Source of the DNA: Kovacikia minuta CCNUW1
GTDB taxonomy: Bacteria > Cyanobacteriota > Cyanobacteriia > Leptolyngbyales > Leptolyngbyaceae
Direction: 5' to 3'
Length of the DNA: 64,000 bases
Assembly: GCF_020091585.1 (NCBI RefSeq)
Contig: NZ_CP083582.1
Span: forward strand, 186,001 to 250,000
The first letter of the stretch is position 1. Each line of letters starts with the position of its first letter. The translations under genes were made by a program, and so were the position numbers. A model generated the notes under the pieces. That model did not search any database, had not been told where the DNA came from, and saw only the letters and a list, made by a program, of their open reading frames with translations. This document shows positions 1 to 64,000 of the stretch, one piece after another.

Positions 1-90
1 CTCATTCAAGGTTCCAACTTTCAGCCAACCCGATCGCAATCTGCTCCCCAGGCAGATGAAGGCAGCGAATACGCCGAGTTTACCGTGTGA
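1..90 (+). CDS. C-terminal end of an unidentified protein (partial)
   Basis: An open frame runs from the first base to a TGA at 88-90 and encodes about 29 residues. The end is polar and acidic (DEGSEYAEFTV). The start lies outside the window. Nothing here identifies a family. It is listed because the frame is open to the edge and the next gene lies on the other strand, so a convergent gene end is plausible. A chance open frame of this length cannot be excluded. Confidence 0.4.
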   Translation, partial: LIQGSNFQPTRSQSAPQADEGSEYAEFTV

Positions 91-182
91 GCGGTTGCCC
101 ACCAACCCATCACCAGGAAAGGGGATTCAGTACAGAAGGCAGGGGGAAATAGCCCTTCTGGCTCCTGCCTCTGGTCGAACGG

Positions 183-1337
183 TCAGGAAAGGGGTCTGAT
201 CCAACCGCGTAGAAAATAATAGATGGAAGCGAGATATTCTTCGATCGCCTCTGTGCTGGCACAAAATGCCTCGGCACTGGGTAAAAAGTCACTGGCTAAC
301 AGTTGGCGAGAAATTAAATCATTTCCTTGAAGCAACTTGCCCAACCTTTCGGGCGGAGGCAGGGTATAGAAATCGGTGGGTCGAGAATTAATTGCTGCAT
401 CCCCAAACACATCCTTAAACGTTAAAGCCGTTCGATGCATATTCATGGCAGTGGTAACAACCGTCACCTGCCCACCGTAGTTAATCCTCTGGTCATCCAG
501 CAGTTTCTTCACATTTTCAGCACTCCTGCGAACAGTAGTGCCATCGTGTTCTAAGGTAATGCTGCCCTCAGGGACTCTCATCGTTTGGGTTAAAAAAGTC
601 CGAATATCAATTGCTTCAGAGATATTTTCCTTCTTCTCCCCCTCTCTTTGAAGACGATAGGGACGTGTTCCAGCACTGACCAAAATCAAAGGATTGGTCC
701 CTGCCTGAGTCTCCTCCTGGTAAAGCTGGGCGGCATAAATCAGACGATTGCCCTTGTTCGTCAGTTGAATCGGTAGCCTCGCTAAAACATCAAAGGCAGC
801 ACTACTAATGGGTCGTACTGCTTTGGCATCAGTTGCCGGAGCATCGCCCTGGCGGGGACGAAGTTGGAGTCGGGTCGTTCCCTGTCCAATCAAAACAATG
901 ACCCGCCTCCCGCCTCCCTCCAGCCTTGGCAGTGCCTGGATTTGCTCAATTCCTTCCAGTTCCAGTTCTTGAACCAGATAGTAGGAGAAAAAGGGAATAC
1001 TCCCCAGCGCCAGGACAAGCAACCCCAGGACAATGAATCGTCTGGCGATTTTACCTGGCTTTCCTGTGAGCAGCACCAGCAACAGGATGATGATTAATCC
1101 CAAGGGGGTGAACGGGAAGGAAATAATCCGCCAAATCACTCCTAAAACATCTGTAGTGGGTGGAGGCCCCATAAAAAATGACAACCCCAAAACCGCCAGG
1201 ATCAGCAGCAAAACCAGCATGCCCAGAAACGGTTTGGGCAGAAGTTTGAGCAACACAAACCAGGCGATCAAACCCACCACCAACCACAGGAGCACCTGGG
1301 TCAGCAATAGAAATACATCTGTTAGCAGTAAAACCAT
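183..1337 (-). CDS. DUF218 (YdcF/SanA-like) membrane protein
   Basis: 384 residues. The first ~120 residues contain about four hydrophobic segments. The soluble part has the DUF218 layout: a beta strand with a VIVLIGQG motif, an ARLPIQLTNKGNRLIYAAQLYQ-like helix, an LILVSAG strand, and an LEHDGTTVRRSAENV motif before an alpha/beta core. DUF218 proteins such as SanA, YdcF and ElyC are linked to envelope integrity and envelope precursor metabolism, but most have no defined substrate. The ATG at 1337 has a GGAGGG ribosome site 6 nt upstream. Family assignment is good; the role in the envelope is inferred. Confidence 0.75.
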   Translation of the reverse strand: MVLLLTDVFLLLTQVLLWLVVGLIAWFVLLKLLPKPFLGMLVLLLILAVLGLSFFMGPPPTTDVLGVIWRIISFPFTPLGLIIILLLVLLTGKPGKIARRFIVLGLLVLALGSIPFFSYYLVQELELEGIEQIQALPRLEGGGRRVIVLIGQGTTRLQLRPRQGDAPATDAKAVRPISSAAFDVLARLPIQLTNKGNRLIYAAQLYQEETQAGTNPLILVSAGTRPYRLQREGEKKENISEAIDIRTFLTQTMRVPEGSITLEHDGTTVRRSAENVKKLLDDQRINYGGQVTVVTTAMNMHRTALTFKDVFGDAAINSRPTDFYTLPPPERLGKLLQGNDLISRQLLASDFLPSAEAFCASTEAIEEYLASIYYFLRGWIRPLS

Positions 1338-1802
1338 GCGTAACCCTCCACCTAGTTAAAGAATAGGGAGTGGGAAGGGGGGAGTGGGCGATCGGGAGGG
1401 GTGTGAGGGTGGAGGGGAAGAGAGATTTTCATGTTTGGGGAGGAGGGTCTGTTAACTCAGGGGCAGCTTGACAGACACCATGATGCAGCTAAATAGCGAA
1501 TTGGCATCAGTGATTCATCCGAGATTCATCTATTCAGCGGAAGTTTCGTCAGCCTGGTCCTTTGTTTGATCCGCTTCAGCCTTTTTTAGAGACTTGGCGA
1601 GTATGAATTCTCAGATAAATTTCTCCAAATTCCTAGCAAGATTGATAACGACCCGATAAACTACTTTTCGGGTCACGACCTGAATAATACATATGTCCTA
1701 GCACTGTCCTCATCATACATGGACGTTGCTAGTTTTCAAAATTGAGTTGCGATCGCAGTCGTTTGATGTCTGGGTGCAGGGTATTTGCAGAAGGAGACTC
1801 CG
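1338..1802. other. Intergenic region between divergent genes
   Basis: 465 bp between the DUF218 gene and the small ORF at 1803. It begins with GGGAGTGGG-type low-complexity repeats (1366-1400). It contains an imperfect dyad at about 1665-1690 (GACCCGA and TCGGGTC arms) and a HIP1 octamer near 1750. No protein-coding frame is supported. It should hold promoters for both flanking genes, but no clear -35/-10 pair was found. Confidence 0.4.
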
Positions 1803-1886
1803 ATGACCATAGAATTGCTCTTCGCTGTGATTGTATTTGGGTTTATCTTCTACTCGATTGTGAATGAGGCTCTGGGAAAGAAATAA
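1803..1886 (+). CDS. 27-residue single-span membrane microprotein
   Basis: ATG at 1803 and TAA at 1884-1886. A strong ribosome site (AGGAG) sits 6 nt upstream. The product has a short acidic start (MTIE), one hydrophobic span of about 16 residues, and a basic C-terminus (ALGKK). Size and layout resemble photosynthetic and respiratory small subunits of cyanobacteria. The sequence does not match PetG, PetL, PetM, PetN, PsbM, PsbT, PsbX, PsaM or Psb30 as remembered. It is too short for usual gene callers. Coding status rests on the Shine-Dalgarno site and the membrane-protein composition. Confidence 0.55.
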   Translation: MTIELLFAVIVFGFIFYSIVNEALGKK

Positions 1887-1996
1887 TCCCCTTTCCCCCT
1901 GTTATGTTTGTTCAGTTCTGGAAAAATCGGTCAGGTTGACCTATCCTACAGATAGTTTTGGGAGTCCGTTTGAACAATGGCAGCCGGGTGCGAAAG

Positions 1997-2323
1997 ATGA
2001 GACATTGGCAGCTTTGGTGGCATGATTGGGTGCTGGCAGCCCGACAAGATCCCCCCCGGTTAGTTGAAGGAACCATGCTGGGGTTAGCATCAGTCCTATG
2101 TGCGACCTGGTTTGTGTCGCAACAATGGCAATTTTTGCTGCTTTGTTTGAACTACATTATTGGAGCGATCGCTTCAATTTTGGTGCGCGAATTCATCACA
2201 CCTTCCGCCCATACCCAACCCATTCGCCTAACTGCTATTTTTTCCCTGGTTCTGCTGCTGACGTTAACCCATTTCTATTTCACTAAAGTTTTACACTTTT
2301 ATACGGGCATACCGCTGTTTTAA
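1997..2323 (+). CDS. Small conserved-type membrane protein, unknown function
   Basis: The ATG at 1997 gives 108 residues; a start at 1958 would add 13. The N-terminus is rich in Trp and His (MRHWQLWWHDW). Three hydrophobic stretches follow, at about residues 30-45, 48-63 and 80-100. No known domain is recognised. It lies downstream of the 27-residue ORF on the same strand with a 110-bp gap, so co-transcription is possible. Function unknown. Confidence 0.6.
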   Translation: MRHWQLWWHDWVLAARQDPPRLVEGTMLGLASVLCATWFVSQQWQFLLLCLNYIIGAIASILVREFITPSAHTQPIRLTAIFSLVLLLTLTHFYFTKVLHFYTGIPLF

Positions 2324-2412
2324 CGCACGGGTAAAAAGGCAGAGGGAGAAGGCAAAAGCAGGAAGCCTGGAATCAGGAGAGGACAGCCATTCTGGATTCT
2401 GAATTCTATTTT

Positions 2413-3138
2413 CTAGCTAGATAACAATGAGTAAAGCGGCACCGTAAATGTCACAGTTGAACCATGCCCTTCGCCCTGGCTGTAGAAACTAATGGTTCCT
2501 CCCATCTCCATAATCAGCCTTGCCGAGATAACCAAGCCCAGCCCGGTGCCTCCATACCTGCGGGTGATTTGGGTAAATGCCTGAAACAGTCGCTCCTGCT
2601 GGTCGGGCGCGACCCCAATGCCGGTGTCAATGATCTGAATTTGAACCCTGCCAGGTAAAGTCTGGTCATGGATAACGACTTCTTCTTGAATCACATCTAC
2701 GGCGATCGTGACCCCTCCTTCATCCGTAAATTTAATCGCATTTCCGACCAGATTGAACAAGACCTGCTTTAAGCACTGATAGTCGCAAAACAAGATGACT
2801 TCACCCTGTACCGGAGAGGGTTGAATTTTGAAATACAGGTTTTTTTGATGCACCAGGGGATGGGCAAATCCCTTCGCATTATCCAGCAGGGTATCGATCT
2901 TGACGGGCTGAGGAACAATATTCAGATGCCCGGTTTCGATTCTGGCAATCTCCAAAATCTCGTTACTGATATCCAGCAGGTGGAGGGCTAAATGGTAAGC
3001 CTCCTGGAGGAACTCCTGTTGCTCCTCAGGGTCATCTACCACTCCGTCTAGGAGCAGTCTGAGAGAGCCAATCATCCCATTCAGGGGAGTCCGTAATTCG
3101 TGGGATACGTTAGCCAGAAGTTCCCAACTTGGTTCCAT
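2413..3138 (-). CDS. Histidine kinase without sensor domain (HisKA + HATPase_c)
   Basis: 241 residues. The protein begins almost at the H-box: phosphoacceptor His13 is in SHELRTPLN. A dimerisation helix pair follows, then a full catalytic domain: N-box NLVGNAIKF, G1 DTGIGV, G2 GGTGLGL. No sensor, HAMP or membrane segment exists. It should autophosphorylate in the cytoplasm; its input must come from a partner. The start is supported by GGAG upstream and by the same start layout in the paralogue at 3408-4310. The upstream spacer holds a GGTGGTA repeat array. No response regulator is adjacent. Confidence 0.85.
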   Translation of the reverse strand: MEPSWELLANVSHELRTPLNGMIGSLRLLLDGVVDDPEEQQEFLQEAYHLALHLLDISNEILEIARIETGHLNIVPQPVKIDTLLDNAKGFAHPLVHQKNLYFKIQPSPVQGEVILFCDYQCLKQVLFNLVGNAIKFTDEGGVTIAVDVIQEEVVIHDQTLPGRVQIQIIDTGIGVAPDQQERLFQAFTQITRRYGGTGLGLVISARLIMEMGGTISFYSQGEGHGSTVTFTVPLYSLLSS

Positions 3139-3170
3139 TCAGTGCTTGCTCCGTAAGCTGTGGGAGGAGA

Positions 3171-3217
3171 TAGGTGGTAGGTGGTAGGTGGTAGGTCGTA
3201 GGTGGTAGGTGGTAGGT
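3171..3217. repeat. Heptanucleotide tandem repeat (TAGGTGG unit)
   Basis: Six to seven copies of a TAGGTGG/GGTGGTA heptamer in tandem, with one variant unit (TAGGTCG). It lies just upstream of the sensor-less kinase start. This is the short tandemly repeated repetitive (STRR) sequence class known from filamentous cyanobacteria. Confidence 0.85.
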
Positions 3218-3407
3218 TCATAGGACGGATTGGGTCTTATGCGATCGCCTAAACCTGCATGTCCCTATCATGTATTACTCAACAATCCAAAGTTGTTAAT
3301 ATCTGATGGTAGAATCCCTCTCTTAGGATAGATGCGTCAGCGGGTGAATGGGAAGATCCAGGCTATGGATGTAATCAAAATAGGAGTTGGATGCCCTTGT
3401 TAATCAT

Positions 3408-4310
3408 TTAGGAGATTGAGTAAAGCGGAACAGTAAACGACACTTCAGAACCTAAGCCTGATTCGTCATGAAAAAAGTTAATCATCCCCTTTGTTGCCTC
3501 AACCAACCCTCCAGAGTCAGGTGAGTAAGGATTAGATTCTCCTTGATTTTCAAGCGGAAACCCAAATCTCGTTTCCATGATCTGAAAATAAGCTATTCCA
3601 GGGAGTTCCTGATTCTGAAACAAGATCTTGTCTCTGATCACCTCTACCCGAATCGTTACACCCCCTACCGGAGTAAATTTGATTGCATTTCCAACCAGAT
3701 TGCACATTATCTGTTTCAGGGAACGGTAATAGCCCAATACAACAATTTCGATTGCTGGTGGAGCTTGAATCTCAAAATAAAGATGCTTTTGATTCGCCAG
3801 AGGATGGGCAAACTGGCTAACATCATTCAAAAGCTGACTTAGCCGAACGGGTTGCGGACTGGGAAAATTTTTCGTTCTGTTTAAGAAATCTAACGAATCG
3901 CTGATAATGCCTAGAAGATGGAGACCTGAATGATAAGCCTCCAGGAGAAACTCTCGTTCTTCTTCCTCTAAGGTGGTTGTCGTTTTATTGAGAACCAGAT
4001 TTAGACAATCACTGATACAACGGCTCATGCCCGTGAGGGTAGTTTTTAACGCATGAGGAGCACGGGCAAAGGGTTCCTGACCTGGCTCTAGTTGCGAATT
4101 CCCTATCTTGTGTCTGGAAAGATCGGGTAAGTCATTCGCAGTATTCAGAAGATGGATGGCGAATCTGTAAGCTTCCTGAAGGAATTCGTGTTGCTCCTCA
4201 GAGTTCTCTACCACTTCATCCAAAAGCAACCTGAGATAACCAAGCAGTCCATTTAGGGGAGTTCGTAACAAATGAAGGTTCTCAGCGAAGTGTTCCCAGT
4301 CTGACTCCAT
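3408..4310 (-). CDS. Degenerate histidine kinase paralogue with duplicated HisKA region
   Basis: 300 residues, clearly paralogous to 2413-3138 (shared LRTPLNG, EFLQEAY, NLVGNAIKF and FTVPLYS motifs). His13 is kept, but the H-box reads NLHLLRTPLN instead of SHELRTPLN. A second HisKA-like segment at about residues 84-142 holds a candidate His86 (PHALKTTLTG). In the catalytic domain the N-box survives (Asn208), but G1 DTGIG has become ETRFG (246-250) and the G2 GTGLGL loop is gone. ATP use is therefore unlikely. It is probably a pseudokinase that dimerises with or competes against its neighbour, or a decaying copy. The frame is fully open. Confidence 0.8.
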   Translation of the reverse strand: MESDWEHFAENLHLLRTPLNGLLGYLRLLLDEVVENSEEQHEFLQEAYRFAIHLLNTANDLPDLSRHKIGNSQLEPGQEPFARAPHALKTTLTGMSRCISDCLNLVLNKTTTTLEEEEREFLLEAYHSGLHLLGIISDSLDFLNRTKNFPSPQPVRLSQLLNDVSQFAHPLANQKHLYFEIQAPPAIEIVVLGYYRSLKQIMCNLVGNAIKFTPVGGVTIRVEVIRDKILFQNQELPGIAYFQIMETRFGFPLENQGESNPYSPDSGGLVEATKGMINFFHDESGLGSEVSFTVPLYSIS

Positions 4311-4682
4311 ATCGCAGTTGCTCCGTGGCTAAATCTACAGCGATTCCATTGCGATTAATCTCTAGTGGTAGAGTCCCTTTTCTAAGATAGTTGTGCTCAG
4401 GGAAGATTGAGAAGAGATGAGAAAGTGGGTTTTTGGACGAAAAACCAGGTTTTTTAAGTTGAGCCACAGGTGAGAAACCCGGTTTCTGGCTAGATACTGC
4501 TGCAAGAACTGTGCGATCGCCCTCCCCTTCCCCTCAAAAAGATACAATTTGTAAGGTTGAGGGTATGCAGGTTATTGGTCATTGGTTATTGGGAATGGGT
4601 GACTGACACCCCTATCACCTGACACCTGACACCTGACACCTACTCCTCACCCCTCTTCTGCGATCGCCACCCCTAAACCACC
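4311..4682. other. Intergenic region with copied leader and STRR array
   Basis: 372 bp. The part next to the degenerate kinase (4360-4395) resembles the leader of its paralogue at 3307-3335: both carry a TGGTAGA(A/G)TCCC core, so the duplication includes the upstream region. From about 4603 to 4645 there is a CACCTGA heptamer array ending just before ychF. No gene is supported. Confidence 0.5.
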
Positions 4683-5774
4683 ATGCTAAGAGCCGGAATT
4701 GTTGGGCTACCCAACGTTGGAAAATCGACTTTATTTAATGCCCTGGTTGCCAATGCTAAAGCGCAGGCTGCCAACTTTCCCTTTTGCACGATCGAGCCAA
4801 ATGTGGGCGTTGTGGCGGTTCCTGATGAACGCTTGCAAGTCCTGGCAAAAATTTCTAGTTCAGCCGAAATTGTCCCAACCAGAGTCGAATTTGTCGATAT
4901 TGCGGGACTGGTTAAAGGTGCCAGCCAGGGAGAGGGGTTGGGCAACCAGTTTCTGGCCAATATTCGGGAGGTGGATGCGATCGTCCATGTCGTCCGTTGT
5001 TTTGAAAACGACGATATCATCCATGTTTCTGGATCGGTCGATCCGGTGCGCGACATTGAGGTGATCAATCTGGAACTGGCTCTTGCGGATTTGTCCCAGA
5101 TCGAAAAGCGGATCGATCGTGCCCGCAAGCAAGCCCGTGGCAACAAGGAGATTCAAATTGAAGTAGATGCCCTGGAAAAACTGCTGCCTGTCTTGAATGA
5201 AGGACGACCTGCCCGCCAGGTGACGCTCACCGAAGAGGAGGAAGGGTTAATCAAACCTCTCGGTTTGCTGACCCGCAAGCCAGTGATCTACGGGACCAAC
5301 GTCTCCGAAGACGATCTGGCAACCGGAAATGCCTGGGTGGAGCAGGTGCGAGAACTGGCAGCCCAGGAAAATGCCCAGGTTGTTGTCATTTCAGCCCAAG
5401 TTGAGTCCGAACTGATTGAACTACCAGAGGAAGAACGGGCAGACTTTCTGGAATCCCTGGGTGTGCAGGAAGGTGGGCTAAAATCTCTGATCCGCGCCAC
5501 CTACGAGCTTTTGGGGCTACGAACCTACTTCACCACTGGACCGAAGGAAACCCGCGCCTGGACGATCCATGCAGGGATGCTGGCTCCCCAGGCAGCAGGC
5601 GTGATTCACACCGACTTTGAACGGGGTTTCATCCGGGCTGAAACGGTTGCTTACAAGGATCTGGTTAATACTGGCTCGATGAATGCTGCCAAGGAAAAGG
5701 GATTGGTTCGCAGCGAAGGTAAGGAATATGTTGTCCAGGAAGGAGATGTAATGTTGTTCAGGTTTAACGTGTAG
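4683..5774 (+). CDS. ychF: YchF-family redox-regulated ATPase
   Basis: 363 residues, the usual length of this Obg-related P-loop ATPase, which associates with ribosomes and takes part in stress responses. The P-loop is GLPNVGKS (8-15). [11 protein letters not shown] switch region, coiled-coil insertion and C-terminal TGS-like domain ([11 protein letters not shown], then HTDFERGF) are all present and in order. It is a single gene, with STRR-type spacers on both sides. No Shine-Dalgarno is evident before the ATG. Cytosolic housekeeping function is expected. Confidence 0.95.
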
Positions 5775-5890
5775 ATAGAGTTTTGAGTTTTAAGTTTTAA
5801 GTTGGGTAATCGCTAGTGGGTAATGATCTGTCGGTCATTGGTCATTCATCCCTCATCTTTCCTTCCTTTCCCATCTATCACTCAAATTGA

Positions 5891-7105
<1,215 letters not shown>

Positions 7106-7191
7106 CCATCATCGATCTTCTTACCGATACTCACCCTGTCACCTGTCACCTGCAATTACCGTCAAATGTAAGGAGGACAGCTTTAGCTTGT

Positions 7192-8322
7192 ATGCGAATT
7201 GCCCTATTTACCGAAACCTTCTTACCAAAAGTTGATGGCATTGTTACGCGCCTGCGGCACACGGTTGATCACTTGCAGCGAATGGGCAATCAGGTTTTGG
7301 TGGTTGCCCCAGAGGGTGGGCTAACCGAGTACAAAGGAGCCAAAATCTACGGTGTAACCGGGTTCCCCTTACCCCTCTATCCAGAGCTAAAGTTGGCCTT
7401 GCCCCGTCCGTCGATCGGGTATGTTCTCAAGCGTTTTGCTCCCGATATTGTGCATGTGGTTAACCCTGCGGTTCTTGGTCTGGCAGGGTTATTTTATAGC
7501 AAGGTTTATGATATTCCGTTGATCGCTTCCTATCACACCCATCTGCCGGAGTATCTGCAACATTACGGGTTAGGCATGCTGGAAGGTTTGCTGTGGGAAC
7601 TTCTGAAAGCTGGACATAACCAGGCAACTCTGAACTTGTGTACTTCTACCGCCATGATGCAGGCATTGACGGAGCATGGCATTGAGCGGGTCAACCTGTG
7701 GCAGCGTGGGGTAGATACGGAAACGTTCCAACCCTATCTGGCAAATTTGGAGATGCGATCGCGTTTGAGCCAGGGGCATCCGGAAGCCCCCCTGTTGCTC
7801 TATGTTGGGCGGCTTTCGGCGGAGAAGGAAATCGAACGCATTAAACCCGTGATGGCAGCCATCCCCGGAGCAAGACTGGCACTGGTGGGCAACGGTCCCC
7901 ACCGCCAATCCCTGGAAACCCACTTTGCTGGAACTCCCACTCACTTTGTCGGCTATTTGCAGGGACAGGAACTTGCCTCTGCCTTTGCTTCTGCCGATGC
8001 CTTTGTCTTTCCCTCCCGCACAGAAACCCTGGGGTTGGTTCTGTTGGAAGCAATGGCGGCGGGTTGTCCCGTTGTGGCGGCTCGATCGGGTGGCATTCCC
8101 GACATTGTGGAAGATGGGGTGAATGGTTATTTGTTTGATCCGACGGACGAGAATGGGGCGATCGCTGCTACCCAAAAATTGCTGGCAAACCCGGAGGAAC
8201 GGGAAACCCTGCGCCACAATGCCCGGCGCGAAGCCGAACGCTGGGGCTGGGCGGCGGCTACCCGTCAACTGCATGATTACTACCGGTCTGTAATTACCCT
8301 TAACTCAATCTCAGCAGCTTAA
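7192..8322 (+). CDS. sqdX: Sulfoquinovosyltransferase (SQD2/SqdX)
   Basis: About 376 residues from the ATG at 7192. It transfers sulfoquinovose from the UDP donor to diacylglycerol at the membrane, the final SQDG step. It is a GT4-type glycosyltransferase: N-terminal MRIALFTETFLPKVDG, GIERV/WQRGVDTE linker, YVGRLSAEKEI donor domain, and SRTETLGLVLLEAMA motif with the EX7E glutamates. The start at 7192 is preferred over 7093 because an AAGGAGG site lies about 15 nt upstream and the extra 33 codons are repeat-derived spacer. It lies directly downstream of sqdB. Confidence 0.95.
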   Translation: MRIALFTETFLPKVDGIVTRLRHTVDHLQRMGNQVLVVAPEGGLTEYKGAKIYGVTGFPLPLYPELKLALPRPSIGYVLKRFAPDIVHVVNPAVLGLAGLFYSKVYDIPLIASYHTHLPEYLQHYGLGMLEGLLWELLKAGHNQATLNLCTSTAMMQALTEHGIERVNLWQRGVDTETFQPYLANLEMRSRLSQGHPEAPLLLYVGRLSAEKEIERIKPVMAAIPGARLALVGNGPHRQSLETHFAGTPTHFVGYLQGQELASAFASADAFVFPSRTETLGLVLLEAMAAGCPVVAARSGGIPDIVEDGVNGYLFDPTDENGAIAATQKLLANPEERETLRHNARREAERWGWAAATRQLHDYYRSVITLNSISAA

Positions 8323-8665
8323 CGCGTCCTGTCTTTTCCATTTCAACTTCGCTTAGACTGCTCAGCAATCTGGCGCAGATCTACATAGTAATTTCACCAA
8401 TTTCTTGTATGGATCTTCACAGGAGATTTGTTAGTATTTCCTCATAGAGAACTTAGAATCTCCCCATTGTTTAACCTGTGAGCTCACTCCCATGACTCCC
8501 CGCCTAACTTTGTGAGTTCCCCATTCTAGTCAGAAGGCAATTTGTGTTCCTAAGTAGCAGGATGTGTAGCTAGGTTTCTAGAAACGCTTGAGCCTGCTTA
8601 AGCCCTTTTCCTGTTCCATTCATCCCTTATCACCTGTGCGATCGTGCGGGTGTATCTTTGTTTTT
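8323..8665. other. Intergenic region upstream of hybrid kinase
   Basis: 343 bp between sqdX and the hybrid kinase. No ORF of note is present. An in-frame TTG at 8588 could extend the kinase by 26 codons, but the ATG at 8666 is preferred. No convincing terminator or promoter is visible. Confidence 0.35.
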
Positions 8666-10661
8666 ATGCGCCAGCATTCAAATTTACCCGAACGCAAATG
8701 TGTGGAAACTGGGTCAGCCGACGGGGTGATCTGGGCAGCAACTGTAAGCCCTAAGGTCACTCCAAATTGGCAGCTACAAATAGAGTTGCAACACGAGCGT
8801 TGTCTGAATCGCTTGGGAGAACGATTCAGTCGGCACATTACAGATTACCTGGCAAATCCCTACGGGCAGGACGAAATTGCAGATGAAATTGAGGGAAACA
8901 TTCTTCAGACATTGCTGGAGGAATTAGGTCAGGTTTTGGGGGATAAACAGGTTGCAATTTTTTACCCCAAAACACCGATCGAGGCTTTGAGCGAGGGAAG
9001 CAACTGCACGACCCAGGACATGCCATCCCAGGCTTCAGAAACCGTCTGGCAGATTAAGGTGGATCAATCCCTTCTGGGTTGCCTATTGCTCCATTCCAAC
9101 CCGGTTTCACCCAGCCTGCCCCATTCCCATCTCCCCATTCTCAATTCCCAACTGGTTGAGCGGGCGATCGATCAGTGTGTACAGGCATTACGCCAAATCA
9201 ACATTGATTCAAGCGTATCGACACAACCAGCAGGATTTAACCACCCGCAATCAGGAACTTGTACAAACGAATCAACTCAAGAGCGAATTCCTGGCAAACA
9301 CAAGCCACGAAATTCGCACCCCCTTGAGTTCTATTCTGGGATTTACTCACCTGCTTAAGGCCCAGAGCTTTAGCCCGACGAACCTCCGCCATCAGGAGTA
9401 TCTCAATATCATCCTTACCAGTGGTCAACACCTGCTGGCTCTGATCAATGACATTCTGGATTTGTCCAAAATTGAAGCAAATCAGCTTGATTTGAACTGG
9501 GAAGTCGTTGAAGTGCAAACCGTTTGTCAGACTGCCCTAACGCTGGTGCGGGAAAAAGCCAGTGATAAAGGTCTAACTCTGAAATTGGAAATTGCCCCCC
9601 AGGTTAATACCCTGATTGCTGACTCCCTGCGGCTGAAGCAAATGCTGTTCAATTTACTATCGAATGCCATCAAATTTACAGTGCGCGGCAGTGTCGGAGT
9701 TCAAGTAACCCAGGCAGAGGGGTTGGTACACTTTACGGTCTGGGATACGGGAATCGGGATTTCAAAAGAGCATCAGCTGCTTTTGTTTCGTCCCTATTCT
9801 CAAATCACCAATACGGTGGTAGGGCGTGAGCAGGGCACAGGCTTAGGGTTAGCACTCACCCAGAAATTAGCTGAACTTCACGGCGGTTGGGTAGATCTGA
9901 TCTCCGAGATCGATCAGGGTTCTCGCTCTACGATTTCATTGCCGCTGACGCCCGCCACCTTGCAGGATGGACCAGAGCTTGACACAACTGCCCCAGAGCC
10001 GGTGGTGATGAAAATCGTCCACTCCCCCAGAGCACCAGAACCCTCCCCCCTCCTTACGATCGGAGAAGCCTCAATGGGGAGTAATCCTGCCGTTATCGAT
10101 CGCCCCGGATTGATTGGGGATGATTGTCCGACAGAAATTCTGGTACATCGTTCAAGGAGTTCCCGCTCAGTAAAGCGATCGTCTCAGCAATTACAGCAAT
10201 TACAGGAAAACCTACCCGCCTTAGATCCTCCCTACTCTAATCGACTCTTACTGGTAGAGGACAACATCCACAACGCCAAGCTGATCCTGGCATTTCTTAG
10301 CAAATTAGGCTACGAGGTGACCTGGGTCAAAGATGGACGCGAGATGTGGCAGGCGTTGGAACGATCGATCCCGGCACTCATTTTGATGGACATCAATTTA
10401 CCCGTCGTGGATGGGCTAACCCTAACCCGGCAATTGAAAAGCGACGAACGCTATCAAACGATCCCCATCATTGCCCAAACCGCTATGGCAATGGCAGGCG
10501 ATCGCGCCCTCTGCCTGGAAGCTGGAGCCGTCAACTACATCTCTAAACCTATCGACCTGGATATATTGAAGCATCTCGTTAGCCAGTATCTGGAGGGGAG
10601 TGGGGAGTGGGGAGTAGGGGGTGGGGAGTGGGGAGTGGGGGAGAATACTAACAACGAATGA
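8666..10661 (+). pseudogene. Hybrid histidine kinase-response regulator, split by a one-base frameshift
   Basis: The N-terminal part (8666 to about 9196) looks like a GAF-type sensor ending in VERAIDQCVQALRQ. The frame then diverges. Skipping one A in the CAAA at 9195-9197 joins it to a frame that runs to 10661, reading STLIQAYRHNQQ. That frame holds a coiled linker, H-box SHEIRTPLSS, N-box NLLSNAIKF, G1 DTGIGI, G2 GTGLGLA and a receiver domain with the LLLVEDN acidic pocket and LMDINLP phosphoacceptor Asp. The restored protein would be about 664 residues. The last ~20 residues (EWGVGGGEWGVGE) are encoded by a GGGGAGT repeat. It may be a sequencing indel or a true pseudogene; the downstream half alone could make a sensor-less hybrid kinase. 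Confidence 0.8.
10593..10643. repeat. Heptanucleotide tandem repeat (GGGGAGT unit), translated
   Basis: Tandem GGGGAGT heptamers overlap the 3' end of the hybrid kinase frame and encode its Gly/Glu/Trp-rich tail. Confidence 0.85.
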
Positions 10662-10723
10662 CCAATGACCAAATTTCTCCCTGGTATCAATTCTTTCAGA
10701 ATCCCACTAGTCAGGTATGTTAT

Positions 10724-10755
10724 GCCGGATCTATAGCGTCTCACAGAGTACCGGC
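10724..10755 (+). promoter_or_regulatory. Leader hairpin before RRM gene
   Basis: Inverted repeat GCCGG...CCGGC with a 22-nt loop ends 5 nt before the RRM start codon. The start has no Shine-Dalgarno. Leaders of cyanobacterial RNA-binding-protein genes are known to affect cold-responsive expression; whether this hairpin does so is inference. Confidence 0.35.
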
Positions 10756-10760
10756 TTGCT

Positions 10761-11033
10761 ATGACTATCTACGTTGGAAATCTCTCTTACCAGGCAACAG
10801 AAGACGATTTGAAAGAAGTATTTGGGGAATACGGTGCGGTCAAGCGCATTGCCCTACCCAGCGATCGGGAAACCGGACGAATGCGGGGGTTTGCCTTTGT
10901 TGAATTGGCAGAGGATGTTCAGGAAGATGCGGCGATCGCCGAACTCGATGGCGCAGAGTGGATGGGTCGCCAACTGAAAGTCAATAAAGCAAAACCCCGT
11001 GAGGAAAGCCGCCCCGCTGTGAATCGTGGGTGA
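10761..11033 (+). CDS. RRM RNA-binding protein (Rbp family)
   Basis: 90 residues with one RNA recognition motif: RNP2 IYVGNL (3-8) and RNP1 RGFAFVEL (42-49). The tail after the RRM is short and basic. Cyanobacterial Rbp proteins of this size bind single-stranded RNA and several are cold-induced or help localise photosynthetic mRNAs. The short tail makes it a compact Rbp type without a Gly-rich extension. A leader hairpin lies directly upstream. Which Rbp paralogue it is cannot be told here. Confidence 0.92.
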   Translation: MTIYVGNLSYQATEDDLKEVFGEYGAVKRIALPSDRETGRMRGFAFVELAEDVQEDAAIAELDGAEWMGRQLKVNKAKPREESRPAVNRG

Positions 11034-11039
11034 GGCGAG

Positions 11040-11136
11040 TGATGGGGAGGATGAGGGAGGTAGGGAAGGTGAGGAGGTGAGGAGGTGAGGAGATTTTTTT
11101 ATCCTTTATCCTTCATCCTTTATCCTTTCCCCACCC
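11040..11136. repeat. STRR spacer (GGAGGTGA and TTTATCC units)
   Basis: Two adjoining simple arrays, GAGGTGAG-type then TTTATCC/TTCATCC heptamers, fill the RRM-ispG spacer. Confidence 0.75.
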
Positions 11137-11243
11137 TTTCCCCCTAAAATTTGGCTACACGATCGCCCCCATCTGTGGCAATCTGTAAAGACAGAGACCA
11201 AATCCTGGTTTCTGTCAAAATCAGCCAGAGATGTAGTCACCGT

Positions 11244-12470
11244 ATGCAGACCTTACCCAATCCAGTTGCTTCCATTGCATCTTCCGCTTACCTTTCTACC
11301 GATACAACGATCCATCGCCGCAAAACTCGCCCTGTAAAGGTGGGGAATGTGACGATCGGTGGCGGCAATCCTGTTGTTGTTCAATCCATGATCAACGAAG
11401 ATACCCTGGATATTGAAGGCTCAGTCGCTGCGATTCGTCGTCTGCACGAAATCGGCTGCGAAATTGTCCGGGTTACGGTACCCAGCATGGCGCATGCCTT
11501 CGCTCTGGCAGAAATCCGGCAAAAGTTGATTGCGACCTATCAGAACGTGCCACTGGTTGCTGATGTTCACCACAACGGCATGAAAATTGCCCTTGAAGTT
11601 GCCAAACACGTTGATAAGGTGCGGATCAATCCGGGCTTGTATGTGTTCGAGAAACCCAAACCCAACCGCACCGAATATACCCAGGCAGAATTTGACGAAA
11701 TTGGCGAAAAAATTCGTGAGACCCTGGAACCGCTTGTCATTTCCCTCCGCGACCAGGGTAAAGCAATGCGGATTGGCGTCAATCATGGCTCCCTGGCAGA
11801 ACGGATGCTGTTTACCTATGGCGACACCCCCGAAGGCATGGTGGAATCGGCACTGGAAGTGATTCGCATTTGTGAATCCCTGGATTTTCGGAATCTTGTC
11901 ATTTCTTTGAAAGCCTCCCGTGTCCCCGTCATGTTGGGGGCTTACCGTCTGTTGGCGCAGCGGATGGATGCCCAGGGAATGGACTATCCCCTGCATCTGG
12001 GTGTAACCGAAGCCGGAGACGGTGAATATGGACGGATCAAATCCACCGCTGGCATTGCGACCCTCCTGGCGGAGGGTATTGGCGACACCATTCGGGTTTC
12101 TTTGACGGAAGCCCCAGAGAAGGAAATCCCGGTTTGCTACAGCATTCTGCAAGCCCTGGGTTTGCGCAAGACGATGGTGGAATATGTTGCCTGTCCATCC
12201 TGTGGGCGGACGTTGTTTAACCTGGAGGAAGTGCTGCACAAAGTCCGGGAAGCAACCAAACACCTGACAGGGTTGGATATCGCAGTGATGGGTTGCATTG
12301 TCAATGGTCCCGGTGAAATGGCGGATGCGGATTATGGCTATGTGGGCAAACAGGCGGGCTATATTTCGCTTTATCGGGGACGGGAAGAAATTAAGAAGGT
12401 GCCTGAGGACAAAGGCGTTGAGGAGTTAATTAACCTGATCAAAGCGGATGGTCGTTGGGTCGATCCATAG
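11244..12470 (+). CDS. ispG: 4-hydroxy-3-methylbut-2-enyl diphosphate synthase
   Basis: About 408 residues from the ATG at 11244. This is the penultimate MEP-pathway enzyme (GcpE), a [4Fe-4S] protein that in cyanobacteria takes electrons from ferredoxin. Seen: [13 protein letters not shown] near the N-terminus, a TIM barrel with VADVHHNG and KVRINPG, and the C-terminal cluster-binding domain with CPSCGRTLF and GCIVNGPGE cysteines. The in-frame start at 11151 would add 31 residues of unlikely composition, so 11244 is preferred. Confidence 0.95.
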
Positions 12471-12473
12471 CGT

Positions 12474-13265
12474 TTATGGTGTGCCAAACCCACCCAGGGA
12501 GGTTTGCCCAAAGTTTCCTGCACTTTGGCTGGCTCGCACTGCCGATTGGGAAAACAGTTGAAAAGCTTGGCGAATTTCTTTGTGCCCGTTTCCAGGGGTC
12601 AGAATCCATTCATCACGAATTCCCATTTCCCGAAAAACCTGGTGAAAGTTGGTGCTGCCATCGTCAATGCCCATTGCCGCAATAATATGGTTTTCGGTAC
12701 GGAGCATGTCTTGCACCAGGGATTTTACGGTCTTTGCCGTTGCCCGTTGGGAATGGGCATCGGCACCATCGGTAATGATTAATGTCACGGTGCGAACCGG
12801 AACGCCATTGTCAGAAAACTCCTGTGTCTTAGCTAAAACCGTTCCCAACAGGACGATCGCCTGGTCATATAGCGGCGTTCCCTGATTCGGATTGTAGTTT
12901 TTCGCATCCATGCGCACCGCTTGTATGACGGGACAGTAGGGATAGAGAACGTGTCCGTTTAAGTAGCGGTTGTGCACCAGAATGTTGTCTTTTTGATTGG
13001 AGCTGAGCAGCGCATCAAGGACGGTGTTGTGCCCAGCACGCACGATCGCCTCATTACCCGCATAGTTAATTGAACCGGAATCATCCGGCATCAACGTTAC
13101 CAAAACGACTTCGCTGGCAGTCACATCATCAATATGAATACCCAATCCCGCTTGAATTTGGGCACCAATATCATGCACGTTCAAGGCTTGCAAAGATGCC
13201 GCAGAAAGAATCCCTTCATCCTGCGCTGATTGAAATAAGTAATTGAGATCCGGTGTGTGAGACAT
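12474..13265 (-). CDS. vWA-domain protein with intact MIDAS
   Basis: 263 residues from the ATG at 13265 (AGGAGA 6 nt upstream). Metal-ion-dependent adhesion site: DDSGS (61-65), a GTPLYD threonine and LIITDGAD aspartate are all present. The C-terminus is Ser/Gly rich. In bacteria, vWA proteins of this type often sit with PP2C phosphatases and Ser/Thr kinases, as in TerY-type triads. Here the same-strand kinase/phosphatase block starts 4 kb upstream. It converges with ispG with a 3-bp gap. It is probably a cytoplasmic, Mg-dependent protein-interaction module; the link to the distant block is inference. Confidence 0.82.
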   Translation of the reverse strand: MSHTPDLNYLFQSAQDEGILSAASLQALNVHDIGAQIQAGLGIHIDDVTASEVVLVTLMPDDSGSINYAGNEAIVRAGHNTVLDALLSSNQKDNILVHNRYLNGHVLYPYCPVIQAVRMDAKNYNPNQGTPLYDQAIVLLGTVLAKTQEFSDNGVPVRTVTLIITDGADAHSQRATAKTVKSLVQDMLRTENHIIAAMGIDDGSTNFHQVFREMGIRDEWILTPGNGHKEIRQAFQLFSQSAVRASQSAGNFGQTSLGGFGTP

Positions 13266-13479
13266 GGTAAGTTCTCCTGGTTTGAGATGAAAAATGAGCA
13301 AAGAAATCTGCAAGAGCAATCTCAAGATCACTCTGAAAACAAATTCCTGATCTGCAATTGGAAAAGCTGAAAGTATAGCTTCTAAGTCGTCTGGATGAGA
13401 TCTAGAGCCTTGTATGATGAAATCTGCTTTCTCTGTAACGAACTGGCAAGCGTTACGGGGCTACAACCAAAAATGAGTG

Positions 13480-14100
13480 CTACCGACTTGGGGAGCTGTT
13501 CGCATTGAAAATAGCGTTAACTGTCAGGTTTAATTCAGGAAATGTGGGTGAGATGATGCGATCGCGATCGCGAAATTGGCTGACTTGATATTCACCTTCA
13601 ATCAATACGTAAATAGAGATTGTTGGCTGTTTGGGCGAGCCAATGTACCTGATTGCTCCAAGCGCAAGGTGATCGACAATCCAGTATTCAGGAATGCCTA
13701 ATTCTTCATACTCCCTGAGTTTAGTGAGATAGTCGTCTCGCCAGTTGGTTGAAGTCACTTCTACCGCAAGCTGAATTGGTTCTCTGAGGGCGCTGTAGTC
13801 TTTTGGATTAGCTTGCCACACTGTTTTGTCAATGACACTAACATCAGGTGTTCTGCCCTGATCCAATCCATCCAGACGATTGACCTTTACAGATGCGGTG
13901 CGAGTAATTTTGTAATTTAGCCTTAATCGCCTGACTTCATCGTTAAATGAGAACTGAATAAAATCGGCAATATCGTCATGTTCTCGTGTTGCCATCAGTT
14001 CAACAATTTGACCATTGATTAACTCATAGCGCTTGCCATCGTCTGGGTGTTGTTCCAGGAATTCCTCAAAAGTCAGAGATTTGGATATAGCTTGGATCAT
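13480..14100 (-). CDS. Uma2-family (DUF820) protein
   Basis: 206 residues with the Uma2 pattern: an LTFEEFLEQHPDDGKRYELINGQ N-terminal signature (split here: FEEFLE, then YELINGQIVE), a TPDVSVID motif, and LAVEVTSTNWRDDYLTKL with the catalytic-type Glu-x-Thr. A C-terminal PEYWIVD strand follows. Uma2 proteins have a PD-(D/E)XK nuclease-like fold, are hugely expanded in cyanobacteria, and mostly lack known function. It is close to the Uma2 gene at 15416 (both contain TSTNWRDDY and GSPKQPT). Confidence 0.9.
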   Translation of the reverse strand: MIQAISKSLTFEEFLEQHPDDGKRYELINGQIVELMATREHDDIADFIQFSFNDEVRRLRLNYKITRTASVKVNRLDGLDQGRTPDVSVIDKTVWQANPKDYSALREPIQLAVEVTSTNWRDDYLTKLREYEELGIPEYWIVDHLALGAIRYIGSPKQPTISIYVLIEGEYQVSQFRDRDRIISPTFPELNLTVNAIFNANSSPSR

Positions 14101-14147
14101 GGGAATCTCCTGCCGATCGGCACACTATCATTCTGGCATAGAGAGGA

Positions 14148-15194
14148 TTAGAGGGTAATACCAGCCCAGCTACTAATCGTCGTCTTAGACTGCACCACAT
14201 TCATGCCCGCATCTGCAAACCGTTGAAAGGCGGCATTTGCCTGGTCGGTGAAGTCTACAATACCCGGCACAACAACGGGTGAGGTGCAATCTTCTAGCAG
14301 ATACACTTTTTTGGCTAAAGCGGGATCTTGGGCTTGAATTTCGGTAAGTAAATCGTCGATCGTCCAGGCAACACAATGACTTTTTGCCTGTCCGGCAATG
14401 ATCACCGCATCAAATTCCAGCAGTTTTTGAATAAAGCGGGTGTTCTTTTGGGCGATCGGTCTACCTGTGGGATCGTCTAACACTTCGGGACGCAAGACGG
14501 AGTAATTTTCTGTTAATGCATTGCTGCCTTTGATTTCAAAATTGGTTTGGCTGTTGCGGGCGATCGCGTGGAAGAAACAGGCTTCCTCAATGGCTGAAAC
14601 CAAAGCGTGACCAATGCCACCTAACATTGAGTGATAGGGCCAGATCGTAAGGGGATATTTCCCTGCCTGACTCAATCGTTCGGTGTAATGCAGGGCAAAA
14701 GATTGTAATGCGACATAGTTGCCTTTCGCAATTGAATAGGCGATCGCCGGATTCACTTTCCATTTCCCAGATTTCACATCGTCCAGGGAAATCATGGTCA
14801 TAGGCGGTGGATTTTCACCGGCATCATTCACCCAAAATACGGAATGGAAAATTTGCATTGCCGTATGCGTATCCATTGTGGGAGCGATTTCGGTGATGAT
14901 GCCTAAGTTGTGATAAATGAATTGACAGAGACGATCGTTATCTTCGACGGCACCGATGCCCGATCGTCCACCCACAAAAAGTTCAAACTCAGGAATGCAG
15001 AACGTATTTTGGGCATCAATAATCATTAAACAGATGCGTGTTTTGTCTTTTGCGGCAGGCTGCAATCCATGTTGCTTGGCCCAGTCTTTTGCCTGGGCTG
15101 CCCGCTCCTGGTAGGGAACCCGCCACACTTCACCAACTCGCCTGGAGTCAAAAAAGCCAGGAACATTTAATTGAGTCGAAGTTTGAGTAGCCAT
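14148..15194 (-). CDS. Isochorismatase-like cysteine hydrolase
   Basis: 348 residues, longer than the usual 180-220. The core carries the family triad: Asp in MIIDAQN, a mid-protein Lys, and the nucleophile Cys in KSHCVAWT preceded by VIIAGQ. The family includes nicotinamidases and isochorismatases; residues here do not fix the substrate. The N-terminal ~50 residues are an extension. It lies between two divergent Uma2 genes. Nicotinamide or NAD-derived substrates would fit the ADP-ribosylglycohydrolases upstream, but that is a guess. Confidence 0.85.
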   Translation of the reverse strand: MATQTSTQLNVPGFFDSRRVGEVWRVPYQERAAQAKDWAKQHGLQPAAKDKTRICLMIIDAQNTFCIPEFELFVGGRSGIGAVEDNDRLCQFIYHNLGIITEIAPTMDTHTAMQIFHSVFWVNDAGENPPPMTMISLDDVKSGKWKVNPAIAYSIAKGNYVALQSFALHYTERLSQAGKYPLTIWPYHSMLGGIGHALVSAIEEACFFHAIARNSQTNFEIKGSNALTENYSVLRPEVLDDPTGRPIAQKNTRFIQKLLEFDAVIIAGQAKSHCVAWTIDDLLTEIQAQDPALAKKVYLLEDCTSPVVVPGIVDFTDQANAAFQRFADAGMNVVQSKTTISSWAGITL

Positions 15195-15415
15195 AGTCTT
15201 TTCGTTAAGTTGTTTTTGCTTTATGCGCTAGCTTCTAGCATAGTGTTATTTTAACACTAAGATTCCTCGATCGCCAAGAGCTGGTCTGGATAAATTACAC
15301 CTCTGTTTTGTTAAGAATTCAACTTAAAGTTACAGAGGAAGCAACTCAAGGATTTGTAGGGTTGGGGCGATCATCCACAGCAGTGTCCGTTCCAGATACA
15401 CTAGAAAGTAGATTT

Positions 15416-16060
15416 ATGGTCTATCCAGTGAACGCCATGATGCAATCTGAGTTGGATCAGCAAGCAGACTTGGATCTCATGACTTTTGAGGAGTTCCTTG
15501 AATGGCACCCAGATGATGGGCGAATTTTTGAGTTGATTCGAGGAGTGCCCCAGGAAGTGAACCCCACCGGACCCCATGAAAAACTGTCAGGATTTCTGAC
15601 GATCGAGCTTGGCATCTCGATTCGGCAACAGCAACTTCCGTATTTCATTCCCAAAACGGCAACGCTGAAGCCCTATCGGGATAAGTCTGGTTACAAGCCT
15701 GATATGGTAATTCTGGATGAACGAGCATTGGTAAATGAGCCACGCTGGGAAAAGCAATCTACGATACTGAATGGCGCATCTGCACCGTTAGTAATTGAAA
15801 TTACCTCTACCAACTGGCGGGATGATTATGGCGTGAAGTTGAGCGATTACGAGCTGTTGGGCGTTCCTGAATATTGGATTGTGGATTATCTGGGATTAGC
15901 AGCGAGCCGCTTGATTGGTTCTCCCAAACAACCGACGGTTAGCATTTATAACCTGGTTGATGGAGAATATCAGGTGAATCAGTTTAGAAGTTCGGAACGA
16001 ATTATTTCGACCGTTTTGCCAGAACTGAACCTGCTTGCTGAACAACTCTTCAAACTGTAA
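15416..16060 (+). CDS. Uma2-family (DUF820) protein, second copy
   Basis: About 214 residues from the ATG at 15416 (ATGs at 15437 and 15440 are also possible). Signature motifs: LMTFEEFLEWHPDDGR, FELIRG, a YKPDMVILDE strand, IEITSTNWRDDY and a PEYWIVDYLGLA strand. It is close to the copy at 13480-14100 but divergent in orientation, so the pair brackets the cysteine hydrolase. Predicted nuclease fold; activity unproven in this subfamily. Confidence 0.88.
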   Translation: MVYPVNAMMQSELDQQADLDLMTFEEFLEWHPDDGRIFELIRGVPQEVNPTGPHEKLSGFLTIELGISIRQQQLPYFIPKTATLKPYRDKSGYKPDMVILDERALVNEPRWEKQSTILNGASAPLVIEITSTNWRDDYGVKLSDYELLGVPEYWIVDYLGLAASRLIGSPKQPTVSIYNLVDGEYQVNQFRSSERIISTVLPELNLLAEQLFKL

Positions 16061-16092
16061 AACTTGATGAACACAAACACTTCAATGAGGAC

Positions 16093-16735
16093 ATGATGGC
16101 AAATTACCTTTCTTCAAAGGCTTCATTGAAGTTATGGTTTGGTTGGGTCGTCGCAAATACGATCGGGGGCGCGATCGGAGCATGGCTAGGGGAATCCTTT
16201 TTCAATTTAGGCAATTTAGCTCCTAATTCGTTACTGCGCTTCTTCCTGTTAGGACTAGGAATTAGTGTTCCAATCAGTCTTTGCCAGGGAATTTTTCTGG
16301 CAGGCAAAACCCCTAAGATTCTAGAGTGGATAGTTGCCAGCAGTGTTGTTTCAACCCTGTGTATTGGTTTTTCTCCCTTTTTGATCGCCCTTTTGCTCTT
16401 TGCTACAAGTGAACAAGGTGAGGACCTTATACTTCGGCGTACTTGGCTTGATGAGCGGATTGAGCATTGGGTTTGCTCAATGGCTATTGGTGCTTGAAAA
16501 AATACCTGGATCGAGTCGATGGGTGCTGTTTAGTAGTCTAGGTAGTGCGATCGGATTAGGTATAGGAACTGCTATGGCTAATAGTCAGGGACGCTGGTTC
16601 TTTGCTTGGTATATGGATCACTCATTAGGTAGGTTGTTGTTAATGGGGACTGTTGCCCGATTGTTATACGGAATGATTACAGGAATTGCTTTGGTGAGAA
16701 TACTGCAAAAAGATCGGATTGAACCGAATTTCTAA
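16093..16735 (+). pseudogene. Tandem membrane protein copy, frameshifted
   Basis: Two overlapping frames (16093-16497 and 16400-16735) together match the intact neighbour at 16755-17387. Shared segments include KLWFGWVVANTIGGAIG, SLCQGIF and RWVLFS.LGSAIGL. The switch lies near 16428-16431: dropping one A from CTTATAC restores DLYFGVLGL, aligning with LCFGIFGI of the intact copy. The restored protein would be about 213 residues with 5-6 hydrophobic segments. It is either one-base decay after duplication or a base-calling error. Confidence 0.75.
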
Positions 16736-16754
16736 ACAGCTTTTCAATGAGGAA

Positions 16755-17387
16755 ATGATGGCAAATCAACTTTCTTCAACCGCTTTACTGAAGTTGTGGT
16801 TTGGCTGGGTGGTAGCAAATACGATCGGTGGTGCGATCGGTTCGTGGTTAGGAGAAACTGTTTTCAACATAGACCCCAATTCGGTAGTAAGCTTCCTTCT
16901 ATTAGCAGCTTTGATCAGTGTTTCAATCAGCCTTTGTCAGGGAATTTTTCTAACACGCAAAGTTCCTAAGGTTCGTTGGTGGATAATCGTTAGCAGTATT
17001 GCTTCCACCCTGTGTATTGCGTTGTCGCCCTACATCCTTATACTGAGCGCTTTAGCTATTGGCTCACGCGGTGGAGAAAGTTTATGCTTCGGTATCTTTG
17101 GCATATTTAGTGGATTTGTTGTTGGATTAGCTCAATGGTTGTTTGTCCTTAGAAAATTTCCTGATTCAGGACGATGGATACTATTTAGCTGTTTGGGCAG
17201 CGCGATCGGATTAACTGTCGGCAATGCTGTAGCAATAAGCCTGACCGATTCAATTTTGAGCTTCGACTCCCCCATGAATGGGCTAGTGAGCATGGGAGCG
17301 ATCGCTCGCTTGTTAAATGGCGTAATTACAGGAATTCCACTCGTTCAACTGCTGCAAAGCCAAACTCAGCACAACTTAAGTAATTGA
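16755..17387 (+). CDS. Multi-pass membrane protein, intact copy of a tandem pair
   Basis: 210 residues from the ATG at 16755, with GAGGA just before it. Six hydrophobic segments with Gly-rich helices (NTIGGAIGSWLGE, CLGSAIGLTVGNAVA) suggest a small integral membrane protein. The two halves look weakly alike, both having a W-then-LGSAIG or GGAIG pattern, so internal duplication is possible. No catalytic motif. Its 3' end overlaps the convergent kinase gene by 22 bp. Function unknown. Confidence 0.75.
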   Translation: MMANQLSSTALLKLWFGWVVANTIGGAIGSWLGETVFNIDPNSVVSFLLLAALISVSISLCQGIFLTRKVPKVRWWIIVSSIASTLCIALSPYILILSALAIGSRGGESLCFGIFGIFSGFVVGLAQWLFVLRKFPDSGRWILFSCLGSAIGLTVGNAVAISLTDSILSFDSPMNGLVSMGAIARLLNGVITGIPLVQLLQSQTQHNLSN

Positions 17388-19270
17388 ATCTTTTGATGAT
17401 TAATCACATAAAGTCCTGTGCGGGCTGTTAGTAAACGACAACTGCTATCAACAAAGGGTTCTGTATCGACAAAGGTTGTGGTGTGAACGAGTTGGCTTTG
17501 TTGGATCTCAACTCGAATAATGCCGTCATCTGTACAGGCTAAAAGAAAGTCGTTGACTGCACAATAGGGAGATGGATTACCAGATTGATTTTTACCGAGT
17601 TTAGTTAACCAATTTTCATCTTTTTCGGTTGCTTCTGCGGTTGCACAGATGGTTCCATCTGATCGCAGAACCAGACAACGGTAATGAATCTGTCCTCGTT
17701 CTTGAGTCTTCAAAAATAACCAACAGTAACGATCACTGAAGGTACATCCCATCTGGATCAGTTGTCCCTGCCCGGGGGGAAGTTGAACCCGATCGTAAAT
17801 TCCCGGTTTCTCCGCATCAAATACAAACGCAACGCGCAAATTCCCGGCCTGATAGAATCCGAATCCAAAGTTTGAACCGATCCAGAAGTGGGTTTGGTCT
17901 GGCAAAACTTCCCCAATGTAAACTGCACCCAAAACGCTATCCCGCTGTAATTGACCCTTCGCAATCCAGTAGCGGTGCGAAGCTGTGGCATCGAATAAGG
18001 GGGTAGCGCCCAAACTATCCACCGCTAGCCGCTCTGGGGGCTTGTCGGGTTGAAAGCTGATGACCTGACCTTGATAGCCAAGCAGCGTTGTTTTCCCCTG
18101 AATCCGCCAGCGCAAATGGGGATTTAAGTTGCCATTCAGAATGATCGAACCATCTTCACGCCGGAACTCTCCACGATCGTGATACACCCATTTCAACTGC
18201 CCCTGCTCCGTCGCAGCGAACACAATCACCCCTTCAGTGGTAAACAACGGCGTTACTGTTACGTTGCCCTGGACAATTCTCTCCGCGTCTCCGCGTCCCT
18301 GCATCGCCGCGTCTTCCAAACTTCGGCATTCTGGACACACCGATCGCGCATGTTCCAGCCCACAACTTTGACAAATTCGCCAATTCAAATTGTTGAGTAA
18401 CGATCGGGGAAATTCTCCCCGTTTATCTTGCTCAAACACCTGCTGGAAGTAGTGCAACAACTCATCTGGCAGCACTTTGTAAGGAATTGCCGGTTTGGGA
18501 TAGCGCACCTCTGGATGAAAGATCGTGATGCGATGCAGCGATCGGGCTGCCTGGGGAATCTGTTGGCTGACATCCTTGGGCTTGTAGACTCCCCCGTAAG
18601 GATCAACAAACAAAAGGCATTGCATCAACATCACCGCAAAGGCATACCAGTCTGAGTTAGCGTTATGAGCTTGTTGCAAAATGGGTTGGGTTGCTTGCCG
18701 ATTGCACAACAAGGGATCAACAAATCGGGCTGTAAACATTTGGCAGGGAAATGCCCCAAACTGAAAAGAATCGGCATCAATCAAATAGGCTTTTGTACCT
18801 TCAATGAGCACATTCAAATCATTGAAATCACCAATTACCACACCTGCAAAATGCAGTTTAGAAACCGTGTCATGCAAATCTTGAAAAATCTGAACGACCT
18901 GCTGTTGGCTGATTCCAGCCTGCCGGAAACTGCGTTCACCATATCTCAGCAAAATTTCCGTGCCATTTAGAAATGGCATGGTATAACCGTAAATGATCTT
19001 ACTCGCTTTATCCTTTGCTAACTCCTCTGGCGCAATCACCCGATCGGGCAAATTGCGAGGAAACTGGGGGAGTTTTTGCTGTTGCAGTTGGAGTCGATCG
19101 CGGGCTGTCTGCTGTTCGTTTGGTAACCCCTGGTAGTCCGGATGATGGGGTTGCTTGAATAGCTTCAACGCTTTGCCCTGCCCAATGTCGAACACATCCG
19201 CTTCACCACCTTTACCGATCGCCCGTTTTGGATCGGCACGGATCTTTTTGCCATTTACATACACATCCAT
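17366..19270 (-). CDS. Protein kinase-like protein with zinc ribbon and C-terminal repeat domain
   Basis: 634 residues from the ATG at 19270. The TTG at 19279 is in frame but lacks a site, whereas GGAG lies ~10 nt before 19270. Kinase features: Gly-rich loop GKGGEADV (19-26), Lys36 in ALKLF, catalytic GDFNDLN (147-153) in place of HRDxxxxN, and DADSF (165-169) in place of DFG. A zinc ribbon (Cys300, 303, 312, 315) follows, then ~300 residues of beta-rich repeats, perhaps a propeller. Catalytic Asp and metal Asp are kept, so activity is plausible. It is the last gene of the block, 5 nt after the glycohydrolase stop. Confidence 0.85.
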   Translation of the reverse strand: MDVYVNGKKIRADPKRAIGKGGEADVFDIGQGKALKLFKQPHHPDYQGLPNEQQTARDRLQLQQQKLPQFPRNLPDRVIAPEELAKDKASKIIYGYTMPFLNGTEILLRYGERSFRQAGISQQQVVQIFQDLHDTVSKLHFAGVVIGDFNDLNVLIEGTKAYLIDADSFQFGAFPCQMFTARFVDPLLCNRQATQPILQQAHNANSDWYAFAVMLMQCLLFVDPYGGVYKPKDVSQQIPQAARSLHRITIFHPEVRYPKPAIPYKVLPDELLHYFQQVFEQDKRGEFPRSLLNNLNWRICQSCGLEHARSVCPECRSLEDAAMQGRGDAERIVQGNVTVTPLFTTEGVIVFAATEQGQLKWVYHDRGEFRREDGSIILNGNLNPHLRWRIQGKTTLLGYQGQVISFQPDKPPERLAVDSLGATPLFDATASHRYWIAKGQLQRDSVLGAVYIGEVLPDQTHFWIGSNFGFGFYQAGNLRVAFVFDAEKPGIYDRVQLPPGQGQLIQMGCTFSDRYCWLFLKTQERGQIHYRCLVLRSDGTICATAEATEKDENWLTKLGKNQSGNPSPYCAVNDFLLACTDDGIIRVEIQQSQLVHTTTFVDTEPFVDSSCRLLTARTGLYVINHQKIQLLKLC

Positions 19271-19275
19271 CCCAT

Positions 19276-20046
19276 TCAAACTCCATATTGCGCCTGAAAT
19301 GCCTCTACAACGTCATACAACCGCTGATCAAGGCGAATGATTATTTCGTCTTTAATCGGCTCAGGAACGCCCTGATAAAACGCTTCAGCAATGCTGCCTG
19401 CGATACAGGCGATCGTGTCACTGTCGCCACCGATAGAAACCGCATTTCGAATCGCATCTTCAAAATCGGTTGCTTCCAAAAACGCGGTGATGGCCTGGGG
19501 GACAGAACCCTGACAGGACACATCAAACCGATAGGTGGGCCGAATCTCATCCAAAGATTTGCTCAAGTCGTAGCCAAAGGTTGATTCAACGGAGGTCTTA
19601 ATTTCCGCCTTGCTGCATCCCGTTCGCGCCCAAAAGATCGCGGCGGCAACTGCCTGGGCACCCTTAATTCCCTCCGGATGGTTGTGCGTCACCGCTGCCG
19701 TGCGCTGGGCTTCCTGCAAAACCGCTGCCAAATCCTCAAACGCATAGGCAACCGGACTGACGCGCATAGCGGAACCATTCCCCCAACTGTTGTAAGGTTC
19801 GCGGCTACTGGAACCCGCCCAGGCGTTGAAAGTGCCACCATATCCCACATGGGGAAACCGCTGGTGATACCGCTTGAGGCTATCGGTATAATCGCTCCGA
19901 TTCAAAATCGCATCCGCGATCGCCACCGTCAGCACCGTGTCATCCGTAAACCGGGATTCGGCACGGAACAGCAAAAAATTCTTCGTTTTCGTATTGTCTC
20001 TTTCGTAGACTGAGCCGATAATATCGCCTGCGATCGCGCCGAGCAT
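19276..20046 (-). CDS. ADP-ribosylglycohydrolase family protein (copy 1)
   Basis: 256 residues, all of it the DraG/ARH fold. The dinuclear metal site looks intact: FTDDT (33-37) near the N-terminus and GGDSDT (206-211) near the C-terminus. MLGAIAGDIIGS is the family start. The family removes ADP-ribose from proteins or cleaves ADP-ribose conjugates in the cytoplasm. It begins 6 nt after the OGFr-gene stop with no Shine-Dalgarno (the repeat fills that position) and ends 5 nt before the kinase ATG, so translational coupling is likely. Confidence 0.92.
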   Translation of the reverse strand: MLGAIAGDIIGSVYERDNTKTKNFLLFRAESRFTDDTVLTVAIADAILNRSDYTDSLKRYHQRFPHVGYGGTFNAWAGSSSREPYNSWGNGSAMRVSPVAYAFEDLAAVLQEAQRTAAVTHNHPEGIKGAQAVAAAIFWARTGCSKAEIKTSVESTFGYDLSKSLDEIRPTYRFDVSCQGSVPQAITAFLEATDFEDAIRNAVSIGGDSDTIACIAGSIAEAFYQGVPEPIKDEIIIRLDQRLYDVVEAFQAQYGV

Positions 20047-20052
20047 AGGTTT

Positions 20053-20601
20053 TTAGGTGGTAGGTGGTAGGTGGTGGGTGGTAGGTGTGACTGCTTCTTT
20101 CCAAAAGGTGTAGCTGCGGGGGTCGATGTCATCGGGTTCGGCTTGATAAATTTGAGTTAAGCACTTGAAAAATGCCTGGGCGTATGGCTCTAAGCCCAGC
20201 AATCGAAGACTGGTGAGAATTCTGGTGATGCGGAGATGATTGTGATCGCCCCAATTTAGCCAATCCTGCCTGCGTTCTGGAAATGAATCAGCCATTGTAA
20301 TTGAGATCGCTCCATCCGCTTCCAAGCATTGCAATCCATAGAACTGCAACATGCGTTTAAACGAAATTAGCAATCGATTTTTTAATTCATCATTCGTTCT
20401 AAACGTCTCGATATCAGCCTGAGTTAAAACAGGTGCACGCGAATTAAATCGGCTTCTCTCCAGCAGGGGAAACAACCATTGGATGTAGTCGTGAACTTCC
20501 TCCAGCAAACTGTTATCCCAATCCCAAATTTGTTCAATCCTGCGCCCTTCCAGGTCAGAGCTTTGACCCAAATAGAACCGGACGATCGGCGAACGTGCCA
20601 T
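20053..20601 (-). CDS. OGFr-domain protein
   Basis: About 182 residues from the ATG at 20601 (GGAG 9 nt upstream); an ATG at 20616 adds five. The WDWDNSLLEEVHDYIQWLFP stretch is the signature of the opioid growth factor receptor conserved region (OGFr_N), here followed by FNSRAPVLT and an all-helical remainder. In vertebrates this domain belongs to a peptide receptor; bacterial members are uncharacterised. The last ~11 residues (TPTTHHLPPTT) are encoded by a GGTGGTA array. It sits between two ADP-ribosylglycohydrolases. The domain call is good; the role is unknown. Confidence 0.72.
   Translation of the reverse strand: MARSPIVRFYLGQSSDLEGRRIEQIWDWDNSLLEEVHDYIQWLFPLLERSRFNSRAPVLTQADIETFRTNDELKNRLLISFKRMLQFYGLQCLEADGAISITMADSFPERRQDWLNWGDHNHLRITRILTSLRLLGLEPYAQAFFKCLTQIYQAEPDDIDPRSYTFWKEAVTPTTHHLPPTT
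20054..20087. repeat. Heptanucleotide tandem repeat (GGTGGTA unit), translated
   Basis: Four to five GGTGGTA heptamers at the OGFr/ADP-ribosylglycohydrolase junction. They encode the OGFr protein's C-terminal tail and occupy the place where the next gene's ribosome site would be. Confidence 0.8.
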
Positions 20602-20685
20602 TACAACCAACTCCATTCCTCATGTTGTCTTTGAAGTAGGGTTTCGCATTATCCCCAGACCTCTTATTCGGGGGGCGTGGGGTAG

Positions 20686-20705
20686 GGGCGTATGGCCATA
20701 CGCCC
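20686..20705. repeat. Perfect 20-bp palindrome in a GTAGGGGCG-type repeat
   Basis: GGGCGTATGGCCATACGCCC is self-complementary, flanked by GTA and TAC. A G-rich stretch follows up to 20750. This is typical of palindromic intergenic repeats in cyanobacteria. It lies in the 200-bp spacer between the OGFr gene and the second glycohydrolase. Confidence 0.75.
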
Positions 20706-20803
20706 GTACAGGACCCCACATAGCGGGGGTTTGGGGGGAAGTCCCCCAAGCAAGGTTTTTCACGAAGCCCGAATCCTTCCACACCCAATCCTTCACGACA
20801 GCC

Positions 20804-21583
20804 TCAAAACTGGCAATACTTTTCCATAAAAACCTCCGTCACCTCCCGCAACGGCTGATCCAGCCGCATGAATACTTCCTGCGCGATCGCCGCCGGTACA
20901 CCCCCATAAAACGCCTGCGCCATCCCCCCCGTAATGCACGTCAGCGTGTCCGTATCACCTCCCAAAGACACCGCATTCCGAATCGCATCCTCAAAATCCG
21001 TCGATTCCAAAAAAGCCACGATCGCCTCCGGCACCGTTTTCTGGCACGACTCATTGAATTGATAAACCGGACGGATCTCATCCACCGTGCGGCTCAAGTC
21101 ATAGCCAAAATTCGTCTCAATGTAGGACTTAATTTCAGCCTTGCTGCAACCTGTTCGCCCCAGAAAAATCGCTGCTGCCGTTGCCTGCGCCCCCTTAATC
21201 CCCTCCGGATGGTTGTGGGTCACTTCCGCACTGCGTTGCGCTTCCAGCAATACAGACTCCAGATCATCAAAGGCAAACCCGATCGCGCTGACCCGCATTG
21301 CCGAGCCATTGCCCCAACTGTTGTAAGGCTCAGATTCGCCAGAGGTCGCCCAGACAAAAAACCGGGAACCATAACTTCCCATGGGATTTGGATAGCGACG
21401 GAAATAATCTCTCAACACTTTCCGATAATCCCGATCGCCCAAAACCGCATCCGCGATCGCGATCGTCAAAATCGAATCATCCGTAAACTCACTCTCCTGA
21501 CTAAACAGGGGAAAATCTTTTGTTTTGACATTATCAAATTCATAAATCGAGCCAATGATATCGCCTGCGATCGCGCCTAGCAT
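20804..21583 (-). CDS. ADP-ribosylglycohydrolase family protein (copy 2)
   Basis: 259 residues from the ATG at 21583, paralogous to copy 1. It starts MLGAIAGDIIGSIYE and keeps FTDDS near residue 33 and GGDTDT near the C-terminus, so the metal site is intact apart from Thr to Ser in the first motif. Longer starts at 21637 would add a repeat-encoded extension. The short leader before the ATG (CCTAAAACCT) is nearly the same as in copy 1, supporting duplication of gene plus leader. The OGFr gene separates the copies. Confidence 0.92.
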   Translation of the reverse strand: MLGAIAGDIIGSIYEFDNVKTKDFPLFSQESEFTDDSILTIAIADAVLGDRDYRKVLRDYFRRYPNPMGSYGSRFFVWATSGESEPYNSWGNGSAMRVSAIGFAFDDLESVLLEAQRSAEVTHNHPEGIKGAQATAAAIFLGRTGCSKAEIKSYIETNFGYDLSRTVDEIRPVYQFNESCQKTVPEAIVAFLESTDFEDAIRNAVSLGGDTDTLTCITGGMAQAFYGGVPAAIAQEVFMRLDQPLREVTEVFMEKYCQF

Positions 21584-21654
21584 AGGTTTTAGGGGGTAAG
21601 GGGTTAGGGAAAAGGATGAAGGATAAAAAACCTTCACTGACTCCTCACTACATT

Positions 21655-21722
21655 CAACTCAAACCTCAAAACTCAAAACTCAAAACTTAAAACTCAAAAC
21701 TTTTTATCCTTTATCCTTCATT
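21655..21722. repeat. STRR arrays (CTCAAAA and TTTATCC units)
   Basis: Seven or so CTCAAAA/CTTAAAA heptamers are followed by TTTATCC/TTCATCC units, ending at the PP2C stop codon. Confidence 0.8.
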
Positions 21723-22553
21723 CTTTTCCCTCCTTCTAATCACCACCATCGTCGTATCATCCGGCAGCAGCCCTCCTTCTTGCCGTATCCATCGGGCTTC
21801 CCAGTCGGGTTTGGTAATGGTGTGGTTCATTTGAGTCAGGCGGCGACGGATGCAGTCAGGATTTTTGAAATAGCGATCGTCCTCCCAAAATTGAGAAATT
21901 TTACCCACCGATTCAGATTTTCCAGGTAGGGGATGATTAGCAGCAGCGATCGCATCTTGCACACCATCCGTACCAATCAGAATGGACTGTACAGAGCGGG
22001 TTGGAACCCGGTGATGCACTTGAATTTTTAAGTCCTCCGAGGTTAACCCTGCCACCGCCGAGGAAATCAAACCATAGCTCAGGTAAGGGGGCGCATTGTT
22101 AAGGAAACTGGGTAGGGAAATGACCTCATCATTCAGGGCAATCACACCATCTCCGATCGCAAATAGAACGGTTTCGGTTGGTGCCAGCACAACTCCGACA
22201 ACGGTAAACAACAGGTAGTCTCGAACGGTGCAGACGCGATCGCCGCCCAACAGGTTTAGCAGTTTATCCAGTTGCACCAGGGAACTCTGGCGTACCTGTT
22301 CCCAGAATGCTTCCGCATAAAGGGCAGGGGAACCACTGTCTGTTAATTGCTCACAAATAACATCAGCCACAATCGGGGCACCCAATTTAGCACCCACTTC
22401 ACTATGAGTGCCGCTGCTACAACCATCGCAAACAACAGCCACCACACCAGCAGACAAACTTCGGTAGCAGTAAGCATCCTGATTGTTTTTGCCAACCCGT
22501 GAATGCTCTTTGCCGATCACCGAACCTGCTGCAATTTCAAATAAACCTTTCAT
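21711..22553 (-). CDS. PP2C-family protein phosphatase
   Basis: 280 residues. PP2C motifs: NQDA (24-27), VCDGCSSG (42-48) with the metal Asp, AIGDGV, IGTDGVQDA and PDDTT near the end. Eukaryotic-like PP2C enzymes dephosphorylate Ser/Thr. Lying between two kinase genes, it is the obvious counter-enzyme. The 21-bp inverted repeat upstream ends one base before the ATG, and there is no Shine-Dalgarno. The C-terminus is basic (RRREKNEG) where the ORF runs into the repeat. Confidence 0.9.
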   Translation of the reverse strand: MKGLFEIAAGSVIGKEHSRVGKNNQDAYCYRSLSAGVVAVVCDGCSSGTHSEVGAKLGAPIVADVICEQLTDSGSPALYAEAFWEQVRQSSLVQLDKLLNLLGGDRVCTVRDYLLFTVVGVVLAPTETVLFAIGDGVIALNDEVISLPSFLNNAPPYLSYGLISSAVAGLTSEDLKIQVHHRVPTRSVQSILIGTDGVQDAIAAANHPLPGKSESVGKISQFWEDDRYFKNPDCIRRRLTQMNHTITKPDWEARWIRQEGGLLPDDTTMVVIRRREKNEG

Positions 22554-22554
22554 T

Positions 22555-22599
22555 TGTGTATTCTCTACACTAAGACCATCTTAGTGTAGAGAATACACA
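22555..22599 (-). promoter_or_regulatory. Perfect 21-bp inverted repeat with 3-nt loop abutting PP2C start
   Basis: Arms at 22555-22575 and 22579-22599 are exact reverse complements (TGTGTATTCTCTACACTAAGA on the plus strand, written here in two parts: TGTGTATTCTC and TACACTAAGA), separated by CCA. In the transcript it would form a 21-bp stem ending 1 nt before the PP2C ATG. It has no T-tract, so it is not a classical terminator. It may be an operator, an RNase processing site, a translation block, or a mobile palindrome. Confidence 0.85.
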
Positions 22600-22652
22600 G
22601 TGTCAACCAGAAGTGGCAGCTCGATTTAGAACGGAATCTTACTTCTTGATTT

Positions 22653-24788
22653 CTAGATGCGATAAGCCCTGTAGGCGATTACCGCCCCTCCTGCCGCGAT
22701 CGCAGCCACAGCCGGAGCCGCCCCAGGGACCCATCCCATCTGGGTAAAGATGCCGAAACAAACCGCCCCCAAAACGAGTAACAACGCTGTACCGCTGATA
22801 GCCAGAACCAGGGGACGGCGAATGCACCAGGCGACCGTGCTACCCGCGATCGCCCAGCCCGCAATCCAAACCGCTTCAGCCCAATCGGACCAATACCAGA
22901 ATAGCGATCGCCCATTGAAAGCCGCCTCCAGGATCTGGCTGACTGAATTGGCATGGATTAGAACGCCTGCAATTCGAGGGGTTTCTTGCTCTGCTGAACT
23001 GAAAGGGGTAAAAGACAAATCCTTGCCACTTACAGCGGTTGTCCCAATCAACACCACTTTGTCCTTGACCCATTCTGGCTTGACCTGCCCACTCAAAACA
23101 TCGCCCAAGCTAACTTGCCGGGCAGGCGTTCGGCTGCGATATTTGAGGAGAATCTGGTAGCCACGGGCATCGATCGCCTGATACGCTCCAGTATGGCTGT
23201 CCAGCGGTTGAAACGTTCCTTTACCAAGCTGAAGCACATCCGGATTTGCCCGATTGGGTTGGGGCTTCATTCCCTCTGCCGCAAGATATGCCAGCGCCAG
23301 GCGCAGCGAAAAGGAGTACAGTGTGGTGGTTTGATTATCTGCAAACATCAGATTCCGCCGCACCACCCCATCCTGGTCGAGAACCAGGTCATTAAATCCA
23401 ACTCGATTAAAAGGGATACCGAGAGGTGGAGGTGTTGCAGGGACCTGAGCACTCCCCATCTGAGTGATTGTAACCAGATTAGGAGCAGCCAGCTCAGTTC
23501 TTAAGGCCGCATTCCCCGGTTCCTGGGGAATATCACGCAGCAGATCCAGGCCAATTACCCTTGGCTGATAGGATTTCAGTACCCTTAACGTCTGGGCAAC
23601 CGTGCGATCGGACAACGGGAACTGCTTTTGGGTCTGAATGTCCCTATCCGTAATACCCACCACCAGCAACCGGGGGTCTGGTCCCGGATCAGGGCTGATC
23701 TGCGTCATTCGATCAAAAGTTGCCAACTCCAAAGGCTGTAACCAGCCAAGTTGACGCATTCCTAAAATTAACCCTGTCACTGTAAAGCTGGCAATTCCAA
23801 TAACAAGTGACGCCAGCAATGCACGAGGCTGGAATTGTTCCCCTCTCTCCCCTGCGGCGGGCACCCTCGACGGGACATATTCAGGTGGGGCTAACATCGT
23901 GGGCGGCAGTTGTGTGCTGTCTGTCAACCCTTCTGTAATCATTTCCGTCGGTTGACTGAGAAAAGCATCCGCAGGCATCTCTAATGCCTCCAGCACCTCC
24001 CTGGCAGATTGGTACCGTTGATTAAAGTGGTAGCGGGTCATCTGGCTCAGAATGGTCTTCAGTTTGGGACTGATCTTGATTCGCTTTTGCCAGAGAACCT
24101 CATCCGTATTGGGATGGGTGGGTAGCTGATAGGGCTGCAATCCGGTCAGTGCCTCGATCGCCGTCATACCCAGGGCATACAGGTCACTGTTATAACGGGG
24201 TTTTCCCATCAATTGCTCACTGGGTCCATAACCGTGGGTGCCGATCCCGATCGTCAGGTTCGTCTCTCCTGGCTCGCCCATCATTTGAGTTTGAATTTCT
24301 TTGACGGCTCCAAAATCAATCAATACAAACTTGCCATCTCGCTGCCGCCGGATTAAATTTCCAGGCTTAATATCCCGGTGAATCACCTGGTTGTGATGAA
24401 CAAACTCCAGAACGTGCAATACATCCCGTAACAGATCCATTACCCCCGGTTCATCTAACCGCTGAACGCTATCCAGTTCCTTACTCAGCGGTTGCCCTTC
24501 CACATACTCCTGAACCAGATAAAACTCGTGATCCTCCTCAAAATCATCCACCAGCGAAGGAATTTGATCATGGCTGCCCAATTTTCTCAATGTGGCAACT
24601 TCCGTAGAAAAGAGGCGGCGGGCAATATGGAGAAAATCCTGATCCTGACGGGCAGGCTTGAACTGCTTAACGACACATTTGGGGTTGTCAGGTTGTTGAA
24701 TATCCTCTGCAACATAGGTCTGTCCAAAGCCACCGCTGCCTAACACCTGAATAATCCTGTAGCGTCTGTTGAGCAAGATTCCCAGCAT
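22653..24788 (-). CDS. Ser/Thr protein kinase with CHASE2 sensor
   Basis: 711 residues. The N-terminal kinase domain is complete: GSGGFG loop (17-22), Lys41, HRDIKPGN (137-144), DFG (158-160), GTHGYGPSEQ activation segment. A linker and a membrane segment (about 325-345) lead to an extracytoplasmic CHASE2 domain (DRMTQISPDPGP start, VIGLDLL, VVLIGTTA), then three C-terminal membrane segments. The layout is the reverse of histidine-kinase CHASE2 proteins and typical of cyanobacteria. It begins the block; PP2C follows about 100 bp later. The ligand is unknown. Confidence 0.93.
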   Translation of the reverse strand: MLGILLNRRYRIIQVLGSGGFGQTYVAEDIQQPDNPKCVVKQFKPARQDQDFLHIARRLFSTEVATLRKLGSHDQIPSLVDDFEEDHEFYLVQEYVEGQPLSKELDSVQRLDEPGVMDLLRDVLHVLEFVHHNQVIHRDIKPGNLIRRQRDGKFVLIDFGAVKEIQTQMMGEPGETNLTIGIGTHGYGPSEQLMGKPRYNSDLYALGMTAIEALTGLQPYQLPTHPNTDEVLWQKRIKISPKLKTILSQMTRYHFNQRYQSAREVLEALEMPADAFLSQPTEMITEGLTDSTQLPPTMLAPPEYVPSRVPAAGERGEQFQPRALLASLVIGIASFTVTGLILGMRQLGWLQPLELATFDRMTQISPDPGPDPRLLVVGITDRDIQTQKQFPLSDRTVAQTLRVLKSYQPRVIGLDLLRDIPQEPGNAALRTELAAPNLVTITQMGSAQVPATPPPLGIPFNRVGFNDLVLDQDGVVRRNLMFADNQTTTLYSFSLRLALAYLAAEGMKPQPNRANPDVLQLGKGTFQPLDSHTGAYQAIDARGYQILLKYRSRTPARQVSLGDVLSGQVKPEWVKDKVVLIGTTAVSGKDLSFTPFSSAEQETPRIAGVLIHANSVSQILEAAFNGRSLFWYWSDWAEAVWIAGWAIAGSTVAWCIRRPLVLAISGTALLLVLGAVCFGIFTQMGWVPGAAPAVAAIAAGGAVIAYRAYRI

Positions 24789-25238
24789 GGGGTTTCAGGT
24801 TGATGAATGAAGCGGTAAAACGGGTACGATCGCCCTGATGCTCTGAACTGTGCGGGCAGTTCACTAATCGATTTTGGCACACAAAGGAGCAAGGGTGAGG
24901 GAAAAGGGAGAGGAGGAGTTTTGAGTTTTCAGTTCTAAGTTTTGAGTTTTGAATTATTAATTAAGAATTATGAAGTAATTCTGACGCTCCATTCCCTACT
25001 CCCCAATCCCCGATTCTTCGCTCAAAGGTTTAAGAACTTATTAAAAGAAGGGATAAAGTCAAATTCTCTAGGTAAGTTGAAAGGCGAGATACCTCCTAAC
25101 TGCGTCTCTAGCCCCATTGGTTTTGCCAAATTTGGTAGATAGATGGGGCTTCTATATTTTTCGGTCAAAAAATTGCGCGGCATGAAGAGGATGGGGGAGA
25201 AAGGAGAAAGGAGAAAATTTCGGTCCTCCGCCCTCCCA
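24789..25238. other. Intergenic region with STRR and candidate small RNA
   Basis: 450 bp. GTTTTGA-type repeats lie at 24917-24955. The stretch 25086-25162 carries two hairpins and a T-run, described separately. An open frame at 24942-25142 is not supported by composition. Confidence 0.4.
25086..25162 (+). ncRNA. Candidate small RNA end with terminator-like hairpin
   Basis: Hairpin 1 (25086-25108) has a 5-bp GAGAT/GTCTC stem and a loop containing ACCTCCT, complementary to Shine-Dalgarno sequences. Hairpin 2 has 8-bp arms AGCCCCAT (25110-25117) and ATGGGGCT (25143-25150), an inner CCAAATTTGG palindrome, and is followed by TCTATATTTTT. This layout resembles an intrinsic terminator behind an anti-SD loop. 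No known RNA family is recognised and the 5' end is unknown. Confidence 0.35.
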
Positions 25239-25610
25239 TTACCTCCCTCGCGTTAGCTCAATGGTAATTTTGCCGCCAAAGTCAGGAATCGGGGCAGCAG
25301 GTTTGGTCAGGCATACACGAACCTGATGGATGGGTAAAGCCCCAGGGGACTCTGGATGCAAAATCGCTTGGGCGATCGCGGTTGCCAGTCTTTCCAGGAG
25401 GGCAAACTTTGATTTTTTTATGATCGATTGGACTGTCTCAATCACACCCCGGTAGTCAAGGGTGTCTTCCAGGCGATCGCTTTCTCCAGCAATAGAAAGA
25501 TCCAGCCACAGGGTCAGGTCTACCTCAAACCACTGCCCCAGCACCTGTTCTTCGGGTAAAACACCTGTGTATCCATAACCACGAATTCCACTCAAATAAA
25601 TGCTGTCCAC
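25239..25610 (-). CDS. folB: Dihydroneopterin aldolase
   Basis: 123 residues, standard length. It converts dihydroneopterin to 6-hydroxymethyl-dihydropterin in folate synthesis. Family features: MDSIYLSGIRGYGYTGVLPEE start with the catalytic-type Glu, SDRLEDTLDYRGV, a LLERLATAIAQ helix, and VRVCLTKPAAPI near the end with the active-site Lys. It appears monocistronic. Confidence 0.95.
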   Translation of the reverse strand: MDSIYLSGIRGYGYTGVLPEEQVLGQWFEVDLTLWLDLSIAGESDRLEDTLDYRGVIETVQSIIKKSKFALLERLATAIAQAILHPESPGALPIHQVRVCLTKPAAPIPDFGGKITIELTRGR

Positions 25611-25768
25611 AAAATTTAGAAACTCTGAATTGAAAATTTAGCCATTGAAACCTGCCAGACTTCCTACAATAATGGAAGTGTAAGCATCAAAGATCGGTAT
25701 CACGAAGGTATGCGTGGGATTTCAAGGTTTTTTAGTCCCCAGTTTAAAATCTTTACCCTAAAATTGGG

Positions 25769-25800
25769 TTGACAGATAGCACCTGATTCTGCGAATCTAA
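25769..25800 (+). promoter_or_regulatory. Probable promoter of tRNA-Gly
   Basis: A perfect TTGACA (25769-25774) is followed after 18 bp by GAATCTAA, a weak -10 match. It sits about 40 bp before the tRNA, as expected for a stable RNA promoter. Confidence 0.45.
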
Positions 25801-25815
25801 AGATCGTCCGATTTT

Positions 25816-25887
25816 GCGGGTATAGCTCAGTGGTAGAGCGCAACCTTGCCAAGGTTGATGTCGCGCGTTCGAATCGCGTTACCCGCT
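25816..25887 (+). tRNA. tRNA-Gly (GCC)
   Basis: 72 nt cloverleaf. Acceptor GCGGGTA pairs with TACCCGC, discriminator T at 25887. D-arm AGCTCAGTGGTAGAGC, anticodon stem CAACC/GGTTG with loop TTGCCAA (anticodon GCC at 25848-25850), T-arm GCGCGTTCGAATCGCGT. CCA is not encoded. Confidence 0.97.
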
Positions 25888-26248
25888 TTCAACTGCATCG
25901 TTCTTCTCTTGTCAGTTTTTGTCTTAACAGTTCCTGCCGTAACAGAGATCGAGGCTTAAGTCTGGAGAAGCATCTTGCTCAATAAGGCACTTACCTTAAA
26001 GCTAAATTTAAGTTCGCTGCTACCCCCTAAATAGCCTTGAGGGATACTGTTCAAAGGAGTAGAATTCAAATCGAAAGGAAGAATGGTGTAAGATTTCGAT
26101 TAAACTGACAGCAACCTGAGGGTTGCATAGTCCTTAAATAATCCTTAAGAGGAAATGTTCCTTAATGAGGAGGGCAGGTGTCTGGTTAAGATCTGAGTAA
26201 GTGTTTGATGAACCGGCACCATTCTAGCTTGGATATTTGCGATGATCT
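25888..26248. other. Intergenic region after tRNA-Gly
   Basis: 361 bp. It holds a small hairpin (26111-26126, GCAACC/GGTTGC, loop TGAG). TCCTTAA appears twice and TTCCTTAA once at about 26130-26165. No gene supported. Promoter for the ORF at 26249 is expected here. Confidence 0.35.
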
Positions 26249-26686
26249 TTGCCAGAAGTTTCAGTTCTACTTCCGCCTGTGCAACCTCAAAAAGCTCAAA
26301 AGATTGATCTTACTCAAGACTACCCTTGTCCTTGTCGTCGTCGGGGGCGTTTAACTCAAATTGCCTTAACCGAGGCATTTGGGTGCGATCGATGTCAGCA
26401 AATCTTTGTTGTTGAAGAGAGTGGCTATGTTCTGGAACAACTCTCCACAAGTTACCCCTACAAACGGGCCTGGCGTTGGACAGGTCATCAGTGGAGCATC
26501 GCTAACCCTGGGCTTGGTGAAAGTTACTTACCGATCGCCCTGGGAGCAATTTTGCTCACCTTGAGTATTGGGTTGATTCTGACGTTTCGTCCTTCAACGA
26601 ACCCAAGCATTATGCTTTGGGCAATTGTATTATTGCTGTTAACGCTGCTTCCAGCGCTGATGGTCTTGCTCGCTTATAGACGGTAG
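26249..26686 (+). CDS. Zinc-ribbon membrane protein upstream of proA
   Basis: 145 residues if the TTG at 26249 is used; no in-frame ATG exists nearby, so the start is uncertain (GTG at 26279 is an alternative). The N-terminal half has a CPC...CDRC pattern (about residues 27-49) that can bind one zinc. The C-terminal half has two hydrophobic helices (about 92-112 and 120-141). It looks like a conserved cyanobacterial hypothetical. It ends 4 bp before proA and is probably co-transcribed with it. Confidence 0.72.
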   Translation: MPEVSVLLPPVQPQKAQKIDLTQDYPCPCRRRGRLTQIALTEAFGCDRCQQIFVVEESGYVLEQLSTSYPYKRAWRWTGHQWSIANPGLGESYLPIALGAILLTLSIGLILTFRPSTNPSIMLWAIVLLLLTLLPALMVLLAYRR

Positions 26687-26690
26687 CTCG

Positions 26691-27956
26691 ATGTCCACTG
26701 ATTCGTTTAGCCCGTCCTCTGATCCCATTGCTGCTGTTCACCGTGCTTACCAGGCATCTCTGGACATGGCGACCACCAAAGGGTCGATGCGTAGTCGTGC
26801 CATTCAAGTGATGGCGCAAACCCTCAAACGCCAGCAAGATGAAATTTTGGAGGCAAATACATTAGACCTGGAGGCAAGTCGGGAAATGGCAGTTCCCGAT
26901 CTAATTTTGGAATGGCTAAAGTTAACTCCAGAGCGTATCCACACGACGATACAAATTTTGCAGCGGCTGAGTGAACTCCCCGACCCACTGGGACGGGTGA
27001 TGACTGCAATGCATCAGGTCGATCAGTGCCAGACCTATTCCCAACTGACACCATTGGGGGTGATCGGGTTAATTTATGAGGCATTCCCAGAATTGGCGGC
27101 GATCGCCGCTGGGTTGTGTCTTAAAACCGGCAACAGTTTGATCCTCAAAGGCGGCAGCGAAGCCAGCAATTCCAATTTGGTGATTGGGCAAACCATTTAT
27201 GCTGCCGTTGAGGAAGCAGGGCTACCCCAGGATTGTTTGCAAATGCTGCATTCGGATCAGGGAGCTTCGGTGCGCGATTTGATTGTTCAAGATCAGTACT
27301 TAAACCTGATCATTCCGTATGGACGCCCCAGTCTGGTTCAGCAAATTGTGCGGCAGGCAACCGCTCCCGTTCTGAAAACCTCGATGGGCAATTGTTATCT
27401 CTACTGGTCTCCTTCAGGCAGCCTGGAGGCTGCTCGCTGGATGATTCTGGATAGCCATCAAAGTGAACCTGATCCGGTCAATGCGATCGAGAAAGTGCTG
27501 ATTCATCGCAACCAGAACCCCTCTGCCCTAACCATGCTGTGGAACAGCCTGAGGGAAAAAGGGTTTGAGGTCAGGGGCGATGCGGAATTGGCCGCGGAAT
27601 TTCCAGAACTAAAGCTGGCAGAAGAATCCGATTGGCGCAAGGCTTATTTGGCAAAGATTGTTGCCTTTAAGGTCGTCAACAGCCTGGAAGCGGCGATCGC
27701 CTGGATTAATTTCAACAGTAGTGGCCACGCCGACTGTCTGGTCACCGAATCCTATCAGGAGAGCCGTCAGTTCGCCCTCAGTGTCAACAGCGCTTCCACC
27801 TTTATTAATGCTTCCCCACGCTTCTACCGCAATCCCCAACGGGGCAATTCCATTTTCCTGGGAATGTCTAGCCAAAAAGGGCACCGACGCGGGCTGATTA
27901 GCATGGAAACCTTGACCACGATGAAGCACATCATTCAAGGGACGGGACAATTTTAG
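26691..27956 (+). CDS. proA: Glutamate-5-semialdehyde dehydrogenase (gamma-glutamyl phosphate reductase)
   Basis: 421 residues, usual length. The second step of proline synthesis, NADPH-dependent, cytosolic. Family features: VMAQTLKRQQDEILEANTLD N-terminus, LTPLGVIGLIYEAFPE, LKTGNSLILKGG, active-site Cys in TSMGNCYLYW, and the C-terminal SASTFINASPRFYRN and SSQKGHRRG segments. proC is also in the window at 34800, but not linked. It is 4 bp downstream of the zinc-ribbon protein. Confidence 0.93.
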   Translation: MSTDSFSPSSDPIAAVHRAYQASLDMATTKGSMRSRAIQVMAQTLKRQQDEILEANTLDLEASREMAVPDLILEWLKLTPERIHTTIQILQRLSELPDPLGRVMTAMHQVDQCQTYSQLTPLGVIGLIYEAFPELAAIAAGLCLKTGNSLILKGGSEASNSNLVIGQTIYAAVEEAGLPQDCLQMLHSDQGASVRDLIVQDQYLNLIIPYGRPSLVQQIVRQATAPVLKTSMGNCYLYWSPSGSLEAARWMILDSHQSEPDPVNAIEKVLIHRNQNPSALTMLWNSLREKGFEVRGDAELAAEFPELKLAEESDWRKAYLAKIVAFKVVNSLEAAIAWINFNSSGHADCLVTESYQESRQFALSVNSASTFINASPRFYRNPQRGNSIFLGMSSQKGHRRGLISMETLTTMKHIIQGTGQF

Positions 27957-28001
27957 GAAGGATAAGGGATAAAGGATAAAGGGTAAGAATTCACTCTAAA
28001 A

Positions 28002-28034
28002 CTGTAGAGACGCTCCGGCGAAACATCTCTACAG
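28002..28034. repeat. CTGTAGAGA inverted repeat
   Basis: CTGTAGAGA (28002-28010) and TCTCTACAG (28026-28034) form a 9-bp stem. The TGTAGAGACG motif is a recurrent palindromic repeat in cyanobacterial spacers. TTTATCC-type STRRs flank it at 27958-27987 and 28088-28126. Confidence 0.7.
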
Positions 28035-28116
28035 TACGAGAAACGTAAAAGGAATTGGAATTTTCGGGTAAGTCTAAAAACTCAATTTTTATCCTTTATC
28101 CTTTATCCTTCATCCT

Positions 28117-28935
28117 TTATCCTTCCTTTTCAACCAGTTTTACTTTCGTCGCCAATCCTACTGCCTGAAGAAATTGAATCGTCATCCAGGTCAGGTCAAT
28201 TTCCCACCAGCGCATACCGTGGCGGGCAGAGAACTGGTAGGCATGGTGGTTGTTGTGCCAGCCTTCACCATAGGTTAGCAGGGCAACCCACCAGCAGTTG
28301 GTGGAGCGATCGCCTGCATCGTAGGTTCGGTAGCCAAACTTATGGGTCGCGCTATTGACTAACCAGGTGCAATGAAACACCACTACCAACCGCACAAAGA
28401 TGCCCCAAACCACAAACGGCAAGCCGCCGATCAGGTACAAAATGACGGCAAACCCAAGTTGAATCGGCAGGAAGTAATCATCCATGAATTTATAAATCGG
28501 GTCGTCTGCAATATCTTTGGTAAAGCGAGGAACTTCTGTCTCCGCTGGAACTTCACGGAACATCCACCCCATATGACTCCACCAAAAGCCCTTGTTAGAG
28601 TCATGGTGATCAACAGCCTGATCGGAGTAGAAGTGGTGGTGGCGGTGCAAACCCACCCACCAGATTGGCCCCCCCTGCATGGACAGGGTGCCGCAAAAGA
28701 CAAGAAAGTACTCTAACCATTTCGGTGTCTGAAAACTGCGATGGCTGACCAGTCGATGCCAGCCCAATGTGATCCCCAAGCCACCCGTGACCCAATGTAA
28801 AAAGATTGCCAGACCTACTGCTGACCAGCTAAACAGGGAGGGCACAAAAGCAAGCAGCGCGCCTGCATGGAGGATTGCCATAAACACAATCACAGCCCAG
28901 TCGAAATTTAGTTTTTTAGAAGTTGCAACAGTCAT
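28117..28935 (-). CDS. desC: Acyl-lipid delta-9 desaturase (DesC type)
   Basis: 272 residues. It introduces the first double bond into membrane-lipid acyl chains, using ferredoxin as donor, in thylakoid or plasma membrane. The three histidine boxes are intact: HRLVSH (60-65), HRHHH (97-101) and HNNHH near residue 227. Four hydrophobic helices surround them. DesC is often cold-regulated; nothing in the leader shows how. It stands alone and is divergent from the next gene. Confidence 0.93.
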   Translation of the reverse strand: MTVATSKKLNFDWAVIVFMAILHAGALLAFVPSLFSWSAVGLAIFLHWVTGGLGITLGWHRLVSHRSFQTPKWLEYFLVFCGTLSMQGGPIWWVGLHRHHHFYSDQAVDHHDSNKGFWWSHMGWMFREVPAETEVPRFTKDIADDPIYKFMDDYFLPIQLGFAVILYLIGGLPFVVWGIFVRLVVVFHCTWLVNSATHKFGYRTYDAGDRSTNCWWVALLTYGEGWHNNHHAYQFSARHGMRWWEIDLTWMTIQFLQAVGLATKVKLVEKEG

Positions 28936-29097
28936 TCATTCATCTCAATATGGATTATGGTGTATGGTCTGCGCGAAGATAGAACCTCGTTCATTCTAAT
29001 TGAGAGTGAAGGCAGATGTAGCTGCGTGCAGGAATAGTGATTAAGAGTGAGGAACAGAGTCTGCCAGAAGTGGACTCTGACAAAGAACGAGGCACCT

Positions 29098-30327
29098 ATG
29101 AATCGCTTCAACCCATTAGAGGAAGCAGAACAAGCGCTAACCCTGATTTTTTCTGGAATTGACACTCAGGTCAAGGATAATCTAAACCGGGTGCTATCCG
29201 CATTTCGTCGTCATCGCGTTGGAACTCACCATTTTTCTGGGGTTACAGGCTACGGTCACGATGATTTGGGTCGTCAGGTTTTGGATCGGGTCTTTGCTGA
29301 CATCGTGGCAGCAGAGGCAGCAGCTGTGCGCGTCCAATTTGTTTCTGGGACACACGCGATCGCCTGTGCCCTATATGGGGTTTTGCGTCCAGGGGACGAA
29401 CTGCTGGCAGTGGTGGGGCCTCCCTATGACACATTAGAAGAAGTCATCGGTGTCCGGGGAAACAATCAAGGATCGCTGGCAGAATTTGGGATTCGTTACC
29501 GAGAATTGGCACTAACGGAAGCAGGCACGGTAAATTGGGCTGCTTTGGGAACAACCATCAAACCAGAAACACGGATGGTTTTGATCCAGCGTTCCTGTGG
29601 GTACTCCTGGCGACCCAGTTTGACGATCGCCGAAATTGAAAAAATCATTTATCTGGTCAAACAGCAAAACCCAAGCACCATCTGCTTTGTCGATAACTGC
29701 TACGGCGAGTTTGTAGAAAATCGGGAGCCACCCGCAGTTGGGGCAGATTTAATTGCGGGTTCCCTGATCAAAAATCCTGGTGGTACCATTGTCACCGCTG
29801 GTGGCTATGTGGCTGGACGGGCAGACCTGGTTGAAGCAGCGACCTGTCGCCTGACCGCTCCTGGAATTGGTCGTTCTGGCGGTGCCACTTTTGACCAGAA
29901 TCGGTTGCTATTTCAGGGACTATTTCTAGCCCCCCAAATGGTCGGTGAAGCAATGAAAGGGAACCATTTAACAGCCTATGTGTTCGACAAATTGGGCTAC
30001 CCGGTCAATCCGTTGCCCCTTGCTCCCCGACGGGATGTGATTCAGGCAGTCCAGTTGGGTTCCCCTGAAAAGTTAATTGCCTTCTGCCGTGCCATTCAAC
30101 AACATTCCCCGATCGGGTCCTATCTTGATCCGGTGCCCGCTGAAATGCCCGGTTACGATGACCAACTGGTAATGGCAGGGGGAACCTTTATTGATGGCAG
30201 TACCTCTGAGTTTTCAGCGGATGGTCCCCTACGGGAACCCTACGTTGTCTTTTGCCAGGGAGGAACTCATTGGACCCATGTGGCGATCGCTTTGGAGGCT
30301 GCAATGGAAGCGATTGGACCTGGATAA
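29098..30327 (+). CDS. Methionine gamma-lyase family (aluminium-resistance-type) PLP protein
   Basis: 409 residues from the ATG at 29098; GTG at 29047 would add 17. It is a fold-type I PLP enzyme. LGRQVLDRVFADIV, VQFVSGTHAIA and GDELLAVVGPPYDTLEE are family motifs, with the PLP Lys in AGSLIKNPGGTI. Members are annotated as aluminium resistance or methionine gamma-lyase family, but cyanobacterial ones have no proven substrate. It is divergent from desC, and the 160-bp gap should hold both promoters. Confidence 0.9.
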   Translation: MNRFNPLEEAEQALTLIFSGIDTQVKDNLNRVLSAFRRHRVGTHHFSGVTGYGHDDLGRQVLDRVFADIVAAEAAAVRVQFVSGTHAIACALYGVLRPGDELLAVVGPPYDTLEEVIGVRGNNQGSLAEFGIRYRELALTEAGTVNWAALGTTIKPETRMVLIQRSCGYSWRPSLTIAEIEKIIYLVKQQNPSTICFVDNCYGEFVENREPPAVGADLIAGSLIKNPGGTIVTAGGYVAGRADLVEAATCRLTAPGIGRSGGATFDQNRLLFQGLFLAPQMVGEAMKGNHLTAYVFDKLGYPVNPLPLAPRRDVIQAVQLGSPEKLIAFCRAIQQHSPIGSYLDPVPAEMPGYDDQLVMAGGTFIDGSTSEFSADGPLREPYVVFCQGGTHWTHVAIALEAAMEAIGPG

Positions 30328-30434
30328 AACAGTTCTGGGTTTTGCGTTTTAAGTTTTGAATTAAGGTACGGGAAATTGGTCGTCAGGGTGCTGGCTTTTC
30401 CAACTCCCAATCCCTATTTCATGGACCAGGTTGA

Positions 30435-30611
30435 TTAGGCGATCGCAGAAGAGGTAGCCAAGTAAAACATTGATTCTACAAATGCCTGGTTGCAAGAAAA
30501 CAGCGTGTAACCATTCACCCGTTTTAAAGACACCATTCCCTCTTTACACTCAACGACCCGGTAATATTCGCCATTCTTTGCCACCAGGATATCTCCAAGC
30601 TGTATTTTCAT
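30435..30611 (-). CDS. Small conserved-type protein, unknown function
   Basis: 58 residues from the ATG at 30611 (30626 also possible). The product, MKIQLGDILVAKNGEYYRVVE at its start, looks like a small beta-barrel of the SH3/KOW kind, with repeated turns at Gly residues. No known family. It is convergent with the PLP enzyme gene and separated by 107 bp. A real gene is likely from the protein-like composition. Confidence 0.65.
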   Translation of the reverse strand: MKIQLGDILVAKNGEYYRVVECKEGMVSLKRVNGYTLFSCNQAFVESMFYLATSSAIA

Positions 30612-30890
30612 TATTTGGATTATCAAAATAAAGGGTTATGAGTTGTTGAAGAGGGGCCAGTGTTCCAATACCCTATTCAAGTATTACTTAATACAGACAT
30701 ATGTCTATGCTCTTTTTATGAAGAGTTGAACCCTCATCCCAGAATTAAATTGAAGATTTTAGATTACAAATTTTGAAAATCCTTTGAATTGAGGCTTCCA
30801 AAATTGTTTTAGAGTAGAAAAATTTCAAGCCTGATAGGGGAAATGATACGGGGAGGCATGAACCCATCCAGCCTCCCTAACTCCCCACCT

Positions 30891-32189
30891 TTAATACCCT
30901 CGGTCCAGGCGGCGCTGCCACTCCGCATCGATTTGATCCGCCTGTTCTACTTCTTGCTCCATTAAACCTCGCTCAGTGGTATAAGCCAGATCCTCTGTAT
31001 CAATAATGGTTTGTGCCGCAAACTTACGGGCATAATTCAATTTTTGCTCCAGGCGGGACTCTGCCTGATTCAGTTGCACTGCCCGCTCTTGCCGCACTTC
31101 GTTGCGGGCAGCAATTTTTTGATTCCGCCACTGCACCCAGAAGTAACGAATCAACGGGATCAGCAGAAATGCGGCACCATAACCCAGCAGGACCCAATAG
31201 ATTGCCTGCACAAATGCGACTAACCCACCCAGTTGGGCAGCGGCAACCCCACCTGCCAGCAGTTTGCCCAGCGCTAATGCGCCAATCAGGTTGACGCCAC
31301 CTAAGCCGATCGCCAAAATGACCTGCCCGGCACTCGCCTGACTGAACCGCCAGGGAAACTCTTTCAAATAAGCTGAAACGGGTTGGAAGCGCTGCTCAAC
31401 AGTGGTTGTCTGGAGTTCTGGAAAATGGTAAACAATATCCCCTTCTGGACTCACTTCTGGACGCCCATCAAACCGTGTTAAAACGGGCAACATGTATTCC
31501 TCGTACTCCTGAACATATCCTTCTCCGATGCTATCCAGGTAGGGTGCGATTTGCTCTGCGGCGATCGCCCCCTGGTTGTTACGAATCACCGTTCCAATTG
31601 CCTTCCAGCGCCGTTCCTCCAGATCCAGATTGGGGTTGCCATCGCCAAACAGGAAGGAAAAAATTGCCTCCAGAAAATTCATGGAAGGCTTTTCATCTGA
31701 ACTGGAGCGGCGGCGATTGTAGGGGCGATCGTAGTAACTGGGGTAGAAGAACCAAAAGAAGTCGGGGCTGAACCAGAAGTTCGGCATGTAACCCCCATCT
31801 CCCGAATCTTGCCCCTCTCCCCGGCTAGCACTGGCAGCAACCACAATCAGGATAATTGCCAGGTAGATCAAGGCAATGGAAATGACCAGGACAATGCCAA
31901 ACGAAATCCGAATTAAGTAGAAGAGAACACGCCAGATCTTGCCCCACCAGTCTTGAAGCCGGAGCCGCCAATATTTATTCCGCAGCACCGTTCGGAAGTT
32001 TTTGGGGAATAGATAAACGATGTCTCCAGATTCTGCAACCTGAAGATGCCCCCCTGCCTCCGAGGCAAGCGCCAACAAGCCCTGTTGTGCCTGGTTTACA
32101 TCCAATCCTGCCTGAGCTGCGACATCGCCAACGGTCACCCGGTAGCCCAGGTGTTCTACGGTTCGCATAATCGTTGGGTTCGGGATCAT
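30891..32189 (-). CDS. Membrane protein with duplicated winged-helix-like domain
   Basis: 432 residues. The N-terminal ~65 residues look like a small helix-turn-helix or winged fold (YRVTVGDVAAQAGLDVNQAQ, then GDIVYLFP). A membrane helix pair follows (about 95-125). A second copy of the fold, from about residue 205, ends with GDIVYHFP. After that come three more hydrophobic segments and a charged coiled C-terminus. The GDIVYxFP duplication is visible directly. It resembles conserved cyanobacterial and plastid membrane proteins of unknown role. GGAG precedes the ATG. Confidence 0.75.
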   Translation of the reverse strand: MIPNPTIMRTVEHLGYRVTVGDVAAQAGLDVNQAQQGLLALASEAGGHLQVAESGDIVYLFPKNFRTVLRNKYWRLRLQDWWGKIWRVLFYLIRISFGIVLVISIALIYLAIILIVVAASASRGEGQDSGDGGYMPNFWFSPDFFWFFYPSYYDRPYNRRRSSSDEKPSMNFLEAIFSFLFGDGNPNLDLEERRWKAIGTVIRNNQGAIAAEQIAPYLDSIGEGYVQEYEEYMLPVLTRFDGRPEVSPEGDIVYHFPELQTTTVEQRFQPVSAYLKEFPWRFSQASAGQVILAIGLGGVNLIGALALGKLLAGGVAAAQLGGLVAFVQAIYWVLLGYGAAFLLIPLIRYFWVQWRNQKIAARNEVRQERAVQLNQAESRLEQKLNYARKFAAQTIIDTEDLAYTTERGLMEQEVEQADQIDAEWQRRLDRGY

Positions 32190-32681
32190 ACCACTCCAGC
32201 TAAAGACAATCTCTCCTTCCAGTATAGAAGTCCCCTTCCAGGGGATAGAACTCTCCCGGCTAAGTCAGTGGGCGCGACTGGAAAGCCCTGGACAAGTAAT
32301 GCTCCACTACACCATCTTTTTAGCAATTGCCTCATTTCTGCTATTAGAAAAGCTCTAAGGAACCTGAATTGCCCTGTTGCTTTAGGGTAAAAAACCAAGC
32401 AATAACAGTTTCTAGCTATTTTCAAGAATTTTTTGCTGTATACTTTCGCCTTTTGCACTGCGCTCTCCGTTGATAGAGATCCACTTCGCAAAAAAGAACC
32501 CAGACAAAAGCGATCGTAGACCGGAAGACTACGCCCACACAGTGCTGGAATCTTGCTTTCGGGATAAGCAAAATTTCGAGGTCAGCATCAATATAGGTAG
32601 TATAGATAAGCGTTATCACGTAAATTGATTGCATCCAGAATGGGATATAACATGTTGAACATCTGTCCTTTTTCAACCTGA
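32190..32681. other. Intergenic region upstream of pipX
   Basis: 492 bp between divergent genes. TATACT at 32437-32442 and TATAGAT at 32601 are possible -10 boxes. No GTA-N8-TAC NtcA site was found. No gene supported. Confidence 0.35.
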
Positions 32682-32951
32682 ATGAGCAACGAGAATTACT
32701 TAAATCATCCAAATTTTGGATTACTGTTTAGAGTGTGTTTGGTTGATGTGAACCGAGAACTGTTCACCACTCTGTATGCTCAACGCCTGTTTTTCCTAGT
32801 AGCCAATGGACGAGAAGGGCTGGAGTTTGAACCAATTACCCGAACCGACGCCCGCATTTTAGTCGAGAATCGGATGCGGACGCTGCGTCGCTTAGGGCAA
32901 CATCAGGACTACAATCACCTTCAGGTGGTTTACAAACAAACATTTCAATGA
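32682..32951 (+). CDS. pipX: PipX, coactivator of NtcA and partner of PII
   Basis: 89 residues, exact family length. Motifs YLNHPNFGLLFRVC, ELFTTLYAQRLFFLV and RTDARILVENRMR match PipX closely: the N-terminal Tudor-like barrel plus two C-terminal helices. PipX shuttles between PII (GlnB) and the nitrogen regulator NtcA according to 2-oxoglutarate and ADP/ATP. It overlaps pipY by 4 nt (ATGA), the conserved cyanobacterial arrangement. Confidence 0.97.
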   Translation: MSNENYLNHPNFGLLFRVCLVDVNRELFTTLYAQRLFFLVANGREGLEFEPITRTDARILVENRMRTLRRLGQHQDYNHLQVVYKQTFQ

Positions 32952-33637
32952 CGCTGTTTTCTCAACTTGGGGGTACAATCTCTGAGCGCATTTCCCAAAT
33001 TCGTCAGACAGTGCCGGATTCTGTGCGGTTAATTGCGGTCACAAAACAGGTATCGATCGCCGCCATGCGTCAGGCATACGCTGCTGGAATTCGGGATTTT
33101 GGCGAAAGCCGCATCCAGGAAGCGGAAGCCAAGCAAGCGCAACTTCAAGATCTTTTGGATGTAACCTGGCATTTGATTGGTCATTTGCAAAGTAATAAAG
33201 CTCAAAGAGCACTGGAAAAATTTCAATGGATTCATTCGATCGATACTTTAAAGTTGGCACAACGACTCAACCAGTTTGCTGCCCAAGCATCCCATCGACC
33301 TAAAGTTTTGCTGCAAGTTAAACTTTTACCTGATCCCAACAAATATGGATGGGAAGTTTCGGATTTGCTTGAGGATTTATTGGAGCTAAATCGATGTGAG
33401 TCTCTTAGCATTGAGGGGCTAATGACGATTCTTCCTCAAAATCTAAATCCTTCAGAATCTTTAGAAGTTTTTCAACAGACTAAAGAATTAGCAAGTAGAA
33501 TTGAGCAGCTAAATTTTGCCCATATCCGAATGGGACAAATTTCAATGGGAATGTCAGGTGATTACACTTCTGCGGTTCAAGCAGGGGCAACTATGATTCG
33601 GCTGGGACGAATCCTATTTGGCGATCGGGAAGCCTGA
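32948..33637 (+). CDS. pipY: PipY, YggS-family PLP-binding protein
   Basis: 229 residues, one TIM-barrel PLP domain (PLPBP family). Motifs: LIAVTKQVS with the PLP Lys, GIRDFGESRIQEA, WHLIGHLQSNKAQ, IEGLMTI and ISMGMSGDYTSAV. It maintains vitamin B6 and amino-acid balance, without known catalysis. It is translationally coupled to pipX by the ATGA overlap. Confidence 0.96.
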   Translation: MTLFSQLGGTISERISQIRQTVPDSVRLIAVTKQVSIAAMRQAYAAGIRDFGESRIQEAEAKQAQLQDLLDVTWHLIGHLQSNKAQRALEKFQWIHSIDTLKLAQRLNQFAAQASHRPKVLLQVKLLPDPNKYGWEVSDLLEDLLELNRCESLSIEGLMTILPQNLNPSESLEVFQQTKELASRIEQLNFAHIRMGQISMGMSGDYTSAVQAGATMIRLGRILFGDREA

Positions 33638-34100
33638 TGTCGGTTTCAGACCAGACATGTAGGATGTAAGGGTACTACTAAAAGCACACAACAAATCTTG
33701 AGAAATTCTTAAAAGATCGGTTCCAGATCTTTATAGTTCAAAATTTCAAAGCAGTTGTTTCTAATATTTAAGTTTTGAATCTGGCTTAAATGTCTCGTTT
33801 TTGCCTGAAAGCCTTTAATTTTGGTAGTTCCGAAAATATTTAAACGAAAAAACATTAACAACGTGTGCAATTTAGGGATCTGGCTGTATACTGTTCTTTC
33901 AATTCAGTCGAAATCAGCCGGGGTGCCTATCAGTATTCATTTGTAGACGAAGCCGCCGAAAAACAATTTGGCTTTTACGATTCAGTTTCAAAAGGCAATC
34001 CTCGGTTTCGGTAATACAAGCTATATTTAGCTGTGTTTCTGAATTTCCAACCCAACGGCATAGATTTTCAATTAACCCTGATCGTGATGGAGCGTGAACA
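33638..34100. other. Intergenic region upstream of sepF
   Basis: 463 bp, AT-rich. A TGTATACT extended -10-like box at about 33887-33894 could serve sepF with a ~200-nt leader. GATCGG...CCAGATC arms at 33713-33735 form a small dyad. No ORF supported. Confidence 0.35.
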
Positions 34101-34709
34101 GTGAGCAGTATCTTCAATAAATTACGGGATTTTGTCGGATTCAACGAGCCGATGGATTATGAGTACGAATATGACGAAATGGATGGTGAAGACTATCAGA
34201 ATCTTTACCAGCAAGAGCAGCCCCAACCCATGCCCCAACCCCAACAAGAAGATCTGCGGGCACGTCGGGCTAGATTTCGCGATCGGGCTCCTATGGCTGC
34301 TGAACCAAGTATGGGAGGTGCAGGGATGAGTAATGTAATTGGAATGCCCGGTGCGGTGAATGGGATTTCTGAAGTTGTTGTTATGGAACCGCGTTCCTTT
34401 GAGGAAATGCCCCAGGCAATTCAGGCACTCCGGGAGCGGAAGTCCGTTGTTCTCAATCTGACCATTATGGACCCCGACCAAGCTCAGAGAGCCGTAGATT
34501 TTGTGGCTGGTGGAACCTACGCGATCGATGGTCATCAAGAGCGCATTGGTGAGAGTATCTTCCTCTTCACACCGAGCTGTGTTCAGGTCAGTACCCAATC
34601 TCCCAACGGTTACGAAACCGCTCCCCAACCTCAGGTTCAAGTTCGTGCTCCCCGCCAGAGCGCACCTGCCGCCGCTTGGGGAAGTGAGCAAATTCGGATG
34701 GCACAGTAA
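34101..34709 (+). CDS. sepF: Cell division protein SepF
   Basis: 202 residues from a GTG at 34101, with GGAG 8 nt upstream. It anchors and bundles FtsZ at the Z-ring. Layout: amphipathic N-terminal helix ([11 protein letters not shown]), acidic and Pro/Gln-rich linker (about 20-75), then the SepF core ([48 protein letters not shown]). proC follows 90 bp downstream; the pipX-pipY-sepF-proC order is common in cyanobacteria. Confidence 0.96.
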
Positions 34710-34799
34710 CCTTTTCAGCTGTCAGCCGTTAGCGGTTAGCTTGTAGTAGTGGTTGACCTGACTTAAGCTGATAGCTGAAAGCTAACCGCTAATTGCTCT

Positions 34800-35606
34800 A
34801 TGACAAAACTTGGTGTGGTGGGTGGCGGGGTAATGGGAGAAGCTCTCTTATCCCGCCTTATTGCTCAGCGGGTTTACCTGCCAGGGGAAGTACTTGTCAG
34901 TGATCCCCAGGTTGAGCGGCGAATCTTTCTGGCGCAGCAGTATGGGGTTCAGGTAACTGAGGACAACCAGGCAGCAGCAACCGCAGCCGTGCTTTTGTTG
35001 GCAATTAAACCTCAGGCATTTGAAACCGTTATGGCTGATTTGGGGGTAGCCTCCCAAACTCAAGATTCTCGATCGCTCATCATTTCCATTCTGGCGGGTA
35101 CGCCTCTCAGCAAGCTACAAGCCGCTTTTCCAGAACACCCAATTGTTCGGGCAATGCCCAATACACCAGCAACCGTGGGAGCAGGAATGACGGTGATTGC
35201 CCCTGGAAGCCATACCCAACCCCAGCATCTGGAGCAGGCACGGCAAATTTTTCAGGCTGTAGGCGAAGTGGTGGAAGTACCAGAGTCTCTAATGGATGCC
35301 GTCACAGGGCTTTCCGGGTCTGGACCAGGGTTTGTTGCGGTTGTGGTAGAAGCATTGAGCGATGGTGGCGTAGCAGCTGGTTTACCGCGGGCGATCGCCA
35401 CTCAACTGGCACTACAAACCGTGAAAGGGACTGCTCAACTGCTGCAAGAATCTGGCATGCACCCTGGTGAGTTAAAAGATCGGGTGACCAGTCCAGGGGG
35501 AACGACCATTGCTGGGATCGCTCAGCTAGAACGGTCGGGTTTACGTACTGCCCTCATCGAAGCGGTTCGTGCTGCCGCCCTCCGATCTCAAGAACTCGGT
35601 CGGTGA
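34800..35606 (+). CDS. proC: Pyrroline-5-carboxylate reductase
   Basis: 268 residues. The last step of proline synthesis, NAD(P)H-dependent. N-terminal Rossmann motif GVVGGGVMGEAL, a LLAIKPQ strand, RAMPNTPATVGAG, and the C-terminal signature TGLSGSGPGFVA and TSPGGTTIAGI. It follows sepF on the same strand. Full length, no anomaly. Confidence 0.96.
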   Translation: MTKLGVVGGGVMGEALLSRLIAQRVYLPGEVLVSDPQVERRIFLAQQYGVQVTEDNQAAATAAVLLLAIKPQAFETVMADLGVASQTQDSRSLIISILAGTPLSKLQAAFPEHPIVRAMPNTPATVGAGMTVIAPGSHTQPQHLEQARQIFQAVGEVVEVPESLMDAVTGLSGSGPGFVAVVVEALSDGGVAAGLPRAIATQLALQTVKGTAQLLQESGMHPGELKDRVTSPGGTTIAGIAQLERSGLRTALIEAVRAAALRSQELGR

Positions 35607-35751
35607 GAAGCGTGGGAAGGTTGGTAAAATCAATAAAGGAATGATCGAAGTGAATCAACCGAAAGAATTACTCTGCGCGGAGGATGCAGCTTTCTATCTG
35701 GTGTTTTAGAGTGTAGACATCATTCCAGTTCACTCAAAAAGGAAGGATTTT

Positions 35752-35850
35752 ATGTTAGGTGTTAGTCTATTTTTCGCAAGCTATGCGCTCATTTGCACCC
35801 TTTTCGTTTCCCTGATTGGTCGTAAAGACGAGAATCATGCCCGCCAATAA
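35752..35850 (+). CDS. 32-residue single-span membrane microprotein
   Basis: ATG at 35752, TAA at 35848-35850. A strong AAGGAAGG site lies 5 nt upstream. One hydrophobic span (residues 2-22, Ala/Leu/Phe rich) is followed by a charged tail (GRKDENHARQ). It does not match known b6f, photosystem or NDH small subunits as remembered. The Shine-Dalgarno and membrane profile support a real gene below usual length cut-offs. It lies alone between proC and the convergent plsC. Confidence 0.55.
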   Translation: MLGVSLFFASYALICTLFVSLIGRKDENHARQ

Positions 35851-35948
35851 GTGGGTTTAAGTTTGGATTTTGAAGTTTTCCACATACCCTACAAAAAAGG
35901 GAGATATCGGTTTTTACAGGATTCAACCATCGGCACCCTGAAAAAGCG

Positions 35949-36776
35949 CTACAAAGGGGTTTCGTTCTCAGCCAACTTCCTTAAAGAATCCTGCAAGTCC
36001 GCAGTTAATCGTTGGGCGTTTCGCTTTGGCGAGCGATCGCAATAGTCTACAACCTGGAGCGGAGAACCAATCCGAATTTTGACCTGACACCTCCAAGGCA
36101 CCAGGGGATGGCTGTACTGTAAATGAATGGGGACTACCTTGACTCCGAGAGTTGCCCGGCGGCTTGTTTCTGCCTGAATTGCAAGACGGGCTAATCCAGG
36201 CTTAAGGGGGTGCAGTTCTTGTTCGCGAAAGATGTCACCTTCAGGAAAAATGACCAGGGTTTCACCTGCTTGCAGCAAATCAACCCCGTGCCGCAAGCTT
36301 GCAATTGCAGGACGATGGGTATTGATGGGAAACCCACCCATGCGCCGGATAAACCAGCCCTGGCAGCCCACCATCTCATCAGCAGTCACCATAAAGCGGA
36401 GGTGCCGCCCCGTCACATCGTGCCCAGCGGCATAGGGAATCATAAAAGCATCCCAGCGCGATCGATGGGTTGGTGCAAAGATTACAGGCCCAGTAGCGGG
36501 TAGGAATTCCCGACCCTCAATCTCAATCCGTTGAAAGTAAAACGGCATGAGAAAGTAGCGGCCGATCGGATATGCCAGGGAAATAAGCCACGGTGAAAGG
36601 CGAGAAGGTGCAGGTGAAGCCGCAAAATGAACGACTTTCTGCGGGGACGGAATGGTTCCATGGGAAACAAACTTTCCCCAGGAAATTCGCTTGAGCGTGC
36701 GTGGATTGATCTGGATAGCCGAGTCGGAGGGTCGATGAAGTGTAGATTCAACAGGGTTTATATTCAGCGGACTCAT
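35949..36776 (-). CDS. 1-acyl-sn-glycerol-3-phosphate acyltransferase (PlsC-like)
   Basis: 275 residues. HX4D catalytic motif HRSRWD (104-109), the GGFPIN region, and the FPEGDIF phosphate-binding motif are present. It transfers an acyl chain to lysophosphatidate at the membrane. Two hydrophobic stretches lie before the HX4D box. The N-terminal ~55 residues are a variable extension. Cyanobacteria have several such enzymes with different acyl preference, so the exact paralogue is open. Confidence 0.9.
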   Translation of the reverse strand: MSPLNINPVESTLHRPSDSAIQINPRTLKRISWGKFVSHGTIPSPQKVVHFAASPAPSRLSPWLISLAYPIGRYFLMPFYFQRIEIEGREFLPATGPVIFAPTHRSRWDAFMIPYAAGHDVTGRHLRFMVTADEMVGCQGWFIRRMGGFPINTHRPAIASLRHGVDLLQAGETLVIFPEGDIFREQELHPLKPGLARLAIQAETSRRATLGVKVVPIHLQYSHPLVPWRCQVKIRIGSPLQVVDYCDRSPKRNAQRLTADLQDSLRKLAENETPL

Positions 36777-36894
36777 GACAAAAGCGGAGACTGGTAAGAT
36801 GCGGGAAACATAGCTATCTCTACCGTAAATATTGTTTGATGCGAAGTCTTCTTTTGAATGGACAGTTTAGTTTGTGGCATGTAAGCAGTAGCGG

Positions 36895-37437
36895 TCAGAG
36901 AAAACGCCGCTGGGTAAACCAGGCTTGCAACTGTTGCCGACAGGAAGATTCTAGAATACCACCAATCACCGAGAGGCGATGGTTAGAACTGGCGCTATCA
37001 GGCAAGTTTATGACCGTTCGTACAGAACCCGCCTTAGGGTCATCTGCACCATAAACCAGCAACCCTAACCGCGCCAGCACCAGCGCGCCAGCACACATGG
37101 GGCAGGGTTCCAGGGTGACGTAAAGGGTACAACAGTTCAGATGCCAGTTCCGCAGTACCCTGCCTGCCTGCCGCAATGCCAAAATTTCGGCGTGGGCCGT
37201 CGGGTCATGATCTCGCTCCCTGCGGTTCTCTGCCTCAGCGATCGCCGCTCCCTCCGGTCCCACCACAATTGCCCCCACCGGAACCTCTCCAGCCTCTCCA
37301 GCAGTTTGAGCCAGGGCGATCGCCCGTTCCATCCAGCCTTTGTGAACCAGATATTCAGGATTTTCAGTAGGGGGGAAAAGGTTCAAGGCGTCAGGGGTCA
37401 GTAAAGGATAAAGGATAAAAAGTTTGAAGCCTGTCAT
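36895..37437 (-). CDS. tadA: tRNA-specific adenosine deaminase
   Basis: Up to 180 residues. Zinc-site HAE (82-84), TLEPCPMCAGA (Cys112, Cys115) and proton-shuttle Glu84 identify TadA, which converts wobble A34 to inosine in tRNA-Arg. The first ~20 residues are encoded by a TTTATCC repeat and are unlike TadA; the true start is probably nearer NPEYLVHKGW (about residue 26), possibly a TTG near 37386. Function of the core is secure, the N-terminus is not. Confidence 0.92.
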   Translation of the reverse strand: MTGFKLFILYPLLTPDALNLFPPTENPEYLVHKGWMERAIALAQTAGEAGEVPVGAIVVGPEGAAIAEAENRRERDHDPTAHAEILALRQAGRVLRNWHLNCCTLYVTLEPCPMCAGALVLARLGLLVYGADDPKAGSVRTVINLPDSASSNHRLSVIGGILESSCRQQLQAWFTQRRFL

Positions 37438-37610
37438 TGGTCATTGGTCATTGGTAACGAGTGGCTGCTGACTGACACCTACCACCTACCACCTACCACC
37501 TATCACCCACTCCCTTCTACCTCTTCCCCTCACCTCCCCATCTCCCTTACCTTCCTCATCTCATTAATCCCGTCTCCTCTCACTCCCCACTCCCTACTCC
37601 CTCTCCGGCA
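37430..37610. repeat. STRR-rich spacer (CATTGGT, CACCTAC and CTCCC units)
   Basis: CATTGGT x3, CACCTAC/CCACCTA x4-5, then C-rich runs and CCCACTCC-type units. The array extends into the 5' end of tadA and the 3' end of the glutaredoxin gene. Confidence 0.8.
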
Positions 37611-37906
37611 GGCTCCGCTAATAACCCATCCAGCTTTCCTTCCAGATCTAACTGGTAAAGTTCGTTGCAGCCGCCAATGTGAGCTTGGTTGATAAAAATT
37701 TGAGGTACGGTGCGGTGTCCATTCGCACGGGCTGCCATCTTCACCCTGGCAGCGCCATCCCCATCGATTTTGTATTCAGTGTATTTCACACCTTTCCACC
37801 ACAGCAAAACCTTGGCCCGAATGCAGTAGGGACAGGTCTGCCAGGTGTAGATTTCAACGTTGGCTTGGATGCGTTCCGGATGACGGCGTAAGAGTGAGTT
37901 AAGCAT
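37580..37906 (-). CDS. grxC: Glutaredoxin (GrxC type)
   Basis: 108 residues. Dithiol motif CPYC after an EIYTWQT strand, then HRTVPQIFINQAHIGGCNEL, which holds the TVP and GG glutathione-binding motifs. Reduces disulfides and glutathione mixed disulfides in the cytosol. About the last 10 residues (AGEGVGSGE) are encoded by a CTCCC-type repeat; homologues end near the preceding helix. Otherwise normal. Confidence 0.92.
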   Translation of the reverse strand: MLNSLLRRHPERIQANVEIYTWQTCPYCIRAKVLLWWKGVKYTEYKIDGDGAARVKMAARANGHRTVPQIFINQAHIGGCNELYQLDLEGKLDGLLAEPAGEGVGSGE

Positions 37907-38045
37907 TTTAGTCAGATGCCAGATATTCAGGTACCGGGAGCGAGGGGAGAGTGCTTGGCAAAGGTTAGCATTGCCACTCTACTACTAAATTTGCGGCTTG
38001 CTAATCTTCTGCTGTGCGCCTGCCTAGCCAGTAGGAAAATCTGCT

Positions 38046-38079
38046 GCCCTACTCCCCACTCCCCACTCCCCACTCCCCA
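38046..38079. repeat. STRR (ACTCCCC unit)
   Basis: Four ACTCCCC heptamers end at the aroB stop codon region. Confidence 0.8.
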
Positions 38080-39177
38080 TCAATGAGACTGCATTTGCCT
38101 CAGGACGGTGCGGATCACATCCGCAGGGACTCGATCGGTAACTTTGGCGGCACCAATTTGGGTGGGTAGGACAAACCGAACCTTACCCGATTCTACTTTT
38201 TTGTCGGATTGGAGAGAGATTAGAATAGCTTCGATGTCTATGGTGGCGGGGAGTTGAGTGGGAAGTCCGGCTTTTTGGATCAGGGCGAGCTGCCGATCGC
38301 TGCTGACCTGATCCCAGAAATTGAGTTCAACGGCGATTTGTCCGGCGGCAACCATGCCAATCGCCACCCCCTCGCCATGATTCACCAGCTTATACCCCGT
38401 CAGGCTTTCGACCGCATGCCCGATCGTATGCCCGTAGTTCAAAATTGCCCGCAGTCCGGCTTCTTTTTCATCCTTACTGACCACATGCGCCTTTGCCTGA
38501 CAGGAGCGAACGAGAATTTCCTGCAATAGATCGTCAGTCATGTAAGCAAGACTATCCAACCGTTTTGCAGATTCCAGTTGCTCAAACAATTGGGCATCCC
38601 AGATTACACCGTACTTAATCACCTCAGCGATCGCCGCCCGAAATTCCCGTGCTGGCAGTGTCTTTAACACCTGTGGGTCAATTAACACCAGGCGAGGTTG
38701 GTGAAAAGCGCCAATCAGGTTTTTGCCCTTGGGATGGTTGACCCCCGTTTTGCCGCCGATCGCCGCATCGACCATTGCCAGTAGGGATGTGGGCACCTGT
38801 ACCACGTTTAGTCCACGCAGCCAGGATGCCGCCGCAAAACCCGTCATATCCCCAATCACCCCACCTCCCAATGCCACAAAGGTAGACGATCGCTCGAAGC
38901 GATTCTCCTGGGCAGCGTCATAGATTTTTTGCAAGGTAGAAAGGGTTTTGTAGCGCTCTCCGGCGGGCAGGATGCAGGTTGAAACATCAAACCCTGCCTG
39001 TTTTAGGGCGGTAATTGCCCGTTCCCCAAAGTGTCGGAAAATAGAAGCATTCGATACAATCAGGGCTTTACCCTTCAGACCCAGCGATTCCATGTGAGTG
39101 CCTAACTGATCCAGGTTGCCAGGGGCGATCGTAATCTCATAGGAAGCCTGGGGAAGATTGACGGGGATGGTGGACAT
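38080..39177 (-). CDS. aroB: 3-dehydroquinate synthase
   Basis: 365 residues, standard. Second step of the shikimate pathway, NAD- and zinc-dependent. [40 protein letters not shown], the zinc-ligand region ([15 protein letters not shown]), and HGEGVAIGM are all present. STRRs flank both ends. No anomaly. Confidence 0.96.
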
Positions 39178-39573
39178 AAGGGGGGGAGGAGTGAGGAGTG
39201 AGGAGTGAGGGGAAGTTTTGAGTTTTAAGTTTTGAGTTTTGAGTTTTAAGTTTTAAGTTTTGAGTTCACTTTGATACCTGACGAATGACCAATGACGAAT
39301 GACCAATGACATTATGAATTACCCATCGGCTCAACTCAAAACTCAATACTCAAAATTCATAACGGCTAGAAAATAGAGGAAACAGCATTCAGAAGTCAGC
39401 CTCCCATGACCGCCCCTCACCCCCAAGCATGAAAATAAGAAGTCAGGAGCCAGAATCCAGAATCCAGAATGGCTGTCCCCTTCTGACTCCTGACTCCTGG
39501 CTCCTGACTCCTGACTCCTGGCTCCTGACTCCTAACTCCTGTATAGTTTTGTTAGGTCTAATGGAGAATTGCA
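39178..39573. repeat. Intergenic region dominated by STRRs upstream of petL
   Basis: 396 bp made mostly of GAGGAGT, GTTTTAA/GTTTTGA (39214-39266), CCAATGA (39285-39310), CTCAAAA, and CTGACTC/CTGGCTC (39483-39540) heptamer arrays. No gene supported. The petL promoter, if local, would lie in the last ~50 bp. Confidence 0.75.
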
Positions 39574-39666
39574 ATGGCTGTCTTTTCTTATCTTTTGCTG
39601 GTGGGTGGCGCATTTGGTCTGGCGCTCGGTTTATATTTTGGGTTCCGGGCAGCAAAGTTGATCTGA
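39574..39666 (+). CDS. petL: Cytochrome b6f complex subunit PetL
   Basis: 30 residues, ATG at 39574, TGA at 39664-39666, GGAG 9 nt upstream. One membrane span, then GLYFGFRAAKLI, which matches the C-terminal pattern of cyanobacterial PetL (LxFGLRxAKxI). PetL is a small peripheral subunit that stabilises the b6f complex. It is far from petC-petA in this window. The gene is under most callers' length cut-off. Confidence 0.8.
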   Translation: MAVFSYLLLVGGAFGLALGLYFGFRAAKLI

Positions 39667-39767
39667 TGGGAGGAATGGGGATAGGGAAGGGGGAATGGTG
39701 CAAATTTCTATGCTAATCCCCCGTTACCTGTCACCCATCACCCACTGATTCAAATCATTGCCAAGCT

Positions 39768-41354
39768 CTAAGTGATACGTGTGCTTACCACCTTTTGTTT
39801 GTTCTCTAATGGCATCTTGCTGGCTTGATTTGCCAGATAGCCAATGAGTTCTTTTTCGATCCGATCGCGGACAATCTGGCGGTACTCCAGAAAATGTTCG
39901 TTGTGGGCGCAGACAGAAAGGTAGTCTGCCCAAACGCGCGGATTGTGGCGCAGAATACCCCCCAGATTAGCCCAGAATTTCCAACGACTTTGCCGCAGAA
40001 TTCCCTGTCGCCAGCAGAGGATCAGTAGGGCACGGATGCTGATCCAATCGATTTTTTTCTTGGCACCCGGACAGCGCGGCGGCCCCATCTTTAAGAAGTG
40101 ATGGTAGGTTCGATCCAGGTAGCGGATGGGGTCATACAGTTGCCACAGCGCATCAATATATTCTCTGGCAATTTCCTCGATCGGGCGGGTGGGGACAAAA
40201 TTCATCAAGCTCATCTGGTCGATGTCGCTTTGACTGCGTAAACGTTCTTCTTTTTCCAGGCGATGCCAGAGGGCTGTATCTGGAAGCGCCTGAAGCATGC
40301 CCAGCATGGCGGTTGGGATGGTGGCTTGTTCGGCAAAGCGGACAATCCGATCGCCCGCACCGGCCTGTTCCCCATCAAAACCAATAATGAACCCCGCTTT
40401 TACCCGTAATCCAGAGGCGATAATGCGATTTACAGAATCGAGCAAAGAACCGCGTGTATTTTGATATTTCTGGGTCAGCGTCAGGCTGCTCTCATCGGGG
40501 GTTTCAATTCCCAGGAAGACCGCTCCAAAGTTGCATGCCACCATCAAATCCATCAGTTCTTGATCCTGCGCCAGGTCGATGGAAGCCTCTGTATTCAGGC
40601 GAAACGGGTAATTGCGTTTTTCCATCCACGGCTTCAGTTGGTTTAACAACAACTTGACATTGCGTTTGTTGCCAATGAAGTTGTCATCCACCATGAAGAC
40701 CGCACGTCGCCAACCCAACTCATACAACCGTTCTAATTCTGCAATGATTTGCTGGGGTGTTTTCGTGCGGGGTTTGCGCCCATACAACACAATAATGTCG
40801 CAAAACTCGCACTGGAAGGGACATCCCCGCGAGAATTGAATTGACATACTGTCGTAGGCAGGGAAGTCGAACAGGTCAAAGCGGGGAATTGGGGTGAGCG
40901 TTACATCCGGTTTTTCCCCACTGGAGCGAAAGACGCCGCTCAGTTCTCCCCGTTGCAGGGCTGCCACAAACAGGGGTAAGGTTATTTCGCCCTCATCCAA
41001 AATCAGGTAGTCCGCACCTGCCGCTTCCGCATCTTTGGGCAGGGAGGTGGGGTAGGGTCCACCAACTGCAACCCGTTTGCCCCGGCATTTCGCTTCCCAA
41101 ATTTGTTTCAAAAAATCGTCCTTTTGAGCGATCATGGCCGACAGAATGACCAATTCTGCCCAGTTCCACTCTGCTTCGCTCACTTCTCGCACATTGCGAT
41201 CGACCAGCCGATATTCCCACTCCTGGGGCAAGATTGCAGCGACGGTTGCCAAACCCAAAGGGGGTAACATGGCTTTGCGCCCAACTAGCGCCAATGTTTT
41301 TTCAAAGGACCAAAAGCTGGGTGGAAATTCGGGATATACAAGCAAAACGCGCAT
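39768..41354 (-). CDS. B12-binding radical SAM protein (DUF4070 type), copy 1
   Basis: 528 residues. N-terminal cobalamin-binding domain (to ~150), then the radical SAM cluster CPFQCEFC (Cys178, 182, 185), a TIM-barrel region (VDDNFIGNKRNVK, GIETPDESSL, GFIIGFDGE) and a C-terminal DUF4070 domain. Class of enzymes that often methylate unactivated carbons. The substrate is unknown; hopanoid C2 methylase HpnP belongs to a different subfamily with a different N-terminus. It is 60-70% like copy 2 by eye. About 200 bp separate the two. Confidence 0.9.
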   Translation of the reverse strand: MRVLLVYPEFPPSFWSFEKTLALVGRKAMLPPLGLATVAAILPQEWEYRLVDRNVREVSEAEWNWAELVILSAMIAQKDDFLKQIWEAKCRGKRVAVGGPYPTSLPKDAEAAGADYLILDEGEITLPLFVAALQRGELSGVFRSSGEKPDVTLTPIPRFDLFDFPAYDSMSIQFSRGCPFQCEFCDIIVLYGRKPRTKTPQQIIAELERLYELGWRRAVFMVDDNFIGNKRNVKLLLNQLKPWMEKRNYPFRLNTEASIDLAQDQELMDLMVACNFGAVFLGIETPDESSLTLTQKYQNTRGSLLDSVNRIIASGLRVKAGFIIGFDGEQAGAGDRIVRFAEQATIPTAMLGMLQALPDTALWHRLEKEERLRSQSDIDQMSLMNFVPTRPIEEIAREYIDALWQLYDPIRYLDRTYHHFLKMGPPRCPGAKKKIDWISIRALLILCWRQGILRQSRWKFWANLGGILRHNPRVWADYLSVCAHNEHFLEYRQIVRDRIEKELIGYLANQASKMPLENKQKVVSTRIT

Positions 41355-41550
41355 TCAAGAAAATCCTTACACCAATAGTTCTGAGCTAACGACGGCTGCA
41401 CCAAACCGCGTCTCTCAAGATTACTGAGGGTTGCAGCAAAAACCAGATTTCTTCACAAGAATTGCTGTTGTGACAGGGGTTAGATAGCAGAGGAAGGTGC
41501 AGAAAAGTAGGGATGTAGCTGACATAATGAATTTCACAGTCAATCACTTA

Positions 41551-43152
41551 TTAGCTGGCGATCGCAGTCAGCGTCTCCTCGGCAGCCTCGGTCTTCGCTT
41601 TTAGTTTTGCCTCCGTTTCCAGGTATTCTGCCAGTTGGGCTTCAATCTGGTCACGCACGATCTGACGATATTCCAGAAAGTGTTCATTCAAAGCGCACAC
41701 ATTCAGGTAATGCTCCCAAACCCCTGGGTTATGGCGCAGGATACCGATTAGATTGAGCCAGAATTTGAACCGGGTTTTGCGCACAAAGCCCTGTCTCCAG
41801 AGAACGGTGAGTACGGCGCGGATATTCACCCAGCTGATTTCGTGCATGATGGAGGGGCATGTGGGCGCGCCCAGAATTAGAAAGTGGCGATAGGTACGCT
41901 CCAGGTAACGCATGGGGTCATACAGTTCCCAAAAGGCTTCGATATATTCTCTGGCAATCTCTTCGAGGGGCCGGGTGGGGACAAAATTCATTAACGTGGT
42001 CTGATTCATCCCAGAAGCATTTTCTAGCTGCTCACGCAAGCGCCCTTCTTTTTTCAACCGATGCCAGAGGGCGGTGTCGGGGAGGGCTTGCAACATGCTG
42101 AACATTGCCATCGGAATCGCAGTTTGCTCTACGAAGCGGACAATACGATCGCCTGCTCCTGGCTTTTCCCCATCAAAGCCAATGATGAATCCTGCCATGA
42201 CACGCAACCCGGAGCGGGCGATCGCTTCCACCGAGTCGGCGAGCGAATCCCGCGTATTCTGGTACTTCTGAGTCAGGGTTAGACTGGCTTCATCGGGGGT
42301 TTCAATCCCCAAAAAGACCGCATTAAAGTTACAGTCCACCATCAAATCCATCAATTCCTGATCCTGTGCCAGATCGACCGACGCCTCGGTATTAAAGCGG
42401 AAGGGATAGTTATGCTCCTTCATCCAGGGCTTCAGATCCTTTAACAACAATTTGACGTTGCGCTTGTTGCCAATAAAATTGTCATCCACCATGAAAATGG
42501 CACGCCGCCAGCCCAACCGATACAGTTCTTCTAGTTCTGCCAGAAGTTGCTGAGGGGTTTTCGTGCGGGGTTTACGCCCGTACAGCACAATAATGTCGCA
42601 GAATTCACACTGGAAGGGGCATCCGCGTGAGAACTGAACCGACATACTGTCGTAAGCATCTAATTCCAGCAGATCAAAGCGGGGAACGGGGGTTGTTGTC
42701 ACATCTGGGCGATCGCCACTGGCACGAAACACTCCCGATGGTTCTCCTTGCCGCACTGCTTCTACAAACATCGGCAGGGTAATTTCGCCCTCATCCAGAA
42801 TCAAGTAATCCGCCCCGGCAGTTTCAGCCTCCTGGGGTAATGCTGTCGCATAAGGTCCACCAACCGCCACCCGCTTGCCCCGCCGTTTGGCTTCCTGAAC
42901 TTGATCCAGAAAATCGTCCTTCTGCACAATCATTGCCGACAGAATGACCATTTCTGCCCAGTCCCACTCCGCCTCAGTGACCGCTCGAATATTGCGATCG
43001 ACCAGTCGATATTCCCACGCCTGGGGCAAAATGGCAGCAACAGTGACTAAACCCAGAGGGGGTAACATCACTTTGCGGTTTACCAGTTCCAGCGCTTTTT
43101 CAAAGGACCAATAGCTTTTGGGAAAGAGAGGATACAGAAGTAAAACGCGCAT
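41551..43152 (-). CDS. B12-binding radical SAM protein (DUF4070 type), copy 2
   Basis: 533 residues, same domains as copy 1: B12 domain, CPFQCEFC cluster, VDDNFIGNKRNVKLLL, GIETPDEASL, C-terminal DUF4070. It differs mainly at the C-terminus (Ala/Glu/Lys-rich tail, LKAKTEAAEETL) and by a small insertion near residue 380. Same strand as copy 1, upstream of it, so tandem duplication is clear. Substrate not predictable. Confidence 0.9.
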   Translation of the reverse strand: MRVLLLYPLFPKSYWSFEKALELVNRKVMLPPLGLVTVAAILPQAWEYRLVDRNIRAVTEAEWDWAEMVILSAMIVQKDDFLDQVQEAKRRGKRVAVGGPYATALPQEAETAGADYLILDEGEITLPMFVEAVRQGEPSGVFRASGDRPDVTTTPVPRFDLLELDAYDSMSVQFSRGCPFQCEFCDIIVLYGRKPRTKTPQQLLAELEELYRLGWRRAIFMVDDNFIGNKRNVKLLLKDLKPWMKEHNYPFRFNTEASVDLAQDQELMDLMVDCNFNAVFLGIETPDEASLTLTQKYQNTRDSLADSVEAIARSGLRVMAGFIIGFDGEKPGAGDRIVRFVEQTAIPMAMFSMLQALPDTALWHRLKKEGRLREQLENASGMNQTTLMNFVPTRPLEEIAREYIEAFWELYDPMRYLERTYRHFLILGAPTCPSIMHEISWVNIRAVLTVLWRQGFVRKTRFKFWLNLIGILRHNPGVWEHYLNVCALNEHFLEYRQIVRDQIEAQLAEYLETEAKLKAKTEAAEETLTAIAS

Positions 43153-43283
43153 TGAGTGAATCGCCTCGTAAGATCAAGCCACTCAAGCTTATCGTGTCTT
43201 CCCTTTTTTTAAATGGCTTTCGTAATTTTCTAAGGCTGTGGAGGAATGGGGAGTAGGGAATAGGAAGTAGGGTGAAACTGCCC

Positions 43284-45242
43284 TTACCGATTACCCCCAA
43301 TAGATTGCGTTGGTAATACTTTCTGACGGAATTGGCGAAAGCCATTGGGATCGAGTTGAGACCAGGCAAATAGACCCGATGTCCCCAGCAAAATCAAAAG
43401 GAGAAGAAATCCAAATAGGGTCACCAGGCGTTTGGAGGGTTGCTGAGTTGGAGGAGGACTGGCGGGCTGTTCAGGTTGCTCTACGGCGGGTGGAGTATCT
43501 GTCAACAAGGCTTCTGAGGACGCAGCCCAATTCGTCGATTCGAAACCACGAGGTTGATCCATTTTGGGCAAGGAAAGCTCGGAGATGGGGGAGGAGACCT
43601 GGCAACGGAGCAAAACGACGGAGGAATTGTCGTAGCCATTGTGCTGATTTGCCAAATCAATCCAGGTTTTGGCGGCAGCTTCCAGGGAAAGCTTGCCACT
43701 GAAAATACCCCTCGCAATCTCTGTCCAGGTGCGATCGACGAGTCCGTTATCGCTGACACCATCAGAGCAGAGTAGCAACAACCCATCCTCCTCCAGAATA
43801 AAGCGCTGAACCGTCGGGTGGAGAAATTCTGAGTCGCGGGTGCCGATCGCCTGGGTCAGTGCCCCCGCATCTGGTCGTTGCAGCGCTTCCCGATAAAGCG
43901 CCCGCCCCATCCGCACCTCCCGAACGGACACATCATCATCCAGGGTCAACTGGTGGCAATAGCGTTGGGTAATCCAGTAAGCCCGACTATCCCCCACATT
44001 CACCAGATACAACTCGTGCCCGTTGTTAAAAACATCTTCATTGCGCGCCTTAACCCGTTGGGGAAGCTGGAGCGCCAGCACCAGGGTTGTACCCATACGA
44101 CGCCGTTCCTCTCGCCCCTGGAGGTCGTTATGGCTGGCGATCAGATTATTCACAACTCGTACAGATGCCTCCAGTTGTTGAATCAGCAGATCCGGTGTGA
44201 CCAGTTCCTCCTGTTCCGCCACTTCTGCCAGTAATGCCTGTACCTGCGGTTTGAGGGACTGAACCGCTATCTGACTGGCAACTTCTCCACCTTCGTGCCC
44301 CCCAATCCCATCACAAACGATCGCCAGCCGGGGTATCAACCCATCAACCTGGGTCGGTTGGTTTAAGGTCAGGGGGTAGCAGGCGTCTTCGTTGTGCGAT
44401 CGCTCTGGTCCCGTATCGGTGCCGCCCACCACCTTTAAGTGCAGCGGTAATTGGGCTGCCTGCTGAATCAACAATTCATTCAGTTGATTGGCAATGGCGA
44501 CCAGATCACTCCCTTCTAGCTGCATCTGGTGGCAGAGTGCCCGTAACGATTCGACAACCGCTGGATGAGCCGTTTCTGCCCAACCCAACCAGAGATAGGC
44601 CAGATCTGCCAGTCCCAATTGGGCCGGTGCAGCGTTTTCCACATCGGAAATTGCCAGCACCTCTGTATCCTGGTAGAGCTGACACAGGCGCACCCGCCAC
44701 CCTTCTACGCGCAGATTGTCTGTAGCCAGCAAACTGGCGGCAACTCCCTGTTCCTGTAAAGGATTCCATAATTGTAGAATTTGCCACAACCAGTAAACCT
44801 GACGGACTGCGGTTGCCTGGGACCAGGCTTCGGCGATCGCAGGGAAAAGAATCCCAGATTCATCCAGCGGCCCATTCTCTAGTAGAAAAATGGCATTTTC
44901 CCCAGCCCCATCCCCTTCGGGCAAGTAGAACCCGTAGACCTCTGGAAGATGCAGCCGATGGGGATACAAATATAGATAGGGCATCACCTCATCGGACCAA
45001 TCCACAGGCACATCCGGGGGCAAACTGGGCTGGGTATCCAGCCAGATGCGCCTCGCTGTCACATAATACCGCCCGCCCACCTGGCTACTGGCAGGGATTT
45101 GCTCAGCCCCCTTGCCCATTGCCCACAAATAACGGTAAATCAGCGGTGTCTTACAGGACTCACACACCGTATTTCCCAGGGCGTTTAATGGGGCAGCACA
45201 AACTGGATTAGGGCAACAAATCTGGGGGTTAGAATGACTCAT
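43284..45242 (-). CDS. PP2C phosphatase with N-terminal zinc ribbon and C-terminal membrane anchor
   Basis: About 652 residues from the ATG at 45242 (TTG at 45251 possible). Zinc-ribbon cysteines near residues 8-33 (CCPNPVCA, CESCKTP). A middle region (to ~280) resembles a degenerate kinase-like helical domain. The PP2C domain follows: HNEDACYP, IVCDGIGGHEGGE, VNVGDSRAYW, LLCSDGVSDN, YDNSSVVLL. A Pro-rich linker and one membrane span end it. Likely a membrane-tethered Ser/Thr phosphatase. No kinase gene is adjacent. Confidence 0.9.
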   Translation of the reverse strand: MSHSNPQICCPNPVCAAPLNALGNTVCESCKTPLIYRYLWAMGKGAEQIPASSQVGGRYYVTARRIWLDTQPSLPPDVPVDWSDEVMPYLYLYPHRLHLPEVYGFYLPEGDGAGENAIFLLENGPLDESGILFPAIAEAWSQATAVRQVYWLWQILQLWNPLQEQGVAASLLATDNLRVEGWRVRLCQLYQDTEVLAISDVENAAPAQLGLADLAYLWLGWAETAHPAVVESLRALCHQMQLEGSDLVAIANQLNELLIQQAAQLPLHLKVVGGTDTGPERSHNEDACYPLTLNQPTQVDGLIPRLAIVCDGIGGHEGGEVASQIAVQSLKPQVQALLAEVAEQEELVTPDLLIQQLEASVRVVNNLIASHNDLQGREERRRMGTTLVLALQLPQRVKARNEDVFNNGHELYLVNVGDSRAYWITQRYCHQLTLDDDVSVREVRMGRALYREALQRPDAGALTQAIGTRDSEFLHPTVQRFILEEDGLLLLCSDGVSDNGLVDRTWTEIARGIFSGKLSLEAAAKTWIDLANQHNGYDNSSVVLLRCQVSSPISELSLPKMDQPRGFESTNWAASSEALLTDTPPAVEQPEQPASPPPTQQPSKRLVTLFGFLLLLILLGTSGLFAWSQLDPNGFRQFRQKVLPTQSIGGNR

Positions 45243-45892
45243 GGGTATCAACGGTTGCTTAATATCGGGAAATAGGGCTGGGGGTTAGAGGCTGGGGGTT
45301 AATCTTATAAAGAGTGCGATCGGTTTTGAAAATTCAGATCAAAAGATTCTAACTGTGGGTTTGCTGATTTTCAGGGAATTCTATCAACAAGGCACCCATT
45401 TCTACCGGTTGTCACAATAACGGTTCGGATTCTACCGAAATACACCCTATTCCCTGCCACCTTATCCCCTTTCTGCCCCTCGTTCGACTGAGCGCTGTTC
45501 AGTCGAGCGCTCTCGTCGAAGTTCACGCCGAAGTCTGCCCTCTCCCTAAAGCCTGCCACCAGACCGACTAACTTCACAGTTTGTTGAAAAAATTAAGCAA
45601 TCCCGATCCGAAACCCGACCTAAAAAACTGGATTCAATATTAAGGGATTGCATCTCTTCCATCAATAAACTGCATCGAAAATGGGGAATGGGGAGTGGGG
45701 AGTGGGAAAAGAAGCTTTCCATGTTTGGGGGTGATGGGGTGATGGGGCGATGAAATGAAAGATAGAAGGATAGTTTTTTTATCCCTTATCCTTATATCCC
45801 TTATCCCTTATTCTTTCCCCGGCACCTACCACCTATTTCCCTCTGCCCTCTGCTTTCCCCCTGACCCACTTCACTTGTTTAAGAACGGCGAT
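45243..45892. other. Intergenic region with repeat element
   Basis: 650 bp. At 45480-45535 sits a CGACTGAGCGC/CAGTCGAGCGC repeat with GTCGAAGTTC, a recurrent cyanobacterial spacer element. STRRs at 45683-45708 (GGGGAGT) and 45775-45815 (TTATCCC) precede the NfeD gene. Open frames at 45371-45577 (minus) and the extension of the NfeD frame to 45755 are repeat-derived and not supported. Confidence 0.5.
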
Positions 45893-46318
45893 ATGGCACT
45901 AAATCCTACTCTGATCTGGTTACTGCTAGGCATTGGGCTGTGCCTGATTGAGTTCATCGTGCCAACTGCATTTGTTGCCTCTGTCATGGGAATCAGCGCC
46001 TTGATCGTGGCACCCCTGGCGCATCTAATCCCATTTAGCCTGCAAATTCTTCTCTGGATGATGCTCTCTCTAGTGTTAGTGCTGTTGTCCCGTCGCTTTG
46101 TGCGCCAGAAGGCAGCCAAAAAGCTGGATGCAACCGAAGCTGAAACACTGACCGAAATTCCACCTGGAAAAAGCGGACGGGTTCTCTATGAAGGAAACTC
46201 CTGGGCTGCCCGTTGCGAAGATCATACGCTGGCGATCGCCCCCCACCAGAAAGTCTACGTCACAGGACGCCAGGGAACCACGCTGATTGTGATGCCGGAA
46301 AGTCTGATTCATTCTTAG
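45893..46318 (+). CDS. Short NfeD-family membrane protein
   Basis: 141 residues from the ATG at 45893. The frame is open back to 45755, but that part is STRR-coded. Two or three N-terminal hydrophobic segments are followed by the C-terminal NfeD OB-fold (GKSGRVLYEGNSWAARCED, VYVTGRQGTTLIV). Short NfeD proteins pair with SPFH proteins in membrane microdomains; the next gene is such a partner. The two are probably co-transcribed, with a repeat in the 90-bp gap. Confidence 0.88.
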   Translation: MALNPTLIWLLLGIGLCLIEFIVPTAFVASVMGISALIVAPLAHLIPFSLQILLWMMLSLVLVLLSRRFVRQKAAKKLDATEAETLTEIPPGKSGRVLYEGNSWAARCEDHTLAIAPHQKVYVTGRQGTTLIVMPESLIHS

Positions 46319-46338
46319 GGGTCATGGGTCCTTGTCAC

Positions 46339-46373
46339 TCCTTTCACACCTGACACCTGACACCTGACACCTG
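46339..46373. repeat. STRR (CACCTGA unit)
   Basis: Four CACCTGA heptamers between the NfeD and SPFH genes. Confidence 0.8.
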
Positions 46374-46408
46374 TCCAATATTCCAAATATTTTTTAGGAG
46401 GTTAACTT

Positions 46409-47356
46409 ATGTGGGGTTGGTTTCTTGCGATGTTAATTGGCGGCGGTGGCGTCGCGATTTCCAGTGCCAAAGTGATTCAGCAAGGGAATGAGGCACTAGT
46501 CGAGCGATTGGGAGTTTACGATCGCAAACTGGAACCTGGCTTGAAGTTTGTGATTCCCATCTGGGAGCGCATCGCCTTTCAGGAAACCATTCGGGAAAAG
46601 GTTCTGGACATTCCACCCCAACCCTGCATCACCCGCGACAATGTTTCCATTACCGTAGATGCGGTCGTTTACTGGCGCATCGTAGACATGGAAAAGGCTT
46701 ATTACAAAGTCCAGAACCTCCAGAATGCGATGGTGAACATGGTTTTGACCCAAATCCGGGCTGAAATGGGGCAACTGGAACTGGATGAAACCTTTACTGC
46801 CCGCTCCCAAATCAACGAACTGCTGTTACGGGATCTGGATGTTGCCACCGATCCCTGGGGGGTCAAAGTTACCCGGGTCGAACTGCGGGATATCATCCCC
46901 TCCCAGGCAGTGCAGGAGTCGATGGAACTACAAATGTCCGCAGAACGGCGCAAACGGGCAGCCATTCTGACCTCTGAGGGAGAACGAGAGTCGGCGGTCA
47001 ACTCGGCAAGAGGGAAGGCAGAATCCCAAATTTTGGATGCGGAAGCCCGCCAAAAAGCTGTGATTTTGCAGGCGGAGGCGGAGAATAAGGCAACGGTTCT
47101 GCAAGCCCAGGCAGAACGCCAGAGCCAGGTACTCAAAGCCCAGGCAACCGCTGAAGCCATCCGGATTGTGGAACAGATCCTCACCAGCAGCCCTACCGCT
47201 GCCGAAGCAGGTAAAATGCTGCTGGCACTCGGATACCTGGACATGGGAGCCACGATCGGCAAAAGCGACAGCAGCAAAGTCTTATTTATGGACCCCCACA
47301 GCGTCCCCGCCGCCCTCCAGGGGATGTTGTCCATGGTGGAAAATAATAAGGGCTAG
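46409..47356 (+). CDS. SPFH/stomatin-family protein (QmcA-like)
   Basis: 315 residues. N-terminal membrane hairpin (to ~20), SPFH domain (about 22-175: [33 protein letters not shown]), a long Ala/Glu-rich coiled coil (about 190-260), and the C-terminal region ([15 protein letters not shown]). It is a flotillin-like membrane scaffold that can control a membrane protease. AGGAGG lies 7 nt before the ATG. It forms a conserved pair with NfeD. Confidence 0.95.
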
Positions 47357-47537
47357 AATTCGCAGAAGTAAATTAAGTTCAGCAGAAATTTCTTACTTCT
47401 GCTGAATGGCTTAAATATAGCCATCAATAGAAAATTGTAGGTTGGAAGAATCTTATACGGGATTCCTTGAAGACAAATTAGCGATGGAAATACTTAAAGG
47501 GTGCAGAGATGAGTAAGAAACAGTTTTGGTGAGTGAT

Positions 47538-48920
47538 ATGGCTTGTGGTGTTTATCAGATTGTCAATAAAGTAAATGGAAAATCCTATGTAGGACAATCT
47601 CGCAATATAAAGAAGCGTTGGAGGCAGCATATAGCAGGTTTAGATGCTACTGAAGCACTTGGATCAGGTAGTTATCCTCTTAGAGCAGCCTTCTTAAAAT
47701 ACGGCTTACAAAAGTTTGAATTTAAGATTATCGAGGAATGTGCCGAAGAAAATTTGTTGTATCGGGAAAAATATTGGATTGAACAAATAAAACCGCAGTA
47801 TAACTGCAATATTTGGACTCCAGCTAGAAAGAAGACATTAGAAAAGACAGAGCCAAAGTTTTGGATACAGTATCACAACTACAATAAATTGGGTTATCTT
47901 CCAGGGGAGTTTTCACTTGATAATTCCAATGCTAGACCTGAAGAAATCGATGATTTGTTATCTGGAATTTCTACGGGGAAGAGAGCTGTTTTAAGTTCCG
48001 AAGGAGACACAGTTTTCTTGATTGTTGGCATTGGAGAAAATCCAAAGCAGTATTATCTTATGTATAAATTTATTGTTGAGGATATTCAGATTAGGGAAGA
48101 TGCAAATGCAGATCAAGGAAAGATGCGATATGACGCTTTTGGTGATGGTTGGCTTATCAATCCACCTCAGTTACTAAATTCCTTAGATTTTGATCAGTTT
48201 AAGAAGTACTGTGGAAATTTTGGCTTCGGTTTTATGTCAATCAGTAGGGCTAGCTATTTAGAGACATTGAATAGTTTGTCGGAACAATATAAATCGCAGA
48301 ACGTCAACTTTTCTACCTACATTGAGCAATTTTACAACCAAGTTAGTATCGTAAACCCAAACGAATCATCTGCTCTTGCTAAGAAAGGAACTGCGAGGCA
48401 TCTAGCTATCTCAATTTATCCAGATGAAGCACTTCCAATCTTGACAGGTATCACTACTAAACTTATCGTTTTTGAAATCACTGATTTACTTGGATATAAA
48501 GGAAAGCTACTAATTCATACACTTGATTTTTATGAAGAATTTGAGCCAAGTTCTCGTATTTGGCTCCAGGAAAATTGCTTAAGGTTTCTCAAGAAATTTG
48601 GATTAAATCAAGAAATGTTTTCTGTTCCTGCAATTCAAGGGTGGATAGAAGTTGATAACATCTTTAAGTACGACCAGGAAAGCTTTGCTAGGGATGAGGA
48701 TGCTCATGGAAGAGGTGCCGATTTACATACCTATAAGCTTGAATGCGGCTTTCCTGAAAGCGATGCATGGTGTATTGAAGTTAGTCAACCTGTATTCTTT
48801 GAGTATCCAATTCCCTTACCTGAACCAGAAGATATTTACGAAAAAGATCTATGGTTTCCGATTAGCGAGCTTGAAATTAAAGCTTTTCGATTAGCACTAA
48901 ACTCTCAGTCTTCTCAATAA
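47538..48920 (+). CDS. GIY-YIG nuclease with PUA-like modules
   Basis: 460 residues from the ATG at 47538 (GTG at 47529 possible). GIY-YIG domain at the N-terminus: GVYQIVN, YVGQS (17-21), the Arg-helix, and YREKYWIEQ with the metal Glu. Two beta-rich modules follow. The first (about 105-240: FWIQYHNYNKLGYLPGE, VFLIVGIG, YLMYKF) looks like an EVE/PUA fold. The last ~150 residues (SALAKKGTARHLAIS, QGWIEVDNIFKYDQESF) look ASCH-like. The coding stretch is clearly AT-richer than its neighbours, suggesting transfer. Modification-dependent defence is plausible; module calls are by eye. Confidence 0.7.
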   Translation: MACGVYQIVNKVNGKSYVGQSRNIKKRWRQHIAGLDATEALGSGSYPLRAAFLKYGLQKFEFKIIEECAEENLLYREKYWIEQIKPQYNCNIWTPARKKTLEKTEPKFWIQYHNYNKLGYLPGEFSLDNSNARPEEIDDLLSGISTGKRAVLSSEGDTVFLIVGIGENPKQYYLMYKFIVEDIQIREDANADQGKMRYDAFGDGWLINPPQLLNSLDFDQFKKYCGNFGFGFMSISRASYLETLNSLSEQYKSQNVNFSTYIEQFYNQVSIVNPNESSALAKKGTARHLAISIYPDEALPILTGITTKLIVFEITDLLGYKGKLLIHTLDFYEEFEPSSRIWLQENCLRFLKKFGLNQEMFSVPAIQGWIEVDNIFKYDQESFARDEDAHGRGADLHTYKLECGFPESDAWCIEVSQPVFFEYPIPLPEPEDIYEKDLWFPISELEIKAFRLALNSQSSQ

Positions 48921-48999
48921 GAGTTCCTCCTCATTTTTTGCCTAGAATCAGTAGAGCGGTGGAGGTGGGGCACCTGTTCTGGGTTGTACAATTCTCAGA

Positions 49000-49665
49000 A
49001 TGGCAAAAGAAGCGTTTGATATTGATGGGGCGATGAACCGATTGCGGGAAGCGGTGAAACCCTTTCCCAAGGCGGCGATGTTTGCATTGGCAGACGAGGG
49101 GTATACCTCGCTGTTTGAACAACTGATTGCCTGCATTCTCTCGATTCGAACCAAGGATGAAACATCGTTGCCTGTTGCCCGGAGGTTATTTCAAACTGCC
49201 CGCACCCCGCAACAAATCAGACAACTTTCAGTAGAGAAAATTGAGCAACTCATCCGTCAATCGACCTTTGCAGATGCCAAGGCGAAACAGATTTGGGAGA
49301 TTAGCGATCGTACCCTCCACGAATTCAACGGTGAACTCCCCTGCGATTTCGAGGTGCTCACTTCCTTCAATGGAGTCGGCCCCAAATGCGCCAATCTTGC
49401 CCTGGGAATTGCCTGCAATTACCCGTGTATCAGTGTCGATATTCATGTCCATCGAGTCACCAATCGCTGGGGCTATGCAACAACCCGCACCCCAGAAAAA
49501 ACTTTGACAGCACTGGAGGCAAAGTTACCCAAGCCCTACTGGATCGAAATCAATTCCCTTCTGGTTCCCTTTGGCAAACACATCTGCACAGGTGAATTGC
49601 CGCGATGTTCCACCTGTTCCTTACTGGAAATGTGCGCGCAGGTAGGCGTAACAAAACATCGGTAG
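49000..49665 (+). CDS. nth: Endonuclease III family DNA glycosylase
   Basis: 221 residues. HhH motif with the catalytic Lys (FNGVGPKCAN, Lys129) and catalytic Asp147 (SVDIHVHR). A [4Fe-4S] cluster is bound by Cys196, 203, 206 and 212 (C-x6-C-x2-C-x5-C). It excises oxidised pyrimidines and nicks the abasic site. Start chosen at the first ATG after the upstream gene's terminal region. The Asn/Ile substitutions near residue 148 are unusual but tolerated in this family. Confidence 0.92.
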   Translation: MAKEAFDIDGAMNRLREAVKPFPKAAMFALADEGYTSLFEQLIACILSIRTKDETSLPVARRLFQTARTPQQIRQLSVEKIEQLIRQSTFADAKAKQIWEISDRTLHEFNGELPCDFEVLTSFNGVGPKCANLALGIACNYPCISVDIHVHRVTNRWGYATTRTPEKTLTALEAKLPKPYWIEINSLLVPFGKHICTGELPRCSTCSLLEMCAQVGVTKHR

Positions 49666-49745
49666 AAGCCAGGAGCCAGGAGCCAGAATTTACTCAAAAC
49701 TCAAAACTTAAAACTTAAAACTCAAAACTTAAAACTTCCCCCCCT
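49665..49745. repeat. STRR (AGGAGCC, CTCAAAA units)
   Basis: GCCAGGA x2-3 followed by six to seven CTCAAAA/CTTAAAA heptamers between nth and the TPR gene, two convergent ends. Confidence 0.8.
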
Positions 49746-51657
49746 ACTCCAGCGATCGCCGATACGTTTCCAGCAATGTTGGCAGATGGTCGTAGCCGTC
49801 GATTCCAATGACGGGGATAATTTTTGCTCGATGCTGTGCCAGTGCTTTCTGGAAGCCCTCTTCGCCCAATTGCCCCTGAATGATGGAAAGTAACCCGGCG
49901 GGTTGTCGCCACTCGTCAGAATGGATTTGCTCCAGCAGGTACATGCCCAAAGCAGCAGCGTGAATTGCCCGATCGCGATCGCCAAGGGCATAGGTAACCT
50001 CTGCCAGGAAGGAAAAATTTAATCCCAGTAGATAAAGATCGCCCGAAAAGTTAGCAGCTTGCACCCCACTTTCCAGGTAAGCAAGGGCGGGTTGAAGCTG
50101 CCCCAAAACCACATGGGCAATTCCCAAACTGTTGTAGCAGAGCGCCTGACTTTGACGGGCGGCAAAACTATCGGGCAGAGAATTAGCGGACTGTTCAGAG
50201 AGCTTCAGTCCCTGTTTCAAATATTCAATTGCGGTTTCGTATGCTTCTGGCTCTACTTGCTGTTGTTGGCGAGCATTCAAAACTTCGCTATAGCCCAAAT
50301 TGGTTAATGCGTTGGCTTCTCCCAAGCGATCGCCGTTTTGCCGGGAAAGCACCAGCGCTCGTTGACTGTGGCTAATCGCTGCGGGAAAATTTTTCTGGTC
50401 GATGCAGGTGCGGCTGAGATGGTTCAGGTTAGCAATCACACAGGCATTATCTCCAGCCTCCTGGGCAATTTCTAGCGCTCGCTGATGAAATGCCATCGCC
50501 CGTTCGGTTTGTCCTGCTGCCCGTTGGGAATAGCCCAGTAAGGTTAAAATACGGGCTTTTTCCTGAGTTCCTTCTGCCTGGCGCAGGGGTTCATCCAGGT
50601 AGCTGAGGGTATCCCGCAGGTAGCTGCCAGAAAACAGCGCAAACACTCCTCCATAGAGGGGAAAATAGGGACGCTGAGAGAAGGCTCGCAAGATCTGTAG
50701 GGCGACCTGAAAACAGCCCTGTGCCAACTGTTGACGGTTGTCAACTTCGAGGTTAGAAGCGGCTTCAAATCCTTGGGAAAACTGAGCCCAGATTGCGGCA
50801 AACGTCAGGGAGGTGGCGATCGCCTGTTTTGTGCCCCACTTCGAGTCATAGGGTTGCTTTTCAAACCAGGCAATTAGACCCCGTTGCATATAGGGAAATA
50901 CGATCGCCAATTCTACCCAGTCACTAACCTTTACATGCTGTTGCTGACCAATAAAATCGGCAACTGATTGATTCAATGCCAGGGTTTGAAACAGTTGCTT
51001 GACAAAGGGATTGGAGACATATTTTGCCCAGCCAGCCCACGGTCCCTGTTGCCCTGGAACTCCTTCAAACCCCAACTGACGATTTTGCTCATACATCCAG
51101 TCAACCAGATGATCCTCAAGCTGTTGCCAGGATGCCAGCCCATTTTTGATTCCCGTAATCAACTGGTGAACTTCTTGAATCAGCCCAATGTCCAATTGCT
51201 TCAATTCAACCGTAGGGCGTGCGTCAACGGTCCGTTCCAGATCTGCTGCCAGTTGTTTTAGCTGATCTAAGGTAAGACTATGGGGCTGGTTTGCATCGAT
51301 CGCCCGCAACCAGATAAGCAAGCGTTCGTCTGCCTCCGCATTCAAAATCGCTTGTGCCTGTGAAGAAATCGCCGCCGTTGCCTGATAATCCTTCTGGTAG
51401 CGCTCCCATTCTCCTTGAATGGTCTTCAACGCCCTCAGAATCCGTTCTGGTTTCGACTTCTTTAACTCATCCACAGCCGCTTTAATCTGAGCTTCTGTCC
51501 CACTGACCCGCTCATCCAAGCAGCGCTCAAAAATTTCCCCTGTTCCGGGACTGACTTCCTGAGCCAGCTTTTGATAAACCTGCTCCTTCGAGCGGATTTG
51601 CCCCTTCAAGGTGGTTTCGACAATTTGATCGATAAATGCCAGGTAGCGATCGCGCAA
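49744..51657 (-). CDS. TPR-repeat protein, unknown function
   Basis: 637 residues from a TTG at 51657 with GGAGG 6 nt upstream; no ATG fits. A helical N-terminal half (1-380) is unlike known domains. From ~390 to 580 there are about five tetratricopeptide repeats (RARILTLLGYSQRAAGQ, AMAFHQRALEIAQEAGD, AISHSQRALVLSRQNGD, LGIAHVVLGQLQPALAYLESG). TPRs form protein-binding solenoids. No enzyme domain. Related large TPR proteins are frequent in filamentous cyanobacteria. Confidence 0.8.
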   Translation of the reverse strand: MRDRYLAFIDQIVETTLKGQIRSKEQVYQKLAQEVSPGTGEIFERCLDERVSGTEAQIKAAVDELKKSKPERILRALKTIQGEWERYQKDYQATAAISSQAQAILNAEADERLLIWLRAIDANQPHSLTLDQLKQLAADLERTVDARPTVELKQLDIGLIQEVHQLITGIKNGLASWQQLEDHLVDWMYEQNRQLGFEGVPGQQGPWAGWAKYVSNPFVKQLFQTLALNQSVADFIGQQQHVKVSDWVELAIVFPYMQRGLIAWFEKQPYDSKWGTKQAIATSLTFAAIWAQFSQGFEAASNLEVDNRQQLAQGCFQVALQILRAFSQRPYFPLYGGVFALFSGSYLRDTLSYLDEPLRQAEGTQEKARILTLLGYSQRAAGQTERAMAFHQRALEIAQEAGDNACVIANLNHLSRTCIDQKNFPAAISHSQRALVLSRQNGDRLGEANALTNLGYSEVLNARQQQQVEPEAYETAIEYLKQGLKLSEQSANSLPDSFAARQSQALCYNSLGIAHVVLGQLQPALAYLESGVQAANFSGDLYLLGLNFSFLAEVTYALGDRDRAIHAAALGMYLLEQIHSDEWRQPAGLLSIIQGQLGEEGFQKALAQHRAKIIPVIGIDGYDHLPTLLETYRRSLE

Positions 51658-51996
51658 TGATCCCTCCTCTGAGATGCCTTTTGAGGTCTAACCAAACAGG
51701 ATGACTGAAGCTTCTGCTGGGATAAGCTTTTTGTACCTATTGAATGCTACCAATGTTATCAGCCATACATCAGATGAGAGTGGAAATCCTTTTAAGACAG
51801 GTGGTAGGTGGTAGGTTGCAGGAAAAGGATAAAGATTCTCCTTACCCCATTACCCCATCACCCCACCACGCCCCCATCTCCCCCACCTTCCCCATCTCCC
51901 TTCGCCCTCTGCCTTCTGTACTCCCAAACTGGGAATTCCACTATTTTGCGGTAGTATCACAGCAGAAATATCCAGCTTTTACGGGAGCGACTCAAG
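51658..51996. other. Intergenic region between divergent genes with STRR
   Basis: 339 bp. GGTGGTA repeats at 51799-51815 and ATTACCCC/CACCCC runs at 51841-51895. Nothing coding. It should hold promoters for both the TPR gene and the methyltransferase. Confidence 0.4.
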
Positions 51997-52800
51997 ATGA
52001 TGCAGGATGAAATTCTTCGCAAAGAGCAAGAATTCCACGATCAATGGGCAGCCATTATTGATGTGGATGGCATTCGCGTTGCTGACTACTTTGAAGCTTG
52101 CACCGCTCCCGAAAATCGGTTTATTTTGAAACAGCTGGGAGATATGCGGGGCAAATATTTGCTGGATCTGGGCTGCGGCGCAGGGGAGAACAGCGTTTAT
52201 TTTGCGACGAAGGGGGCAAGATGTGTGGCTTCTGATTATTCTCCGGGGATGGTGGATGTTGCCCTCAAGCTGGCAGCGACCAATGGGGTTGGAGTGGAAG
52301 GAAAGGTCGTCAATGCAATGGCAATCGACTTTCCTGACAACACGTTTGATATTGTTTATGCCTCCAACCTGCTCCACCATATTCCCAATCCACGTATTAC
52401 CATTCAAGAAATGCATCGCGTTCTGAAACCGGGCGGTAAAGCTTGTTTCTGGGACCCTCTAAAACACAATCCTGTGATTAATGTGTATCGGCGGATTGCC
52501 ACCAAAGTACGAACCGAAGACGAGGCACCGCTAGATATCAACATTGTGGATTTCGTTCAGTCGCGCTTCTCCCAAACCCACTACGACACATTCTGGCTGG
52601 CAACTCTGTGGATCTTTCTGCGCTTTTACCTGATTGAAAAGGTCGATCCCAACAAAGAACGCTACTGGAAAAAAATTATTCTGGAACACACCCGCCTGGA
52701 AAAGGATTATTTGAAACTAGAGAAAATCGATCGCGCCCTGAAAAAGCTCCCTCTGGCAAAACGCTTCGCCTGGAACCTAGCTGTTGTGGCAACCAAGTAA
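51997..52800 (+). CDS. Class I SAM-dependent methyltransferase
   Basis: 267 residues. Motif I LLDLGCGAGENS (55-66), an ASDYSPGMV acidic loop, motif IV DIVYASNLLHHIPN, and post-motif LKPGGKACFWDPLKH. Fold type is methyltransferase 11/25; substrate not clear. The C-terminal ~80 residues are helical and basic. Similar small-molecule methyltransferases act on quinones, lipids or polyketides. Isolated on the plus strand. Confidence 0.85.
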   Translation: MMQDEILRKEQEFHDQWAAIIDVDGIRVADYFEACTAPENRFILKQLGDMRGKYLLDLGCGAGENSVYFATKGARCVASDYSPGMVDVALKLAATNGVGVEGKVVNAMAIDFPDNTFDIVYASNLLHHIPNPRITIQEMHRVLKPGGKACFWDPLKHNPVINVYRRIATKVRTEDEAPLDINIVDFVQSRFSQTHYDTFWLATLWIFLRFYLIEKVDPNKERYWKKIILEHTRLEKDYLKLEKIDRALKKLPLAKRFAWNLAVVATK

Positions 52801-52929
52801 TTCTGCTCTTCCGCATCTGACCATTAAGGCTCAATCAACAGTCAAGGAAATTCTGATACCTGACACCTAAGCGATCTCCCCATCCATCCCCCCTCTGCTA
52901 AAATCCGATAATCAGCATCGGACACCAGC

Positions 52930-53139
52930 ATGAGCAACGGCGACTTGGAAAACCGCATGACTGAAATGGAGCGACGGCAACAGCGACAAGACCAGGTGGT
53001 TGCTGAAGTCCATGAGATTTTGCTGCGAGTGGCACGCCAGCAGGAAGCAAACGCTGGTCAGATCGCCAGGAATTCAGAGGATATTGCAGCGCTGCGGGCA
53101 CTAATTGAGCTGCAAACGGGGAATGGGCATGGGAATTGA
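52930..53139 (+). CDS. Small coiled-coil protein
   Basis: 69 residues, ATG at 52930. High in Glu, Arg, Gln and Ala with heptad spacing through the centre (ENRMTEMERRQQRQDQVV). It is likely one dimeric coiled coil. Similar short coiled coils occur widely in cyanobacteria and have no known role. Downstream of the methyltransferase on the same strand by 130 bp. A real gene is likely from its regular heptads. Confidence 0.6.
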   Translation: MSNGDLENRMTEMERRQQRQDQVVAEVHEILLRVARQQEANAGQIARNSEDIAALRALIELQTGNGHGN

Positions 53140-53190
53140 ACTATTTGTTCACTCAACCAAAGAGCCTGCGATGCCAGAACCGTCTAGTAA

Positions 53191-53613
53191 TCAGGGAGAT
53201 GTAATCTCTGTAATTGAAATTACTTGAATACCAGTCACTCGATGAATCGGCTTTGTGAGCTTCTCTGTGGTCAAAAGTTCATCTGCTCCAATGATTAACG
53301 CAGCCGCCACATGCAACGCATCCACTGCTGCCAAACCATAAGTACTTGCCTGCTGAAAGGCTGTTTCCACTAATAAATCCAGTGGCTCAGCCCAATAGCT
53401 TACCTGATTAAAGAAGGTTTCGTAAAAGTCTACTTCAAATTGCCGTTTACCATGAATTGCTTTGGGTAAAACCTCTAGCTTGACAAATTCACTGGATATA
53501 AACGCTCGATCTGGATCATCTAAAACCTGAATTGCGCGAAGGGCTATTTCATCCGATCCTCTGAATGCTGTAATCAGAACACCAGAATCGATATAGGTCT
53601 TTCTAAGACTCAC
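53191..53613 (-). CDS. PIN-domain protein (VapC-like)
   Basis: 140 residues, one PIN domain. Acidic site: Asp9 (YIDSGVL), Glu47 in VKLEVLP, Asp98 in AAVDALHV, and TTE (115-117). PIN toxins cleave RNA. It overlaps the 3' end of the upstream DUF6236 gene by 11 nt and is co-transcribed with it. There is no small VapB-like antitoxin nearby, so the DUF6236 protein may be the partner. Confidence 0.88.
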   Translation of the reverse strand: MSLRKTYIDSGVLITAFRGSDEIALRAIQVLDDPDRAFISSEFVKLEVLPKAIHGKRQFEVDFYETFFNQVSYWAEPLDLLVETAFQQASTYGLAAVDALHVAAALIIGADELLTTEKLTKPIHRVTGIQVISITEITSP

Positions 53614-54775
53614 GATATCCGCCCCGTCGCTCTAAAACTTCCTGCTCAATTTCGCTCATTGTTAGTAGAGATTCGCCAGCAGAAATTGCCTTTTGGCGAA
53701 TTCCCCATAAACTTGCTCCAAGAGAAGTTTTAGGAGTAAACTGCTGAACTGAAAGCAGATAGTGCCAGGGGGATTTTTTAACTGCTTCACGCCGACTACC
53801 CCGCACCTCAGCCCACCACTTGACAAGACTGACTGAAATTCCAACACCAGTCAAAACAGCAGCTAGTGGAGGGACTGCCAATCCTGCGGTCGCAGCGATC
53901 GCGGTAGGAGCACTGACACTCAGCAATGAACCAACAAATTTTACATTTAATTCATCTAATGCTCTTTGATGATCCCTCAAAGCAGATTCAATATCTCTCC
54001 TTTTTTCATTCAAGCTATCTTCTAAAGCGATGGGATCGGAGGTTTCATTTGCAGCTTTCGTTATAGATTCAATTACCTGACGAAACTGTTTCCGCTCGTC
54101 TCGATGATGTTCGCTAAAGCGAAGAATTCTAGAAATTGGAACATTTTCAAGAGATTGAGGATCAGGAAAGTTAACACTTAATTTGAGTAGGATGCTATGT
54201 GGTTCTTGAAAGCGACCTTCAGGAATTTGTCCAAACGAAAGATATTCGCCTAAACTCTGATATTCAGGTGTATCGGTTACTGGAGGTGCTTTAATTTCAC
54301 TGCTCATAACAGCAGCCAGACAAATCATATATGAACCAGCTACATTAGAATCAACTCTTAACCAATCACCATCTTTACGCGCTAAACCAAGATCCTCCAA
54401 TTTCCAACGAAGGCTATTCGTCATTTTTTCTAAATGCAAAAGTCTTGTTGAAACTCGATTTTTAGAAAATGTTTGTGATACTTGTTTTAATAATAAGGTC
54501 GCTTCAGACGTTTTCTGCTCTAAAAGAGGTAGAAAATCTTCTACAAATTTTTCTTCCGCAGCCTCGCAATAGTCTTCTGGAGATGTTGCCTCCAATAAGC
54601 CTCTATTAACTACTTCGCGTTCAATCGGAGAGTCATCTGGATCAACGTATTTTGGGACAATTCTGCGAATACCATCAAAATACAATAAGGCGAGTTTGAG
54701 CCAGTTTTCATCATGAATTTGTATGTAAGGGTAATAAAGTGCTTTTCCAAAACTCGACGCTTGCACTGTATTCAT
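53603..54775 (-). CDS. DUF6236-type protein coupled to PIN gene
   Basis: 390 residues. The opening (ALYYPYIQIHDENWLKLALLYFD, IRRIVPKY) matches what I recall of DUF6236, a family without known function. The middle is helical; near residues 285-325 lies a Gly/Ala-rich hydrophobic pair (SLLSVSAPTAIAATAGLAVPP, LTGVGISVSLVKWW) that could enter membranes. It ends in charged residues. Coupled to the PIN gene by an 11-nt overlap. ATG at 54775, GGAG 11 nt upstream. It could be an antitoxin, membrane effector or sensor; no direct evidence decides. Confidence 0.7.
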   Translation of the reverse strand: MNTVQASSFGKALYYPYIQIHDENWLKLALLYFDGIRRIVPKYVDPDDSPIEREVVNRGLLEATSPEDYCEAAEEKFVEDFLPLLEQKTSEATLLLKQVSQTFSKNRVSTRLLHLEKMTNSLRWKLEDLGLARKDGDWLRVDSNVAGSYMICLAAVMSSEIKAPPVTDTPEYQSLGEYLSFGQIPEGRFQEPHSILLKLSVNFPDPQSLENVPISRILRFSEHHRDERKQFRQVIESITKAANETSDPIALEDSLNEKRRDIESALRDHQRALDELNVKFVGSLLSVSAPTAIAATAGLAVPPLAAVLTGVGISVSLVKWWAEVRGSRREAVKKSPWHYLLSVQQFTPKTSLGASLWGIRQKAISAGESLLTMSEIEQEVLERRGGYRES

Positions 54776-54954
54776 AGCAAGTCTGTCTCCTGCTTGAGGG
54801 GTAGCAATTCTAGCGTAACCTACTGAAACTTTTGTTGTGCTCAGTGACTTATTACTTTCTGTGAAGATTAAAGATGCAGATGTATTCTAAGTTTGGTTCT
54901 CTAAAGCTAATGGTTAAATACATTACCCTGGTTTAATCCAACATCTAAATCAGA

Positions 54955-55797
54955 ATGCTGAAAAGCAAATCATTCTCTAAAATCTGGAAACCGCTCTCTA
55001 TGTATGCCCTCCTGGGAGCGATCGCGATCGTCATGCTCATTCCCCTCGTCTGGCTTGTTAGCACATCGTTGAAATCACCCACTGAAAACATTTTTCAGTT
55101 CCCGCCACAGCTACTTCCCAGCCAGCCAACCGTTCAGAATTTTGTTCAGGTTTGGCAAACGAATCCGTTTGGGCGCTACTTGTTCAACAGTACCCTGGTG
55201 GCAGTGTTAACCGTTTGCTTAAACTTGCTGTTTTGTGCTCTGGCAGCCTATCCCCTGGCAAGACTGAGTTTCCGCGGACGGGAGGTGACTTTTATCGCGA
55301 TCGTTTGCACCATCATGATTCCGTTTCAGATTGTGATGATTCCGCTGTACGTGCTAACGGTGCAATTGGGGTTGCGCAATACCTATTTAGGGATCATTTT
55401 TCCAGCGATCGCTTCTGCATTCGGGATATTTCTGCTCCGACAGGCGTTTCAGGGTGTACCGAAGGAATTGGAAGAAGCCGCCCGAATGGATGGTTGCTCA
55501 GAACTGGGACTCTGGTGGTACGTCATGATTCCCTCCATCAGCCCTGCTTTAGTAACTCTGGCAATCTTTGTTTTCATCGGCTCCTGGAGTGACTTTCTCT
55601 GGCCCCTGATCGTGCTCGATCGCCCGGAGTATTACACCCTGCCCTTAGGTGTAGCCCAACTTGCTGGACAGCTTAATCTAGACTGGCGTTTAGTTGCTGC
55701 TGGCTCGGTGATTTCCATTGCCCCGATCGTTCTGTTCTTTGTTGTAATGCAGCGCTACGTCGTCCCCACCGAATCCGGCAGTGGCGTCAAAGGATGA
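54955..55797 (+). CDS. Carbohydrate ABC transporter permease (MalG type)
   Basis: 280 residues. Six membrane segments. The EAA loop is intact (EEAARMDGCSELGLWWYVMIPSISPALVT), as in MalG-type permeases of sugar importers. Such a subunit works with a second permease, a binding protein and an ATPase. None is nearby in the window, so partners are elsewhere or missing. Sugar specificity cannot be inferred. Confidence 0.9.
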   Translation: MLKSKSFSKIWKPLSMYALLGAIAIVMLIPLVWLVSTSLKSPTENIFQFPPQLLPSQPTVQNFVQVWQTNPFGRYLFNSTLVAVLTVCLNLLFCALAAYPLARLSFRGREVTFIAIVCTIMIPFQIVMIPLYVLTVQLGLRNTYLGIIFPAIASAFGIFLLRQAFQGVPKELEEAARMDGCSELGLWWYVMIPSISPALVTLAIFVFIGSWSDFLWPLIVLDRPEYYTLPLGVAQLAGQLNLDWRLVAAGSVISIAPIVLFFVVMQRYVVPTESGSGVKG

Positions 55798-56016
55798 GCA
55801 AGCATTTAGCTCAAAGCTGTTACACCATATCTGAGTTGAGAAGCCTGACCGTAATGTAGTTTCTATTTATGTGAATCATAATTAGAGATAGAAATAAGGA
55901 ATTATTGGGAGAGCAGGAAACTCAAATAAAAATGTTTCACTGACAAGCGTGAAATTCTAGGGTTTGGATAAGGTGGCACAGAATAAAGATTGCAAGCTAT
56001 AGATAAGAAGCTAGTG

Positions 56017-57030
56017 ATGGTAAAAGATTTAACCGTATCGCCTCTAGATCGGCAGAATATCCTCAACAACGCTTATGCGCTAGAGAAGCTAGAGGAGTAC
56101 CTTGGCTTAGGTGGCACGCTTTACGAAGGTGAAGTGCTGTTTACGAAGCAGCAACTTGTTGAGATATTTGGGGTAAGTGGGAGCACGATCGAAAAATATC
56201 TAGCTAGCCACGGCGATGAACTGAGCGCCAATGGCTATACTGTCCTGCGCGGGCGGAAACTCCGCTCCTTCAAGGCTTTGATGGATGTCTCCGTAATTGA
56301 TTACGGTAACAAAACACCTGCCTTAGGTGTGTTTACGTTTCGGGCTGTGCTGAACTTGGCAATGGTATTGGTAGAGAGCGATCGCGCCCGTGTGATACGT
56401 TCCCGCATTCTCGATATAGTCATTGATGTGATGGCAGAGCGAGCTGGAGGTCACACCAAATACATTAACCAGCGAGATTGTAACTATCTACCTGCTGCTT
56501 ACCAAGAGTTCAGTTACCGCAGAGAATTTGCTGATGCTCTTAATAGTTATCTGGAGATGGGTAAGGTCAAGTATGCCATTTACACTAACAGGGTGTACCA
56601 GATTGTCTTTCGGGAAAAAGCTCAGGAATATAAGCAAGTCTTGAGGCTAAACAAAAAAGATAGCGCCTGTGACACAATGTACGCTGAGGTCTTAATGGCT
56701 ATTGCCAGCCTCGAAAATGGTTTAGCAGCAGAGATGAAGGCTCAATCTGAGCAACTAGACCGAAAGTTACTTCCTTCTGAGGTAGACGTATTATTTGAAG
56801 CGGCTGAAGCAAACCCTTTCTTAAAGCCCATTATTGAAGATGCCCGAGTCAAAATGGCAAGCCGTGATTTAGGATTTCGAGATGCTCTGCACCAGAAGCT
56901 AGAAGCTTATATTCAAAGTGTTCCAGAAAGTGACTTTGAACGATTCTTGGGAGAGACCAGTCGTTCGCTGGAGGAACAGCTCTCAGATCCTGAAATCTTG
57001 GCTGTATTTAAGCGATTAAAGGATCGCTAG
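56017..57030 (+). CDS. DNA-binding protein paired with Doc toxin
   Basis: 337 residues from the ATG at 56017 (TTG at 55990 and GTG at 56014 possible). A helix-turn-helix-like segment lies near residues 40-85 (TKQQLVEIFGVSGSTIEKYL). VFTFRAVLNLAMVLVESDRAR (split: VFTFRAVLNL, AMVLVESDRAR) resembles RhuM-type and phage antirepressor-like proteins. The gene ends 3 bp before the Doc gene. In many bacteria such a large DNA-binding protein sits with a Fic/Doc toxin and probably acts as antitoxin and autorepressor; that role is inferred here. Confidence 0.72.
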   Translation: MVKDLTVSPLDRQNILNNAYALEKLEEYLGLGGTLYEGEVLFTKQQLVEIFGVSGSTIEKYLASHGDELSANGYTVLRGRKLRSFKALMDVSVIDYGNKTPALGVFTFRAVLNLAMVLVESDRARVIRSRILDIVIDVMAERAGGHTKYINQRDCNYLPAAYQEFSYRREFADALNSYLEMGKVKYAIYTNRVYQIVFREKAQEYKQVLRLNKKDSACDTMYAEVLMAIASLENGLAAEMKAQSEQLDRKLLPSEVDVLFEAAEANPFLKPIIEDARVKMASRDLGFRDALHQKLEAYIQSVPESDFERFLGETSRSLEEQLSDPEILAVFKRLKDR

Positions 57031-57033
57031 GTA

Positions 57034-57489
57034 ATGGAGGAAACATTTTTCTACTTCGATATTCAGCATGCAGTTGAGGTTCACGACTGGATTATTGAGA
57101 ATTCGGGAGGACTGCCGGGAATTAATAATCTGGGGCTGTTGGAAAGCGCCCTACAGCATATTCAAAACGAGCTTTATTATCCTGAACTACACCATAAGCT
57201 GACCCATCTTGTCTTTGCCATCAATAAGTTCCATGCATTCACCGATGGTAATAAGCGTTCTAGTATTGCGCTGGGTGCTTACCTGTTAGAGCTAAACGGC
57301 TATGAATTTGTAATCAAGAAATTTGTGCTTGAGATGGAGAATATTTCGGTTTGGCTGGCAGAGAACAAAATTTCAAAAGAGCTTTTGGGGGAACTAATCG
57401 AGTCTCTCCTTTTTGAGGAGGATTTTAGCGAGGAACTGAAGTTAAAACTAGCTCATACTTTAATGCAAGACGGCAGTACTAATGATTAA
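57034..57489 (+). CDS. Death-on-curing (Doc/Fic) family toxin
   Basis: 151 residues. Fic motif HAFTDGNKRS (67-76) is complete with the Doc-type Asp/Gly/Asn. N-terminal IQHAVEVHDWI and GLPGINNLGLLESAL are Doc features. Doc enzymes phosphorylate EF-Tu. It overlaps the convergent 7TM-HD gene by 4 bp and follows the DNA-binding gene by 3 bp. Confidence 0.93.
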   Translation: MEETFFYFDIQHAVEVHDWIIENSGGLPGINNLGLLESALQHIQNELYYPELHHKLTHLVFAINKFHAFTDGNKRSSIALGAYLLELNGYEFVIKKFVLEMENISVWLAENKISKELLGELIESLLFEEDFSEELKLKLAHTLMQDGSTND

Positions 57490-60014
57490 GACTGCCTTGA
57501 GAAGTTCTTATGCGCTGCAAGATTTAAGGCGTTGAGGGTTAGTCGTTCTTTCACTTCCTGACTACCGTCTGGCTTTGCCCTTGCTGACGGAGCGACTGAG
57601 GACTGCTGATTACCTTGGGATAAGCAATCCGCTGGCTGGTTAAACTGTTGCCAGACTTCGACAAAGATCGCGGCAATTCTACCGAGGTCCTCGCGGGTTA
57701 ACCCAGAATCAACCAACTGTTTGTCCTGCCAGCGAGCACGCAGGATTTTGTTGATCATCGACAGGGCTTCTTCGGCAGTCGCATCTTTGAGCGATCGCAG
57801 TGCCGCTTCACAGGAGTCTGCCAGCATTACAATTCCCGTTTCCCGCGATTGGGGAGCCGGACCATCATACCGAAAGTCGCTTTCTTCCAAGGCAGGAATT
57901 TTGCGGGTTGGCTCAGACACTTGCTGCACCAACTGTTGCGCCTGGTGATAGAAGTAGGCAATTAACATTGTTCCCTGGTGCTCTGGGATGAATGCCTGGA
58001 CAGCTTTTGGTAAGCGATACTTGCGTGCCATGACCAATCCTTCACTGACATGCTTTTTGATAATCTCCGCACTTTTCCAGGGGTCGTTGATCAGGTCATG
58101 CTTGTTCGGTCCTCCCATCTGGTTCTCAATAAAACCCTGGGGGTCGTGCATTTTGCCAATATCGTGATAGAGCGTTCCGGTGCGAACCAGTTCCACATTA
58201 CAGCCAAGTGCCCGTGCTGCTGCTTCCGCCAGCGTTGCAACGAACAGGGTGTGCTGGAAGGTGCCCGGTGTTTTTGCTGCCAGATCTTTTAGCAGGGGGC
58301 GGTTCGGATTGGCTAACTCCACCAGGCGAATGGTGGTTACCAGGTCAAACAATTGTTCTAAATGGGCACTCCCTCCGATCGCCACAATGCTCCAGGCAAG
58401 CCCCAACAATGCATGAATGGCGGCTGAGCCAAGCAGCGTGTACCAGACCATACCCGAAGCAACATTCAGCAACAGGTAAAGCCCCCCCTGAAGAATCCCG
58501 GCAGCGGTACCCAACAGGGCAAGTTCTTCCCGCGATCGCAACTGGCCTGCCATCCAGCCACACAGTAAACCACTGGTAGCACTGGAGAGCAGATGGCTCA
58601 GGGGCAGGTTCATCCCAATTGGCAGGAGCAACGCCAGCAGCCCAGACACTGCCAGTCCTAAAGGCGAACCATAAAAACTACCCACCAGCAACCCCACTGC
58701 GGGCAAATTGGTCGAAGGGACATGCAATGCAATCAGCAGCGGGGTACTCAGGCTCAGTAACCAGATCAGAACACGATCGCGGCGACGCATTCCTGGATGA
58801 AATCGCCGTTCAACCACTCCATAAACGATGACAGCACCCGCCACCACCACCCCAAACCCTATCAAACTTGACCAGTTGATACCTCTCCGGCTCAGCCCAA
58901 AGTGATCCAGCAGAGCAAAATCGCCCGTCGTAATTTCTTCCCCAGCCCGCACAATCACATCCCCTTGGCGGATGCTGACCATCTCTGGCGTGACCTGTTG
59001 GGCGGCTTGTTCTGCCCGCAGGCGTGTCTGCTCGGTATCCTGAATCAAATTGGGTTGCAGCGAACTCAGCAATAGGCGAACTGCCACAGGTTCAGCCGCC
59101 GTCGGTACAACCCCTTTGACCTGGAGTTTAACCGCGTTTTCCAGAATCGATTCAGTTAGCCCTTCAGAAATCCCCTGTGCCAGAACACGTTCGGCAATGG
59201 CTGGAATTTTGGGTTGGGCTTGTTTCCACTCAGAATCCGTCAGGTCTAGTAGGGAAGCATCGAAACCCGATTTGGCATTCGGAGAAGTCGCTTGGGACAA
59301 GGAACTGAGCGTTGATATGTATTGGGAACGCGCCTGTTCGATCGCCTGTAAAAGGGCAAGATAATCTTTTGAGTCCGCCGCTTGCGGATAGGCTAACAGT
59401 TCCGTTAAGGCACGCCTTTGATTGCCATCTGGCAGTTTCGATATCCTTAAATTATTAGCCCCAGAGCGGTTTTCCAATTGCGACAAAGAAGCAGTGGGGT
59501 CAGCAATGCTCAGAATTTTCTGCCAATCCGCCTCGCTCGCTTTGCGCAAATAGCCCTGAGTTTGCAGCGACAGAAGACTTGTTTTGGTAAAAGGAAACGG
59601 TCCAGCTAACCGTCTCAACTCATTACCCTGGTCTATCTGACGATGAATTGTTTCTCGAATTTGAGCATTCACCGACTGATCGAGCATCAGCACAGAAATA
59701 GCACTGGTGCGAGCTGCTTTCTGTTTCTCCTCAGTTGCCTTCCTGTCTTCAATCGTGATGGTTTCTGGGGCATAAACTGTTTGAGGGGATGCCTTTCTCA
59801 CATCGAGTTTGGGAGTGTTATAAAACCGATGGCCTAAAGCGCTGGTCAAGGATATGACAGCCAAAACCGAAATGAAGCACGATCGTGCTTTGCTGGAAGT
59901 CAACCGTCCAGACTTGGGAAGCCGTTGCACAATCATTTCTAACTGAATTCGCTGCCCTGCATGGGGCAGGCGAGGTCGCTCGAACTGCTGCACCAATTGC
60001 CGAAGCCGTTTCAT
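57486..60014 (-). CDS. 7TM-HD phosphohydrolase (PgpH type, c-di-AMP phosphodiesterase family)
   Basis: About 842 residues from the ATG at 60014 (TTG at 60035 and GTG at 60020 possible). Layout: one N-terminal membrane span, a long 7TMR-HDED extracytoplasmic domain (to ~370), seven membrane helices (about 385-575), a cytoplasmic HD domain (HTLFVATLAEAAARA, TLYHDIGKMHDP, IPEHQGT). PgpH-type proteins hydrolyse c-di-AMP, which controls potassium and osmotic balance. The C-terminal tail (SVAPSARAKPDGSQ) is variable. No anomaly. Confidence 0.92.
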   Translation of the reverse strand: MKRLRQLVQQFERPRLPHAGQRIQLEMIVQRLPKSGRLTSSKARSCFISVLAVISLTSALGHRFYNTPKLDVRKASPQTVYAPETITIEDRKATEEKQKAARTSAISVLMLDQSVNAQIRETIHRQIDQGNELRRLAGPFPFTKTSLLSLQTQGYLRKASEADWQKILSIADPTASLSQLENRSGANNLRISKLPDGNQRRALTELLAYPQAADSKDYLALLQAIEQARSQYISTLSSLSQATSPNAKSGFDASLLDLTDSEWKQAQPKIPAIAERVLAQGISEGLTESILENAVKLQVKGVVPTAAEPVAVRLLLSSLQPNLIQDTEQTRLRAEQAAQQVTPEMVSIRQGDVIVRAGEEITTGDFALLDHFGLSRRGINWSSLIGFGVVVAGAVIVYGVVERRFHPGMRRRDRVLIWLLSLSTPLLIALHVPSTNLPAVGLLVGSFYGSPLGLAVSGLLALLLPIGMNLPLSHLLSSATSGLLCGWMAGQLRSREELALLGTAAGILQGGLYLLLNVASGMVWYTLLGSAAIHALLGLAWSIVAIGGSAHLEQLFDLVTTIRLVELANPNRPLLKDLAAKTPGTFQHTLFVATLAEAAARALGCNVELVRTGTLYHDIGKMHDPQGFIENQMGGPNKHDLINDPWKSAEIIKKHVSEGLVMARKYRLPKAVQAFIPEHQGTMLIAYFYHQAQQLVQQVSEPTRKIPALEESDFRYDGPAPQSRETGIVMLADSCEAALRSLKDATAEEALSMINKILRARWQDKQLVDSGLTREDLGRIAAIFVEVWQQFNQPADCLSQGNQQSSVAPSARAKPDGSQEVKERLTLNALNLAAHKNFSRQS

Positions 60015-60198
60015 TGACACGCGACCGCCTCGCAAATCTAGCGACTGTAGAGTAACCGAAAAGACCAGGGAAGATCAGTAGCCAACATAATCTTCCCTAT
60101 TCTATAGGCAGCAACTCAAAGTTTCAGGTGGTTTATGGAATTCACATAAGGGGGAGTAGGCAGAAGTGCATGGGGAGTAGGGTGGGGGAGCAAAATGC

Positions 60199-61131
60199 CT
60201 AGCGAGGACGGATGATCCCAGGAGCGGCGATCGCAGAGTGGCTGAGGGAAGAAATGGTTGGATCGTAAACTCCTGACCATGCGGCTAGAAGGCGCTCTGA
60301 CAGATAACAAATCTCTGGTCCAGAAATTTGCCAATCCAGAATTTGGCTGGGCTTAGACAAACTGAGAGACCACTCCACCGGAATTCCGCCAGCGCTGTTG
60401 TAAGCACCAGCAAGGGCACCGGTCAGGGCACAAACCATTCGGCTCTCGCTACCGCAACGGACGGCACGGAGCAGAGTCAGGCGCATATCTTCGGGAGTGC
60501 TGAGAAAACAGAACAATGCCAGGGAGATCGCCCTATTTCCTGTCCTGGACTGGTTGGTGGGTAACAGAACCCTGAGTGCGGTATGAAGATCCCTGCCCTC
60601 CTGTAATAGGGATTGTCCCTGTTGAAGTTTGGTGATCAGATCCGAGTCAGAATCGGTTGGGGTTGACTCCCGCTGTAAATAGGCAATCGTGCGCGGGATC
60701 AAATCCAACGGTTTCAACCGCTCTTGAAGTGCCTGGGCGATCGCAAAACCACTGGTCAGCACCCCGCCTTGAAGCCCACCATAGCCCTGCCCATTAACCA
60801 GCGTTTGCAGCGTCTGCTGTAGTTTTATTTCATCGTCATGGAAAAATAAAGCAATGGGCAAGGTTGCGATCGCCCATTCTGCCGCCATCATCAGTTGAGC
60901 TTGATTCAGAGGAGATTGGCTTTGTTTCTCAGGGGCAGAAAACTGATGGTTTGTTTGCCCCAATCCCAGCCCATTCTGCCCTCCCCAGTGGATTAATGCC
61001 TCCGCATAATCGATCGCAGTTTTCCCGTAGTTAAGGTGGGATGGTTGCTTCTGAAACTCGAACCCCAACCTGTCTCCTAGCGCTGCTCCCAAGAGTGCTC
61101 CTTGAAACCGACTCAATAACGAGTAGCGCAT
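60199..61131 (-). CDS. ADP-ribosylglycohydrolase-fold protein lacking metal-site motifs
   Basis: 310 residues. The opening (RFQGALLGAALGDRLGFEF) and the C-terminal helical pattern (GCGSESR replaced, ALTGALAGAYNSAGGIP) are DraG/ARH fold. The FTDDT and GGDxDT motifs of active enzymes are missing: TRCGSESRMVCAL sits where GGDxDT should be. It is probably non-catalytic or uses other residues. Third member of the family in this window. Convergent with nothing; it lies 140 bp downstream of petA, same strand, but after a terminator. Confidence 0.75.
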   Translation of the reverse strand: MRYSLLSRFQGALLGAALGDRLGFEFQKQPSHLNYGKTAIDYAEALIHWGGQNGLGLGQTNHQFSAPEKQSQSPLNQAQLMMAAEWAIATLPIALFFHDDEIKLQQTLQTLVNGQGYGGLQGGVLTSGFAIAQALQERLKPLDLIPRTIAYLQRESTPTDSDSDLITKLQQGQSLLQEGRDLHTALRVLLPTNQSRTGNRAISLALFCFLSTPEDMRLTLLRAVRCGSESRMVCALTGALAGAYNSAGGIPVEWSLSLSKPSQILDWQISGPEICYLSERLLAAWSGVYDPTISSLSHSAIAAPGIIRPR

Positions 61132-61218
61132 CAGCTAATCAACGCTCCAGAATCATTCATCATCGCTCTGCCCTATTCCTAATGGTATTAGAGATTTATA
61201 AAGACTAAAAACTATAAA

Positions 61219-61244
61219 GAAGGGTAGGCAAAAGCCTACCCTTC
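61219..61244 (-). terminator. Intrinsic terminator of petC-petA
   Basis: Perfect 11-bp inverted repeat (GAAGGGTAGGC and GCCTACCCTTC) with an AAAA loop. On the minus strand it is followed by TTTATAGTTTTT. It lies 30 bp after the petA stop. Confidence 0.92.
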
Positions 61245-61273
61245 TCCAATTGAAATCTAAATTTTGCTTGAAC

Positions 61274-62257
61274 TTAGAAGTTCATTTCGGCTGCCTGAAC
61301 ACGCTCGATCTGCTTCTTCTTCAGCACCAGCATGATTTGGGAAAGCGTGACGATCGCAAAGAACGCCAGCAGACCTTTGATGCGATCGGGGTTTTGAAGC
61401 ACAATTTCGCCATCGTGCTGACCAAAACCACCCACGTTCGGATTATTGGTCAGCGCTTCATTCGCTTTCACTTCCTGCCCTTCCGAAACAATCAGATCGG
61501 GACCTGCCGGAATGGTTTCATCTACGCTGCTGCCATCTGCCTTTTGAATCGTGACCTTATAGCCACCATCCTCAGGCTTAGTAATTTGAGTAATAGTGCC
61601 TTCAGCAGATGCAGTGTACACCGTATTGTTGCTCTTCTCCCCATTTGGGTAAACCTGTCCCCGCCCGCGGTTACCGCCGACATGAACCGCATACTTACCA
61701 AAATGAATTGACTTATCGGTCTTTGGATCGGGTGAGAGGATGGGAAAAACAATTTCCTGATACTGCTCACCGGGTAAAGGACCGATAACTACAATATTTT
61801 CCTGGTCTTCACTGTAGGGTTGGAAGTAAAGATCTTGAACCTTCTCCTTCAACTCCTCTGGAATTCTGTCCTCTGGGGCAATCTTGAACCCCTGGGGCAA
61901 CATCAGCACAGCCCCTACATTCAAAGGACCTTTTTCGCCAGTACCACCCTGCACCTGCTGAAGCTTGGCATCGTAGGGAATCTTGACCACTGCCTCAAAC
62001 ACGGTGTCTGGAAGAACGGATTGGGGCACTTCAATTTCAGTGGGTTTAGCAGCCAGGTGACAGTTCGCACAAACAATCCGTCCCGTTGCCTCACGGGGAT
62101 TGCTGTAAGCCTGCTGCGCAAAAATGGGATAGGCGTTAGCGGCTTGGGAAAAGGTGAAACTACCTGTCAGGAAAACTGCGATCGCAGCGACAGTCAAAAT
62201 CGCCTTCCTCGCAAAGTTAGTCCCCAGCATCAATCTCTCTAAAGGATTTTTTTTCAT
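61274..62257 (-). CDS. petA: Cytochrome f
   Basis: 327 residues from the ATG at 62257; the frame is open to 62377, but that part is upstream spacer and petC overlap. Signal peptide (to ~42) is cut before Tyr43 of YPIFAQQAY, whose amino group is a haem ligand. CANCH (63-67) binds haem c covalently. The lumenal domain ends in one membrane helix ([19 protein letters not shown]) and a short stromal tail. It is part of the b6f complex, between plastoquinone and plastocyanin or c6. Operon with petC, gap 34 bp. Confidence 0.97.
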
Positions 62258-62291
62258 CTGTCGTGTGTCAGTAGCGGAGAAAAATCTACAA

Positions 62292-62832
62292 CTAAGCCCA
62301 CCAGGGATCTTCACCTGTGCGGAAATCGGTTTCGGTCCAGGGAGTGAAGGTAATTTTGTTCTCTTCCGTCTTGGCATGCGCCAGCGCTAAAGAGAGGGGG
62401 GCTGGACCTCGAACAACCTTGCCATTGGTGTCATATTGCGAACCGTGGCACGGGCAAATAAATTTGTTTTCGCTACCGTTCCAGGGCACGACACAACCCA
62501 GGTGAGTACAAACTGCATTGATACCAAAATCAGCGAGGGACTTATCTTCATTCACCACAATGTAGGTGGGGTCACCCTTTAAGCCTTGTGCAAGAACATG
62601 ATCCCCGGCATTATGACTTGCCAGGGAAATCGCTGACAAGAACATCGTTGCCAAGGGCATCCTTGGCGGTTACACCACCGCTACTGCCACCGGTTGAAGG
62701 GGGAATAAAATACTTCACGACTGGATACAAGGCACCCAGTACGGTGGTCATTCCCGTGCCAACCATCAACAGGTTCATAAATTGGCGACGCCCCATATCA
62801 GGGACATCTGAAGATCCGGAGAGTTGTGCCAT
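62292..62832 (-). CDS. petC: Rieske iron-sulfur protein of b6f, reading frame interrupted
   Basis: Two frames together encode a full PetC. The first (from ATG at 62832) reads [20 protein letters not shown] to GNDVLVSDF and then runs into a stop at about 62611. The second starts in the other frame and reads [26 protein letters not shown], ending [10 protein letters not shown]. Removing one G (plus strand) from GGG at 62624-62626 fuses them to 179 residues, exactly PetC length. The Rieske ligands (both Cys/His pairs) and the membrane helix are otherwise intact. It is either a base-calling indel or a real break. Confidence 0.88.
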
Positions 62833-63182
62833 GACTACGTTTAGTTCTACTAAGGGAGAGATGAGACAGAGGTAAGACCAATCTCCAACCTCTAAATCTG
62901 GAAATTTAAGTTTTATTTACGAGATGAGTAGCAAACCACGATTTATGCAATCGAAACCCAATCGCTAAAGATTTGCGATATCCCGGAAAAAGCTGCTCAC
63001 AGTCGTTTCGATAAACCATTAAGATTATTACATTTCTTGACGCTAGCATCATATCTAAGGAAGGGATCGTCAGATTTATACGAAATGTTAACGAGAACCT
63101 AACGTCCATTTTTGCCTCCCAGAATCAGATGGCTTTATCCCATAAAAGCCTTGAAGAGCCACTGCTGTAAGACTTCTAACCC
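62833..63182. other. Divergent regulatory region petC / DUF3067
   Basis: 350 bp. It is AT-rich near 62990-63060. TTGACG at 63037-63042 lacks a -10 at proper distance. On the minus strand GTCAAGA with TAATCT about 15 bp on is a weak petC promoter candidate. No coding frame or terminator. Confidence 0.35.
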
Positions 63183-63503
63183 ATGATGAACGGACGGGAT
63201 TTGCGCCAGATTTTGCTGAATAAGTGGGGACGCTCCTATGACATTCAACTCCGGCGAACTCAGGGCAAAATTTTTGTTCTCGTGATGTGGAAGTATCTGG
63301 AGCAGGCTTCCTTTCCCTTGTCAGAGGGTGAATACCTCCTGCACCTGGATGCGATCGCCAATTACCTCCATGAATGGGGCAGTACCGAACAGGTGCAGAC
63401 ATTTATTCAACAAACCCGCGATCGTCCCCGGTTAGGCAAAGCAGTCAGTATTCCCCTGGATCTGGGTGAGCGGGGGACTGAATGGATGCTGGAAGATTTT
63501 TAG
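63183..63503 (+). CDS. DUF3067-family protein beside petC
   Basis: 106 residues (105 from the ATG at 63186). Motifs NGRDLRQILLNKWGRSYDIQ and LVMWKYLEQASFPL mark the cyanobacterial and plastid DUF3067 family. The gene commonly neighbours petC in cyanobacteria, and plastid homologues are linked to b6f assembly, so a role in that complex is a reasonable guess. It is divergent from petC with a 350-bp intergenic gap. Confidence 0.85.
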   Translation: MMNGRDLRQILLNKWGRSYDIQLRRTQGKIFVLVMWKYLEQASFPLSEGEYLLHLDAIANYLHEWGSTEQVQTFIQQTRDRPRLGKAVSIPLDLGERGTEWMLEDF

Positions 63504-63549
63504 GCGAAATCAAGCTTTGTACTCTAAAGACCAAATTAAATTGAGAATG

Positions 63550-63644
63550 GGGCAGATGCCTGTAGGGGCGGGTTTAGTCCGTACCGATTCAGCTAAACCA
63601 ACCATCTCAACGAAACCCGCCCCTACGATTGTTCGCATTTGCCC
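63550..63644. repeat. MITE-like element with 14-bp and outer 10-bp inverted repeats
   Basis: Inner arms GTAGGGGCGGGTTT (63562-63575) and AAACCCGCCCCTAC (63613-63626) are exact. Outer arms GGGCAGATGC (63550-63559) and GCATTTGCCC (63635-63644) match at 9 of 10. The 37-bp centre has no coding. It shares the GTAGGGGCG theme with the palindrome at 20686. Confidence 0.75.
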
Positions 63645-63950
63645 AGAAGTTCATTTAAATCGGTATACCCCTTCCTCTCAGGGTCAGGCCCTTCATAGCG
63701 CTTAAACCCTTATCACGGGCTATTTCTTCCCTACCACCTGCCACCTAACATCTGGGTAACTGGAGCTTTGAACGGCGTCAGTTTTCATCCGGTATGCGTC
63801 TAACAGCGTTTTAGCACTGGTAAATCCCTCTCGAAATAGTCCTATCTTTACCCGTTCTTTATACATGGAAGAGCGCCAAAGTGAGCTGCGCTTCCATCGG
63901 TAGATTATTTAGCATTAAATCTCAAATCATCTGTTCCCTTCAGTTGCCTT

Positions 63951-64000
63951 AGAGGGTGTTTGAAAAGTCCTACTGTCGGCAGCAAAGATGCGATCCCCCT
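63951..64000 (+). mobile_element. Possible left end of an insertion sequence
   Basis: AGAGGGTGTTTGAAAAGTCC is like terminal repeats of several IS families in cyanobacteria. The transposase would lie outside the window. Identification is by memory only. Confidence 0.25.

Follow-up and report, generated by a model that had tools for sequence, protein, structure and literature searches.

A conserved kinase, phosphatase, vWA and nicotinamidase-fold gene set with a putative NrtR-type operator in cyanobacteria and huge phages

The locus lies in a 64,000-nucleotide stretch of the Kovacikia minuta CCNUW1 genome, which we call the window (Table 1). A sequence-only reading had described a compact block of six genes here, running from a CHASE2 Ser/Thr kinase to a kinase-zinc ribbon protein (KZnR), with a PP2C phosphatase, two ADP-ribosylhydrolases (ARH1 and ARH2) and an OGFr-domain protein in between. 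All six open reading frames are found in that place on the minus strand, and their names agree with Pfam, the Pkinase and DZR domains of KZnR being reached only below the Pfam cut-off. The block is looser than the several gaps of 5 to 6 nt that had been described. Just two of the five junctions are so tight, OGFr/ARH2 (6 nt) and ARH2/KZnR (5 nt, with the KZnR ATG start at 19270). The CHASE2/PP2C gap is 99 nt long and contains a promoter-like sequence and operator sites, the PP2C/ARH1 gap is 127 nt (73 nt with a GTG start), and the ARH1/OGFr gap is 187 nt. This last gap contains a dispersed repeat of about 34 bp, parts of which match 41 other sites in the genome (40 of 77 candidates scored). 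The borders of the block also had to be redrawn, with two conserved members, ISOC and a vWA protein, lying outside it and the CHASE2 gene lying inside it without being a member. The centre of the system had been missed: ISOC, the regulator NrtR with its putative operator, and copies in huge phages.

Table 1. Genes and other features of the locus, in window coordinates.
Feature	Coordinates	Strand	Basis or remark
CHASE2 Ser/Thr kinase	22653-24788	-	Pfam Pkinase + CHASE2
Promoter-like TTGACA-17-TAAGAT	22606-22578		Overlaps double operator before PP2C
Double putative NrtR-type operator	22554-22572 and 22582-22600	-	Directly 5' of PP2C start codon
PP2C phosphatase, first gene of the unit	21711-22553	-	PF13672 (PP2C_2) E 3.4e-22
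ARH1, ADP-ribosylhydrolase	20804-21583	-	PF03747 (ADP_ribosyl_GH) E 5e-35
Dispersed-repeat spacer, ARH1/OGFr	20617-20803	no strand	Repeat ~34 bp
OGFr_N-domain protein, accessory	20053-20616	-	PF04664 E 1.3e-31
ARH2, ADP-ribosylhydrolase, module type	19276-20046	-	PF03747 E 2e-36
KZnR: protein kinase + zinc ribbon + C-terminal all-beta domain	17366-19270 (ORF to 19279)	-	
Putative NrtR-type operator	15241-15259	-	46 nt upstream of ISOC gene
ISOC: nicotinamidase-fold cysteine hydrolase, 348 aa	14148-15194	-	AlphaFold2, structure search
vWA protein	12474-13331	-	MIDAS motif DxSxS..T..D, motif alignment

We surveyed 388 cyanobacterial genomes. Kinase matches were present in 58; after 12 having distant matches only were dropped, KZnR remained in 46, of which 22 belong to one genus. 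We read 45 of the loci, leaving out that of G284. PP2C is present at 42 of them, ISOC at 42, vWA at 40 and ARH at 34, all on the KZnR strand. The vWA gene occurs in 43 of the 388 genomes (43 of the 46 with KZnR) and never without KZnR, and ISOC has matches in 244. The three KZnR loci with no ISOC nearby are those of two genomes with split sets (G009 and G017) and one kinase fragment. PP2C is missing from a single uncut locus, L144. ARH is missing from 11 loci, some of them cut, and its place varies, lying after ISOC in L120 and L140. Among the recurrent neighbour clusters of 43 loci, those assigned to families were NrtR, ISOC and ARH. The co-occurrence is far beyond chance by statistics that ignore kinship. 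The triad of PP2C, zinc-ribbon kinase and vWA hinted at by the sequence-only reading is borne out by the vWA gene at 40 of 45 loci. The proposed coupling of phosphorylation to ADP-ribose removal, for which a survey of cyanobacterial neighbourhoods had been suggested, survives as a conserved neighbourhood of KZnR with PP2C (42/45) and ARH (34/45). The parts given to OGFr and CHASE2 in it fell away.

OGFr had been cast as a regular adaptor or substrate. We rejected it as a conserved member, with only 5 of 45 KZnR loci carrying it; it occurs in 33 of the 388 genomes, mostly elsewhere, and is an accessory of the unit. Its presence in 8 of 46 KZnR genomes vs 25 of 342 others gives a Fisher p of 0.042, uncorrected for kinship. 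An ORF was called at 25 of 27 OGFr loci; near relatives aside, the only neighbours that recur there are one large family, at 5 loci, and a small number of matches shared by two loci. In a tree of 43 rows, 8 (two being from the same genome) have OGFr linked to members of the set, and at least two label changes are forced. A search by sequence found no PDB relative of OGFr. The CHASE2 kinase seems not to lead the unit, because the 99-nt gap behind it contains the promoter-like sequence and operator sites. It stands upstream of that sequence, and of the 45 loci only that of the window has it as a same-strand neighbour in line within 6 kb; L114 has CHASE2-like pieces 6 to 8 kb upstream on the same strand. 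The PADLOC PD-T4-6 matches of the CHASE2 kinase are kinase-domain matches. ARH1 has ARH3-type relatives in the PDB. In a tree of 25 rows that excluded the ARHs from 17 loci of one genus, ARH2 groups with the module ARHs of G224 and G269 (support 100/98), and ARH1 groups weakly (81/64) with the OGFr-paired ARHs of G224 and G282. A recent tandem duplication is unsupported, since the two group with different ARH sets.

In KZnR, K36, D148, N153, D165 and the zinc-ribbon cysteines C300, C303, C312 and C315 are invariant in 17 rows. Its AlphaFold2 model has a pLDDT of 87.8, and the kinase fold is matched in the PDB. The C-terminal domain is all-beta according to predicted secondary structure, and the whole-protein PDB list was filled by kinases. 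PP2C D26, D43, G44, D196 and D265 are invariant in 17 rows. The vWA MIDAS motif is invariant in 18 rows, and the aligned vWA proteins are 73 to 85% identical to the window copy. A phage homologue of vWA attains the PF00092 (VWA) cut-off. A plasmid search with vWA gave one match at E 0.01, to a vWA protein from Prevotella (27.8%). The presumed catalytic residues of the module ARHs, a Glu and the aspartates of the TDDT and DxDT motifs, are invariant in 49 of 49 proteins, that of the window among them.

The AlphaFold2 model of ISOC (pLDDT 89.1) has a nicotinamidase fold preceded by roughly 50 additional N-terminal residues. In a VIA-align search, ranks 1 to 16 were all nicotinamidases (Z 17.1 to 22.6, over residues 50 to 348). 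The best other superfamily member scored Z 16.9, tied with the last of the 16, and Staphylococcus aureus PncA came at rank 35 with Z 15.1. Foldseek matched 2wta at 1.9e-12. D60, K222 and C274, presumably the catalytic Asp-Lys-Cys, and D108, H110 and H188, presumably the metal-binding Asp-His-His, are invariant in 27 cyanobacterial rows and in 13 rows that include viral-contig relatives; the aligned proteins are 68 to 85% identical to the window copy. ISOC falls below the Pfam isochorismatase (PF00857) cut-off, with a best E of 0.013 and matches in 5 of 27 rows. In a PF00857 search of its own genome up to E 10, its place is absent from the matches listed. The NCBIfam PncA model (NF008623) did not match the window ISOC, and viral relatives reached at most 44.4 bits vs a cut-off of 174. 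Judging by the modelled fold, ISOC is likely an NAD-recycling enzyme, and we infer nicotinamide as its substrate.

A putative operator would link these genes to NrtR. We trained a matrix on 17 distinct sites from genomes other than that of the window, drawing on 32 of the 45 KZnR loci; a site was recovered from 32 of the 33 intergenic stretches used, the NrtR loci L110 and L144 lying outside the 33. In the window, the site before ISOC ranks first (25.0 bits) and the two sites before PP2C rank second and third (16.4 and 11.4 bits); these three stand before PP2C and ISOC only. The operator precedes the first gene at 40 of 45 KZnR loci, with two sites of at least 14 bits in 35 of these, and it is present in 8 of the 13 loci outside matrix training. 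The set is split in three genomes, all outside training (the window, G009 and G017), and in each of them an operator accompanies the detached ISOC gene (25.0, 26.0 and 16.5 bits). The lone vWA gene of G009 also has one (22.5 bits), and no site was found at its lone kinase gene (L116). The site before the window ISOC is an exact palindrome that appears in 0 of 100 shuffles of the window. Genome-wide, it occurs once vs three times for the reversed control pattern, and the case for the operator is therefore one of placement and conservation. The promoter-like match before PP2C counts by its place alone, because the promoter scan gave 8 matches vs 14.7 in shuffles, fewer than shuffled.

NrtR lies upstream on the opposite strand at 35 of 45 KZnR loci, and all five proteins scanned have NrtR_WHD (PF21906, 98 to 103 bits) and NUDIX (PF00293) domains. 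The window genome has two NrtR_WHD genes, both away from the locus; the NrtR of this genome is placed at positions 2368087-2368773 of its contig C1. An orthologue is present in 42 of 46 KZnR genomes vs 32 of 342 others; of the four KZnR genomes without one, two (G017 and G073) retain the site. Among these 32 kinase-less genomes, 19 had both NrtR and ISOC among the matches listed, and in 15 of the 19 the two lie within 6 kb. One of them, the kinase-less locus L211, has the order NrtR, operator, PP2C, ISOC. A site precedes ISOC in 3 of 35 kinase-less loci, so most nicotinamidase genes appear to be without this operator control.

The set recurs in huge phages. Among 23 phage contigs with KZnR, including two near-copy pairs (L217/L221 and L218/L219), vWA is found in 23, ISOC in 22 and PP2C in 19. 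Three GenBank "uncultured phage" records of 462 to 595 kb have KZnR, ISOC and vWA, and one has a PP2C match. The phage proteins of the set are 23 to 70% identical, and 2 of 15 aligned phage kinases have no zinc ribbon. At least one NAPRT, NadE or NadD match occurs in 9 of the 23 contigs, and a Pfam scan of five phage loci found NAPRTase in three, NAD synthase in three and a NadD-like domain in one. A tblastn search of 26 phage loci found no ARH. ISOC homologues stand without other set members in 7 of 16 viral loci whose flanks we examined. The terminase PF03237 was matched in 1 of 14 IMG/VR contigs. Beside phage copies are genes that we take to be macro-like from their motif alone (e.g., L223 10891-11433), and two that were scanned had no Pfam match.

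NrtR proteins with Nudix and winged-helix domains adjoin NAD-salvage genes, and Rodionov in 2008 reportedly described the NrtR regulon of NAD metabolism. The KZnR set likewise places such an NrtR beside NAD-salvage genes. However, its putative operator stands before a kinase/phosphatase/vWA switch as well. The NARP pathways are among the known routes of NAD salvage in phages. Section 3.6 of PMC9503650 gives NadV, NadM and NadR for phage salvage. The phage KZnR contigs resemble that description in having genes for making NAD anew out of nicotinamide, but their predicted route runs through nicotinamidase, NAPRTase, NadD and NadE, along with a putative phosphorylation switch.

The TerY-P triad consists of vWA, PP2C and a kinase with a zinc ribbon (Anantharaman 2012, as given in PMC11090510). 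By that description, the KZnR set shares its three protein kinds, the kinase-zinc ribbon fusion and a MIDAS-type vWA, and the three genes stand together on the same strand (PP2C at 42 and vWA at 40 of 45 KZnR loci). Compared with it, the KZnR kinase carries an additional all-beta C-terminal domain, and the partners are ISOC, ARH and NrtR, whereas those named there for TerY-P are tellurite, restriction and CoCoNuT genes. Section 3.8 of PMC9503650 describes operons centred on ARG, with an NrtR-type or WYL regulator, a phosphatase and a vWA protein and no coupled ADP-ribosyltransferase. The KZnR set has an ARH/ARG enzyme, an NrtR-type Nudix regulator, a phosphatase and vWA in common with them, and neither an ADP-ribosyltransferase nor an NADase was noticed among its genes. 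In contrast, protein kinases, PP2C and nicotinamidase go unmentioned in that section; the phosphatases it lists are of rhodanese-like, calcineurin-like, HD or HAD type rather than PP2C, and its lineages are actinobacteria, planctomycetes and proteobacteria rather than cyanobacteria and huge phages. The words nicotinamidase, isochorismatase, PncA and PP2C occur 0 times in the main text of PMC9503650. ARH is also not a constant core of the KZnR set, being at 34 of 45 loci and at none of the searched phage loci. We found no description of a kinase, PP2C, vWA and nicotinamidase set in the literature searched, a scope outside which Anantharaman 2012 and Rodionov 2008 lie.

We suggest, with a probability of roughly 0.6, that these genes are an NrtR-controlled NAD-repair module with a TerY-P-like phosphorylation switch. 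In this scenario, NrtR, a Nudix-type repressor, would keep PP2C-ARH-KZnR and the nicotinamidase off. Repression would be relieved by free ADP-ribose, arising from NAD breakdown or protein ADP-ribosylation and set free by ARH activity as well. ADP-ribose sensing is cited for studied NrtR proteins (PMC9503650), and by analogy NrtR may bind this operator and be released by ADP-ribose. The nicotinamidase would convert released nicotinamide to nicotinate, which NAPRTase, NadD and NadE would turn into NAD, while ARH would clear proteins of ADP-ribose. The kinase, PP2C and vWA would form a TerY-P-like switch tuning salvage, most likely through the nicotinamidase or vWA; here we infer every phosphorylation target of KZnR, and the trigger.

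The genes could instead form a host system against viral ADP-ribosylation, in which ARH removes phage-placed ADP-ribose, vWA serves modified proteins as a chaperone, NrtR responds to released ADP-ribose and the nicotinamidase recycles a by-product. Such a role is predicted for the ARG-centred operons (PMC9503650 section 3.8), and ARH is at 34 of 45 loci with its catalytic residues kept throughout. However, ARH is the part most often absent and is variable in place, whereas the kinase, nicotinamidase and vWA are nearly constant; tblastn found none in the phage loci, and the identities of ISOC and vWA to the window copies are not those of fast-evolving proteins. We consider this explanation unlikely. 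Plain NAD housekeeping is also improbable. It would pair NrtR with the nicotinamidase and make the kinase/PP2C/vWA triad a separate signalling unit sharing only a promoter, as the 244 genomes with ISOC matches against 46 with KZnR, the NrtR-nicotinamidase linkage without a kinase and the solitary viral ISOC genes might suggest. But KZnR is beside ISOC at 42 of 45 loci, the misses being one kinase fragment and two split sets in which ISOC keeps its operator, and the grouping recurs in huge phages among proteins 23 to 70% identical. Least credible is the six-gene circuit of the sequence-only reading, with its CHASE2 kinase and OGFr adaptor or substrate. The genes do adjoin on one strand in the window, OGFr is tied to set parts in some tree rows, and ARH1-OGFr pairs exist in G224 and G282. 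Against this stand the rarity of both genes at KZnR loci and the promoter-like and operator sequence between CHASE2 and PP2C.

Bacterial immunity has a central weapon in the destruction of NAD. Phages can respond by rebuilding NAD (PMC9503650). A broader and more tentative idea is that the kinase, phosphatase, vWA and nicotinamidase are a four-gene NAD-repair switch common to cyanobacteria and huge phages, in which the recapture of nicotinamide is gated by phosphorylation once NAD is lost, for instance to an NAD-degrading immune system. The set, in some phages with the remaining pathway, would help them survive NAD depletion; in cyanobacteria it would be controlled by a repressor that ADP-ribose releases, with ADP-ribosylhydrolases as an addition. 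To our knowledge, such a switch, if real, would be the first phosphorylation-controlled NAD salvage in prokaryotes and phages.

The placing of the gene set under a probable repressor of NAD metabolism suggests that protein phosphorylation controls NAD recycling in cyanobacteria. A kinase/phosphatase/vWA switch joined to a nicotinamidase-fold protein would add a layer of control in cyanobacteria and huge phages and, if true, would assign a definite metabolic target to triads of the TerY-P-like kind. It would also account for nicotinamidase in many cyanobacteria through a protein scoring below the Pfam and NCBIfam cut-offs.

All six minus-strand genes that the sequence-only reading had named by domain are present in this 8.56-Mb cyanobacterial genome, which belongs to the same family (Leptolyngbyaceae) as Stenomitos rutilans. 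The gaps of 5 to 6 nt proposed between them hold for OGFr/ARH2 (6 nt) and ARH2/kinase (5 nt). The three remaining junctions are wide: 99 nt for CHASE2/PP2C, 127 nt for PP2C/ARH1, and 187 nt for ARH1/OGFr, the last containing a repeat of about 34 bp for which the genome has 41 further matching places.

We found matches to the zinc-ribbon kinase (KZnR) in 58 of 388 genomes. Orthologs (>300 bits; 12 distant matches were left out) occur in 46, spread over 22 genera, and we read 45 neighborhoods for these 46 genomes, including that of the window. On the kinase strand, PP2C is found in 42 of the 45 loci, the nicotinamidase-fold protein ISOC in 42, vWA in 40, and an ADP-ribosylhydrolase (ARH) in 34. 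Many genomes thus have phosphatase, kinase, and ARH in one neighborhood. Three loci lack ISOC: L113 and L116, in which the set is divided between contigs, and L147, which has a kinase fragment. The same three lack vWA, as do L086 and L130, both truncated at contig ends; L116, L147, and L144 lack PP2C. The vWA gene occurs in 43 of the 388 genomes, every one with KZnR (Fisher 5e-54, which ignores kinship; 22 of the 46 KZnR genomes are from one genus).

Upstream of the set, 35 of the 45 loci have a gene of 230 aa on the other strand, and in 33 of these it is no more than 1.5 kb from PP2C. All five products scanned have the winged helix of NrtR, the Nudix-type repressor of NAD metabolism (PF21906, 98 to 103 bits), and a Nudix domain. 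The NrtR-PP2C intergenic region has TTGACATAGTGTnnnnnnnACACTA, and a second such site follows it in most loci. The first site was obtained from 32 of 33 intergenic stretches, and a symmetrical matrix was built from 17 distinct sites, excluding the window's own. The three best window sites precede ISOC and PP2C (see the table), and the next best scores 9.5 bits; in 400 random stretches the 99% level was 7.7 bits and the maximum 14.1. A promoter-like TTGACA-17-TAAGAT spans the PP2C sites. For the six other genes, the best scores within 350 nt are -0.5 or lower. Of the 45 loci, 40 have a site of at least 14 bits ahead of the first gene, 35 of them as a pair; 32 of the 45 were training loci, and among the 13 others the site is present in 8. 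In L144 it lies immediately before the kinase. Three other sites reach 14 bits in the 45 stretches, not counting the window ISOC site. Counting against the operator, the window genome has a single copy of the exact palindrome and three of a reversed control pattern.

Also on that side, most kinase-less ISOC loci lack the site: of 35, three (L149, L152, and L160) have one of at least 14 bits no more than 350 nt from ISOC, and in each of these NrtR is one or two genes off. In kinase-less L163, a site precedes an ARH-ISOC pair. Another kinase-less locus, L211 (genome G098), has NrtR, operator, PP2C, and ISOC in a row, a phosphatase without the kinase. NrtR orthologs occur in 42 of 46 KZnR genomes versus 32 of 342 others, and of the 19 kinase-less NrtR genomes with both places listed, 15 have NrtR no more than 6 kb from ISOC. 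The KZnR genomes without NrtR are G017, G042, G073, and G111. In G111 (L146) the operator is also absent, and kinase and nicotinamidase are each broken into two frames, which would fit either decay of this copy or sequencing errors. The NrtR ortholog of the window genome is in another part of it, with two genes' distance to a NadA-like gene; another NrtR-type gene adjoins NadD-like and NAPRT-like genes (these three labels come from the sequence).

The set is split in three genomes. ISOC and vWA of the window are set off from the other members by plus-strand genes spanning about 2 kb. The Uma2-family pair around ISOC may be a trace of the rearrangement that split the unit. Two of the three overlapping ORFs that approach the kinase gene from its 3' side have near-identical membrane-protein-like sequence close to the start. 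In G009, ISOC and vWA sit on two contigs other than the kinase's, flanked by kilobases of other sequence; G017 has ISOC-vWA apart from PP2C-KZnR. The lone G009 kinase has no site (best, 4.6 bits). Each separated ISOC has its own operator (25.0, 26.0, and 16.5 bits in the window, G009, and G017), as does the lone vWA of G009 (22.5 bits), and none of these sites was used in matrix training. Therefore, the sites at separated ISOC and vWA genes point to selection for common control of the set.

Features of the window and of other loci
Feature	Place	Position	Remark
vWA gene	window	12474-13331	minus
Uma2-family genes	window	13480-14100, 15308-16060	opposite strands, either side of ISOC
ISOC	window	14148-15194	minus
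Putative operator	window	15241-15259	before ISOC; 25.0 bits, rank 1
Three overlapping ORFs	window	16093-17387	plus
KZnR	window	17366-19270	minus
ARH2	window	19276-20046	minus
OGFr	window	20053-20616	minus
ARH1-OGFr spacer	window	20617-20803
ARH1	window	20804-21583	minus
PP2C	window	21711-22553	minus
Putative operator	window	22554-22572	before PP2C; 16.4 bits, rank 2
Putative operator	window	22582-22600	before PP2C; 11.4 bits, rank 3
CHASE2 kinase	window	22653-24788	minus
Third ADP-ribosylglycohydrolase gene	window	60199-61131
Second NrtR-type gene and neighbors	L195	6846-9798	window genome
NrtR, operator, PP2C, ISOC	L211	7464-10517
Kinase-vWA junction	L224	8154-9027	huge-phage contig
Distant ISOC homolog and neighbors	L237	4528-10774	Variovorax plasmid
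NAPRTase	L217, L222, L225		Pfam-confirmed
NAD synthase	L222, L223, L225		Pfam-confirmed
NadD-like domain	L223		Pfam-confirmed
OGFr with set genes	L051, L052, L054, L064		four genomes of one genus
ARH-OGFr pairs	L066, L078
OGFr-nicotinamidase pair	L076		L034, named copy of same place

ISOC alone had no Pfam match, 5 of 27 relatives touched PF00857 (best E, 0.013), and divergent viral-contig homologs reached up to 44.4 bits with the PncA model (cutoff, 174). Its AlphaFold2 model, from 13 input sequences, has a pLDDT of 89.1. Structural neighbors 1 to 16 are all nicotinamidases (Z, 17.1 to 22.6), and the next superfamily member (Z, 16.9) ties with the last of them; residues 1 to 49 are barely covered in these alignments. 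The putative catalytic and metal residues are invariant in the aligned rows. ISOC matches occur in 244 of the 388 genomes, mostly one per genome. A Variovorax plasmid has a distant homolog in another NAD-linked setting, next to genes for a macro-domain protein, two NUDIX proteins, and an NAD kinase.

All 49 module ARHs keep the presumed functional Glu and the Asp residues within TDDT and DxDT. For ARH, the best PDB relatives are ARH3-type proteins and 2cwc. ARH1 and ARH2 fall in separate tree branches; the window's third ADP-ribosylglycohydrolase gene is very distant from both (best identity to the tree rows, 24%). KZnR is modeled as a kinase fold with an all-beta C-terminal domain, and its Lys, catalytic Asp and Asn, metal Asp, and four zinc-ribbon cysteines are kept in 17 cyanobacterial rows. 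The vWA MIDAS motif is kept in 18 rows. By description, these kinase and vWA features match TerY-P in the part of PMC11090510 that covers it. We found no literature description of a kinase, PP2C, vWA, and nicotinamidase set, the search scope excluding older primary TerY-P and NrtR papers. The closest is the ARG-centered set of PMC9503650 section 3.8, with NrtR-type regulators, vWA, and phosphatases; unlike in the present set, kinase, PP2C, and nicotinamidase are unnamed there.

PF04664 (OGFr) is present in 33 of the 388 genomes of the class. Other set genes lie in 7 of 30 neighborhoods read around it, not counting L058 and L060, whose matches to the CHASE2 kinase are distant. Beyond near relatives, no OGFr neighbor recurs except one large family, seen in 5 loci, and a few matches shared by two loci. 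OGFr shares the KZnR strand in 5 of 45 KZnR loci and elsewhere mostly has no shared neighborhood; as a conserved member of the set it is rejected. In the tree, the label "linked" requires three changes, at least two of them forced. OGFr is thus an accessory, which probably entered the unit on two or more occasions.

IMG/VR scans gave contigs of 41 to 545 kb carrying KZnR and partners, mostly in the same order. The 23 KZnR phage contigs, which include three GenBank "uncultured phage" records (462 to 595 kb) and two near-copy pairs, have vWA in 23, ISOC in 22, and PP2C in 19. One phage vWA homolog attains the VWA cutoff, and two distant kinases of 15 are without the zinc ribbon. A search with the PF03237 terminase profile hit 1 of 14 contigs. 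No other set member lay near viral ISOC in 7 of 16 loci (flanks up to 5 kb). L224 lacks the nicotinamidase, and its kinase and vWA genes, both shortened, meet as if after a deletion or rearrangement. NAPRT, NadE, or NadD matches occur in the examined flanks of 9 of the 23 contigs.

ARH enzymes free ADP-ribose, which NrtR proteins sense, and NAPRTase, NadD, and NadE use the nicotinamidase product downstream. Beyond the observed gene composition, co-occurrence, conserved putative operator, fold, and residues, we suggest that the unit would be induced by NAD breakdown and that nicotinamide recapture would be tuned by a kinase/PP2C/vWA switch. In phages, the same core would aid NAD rebuilding after NAD-degrading immunity.
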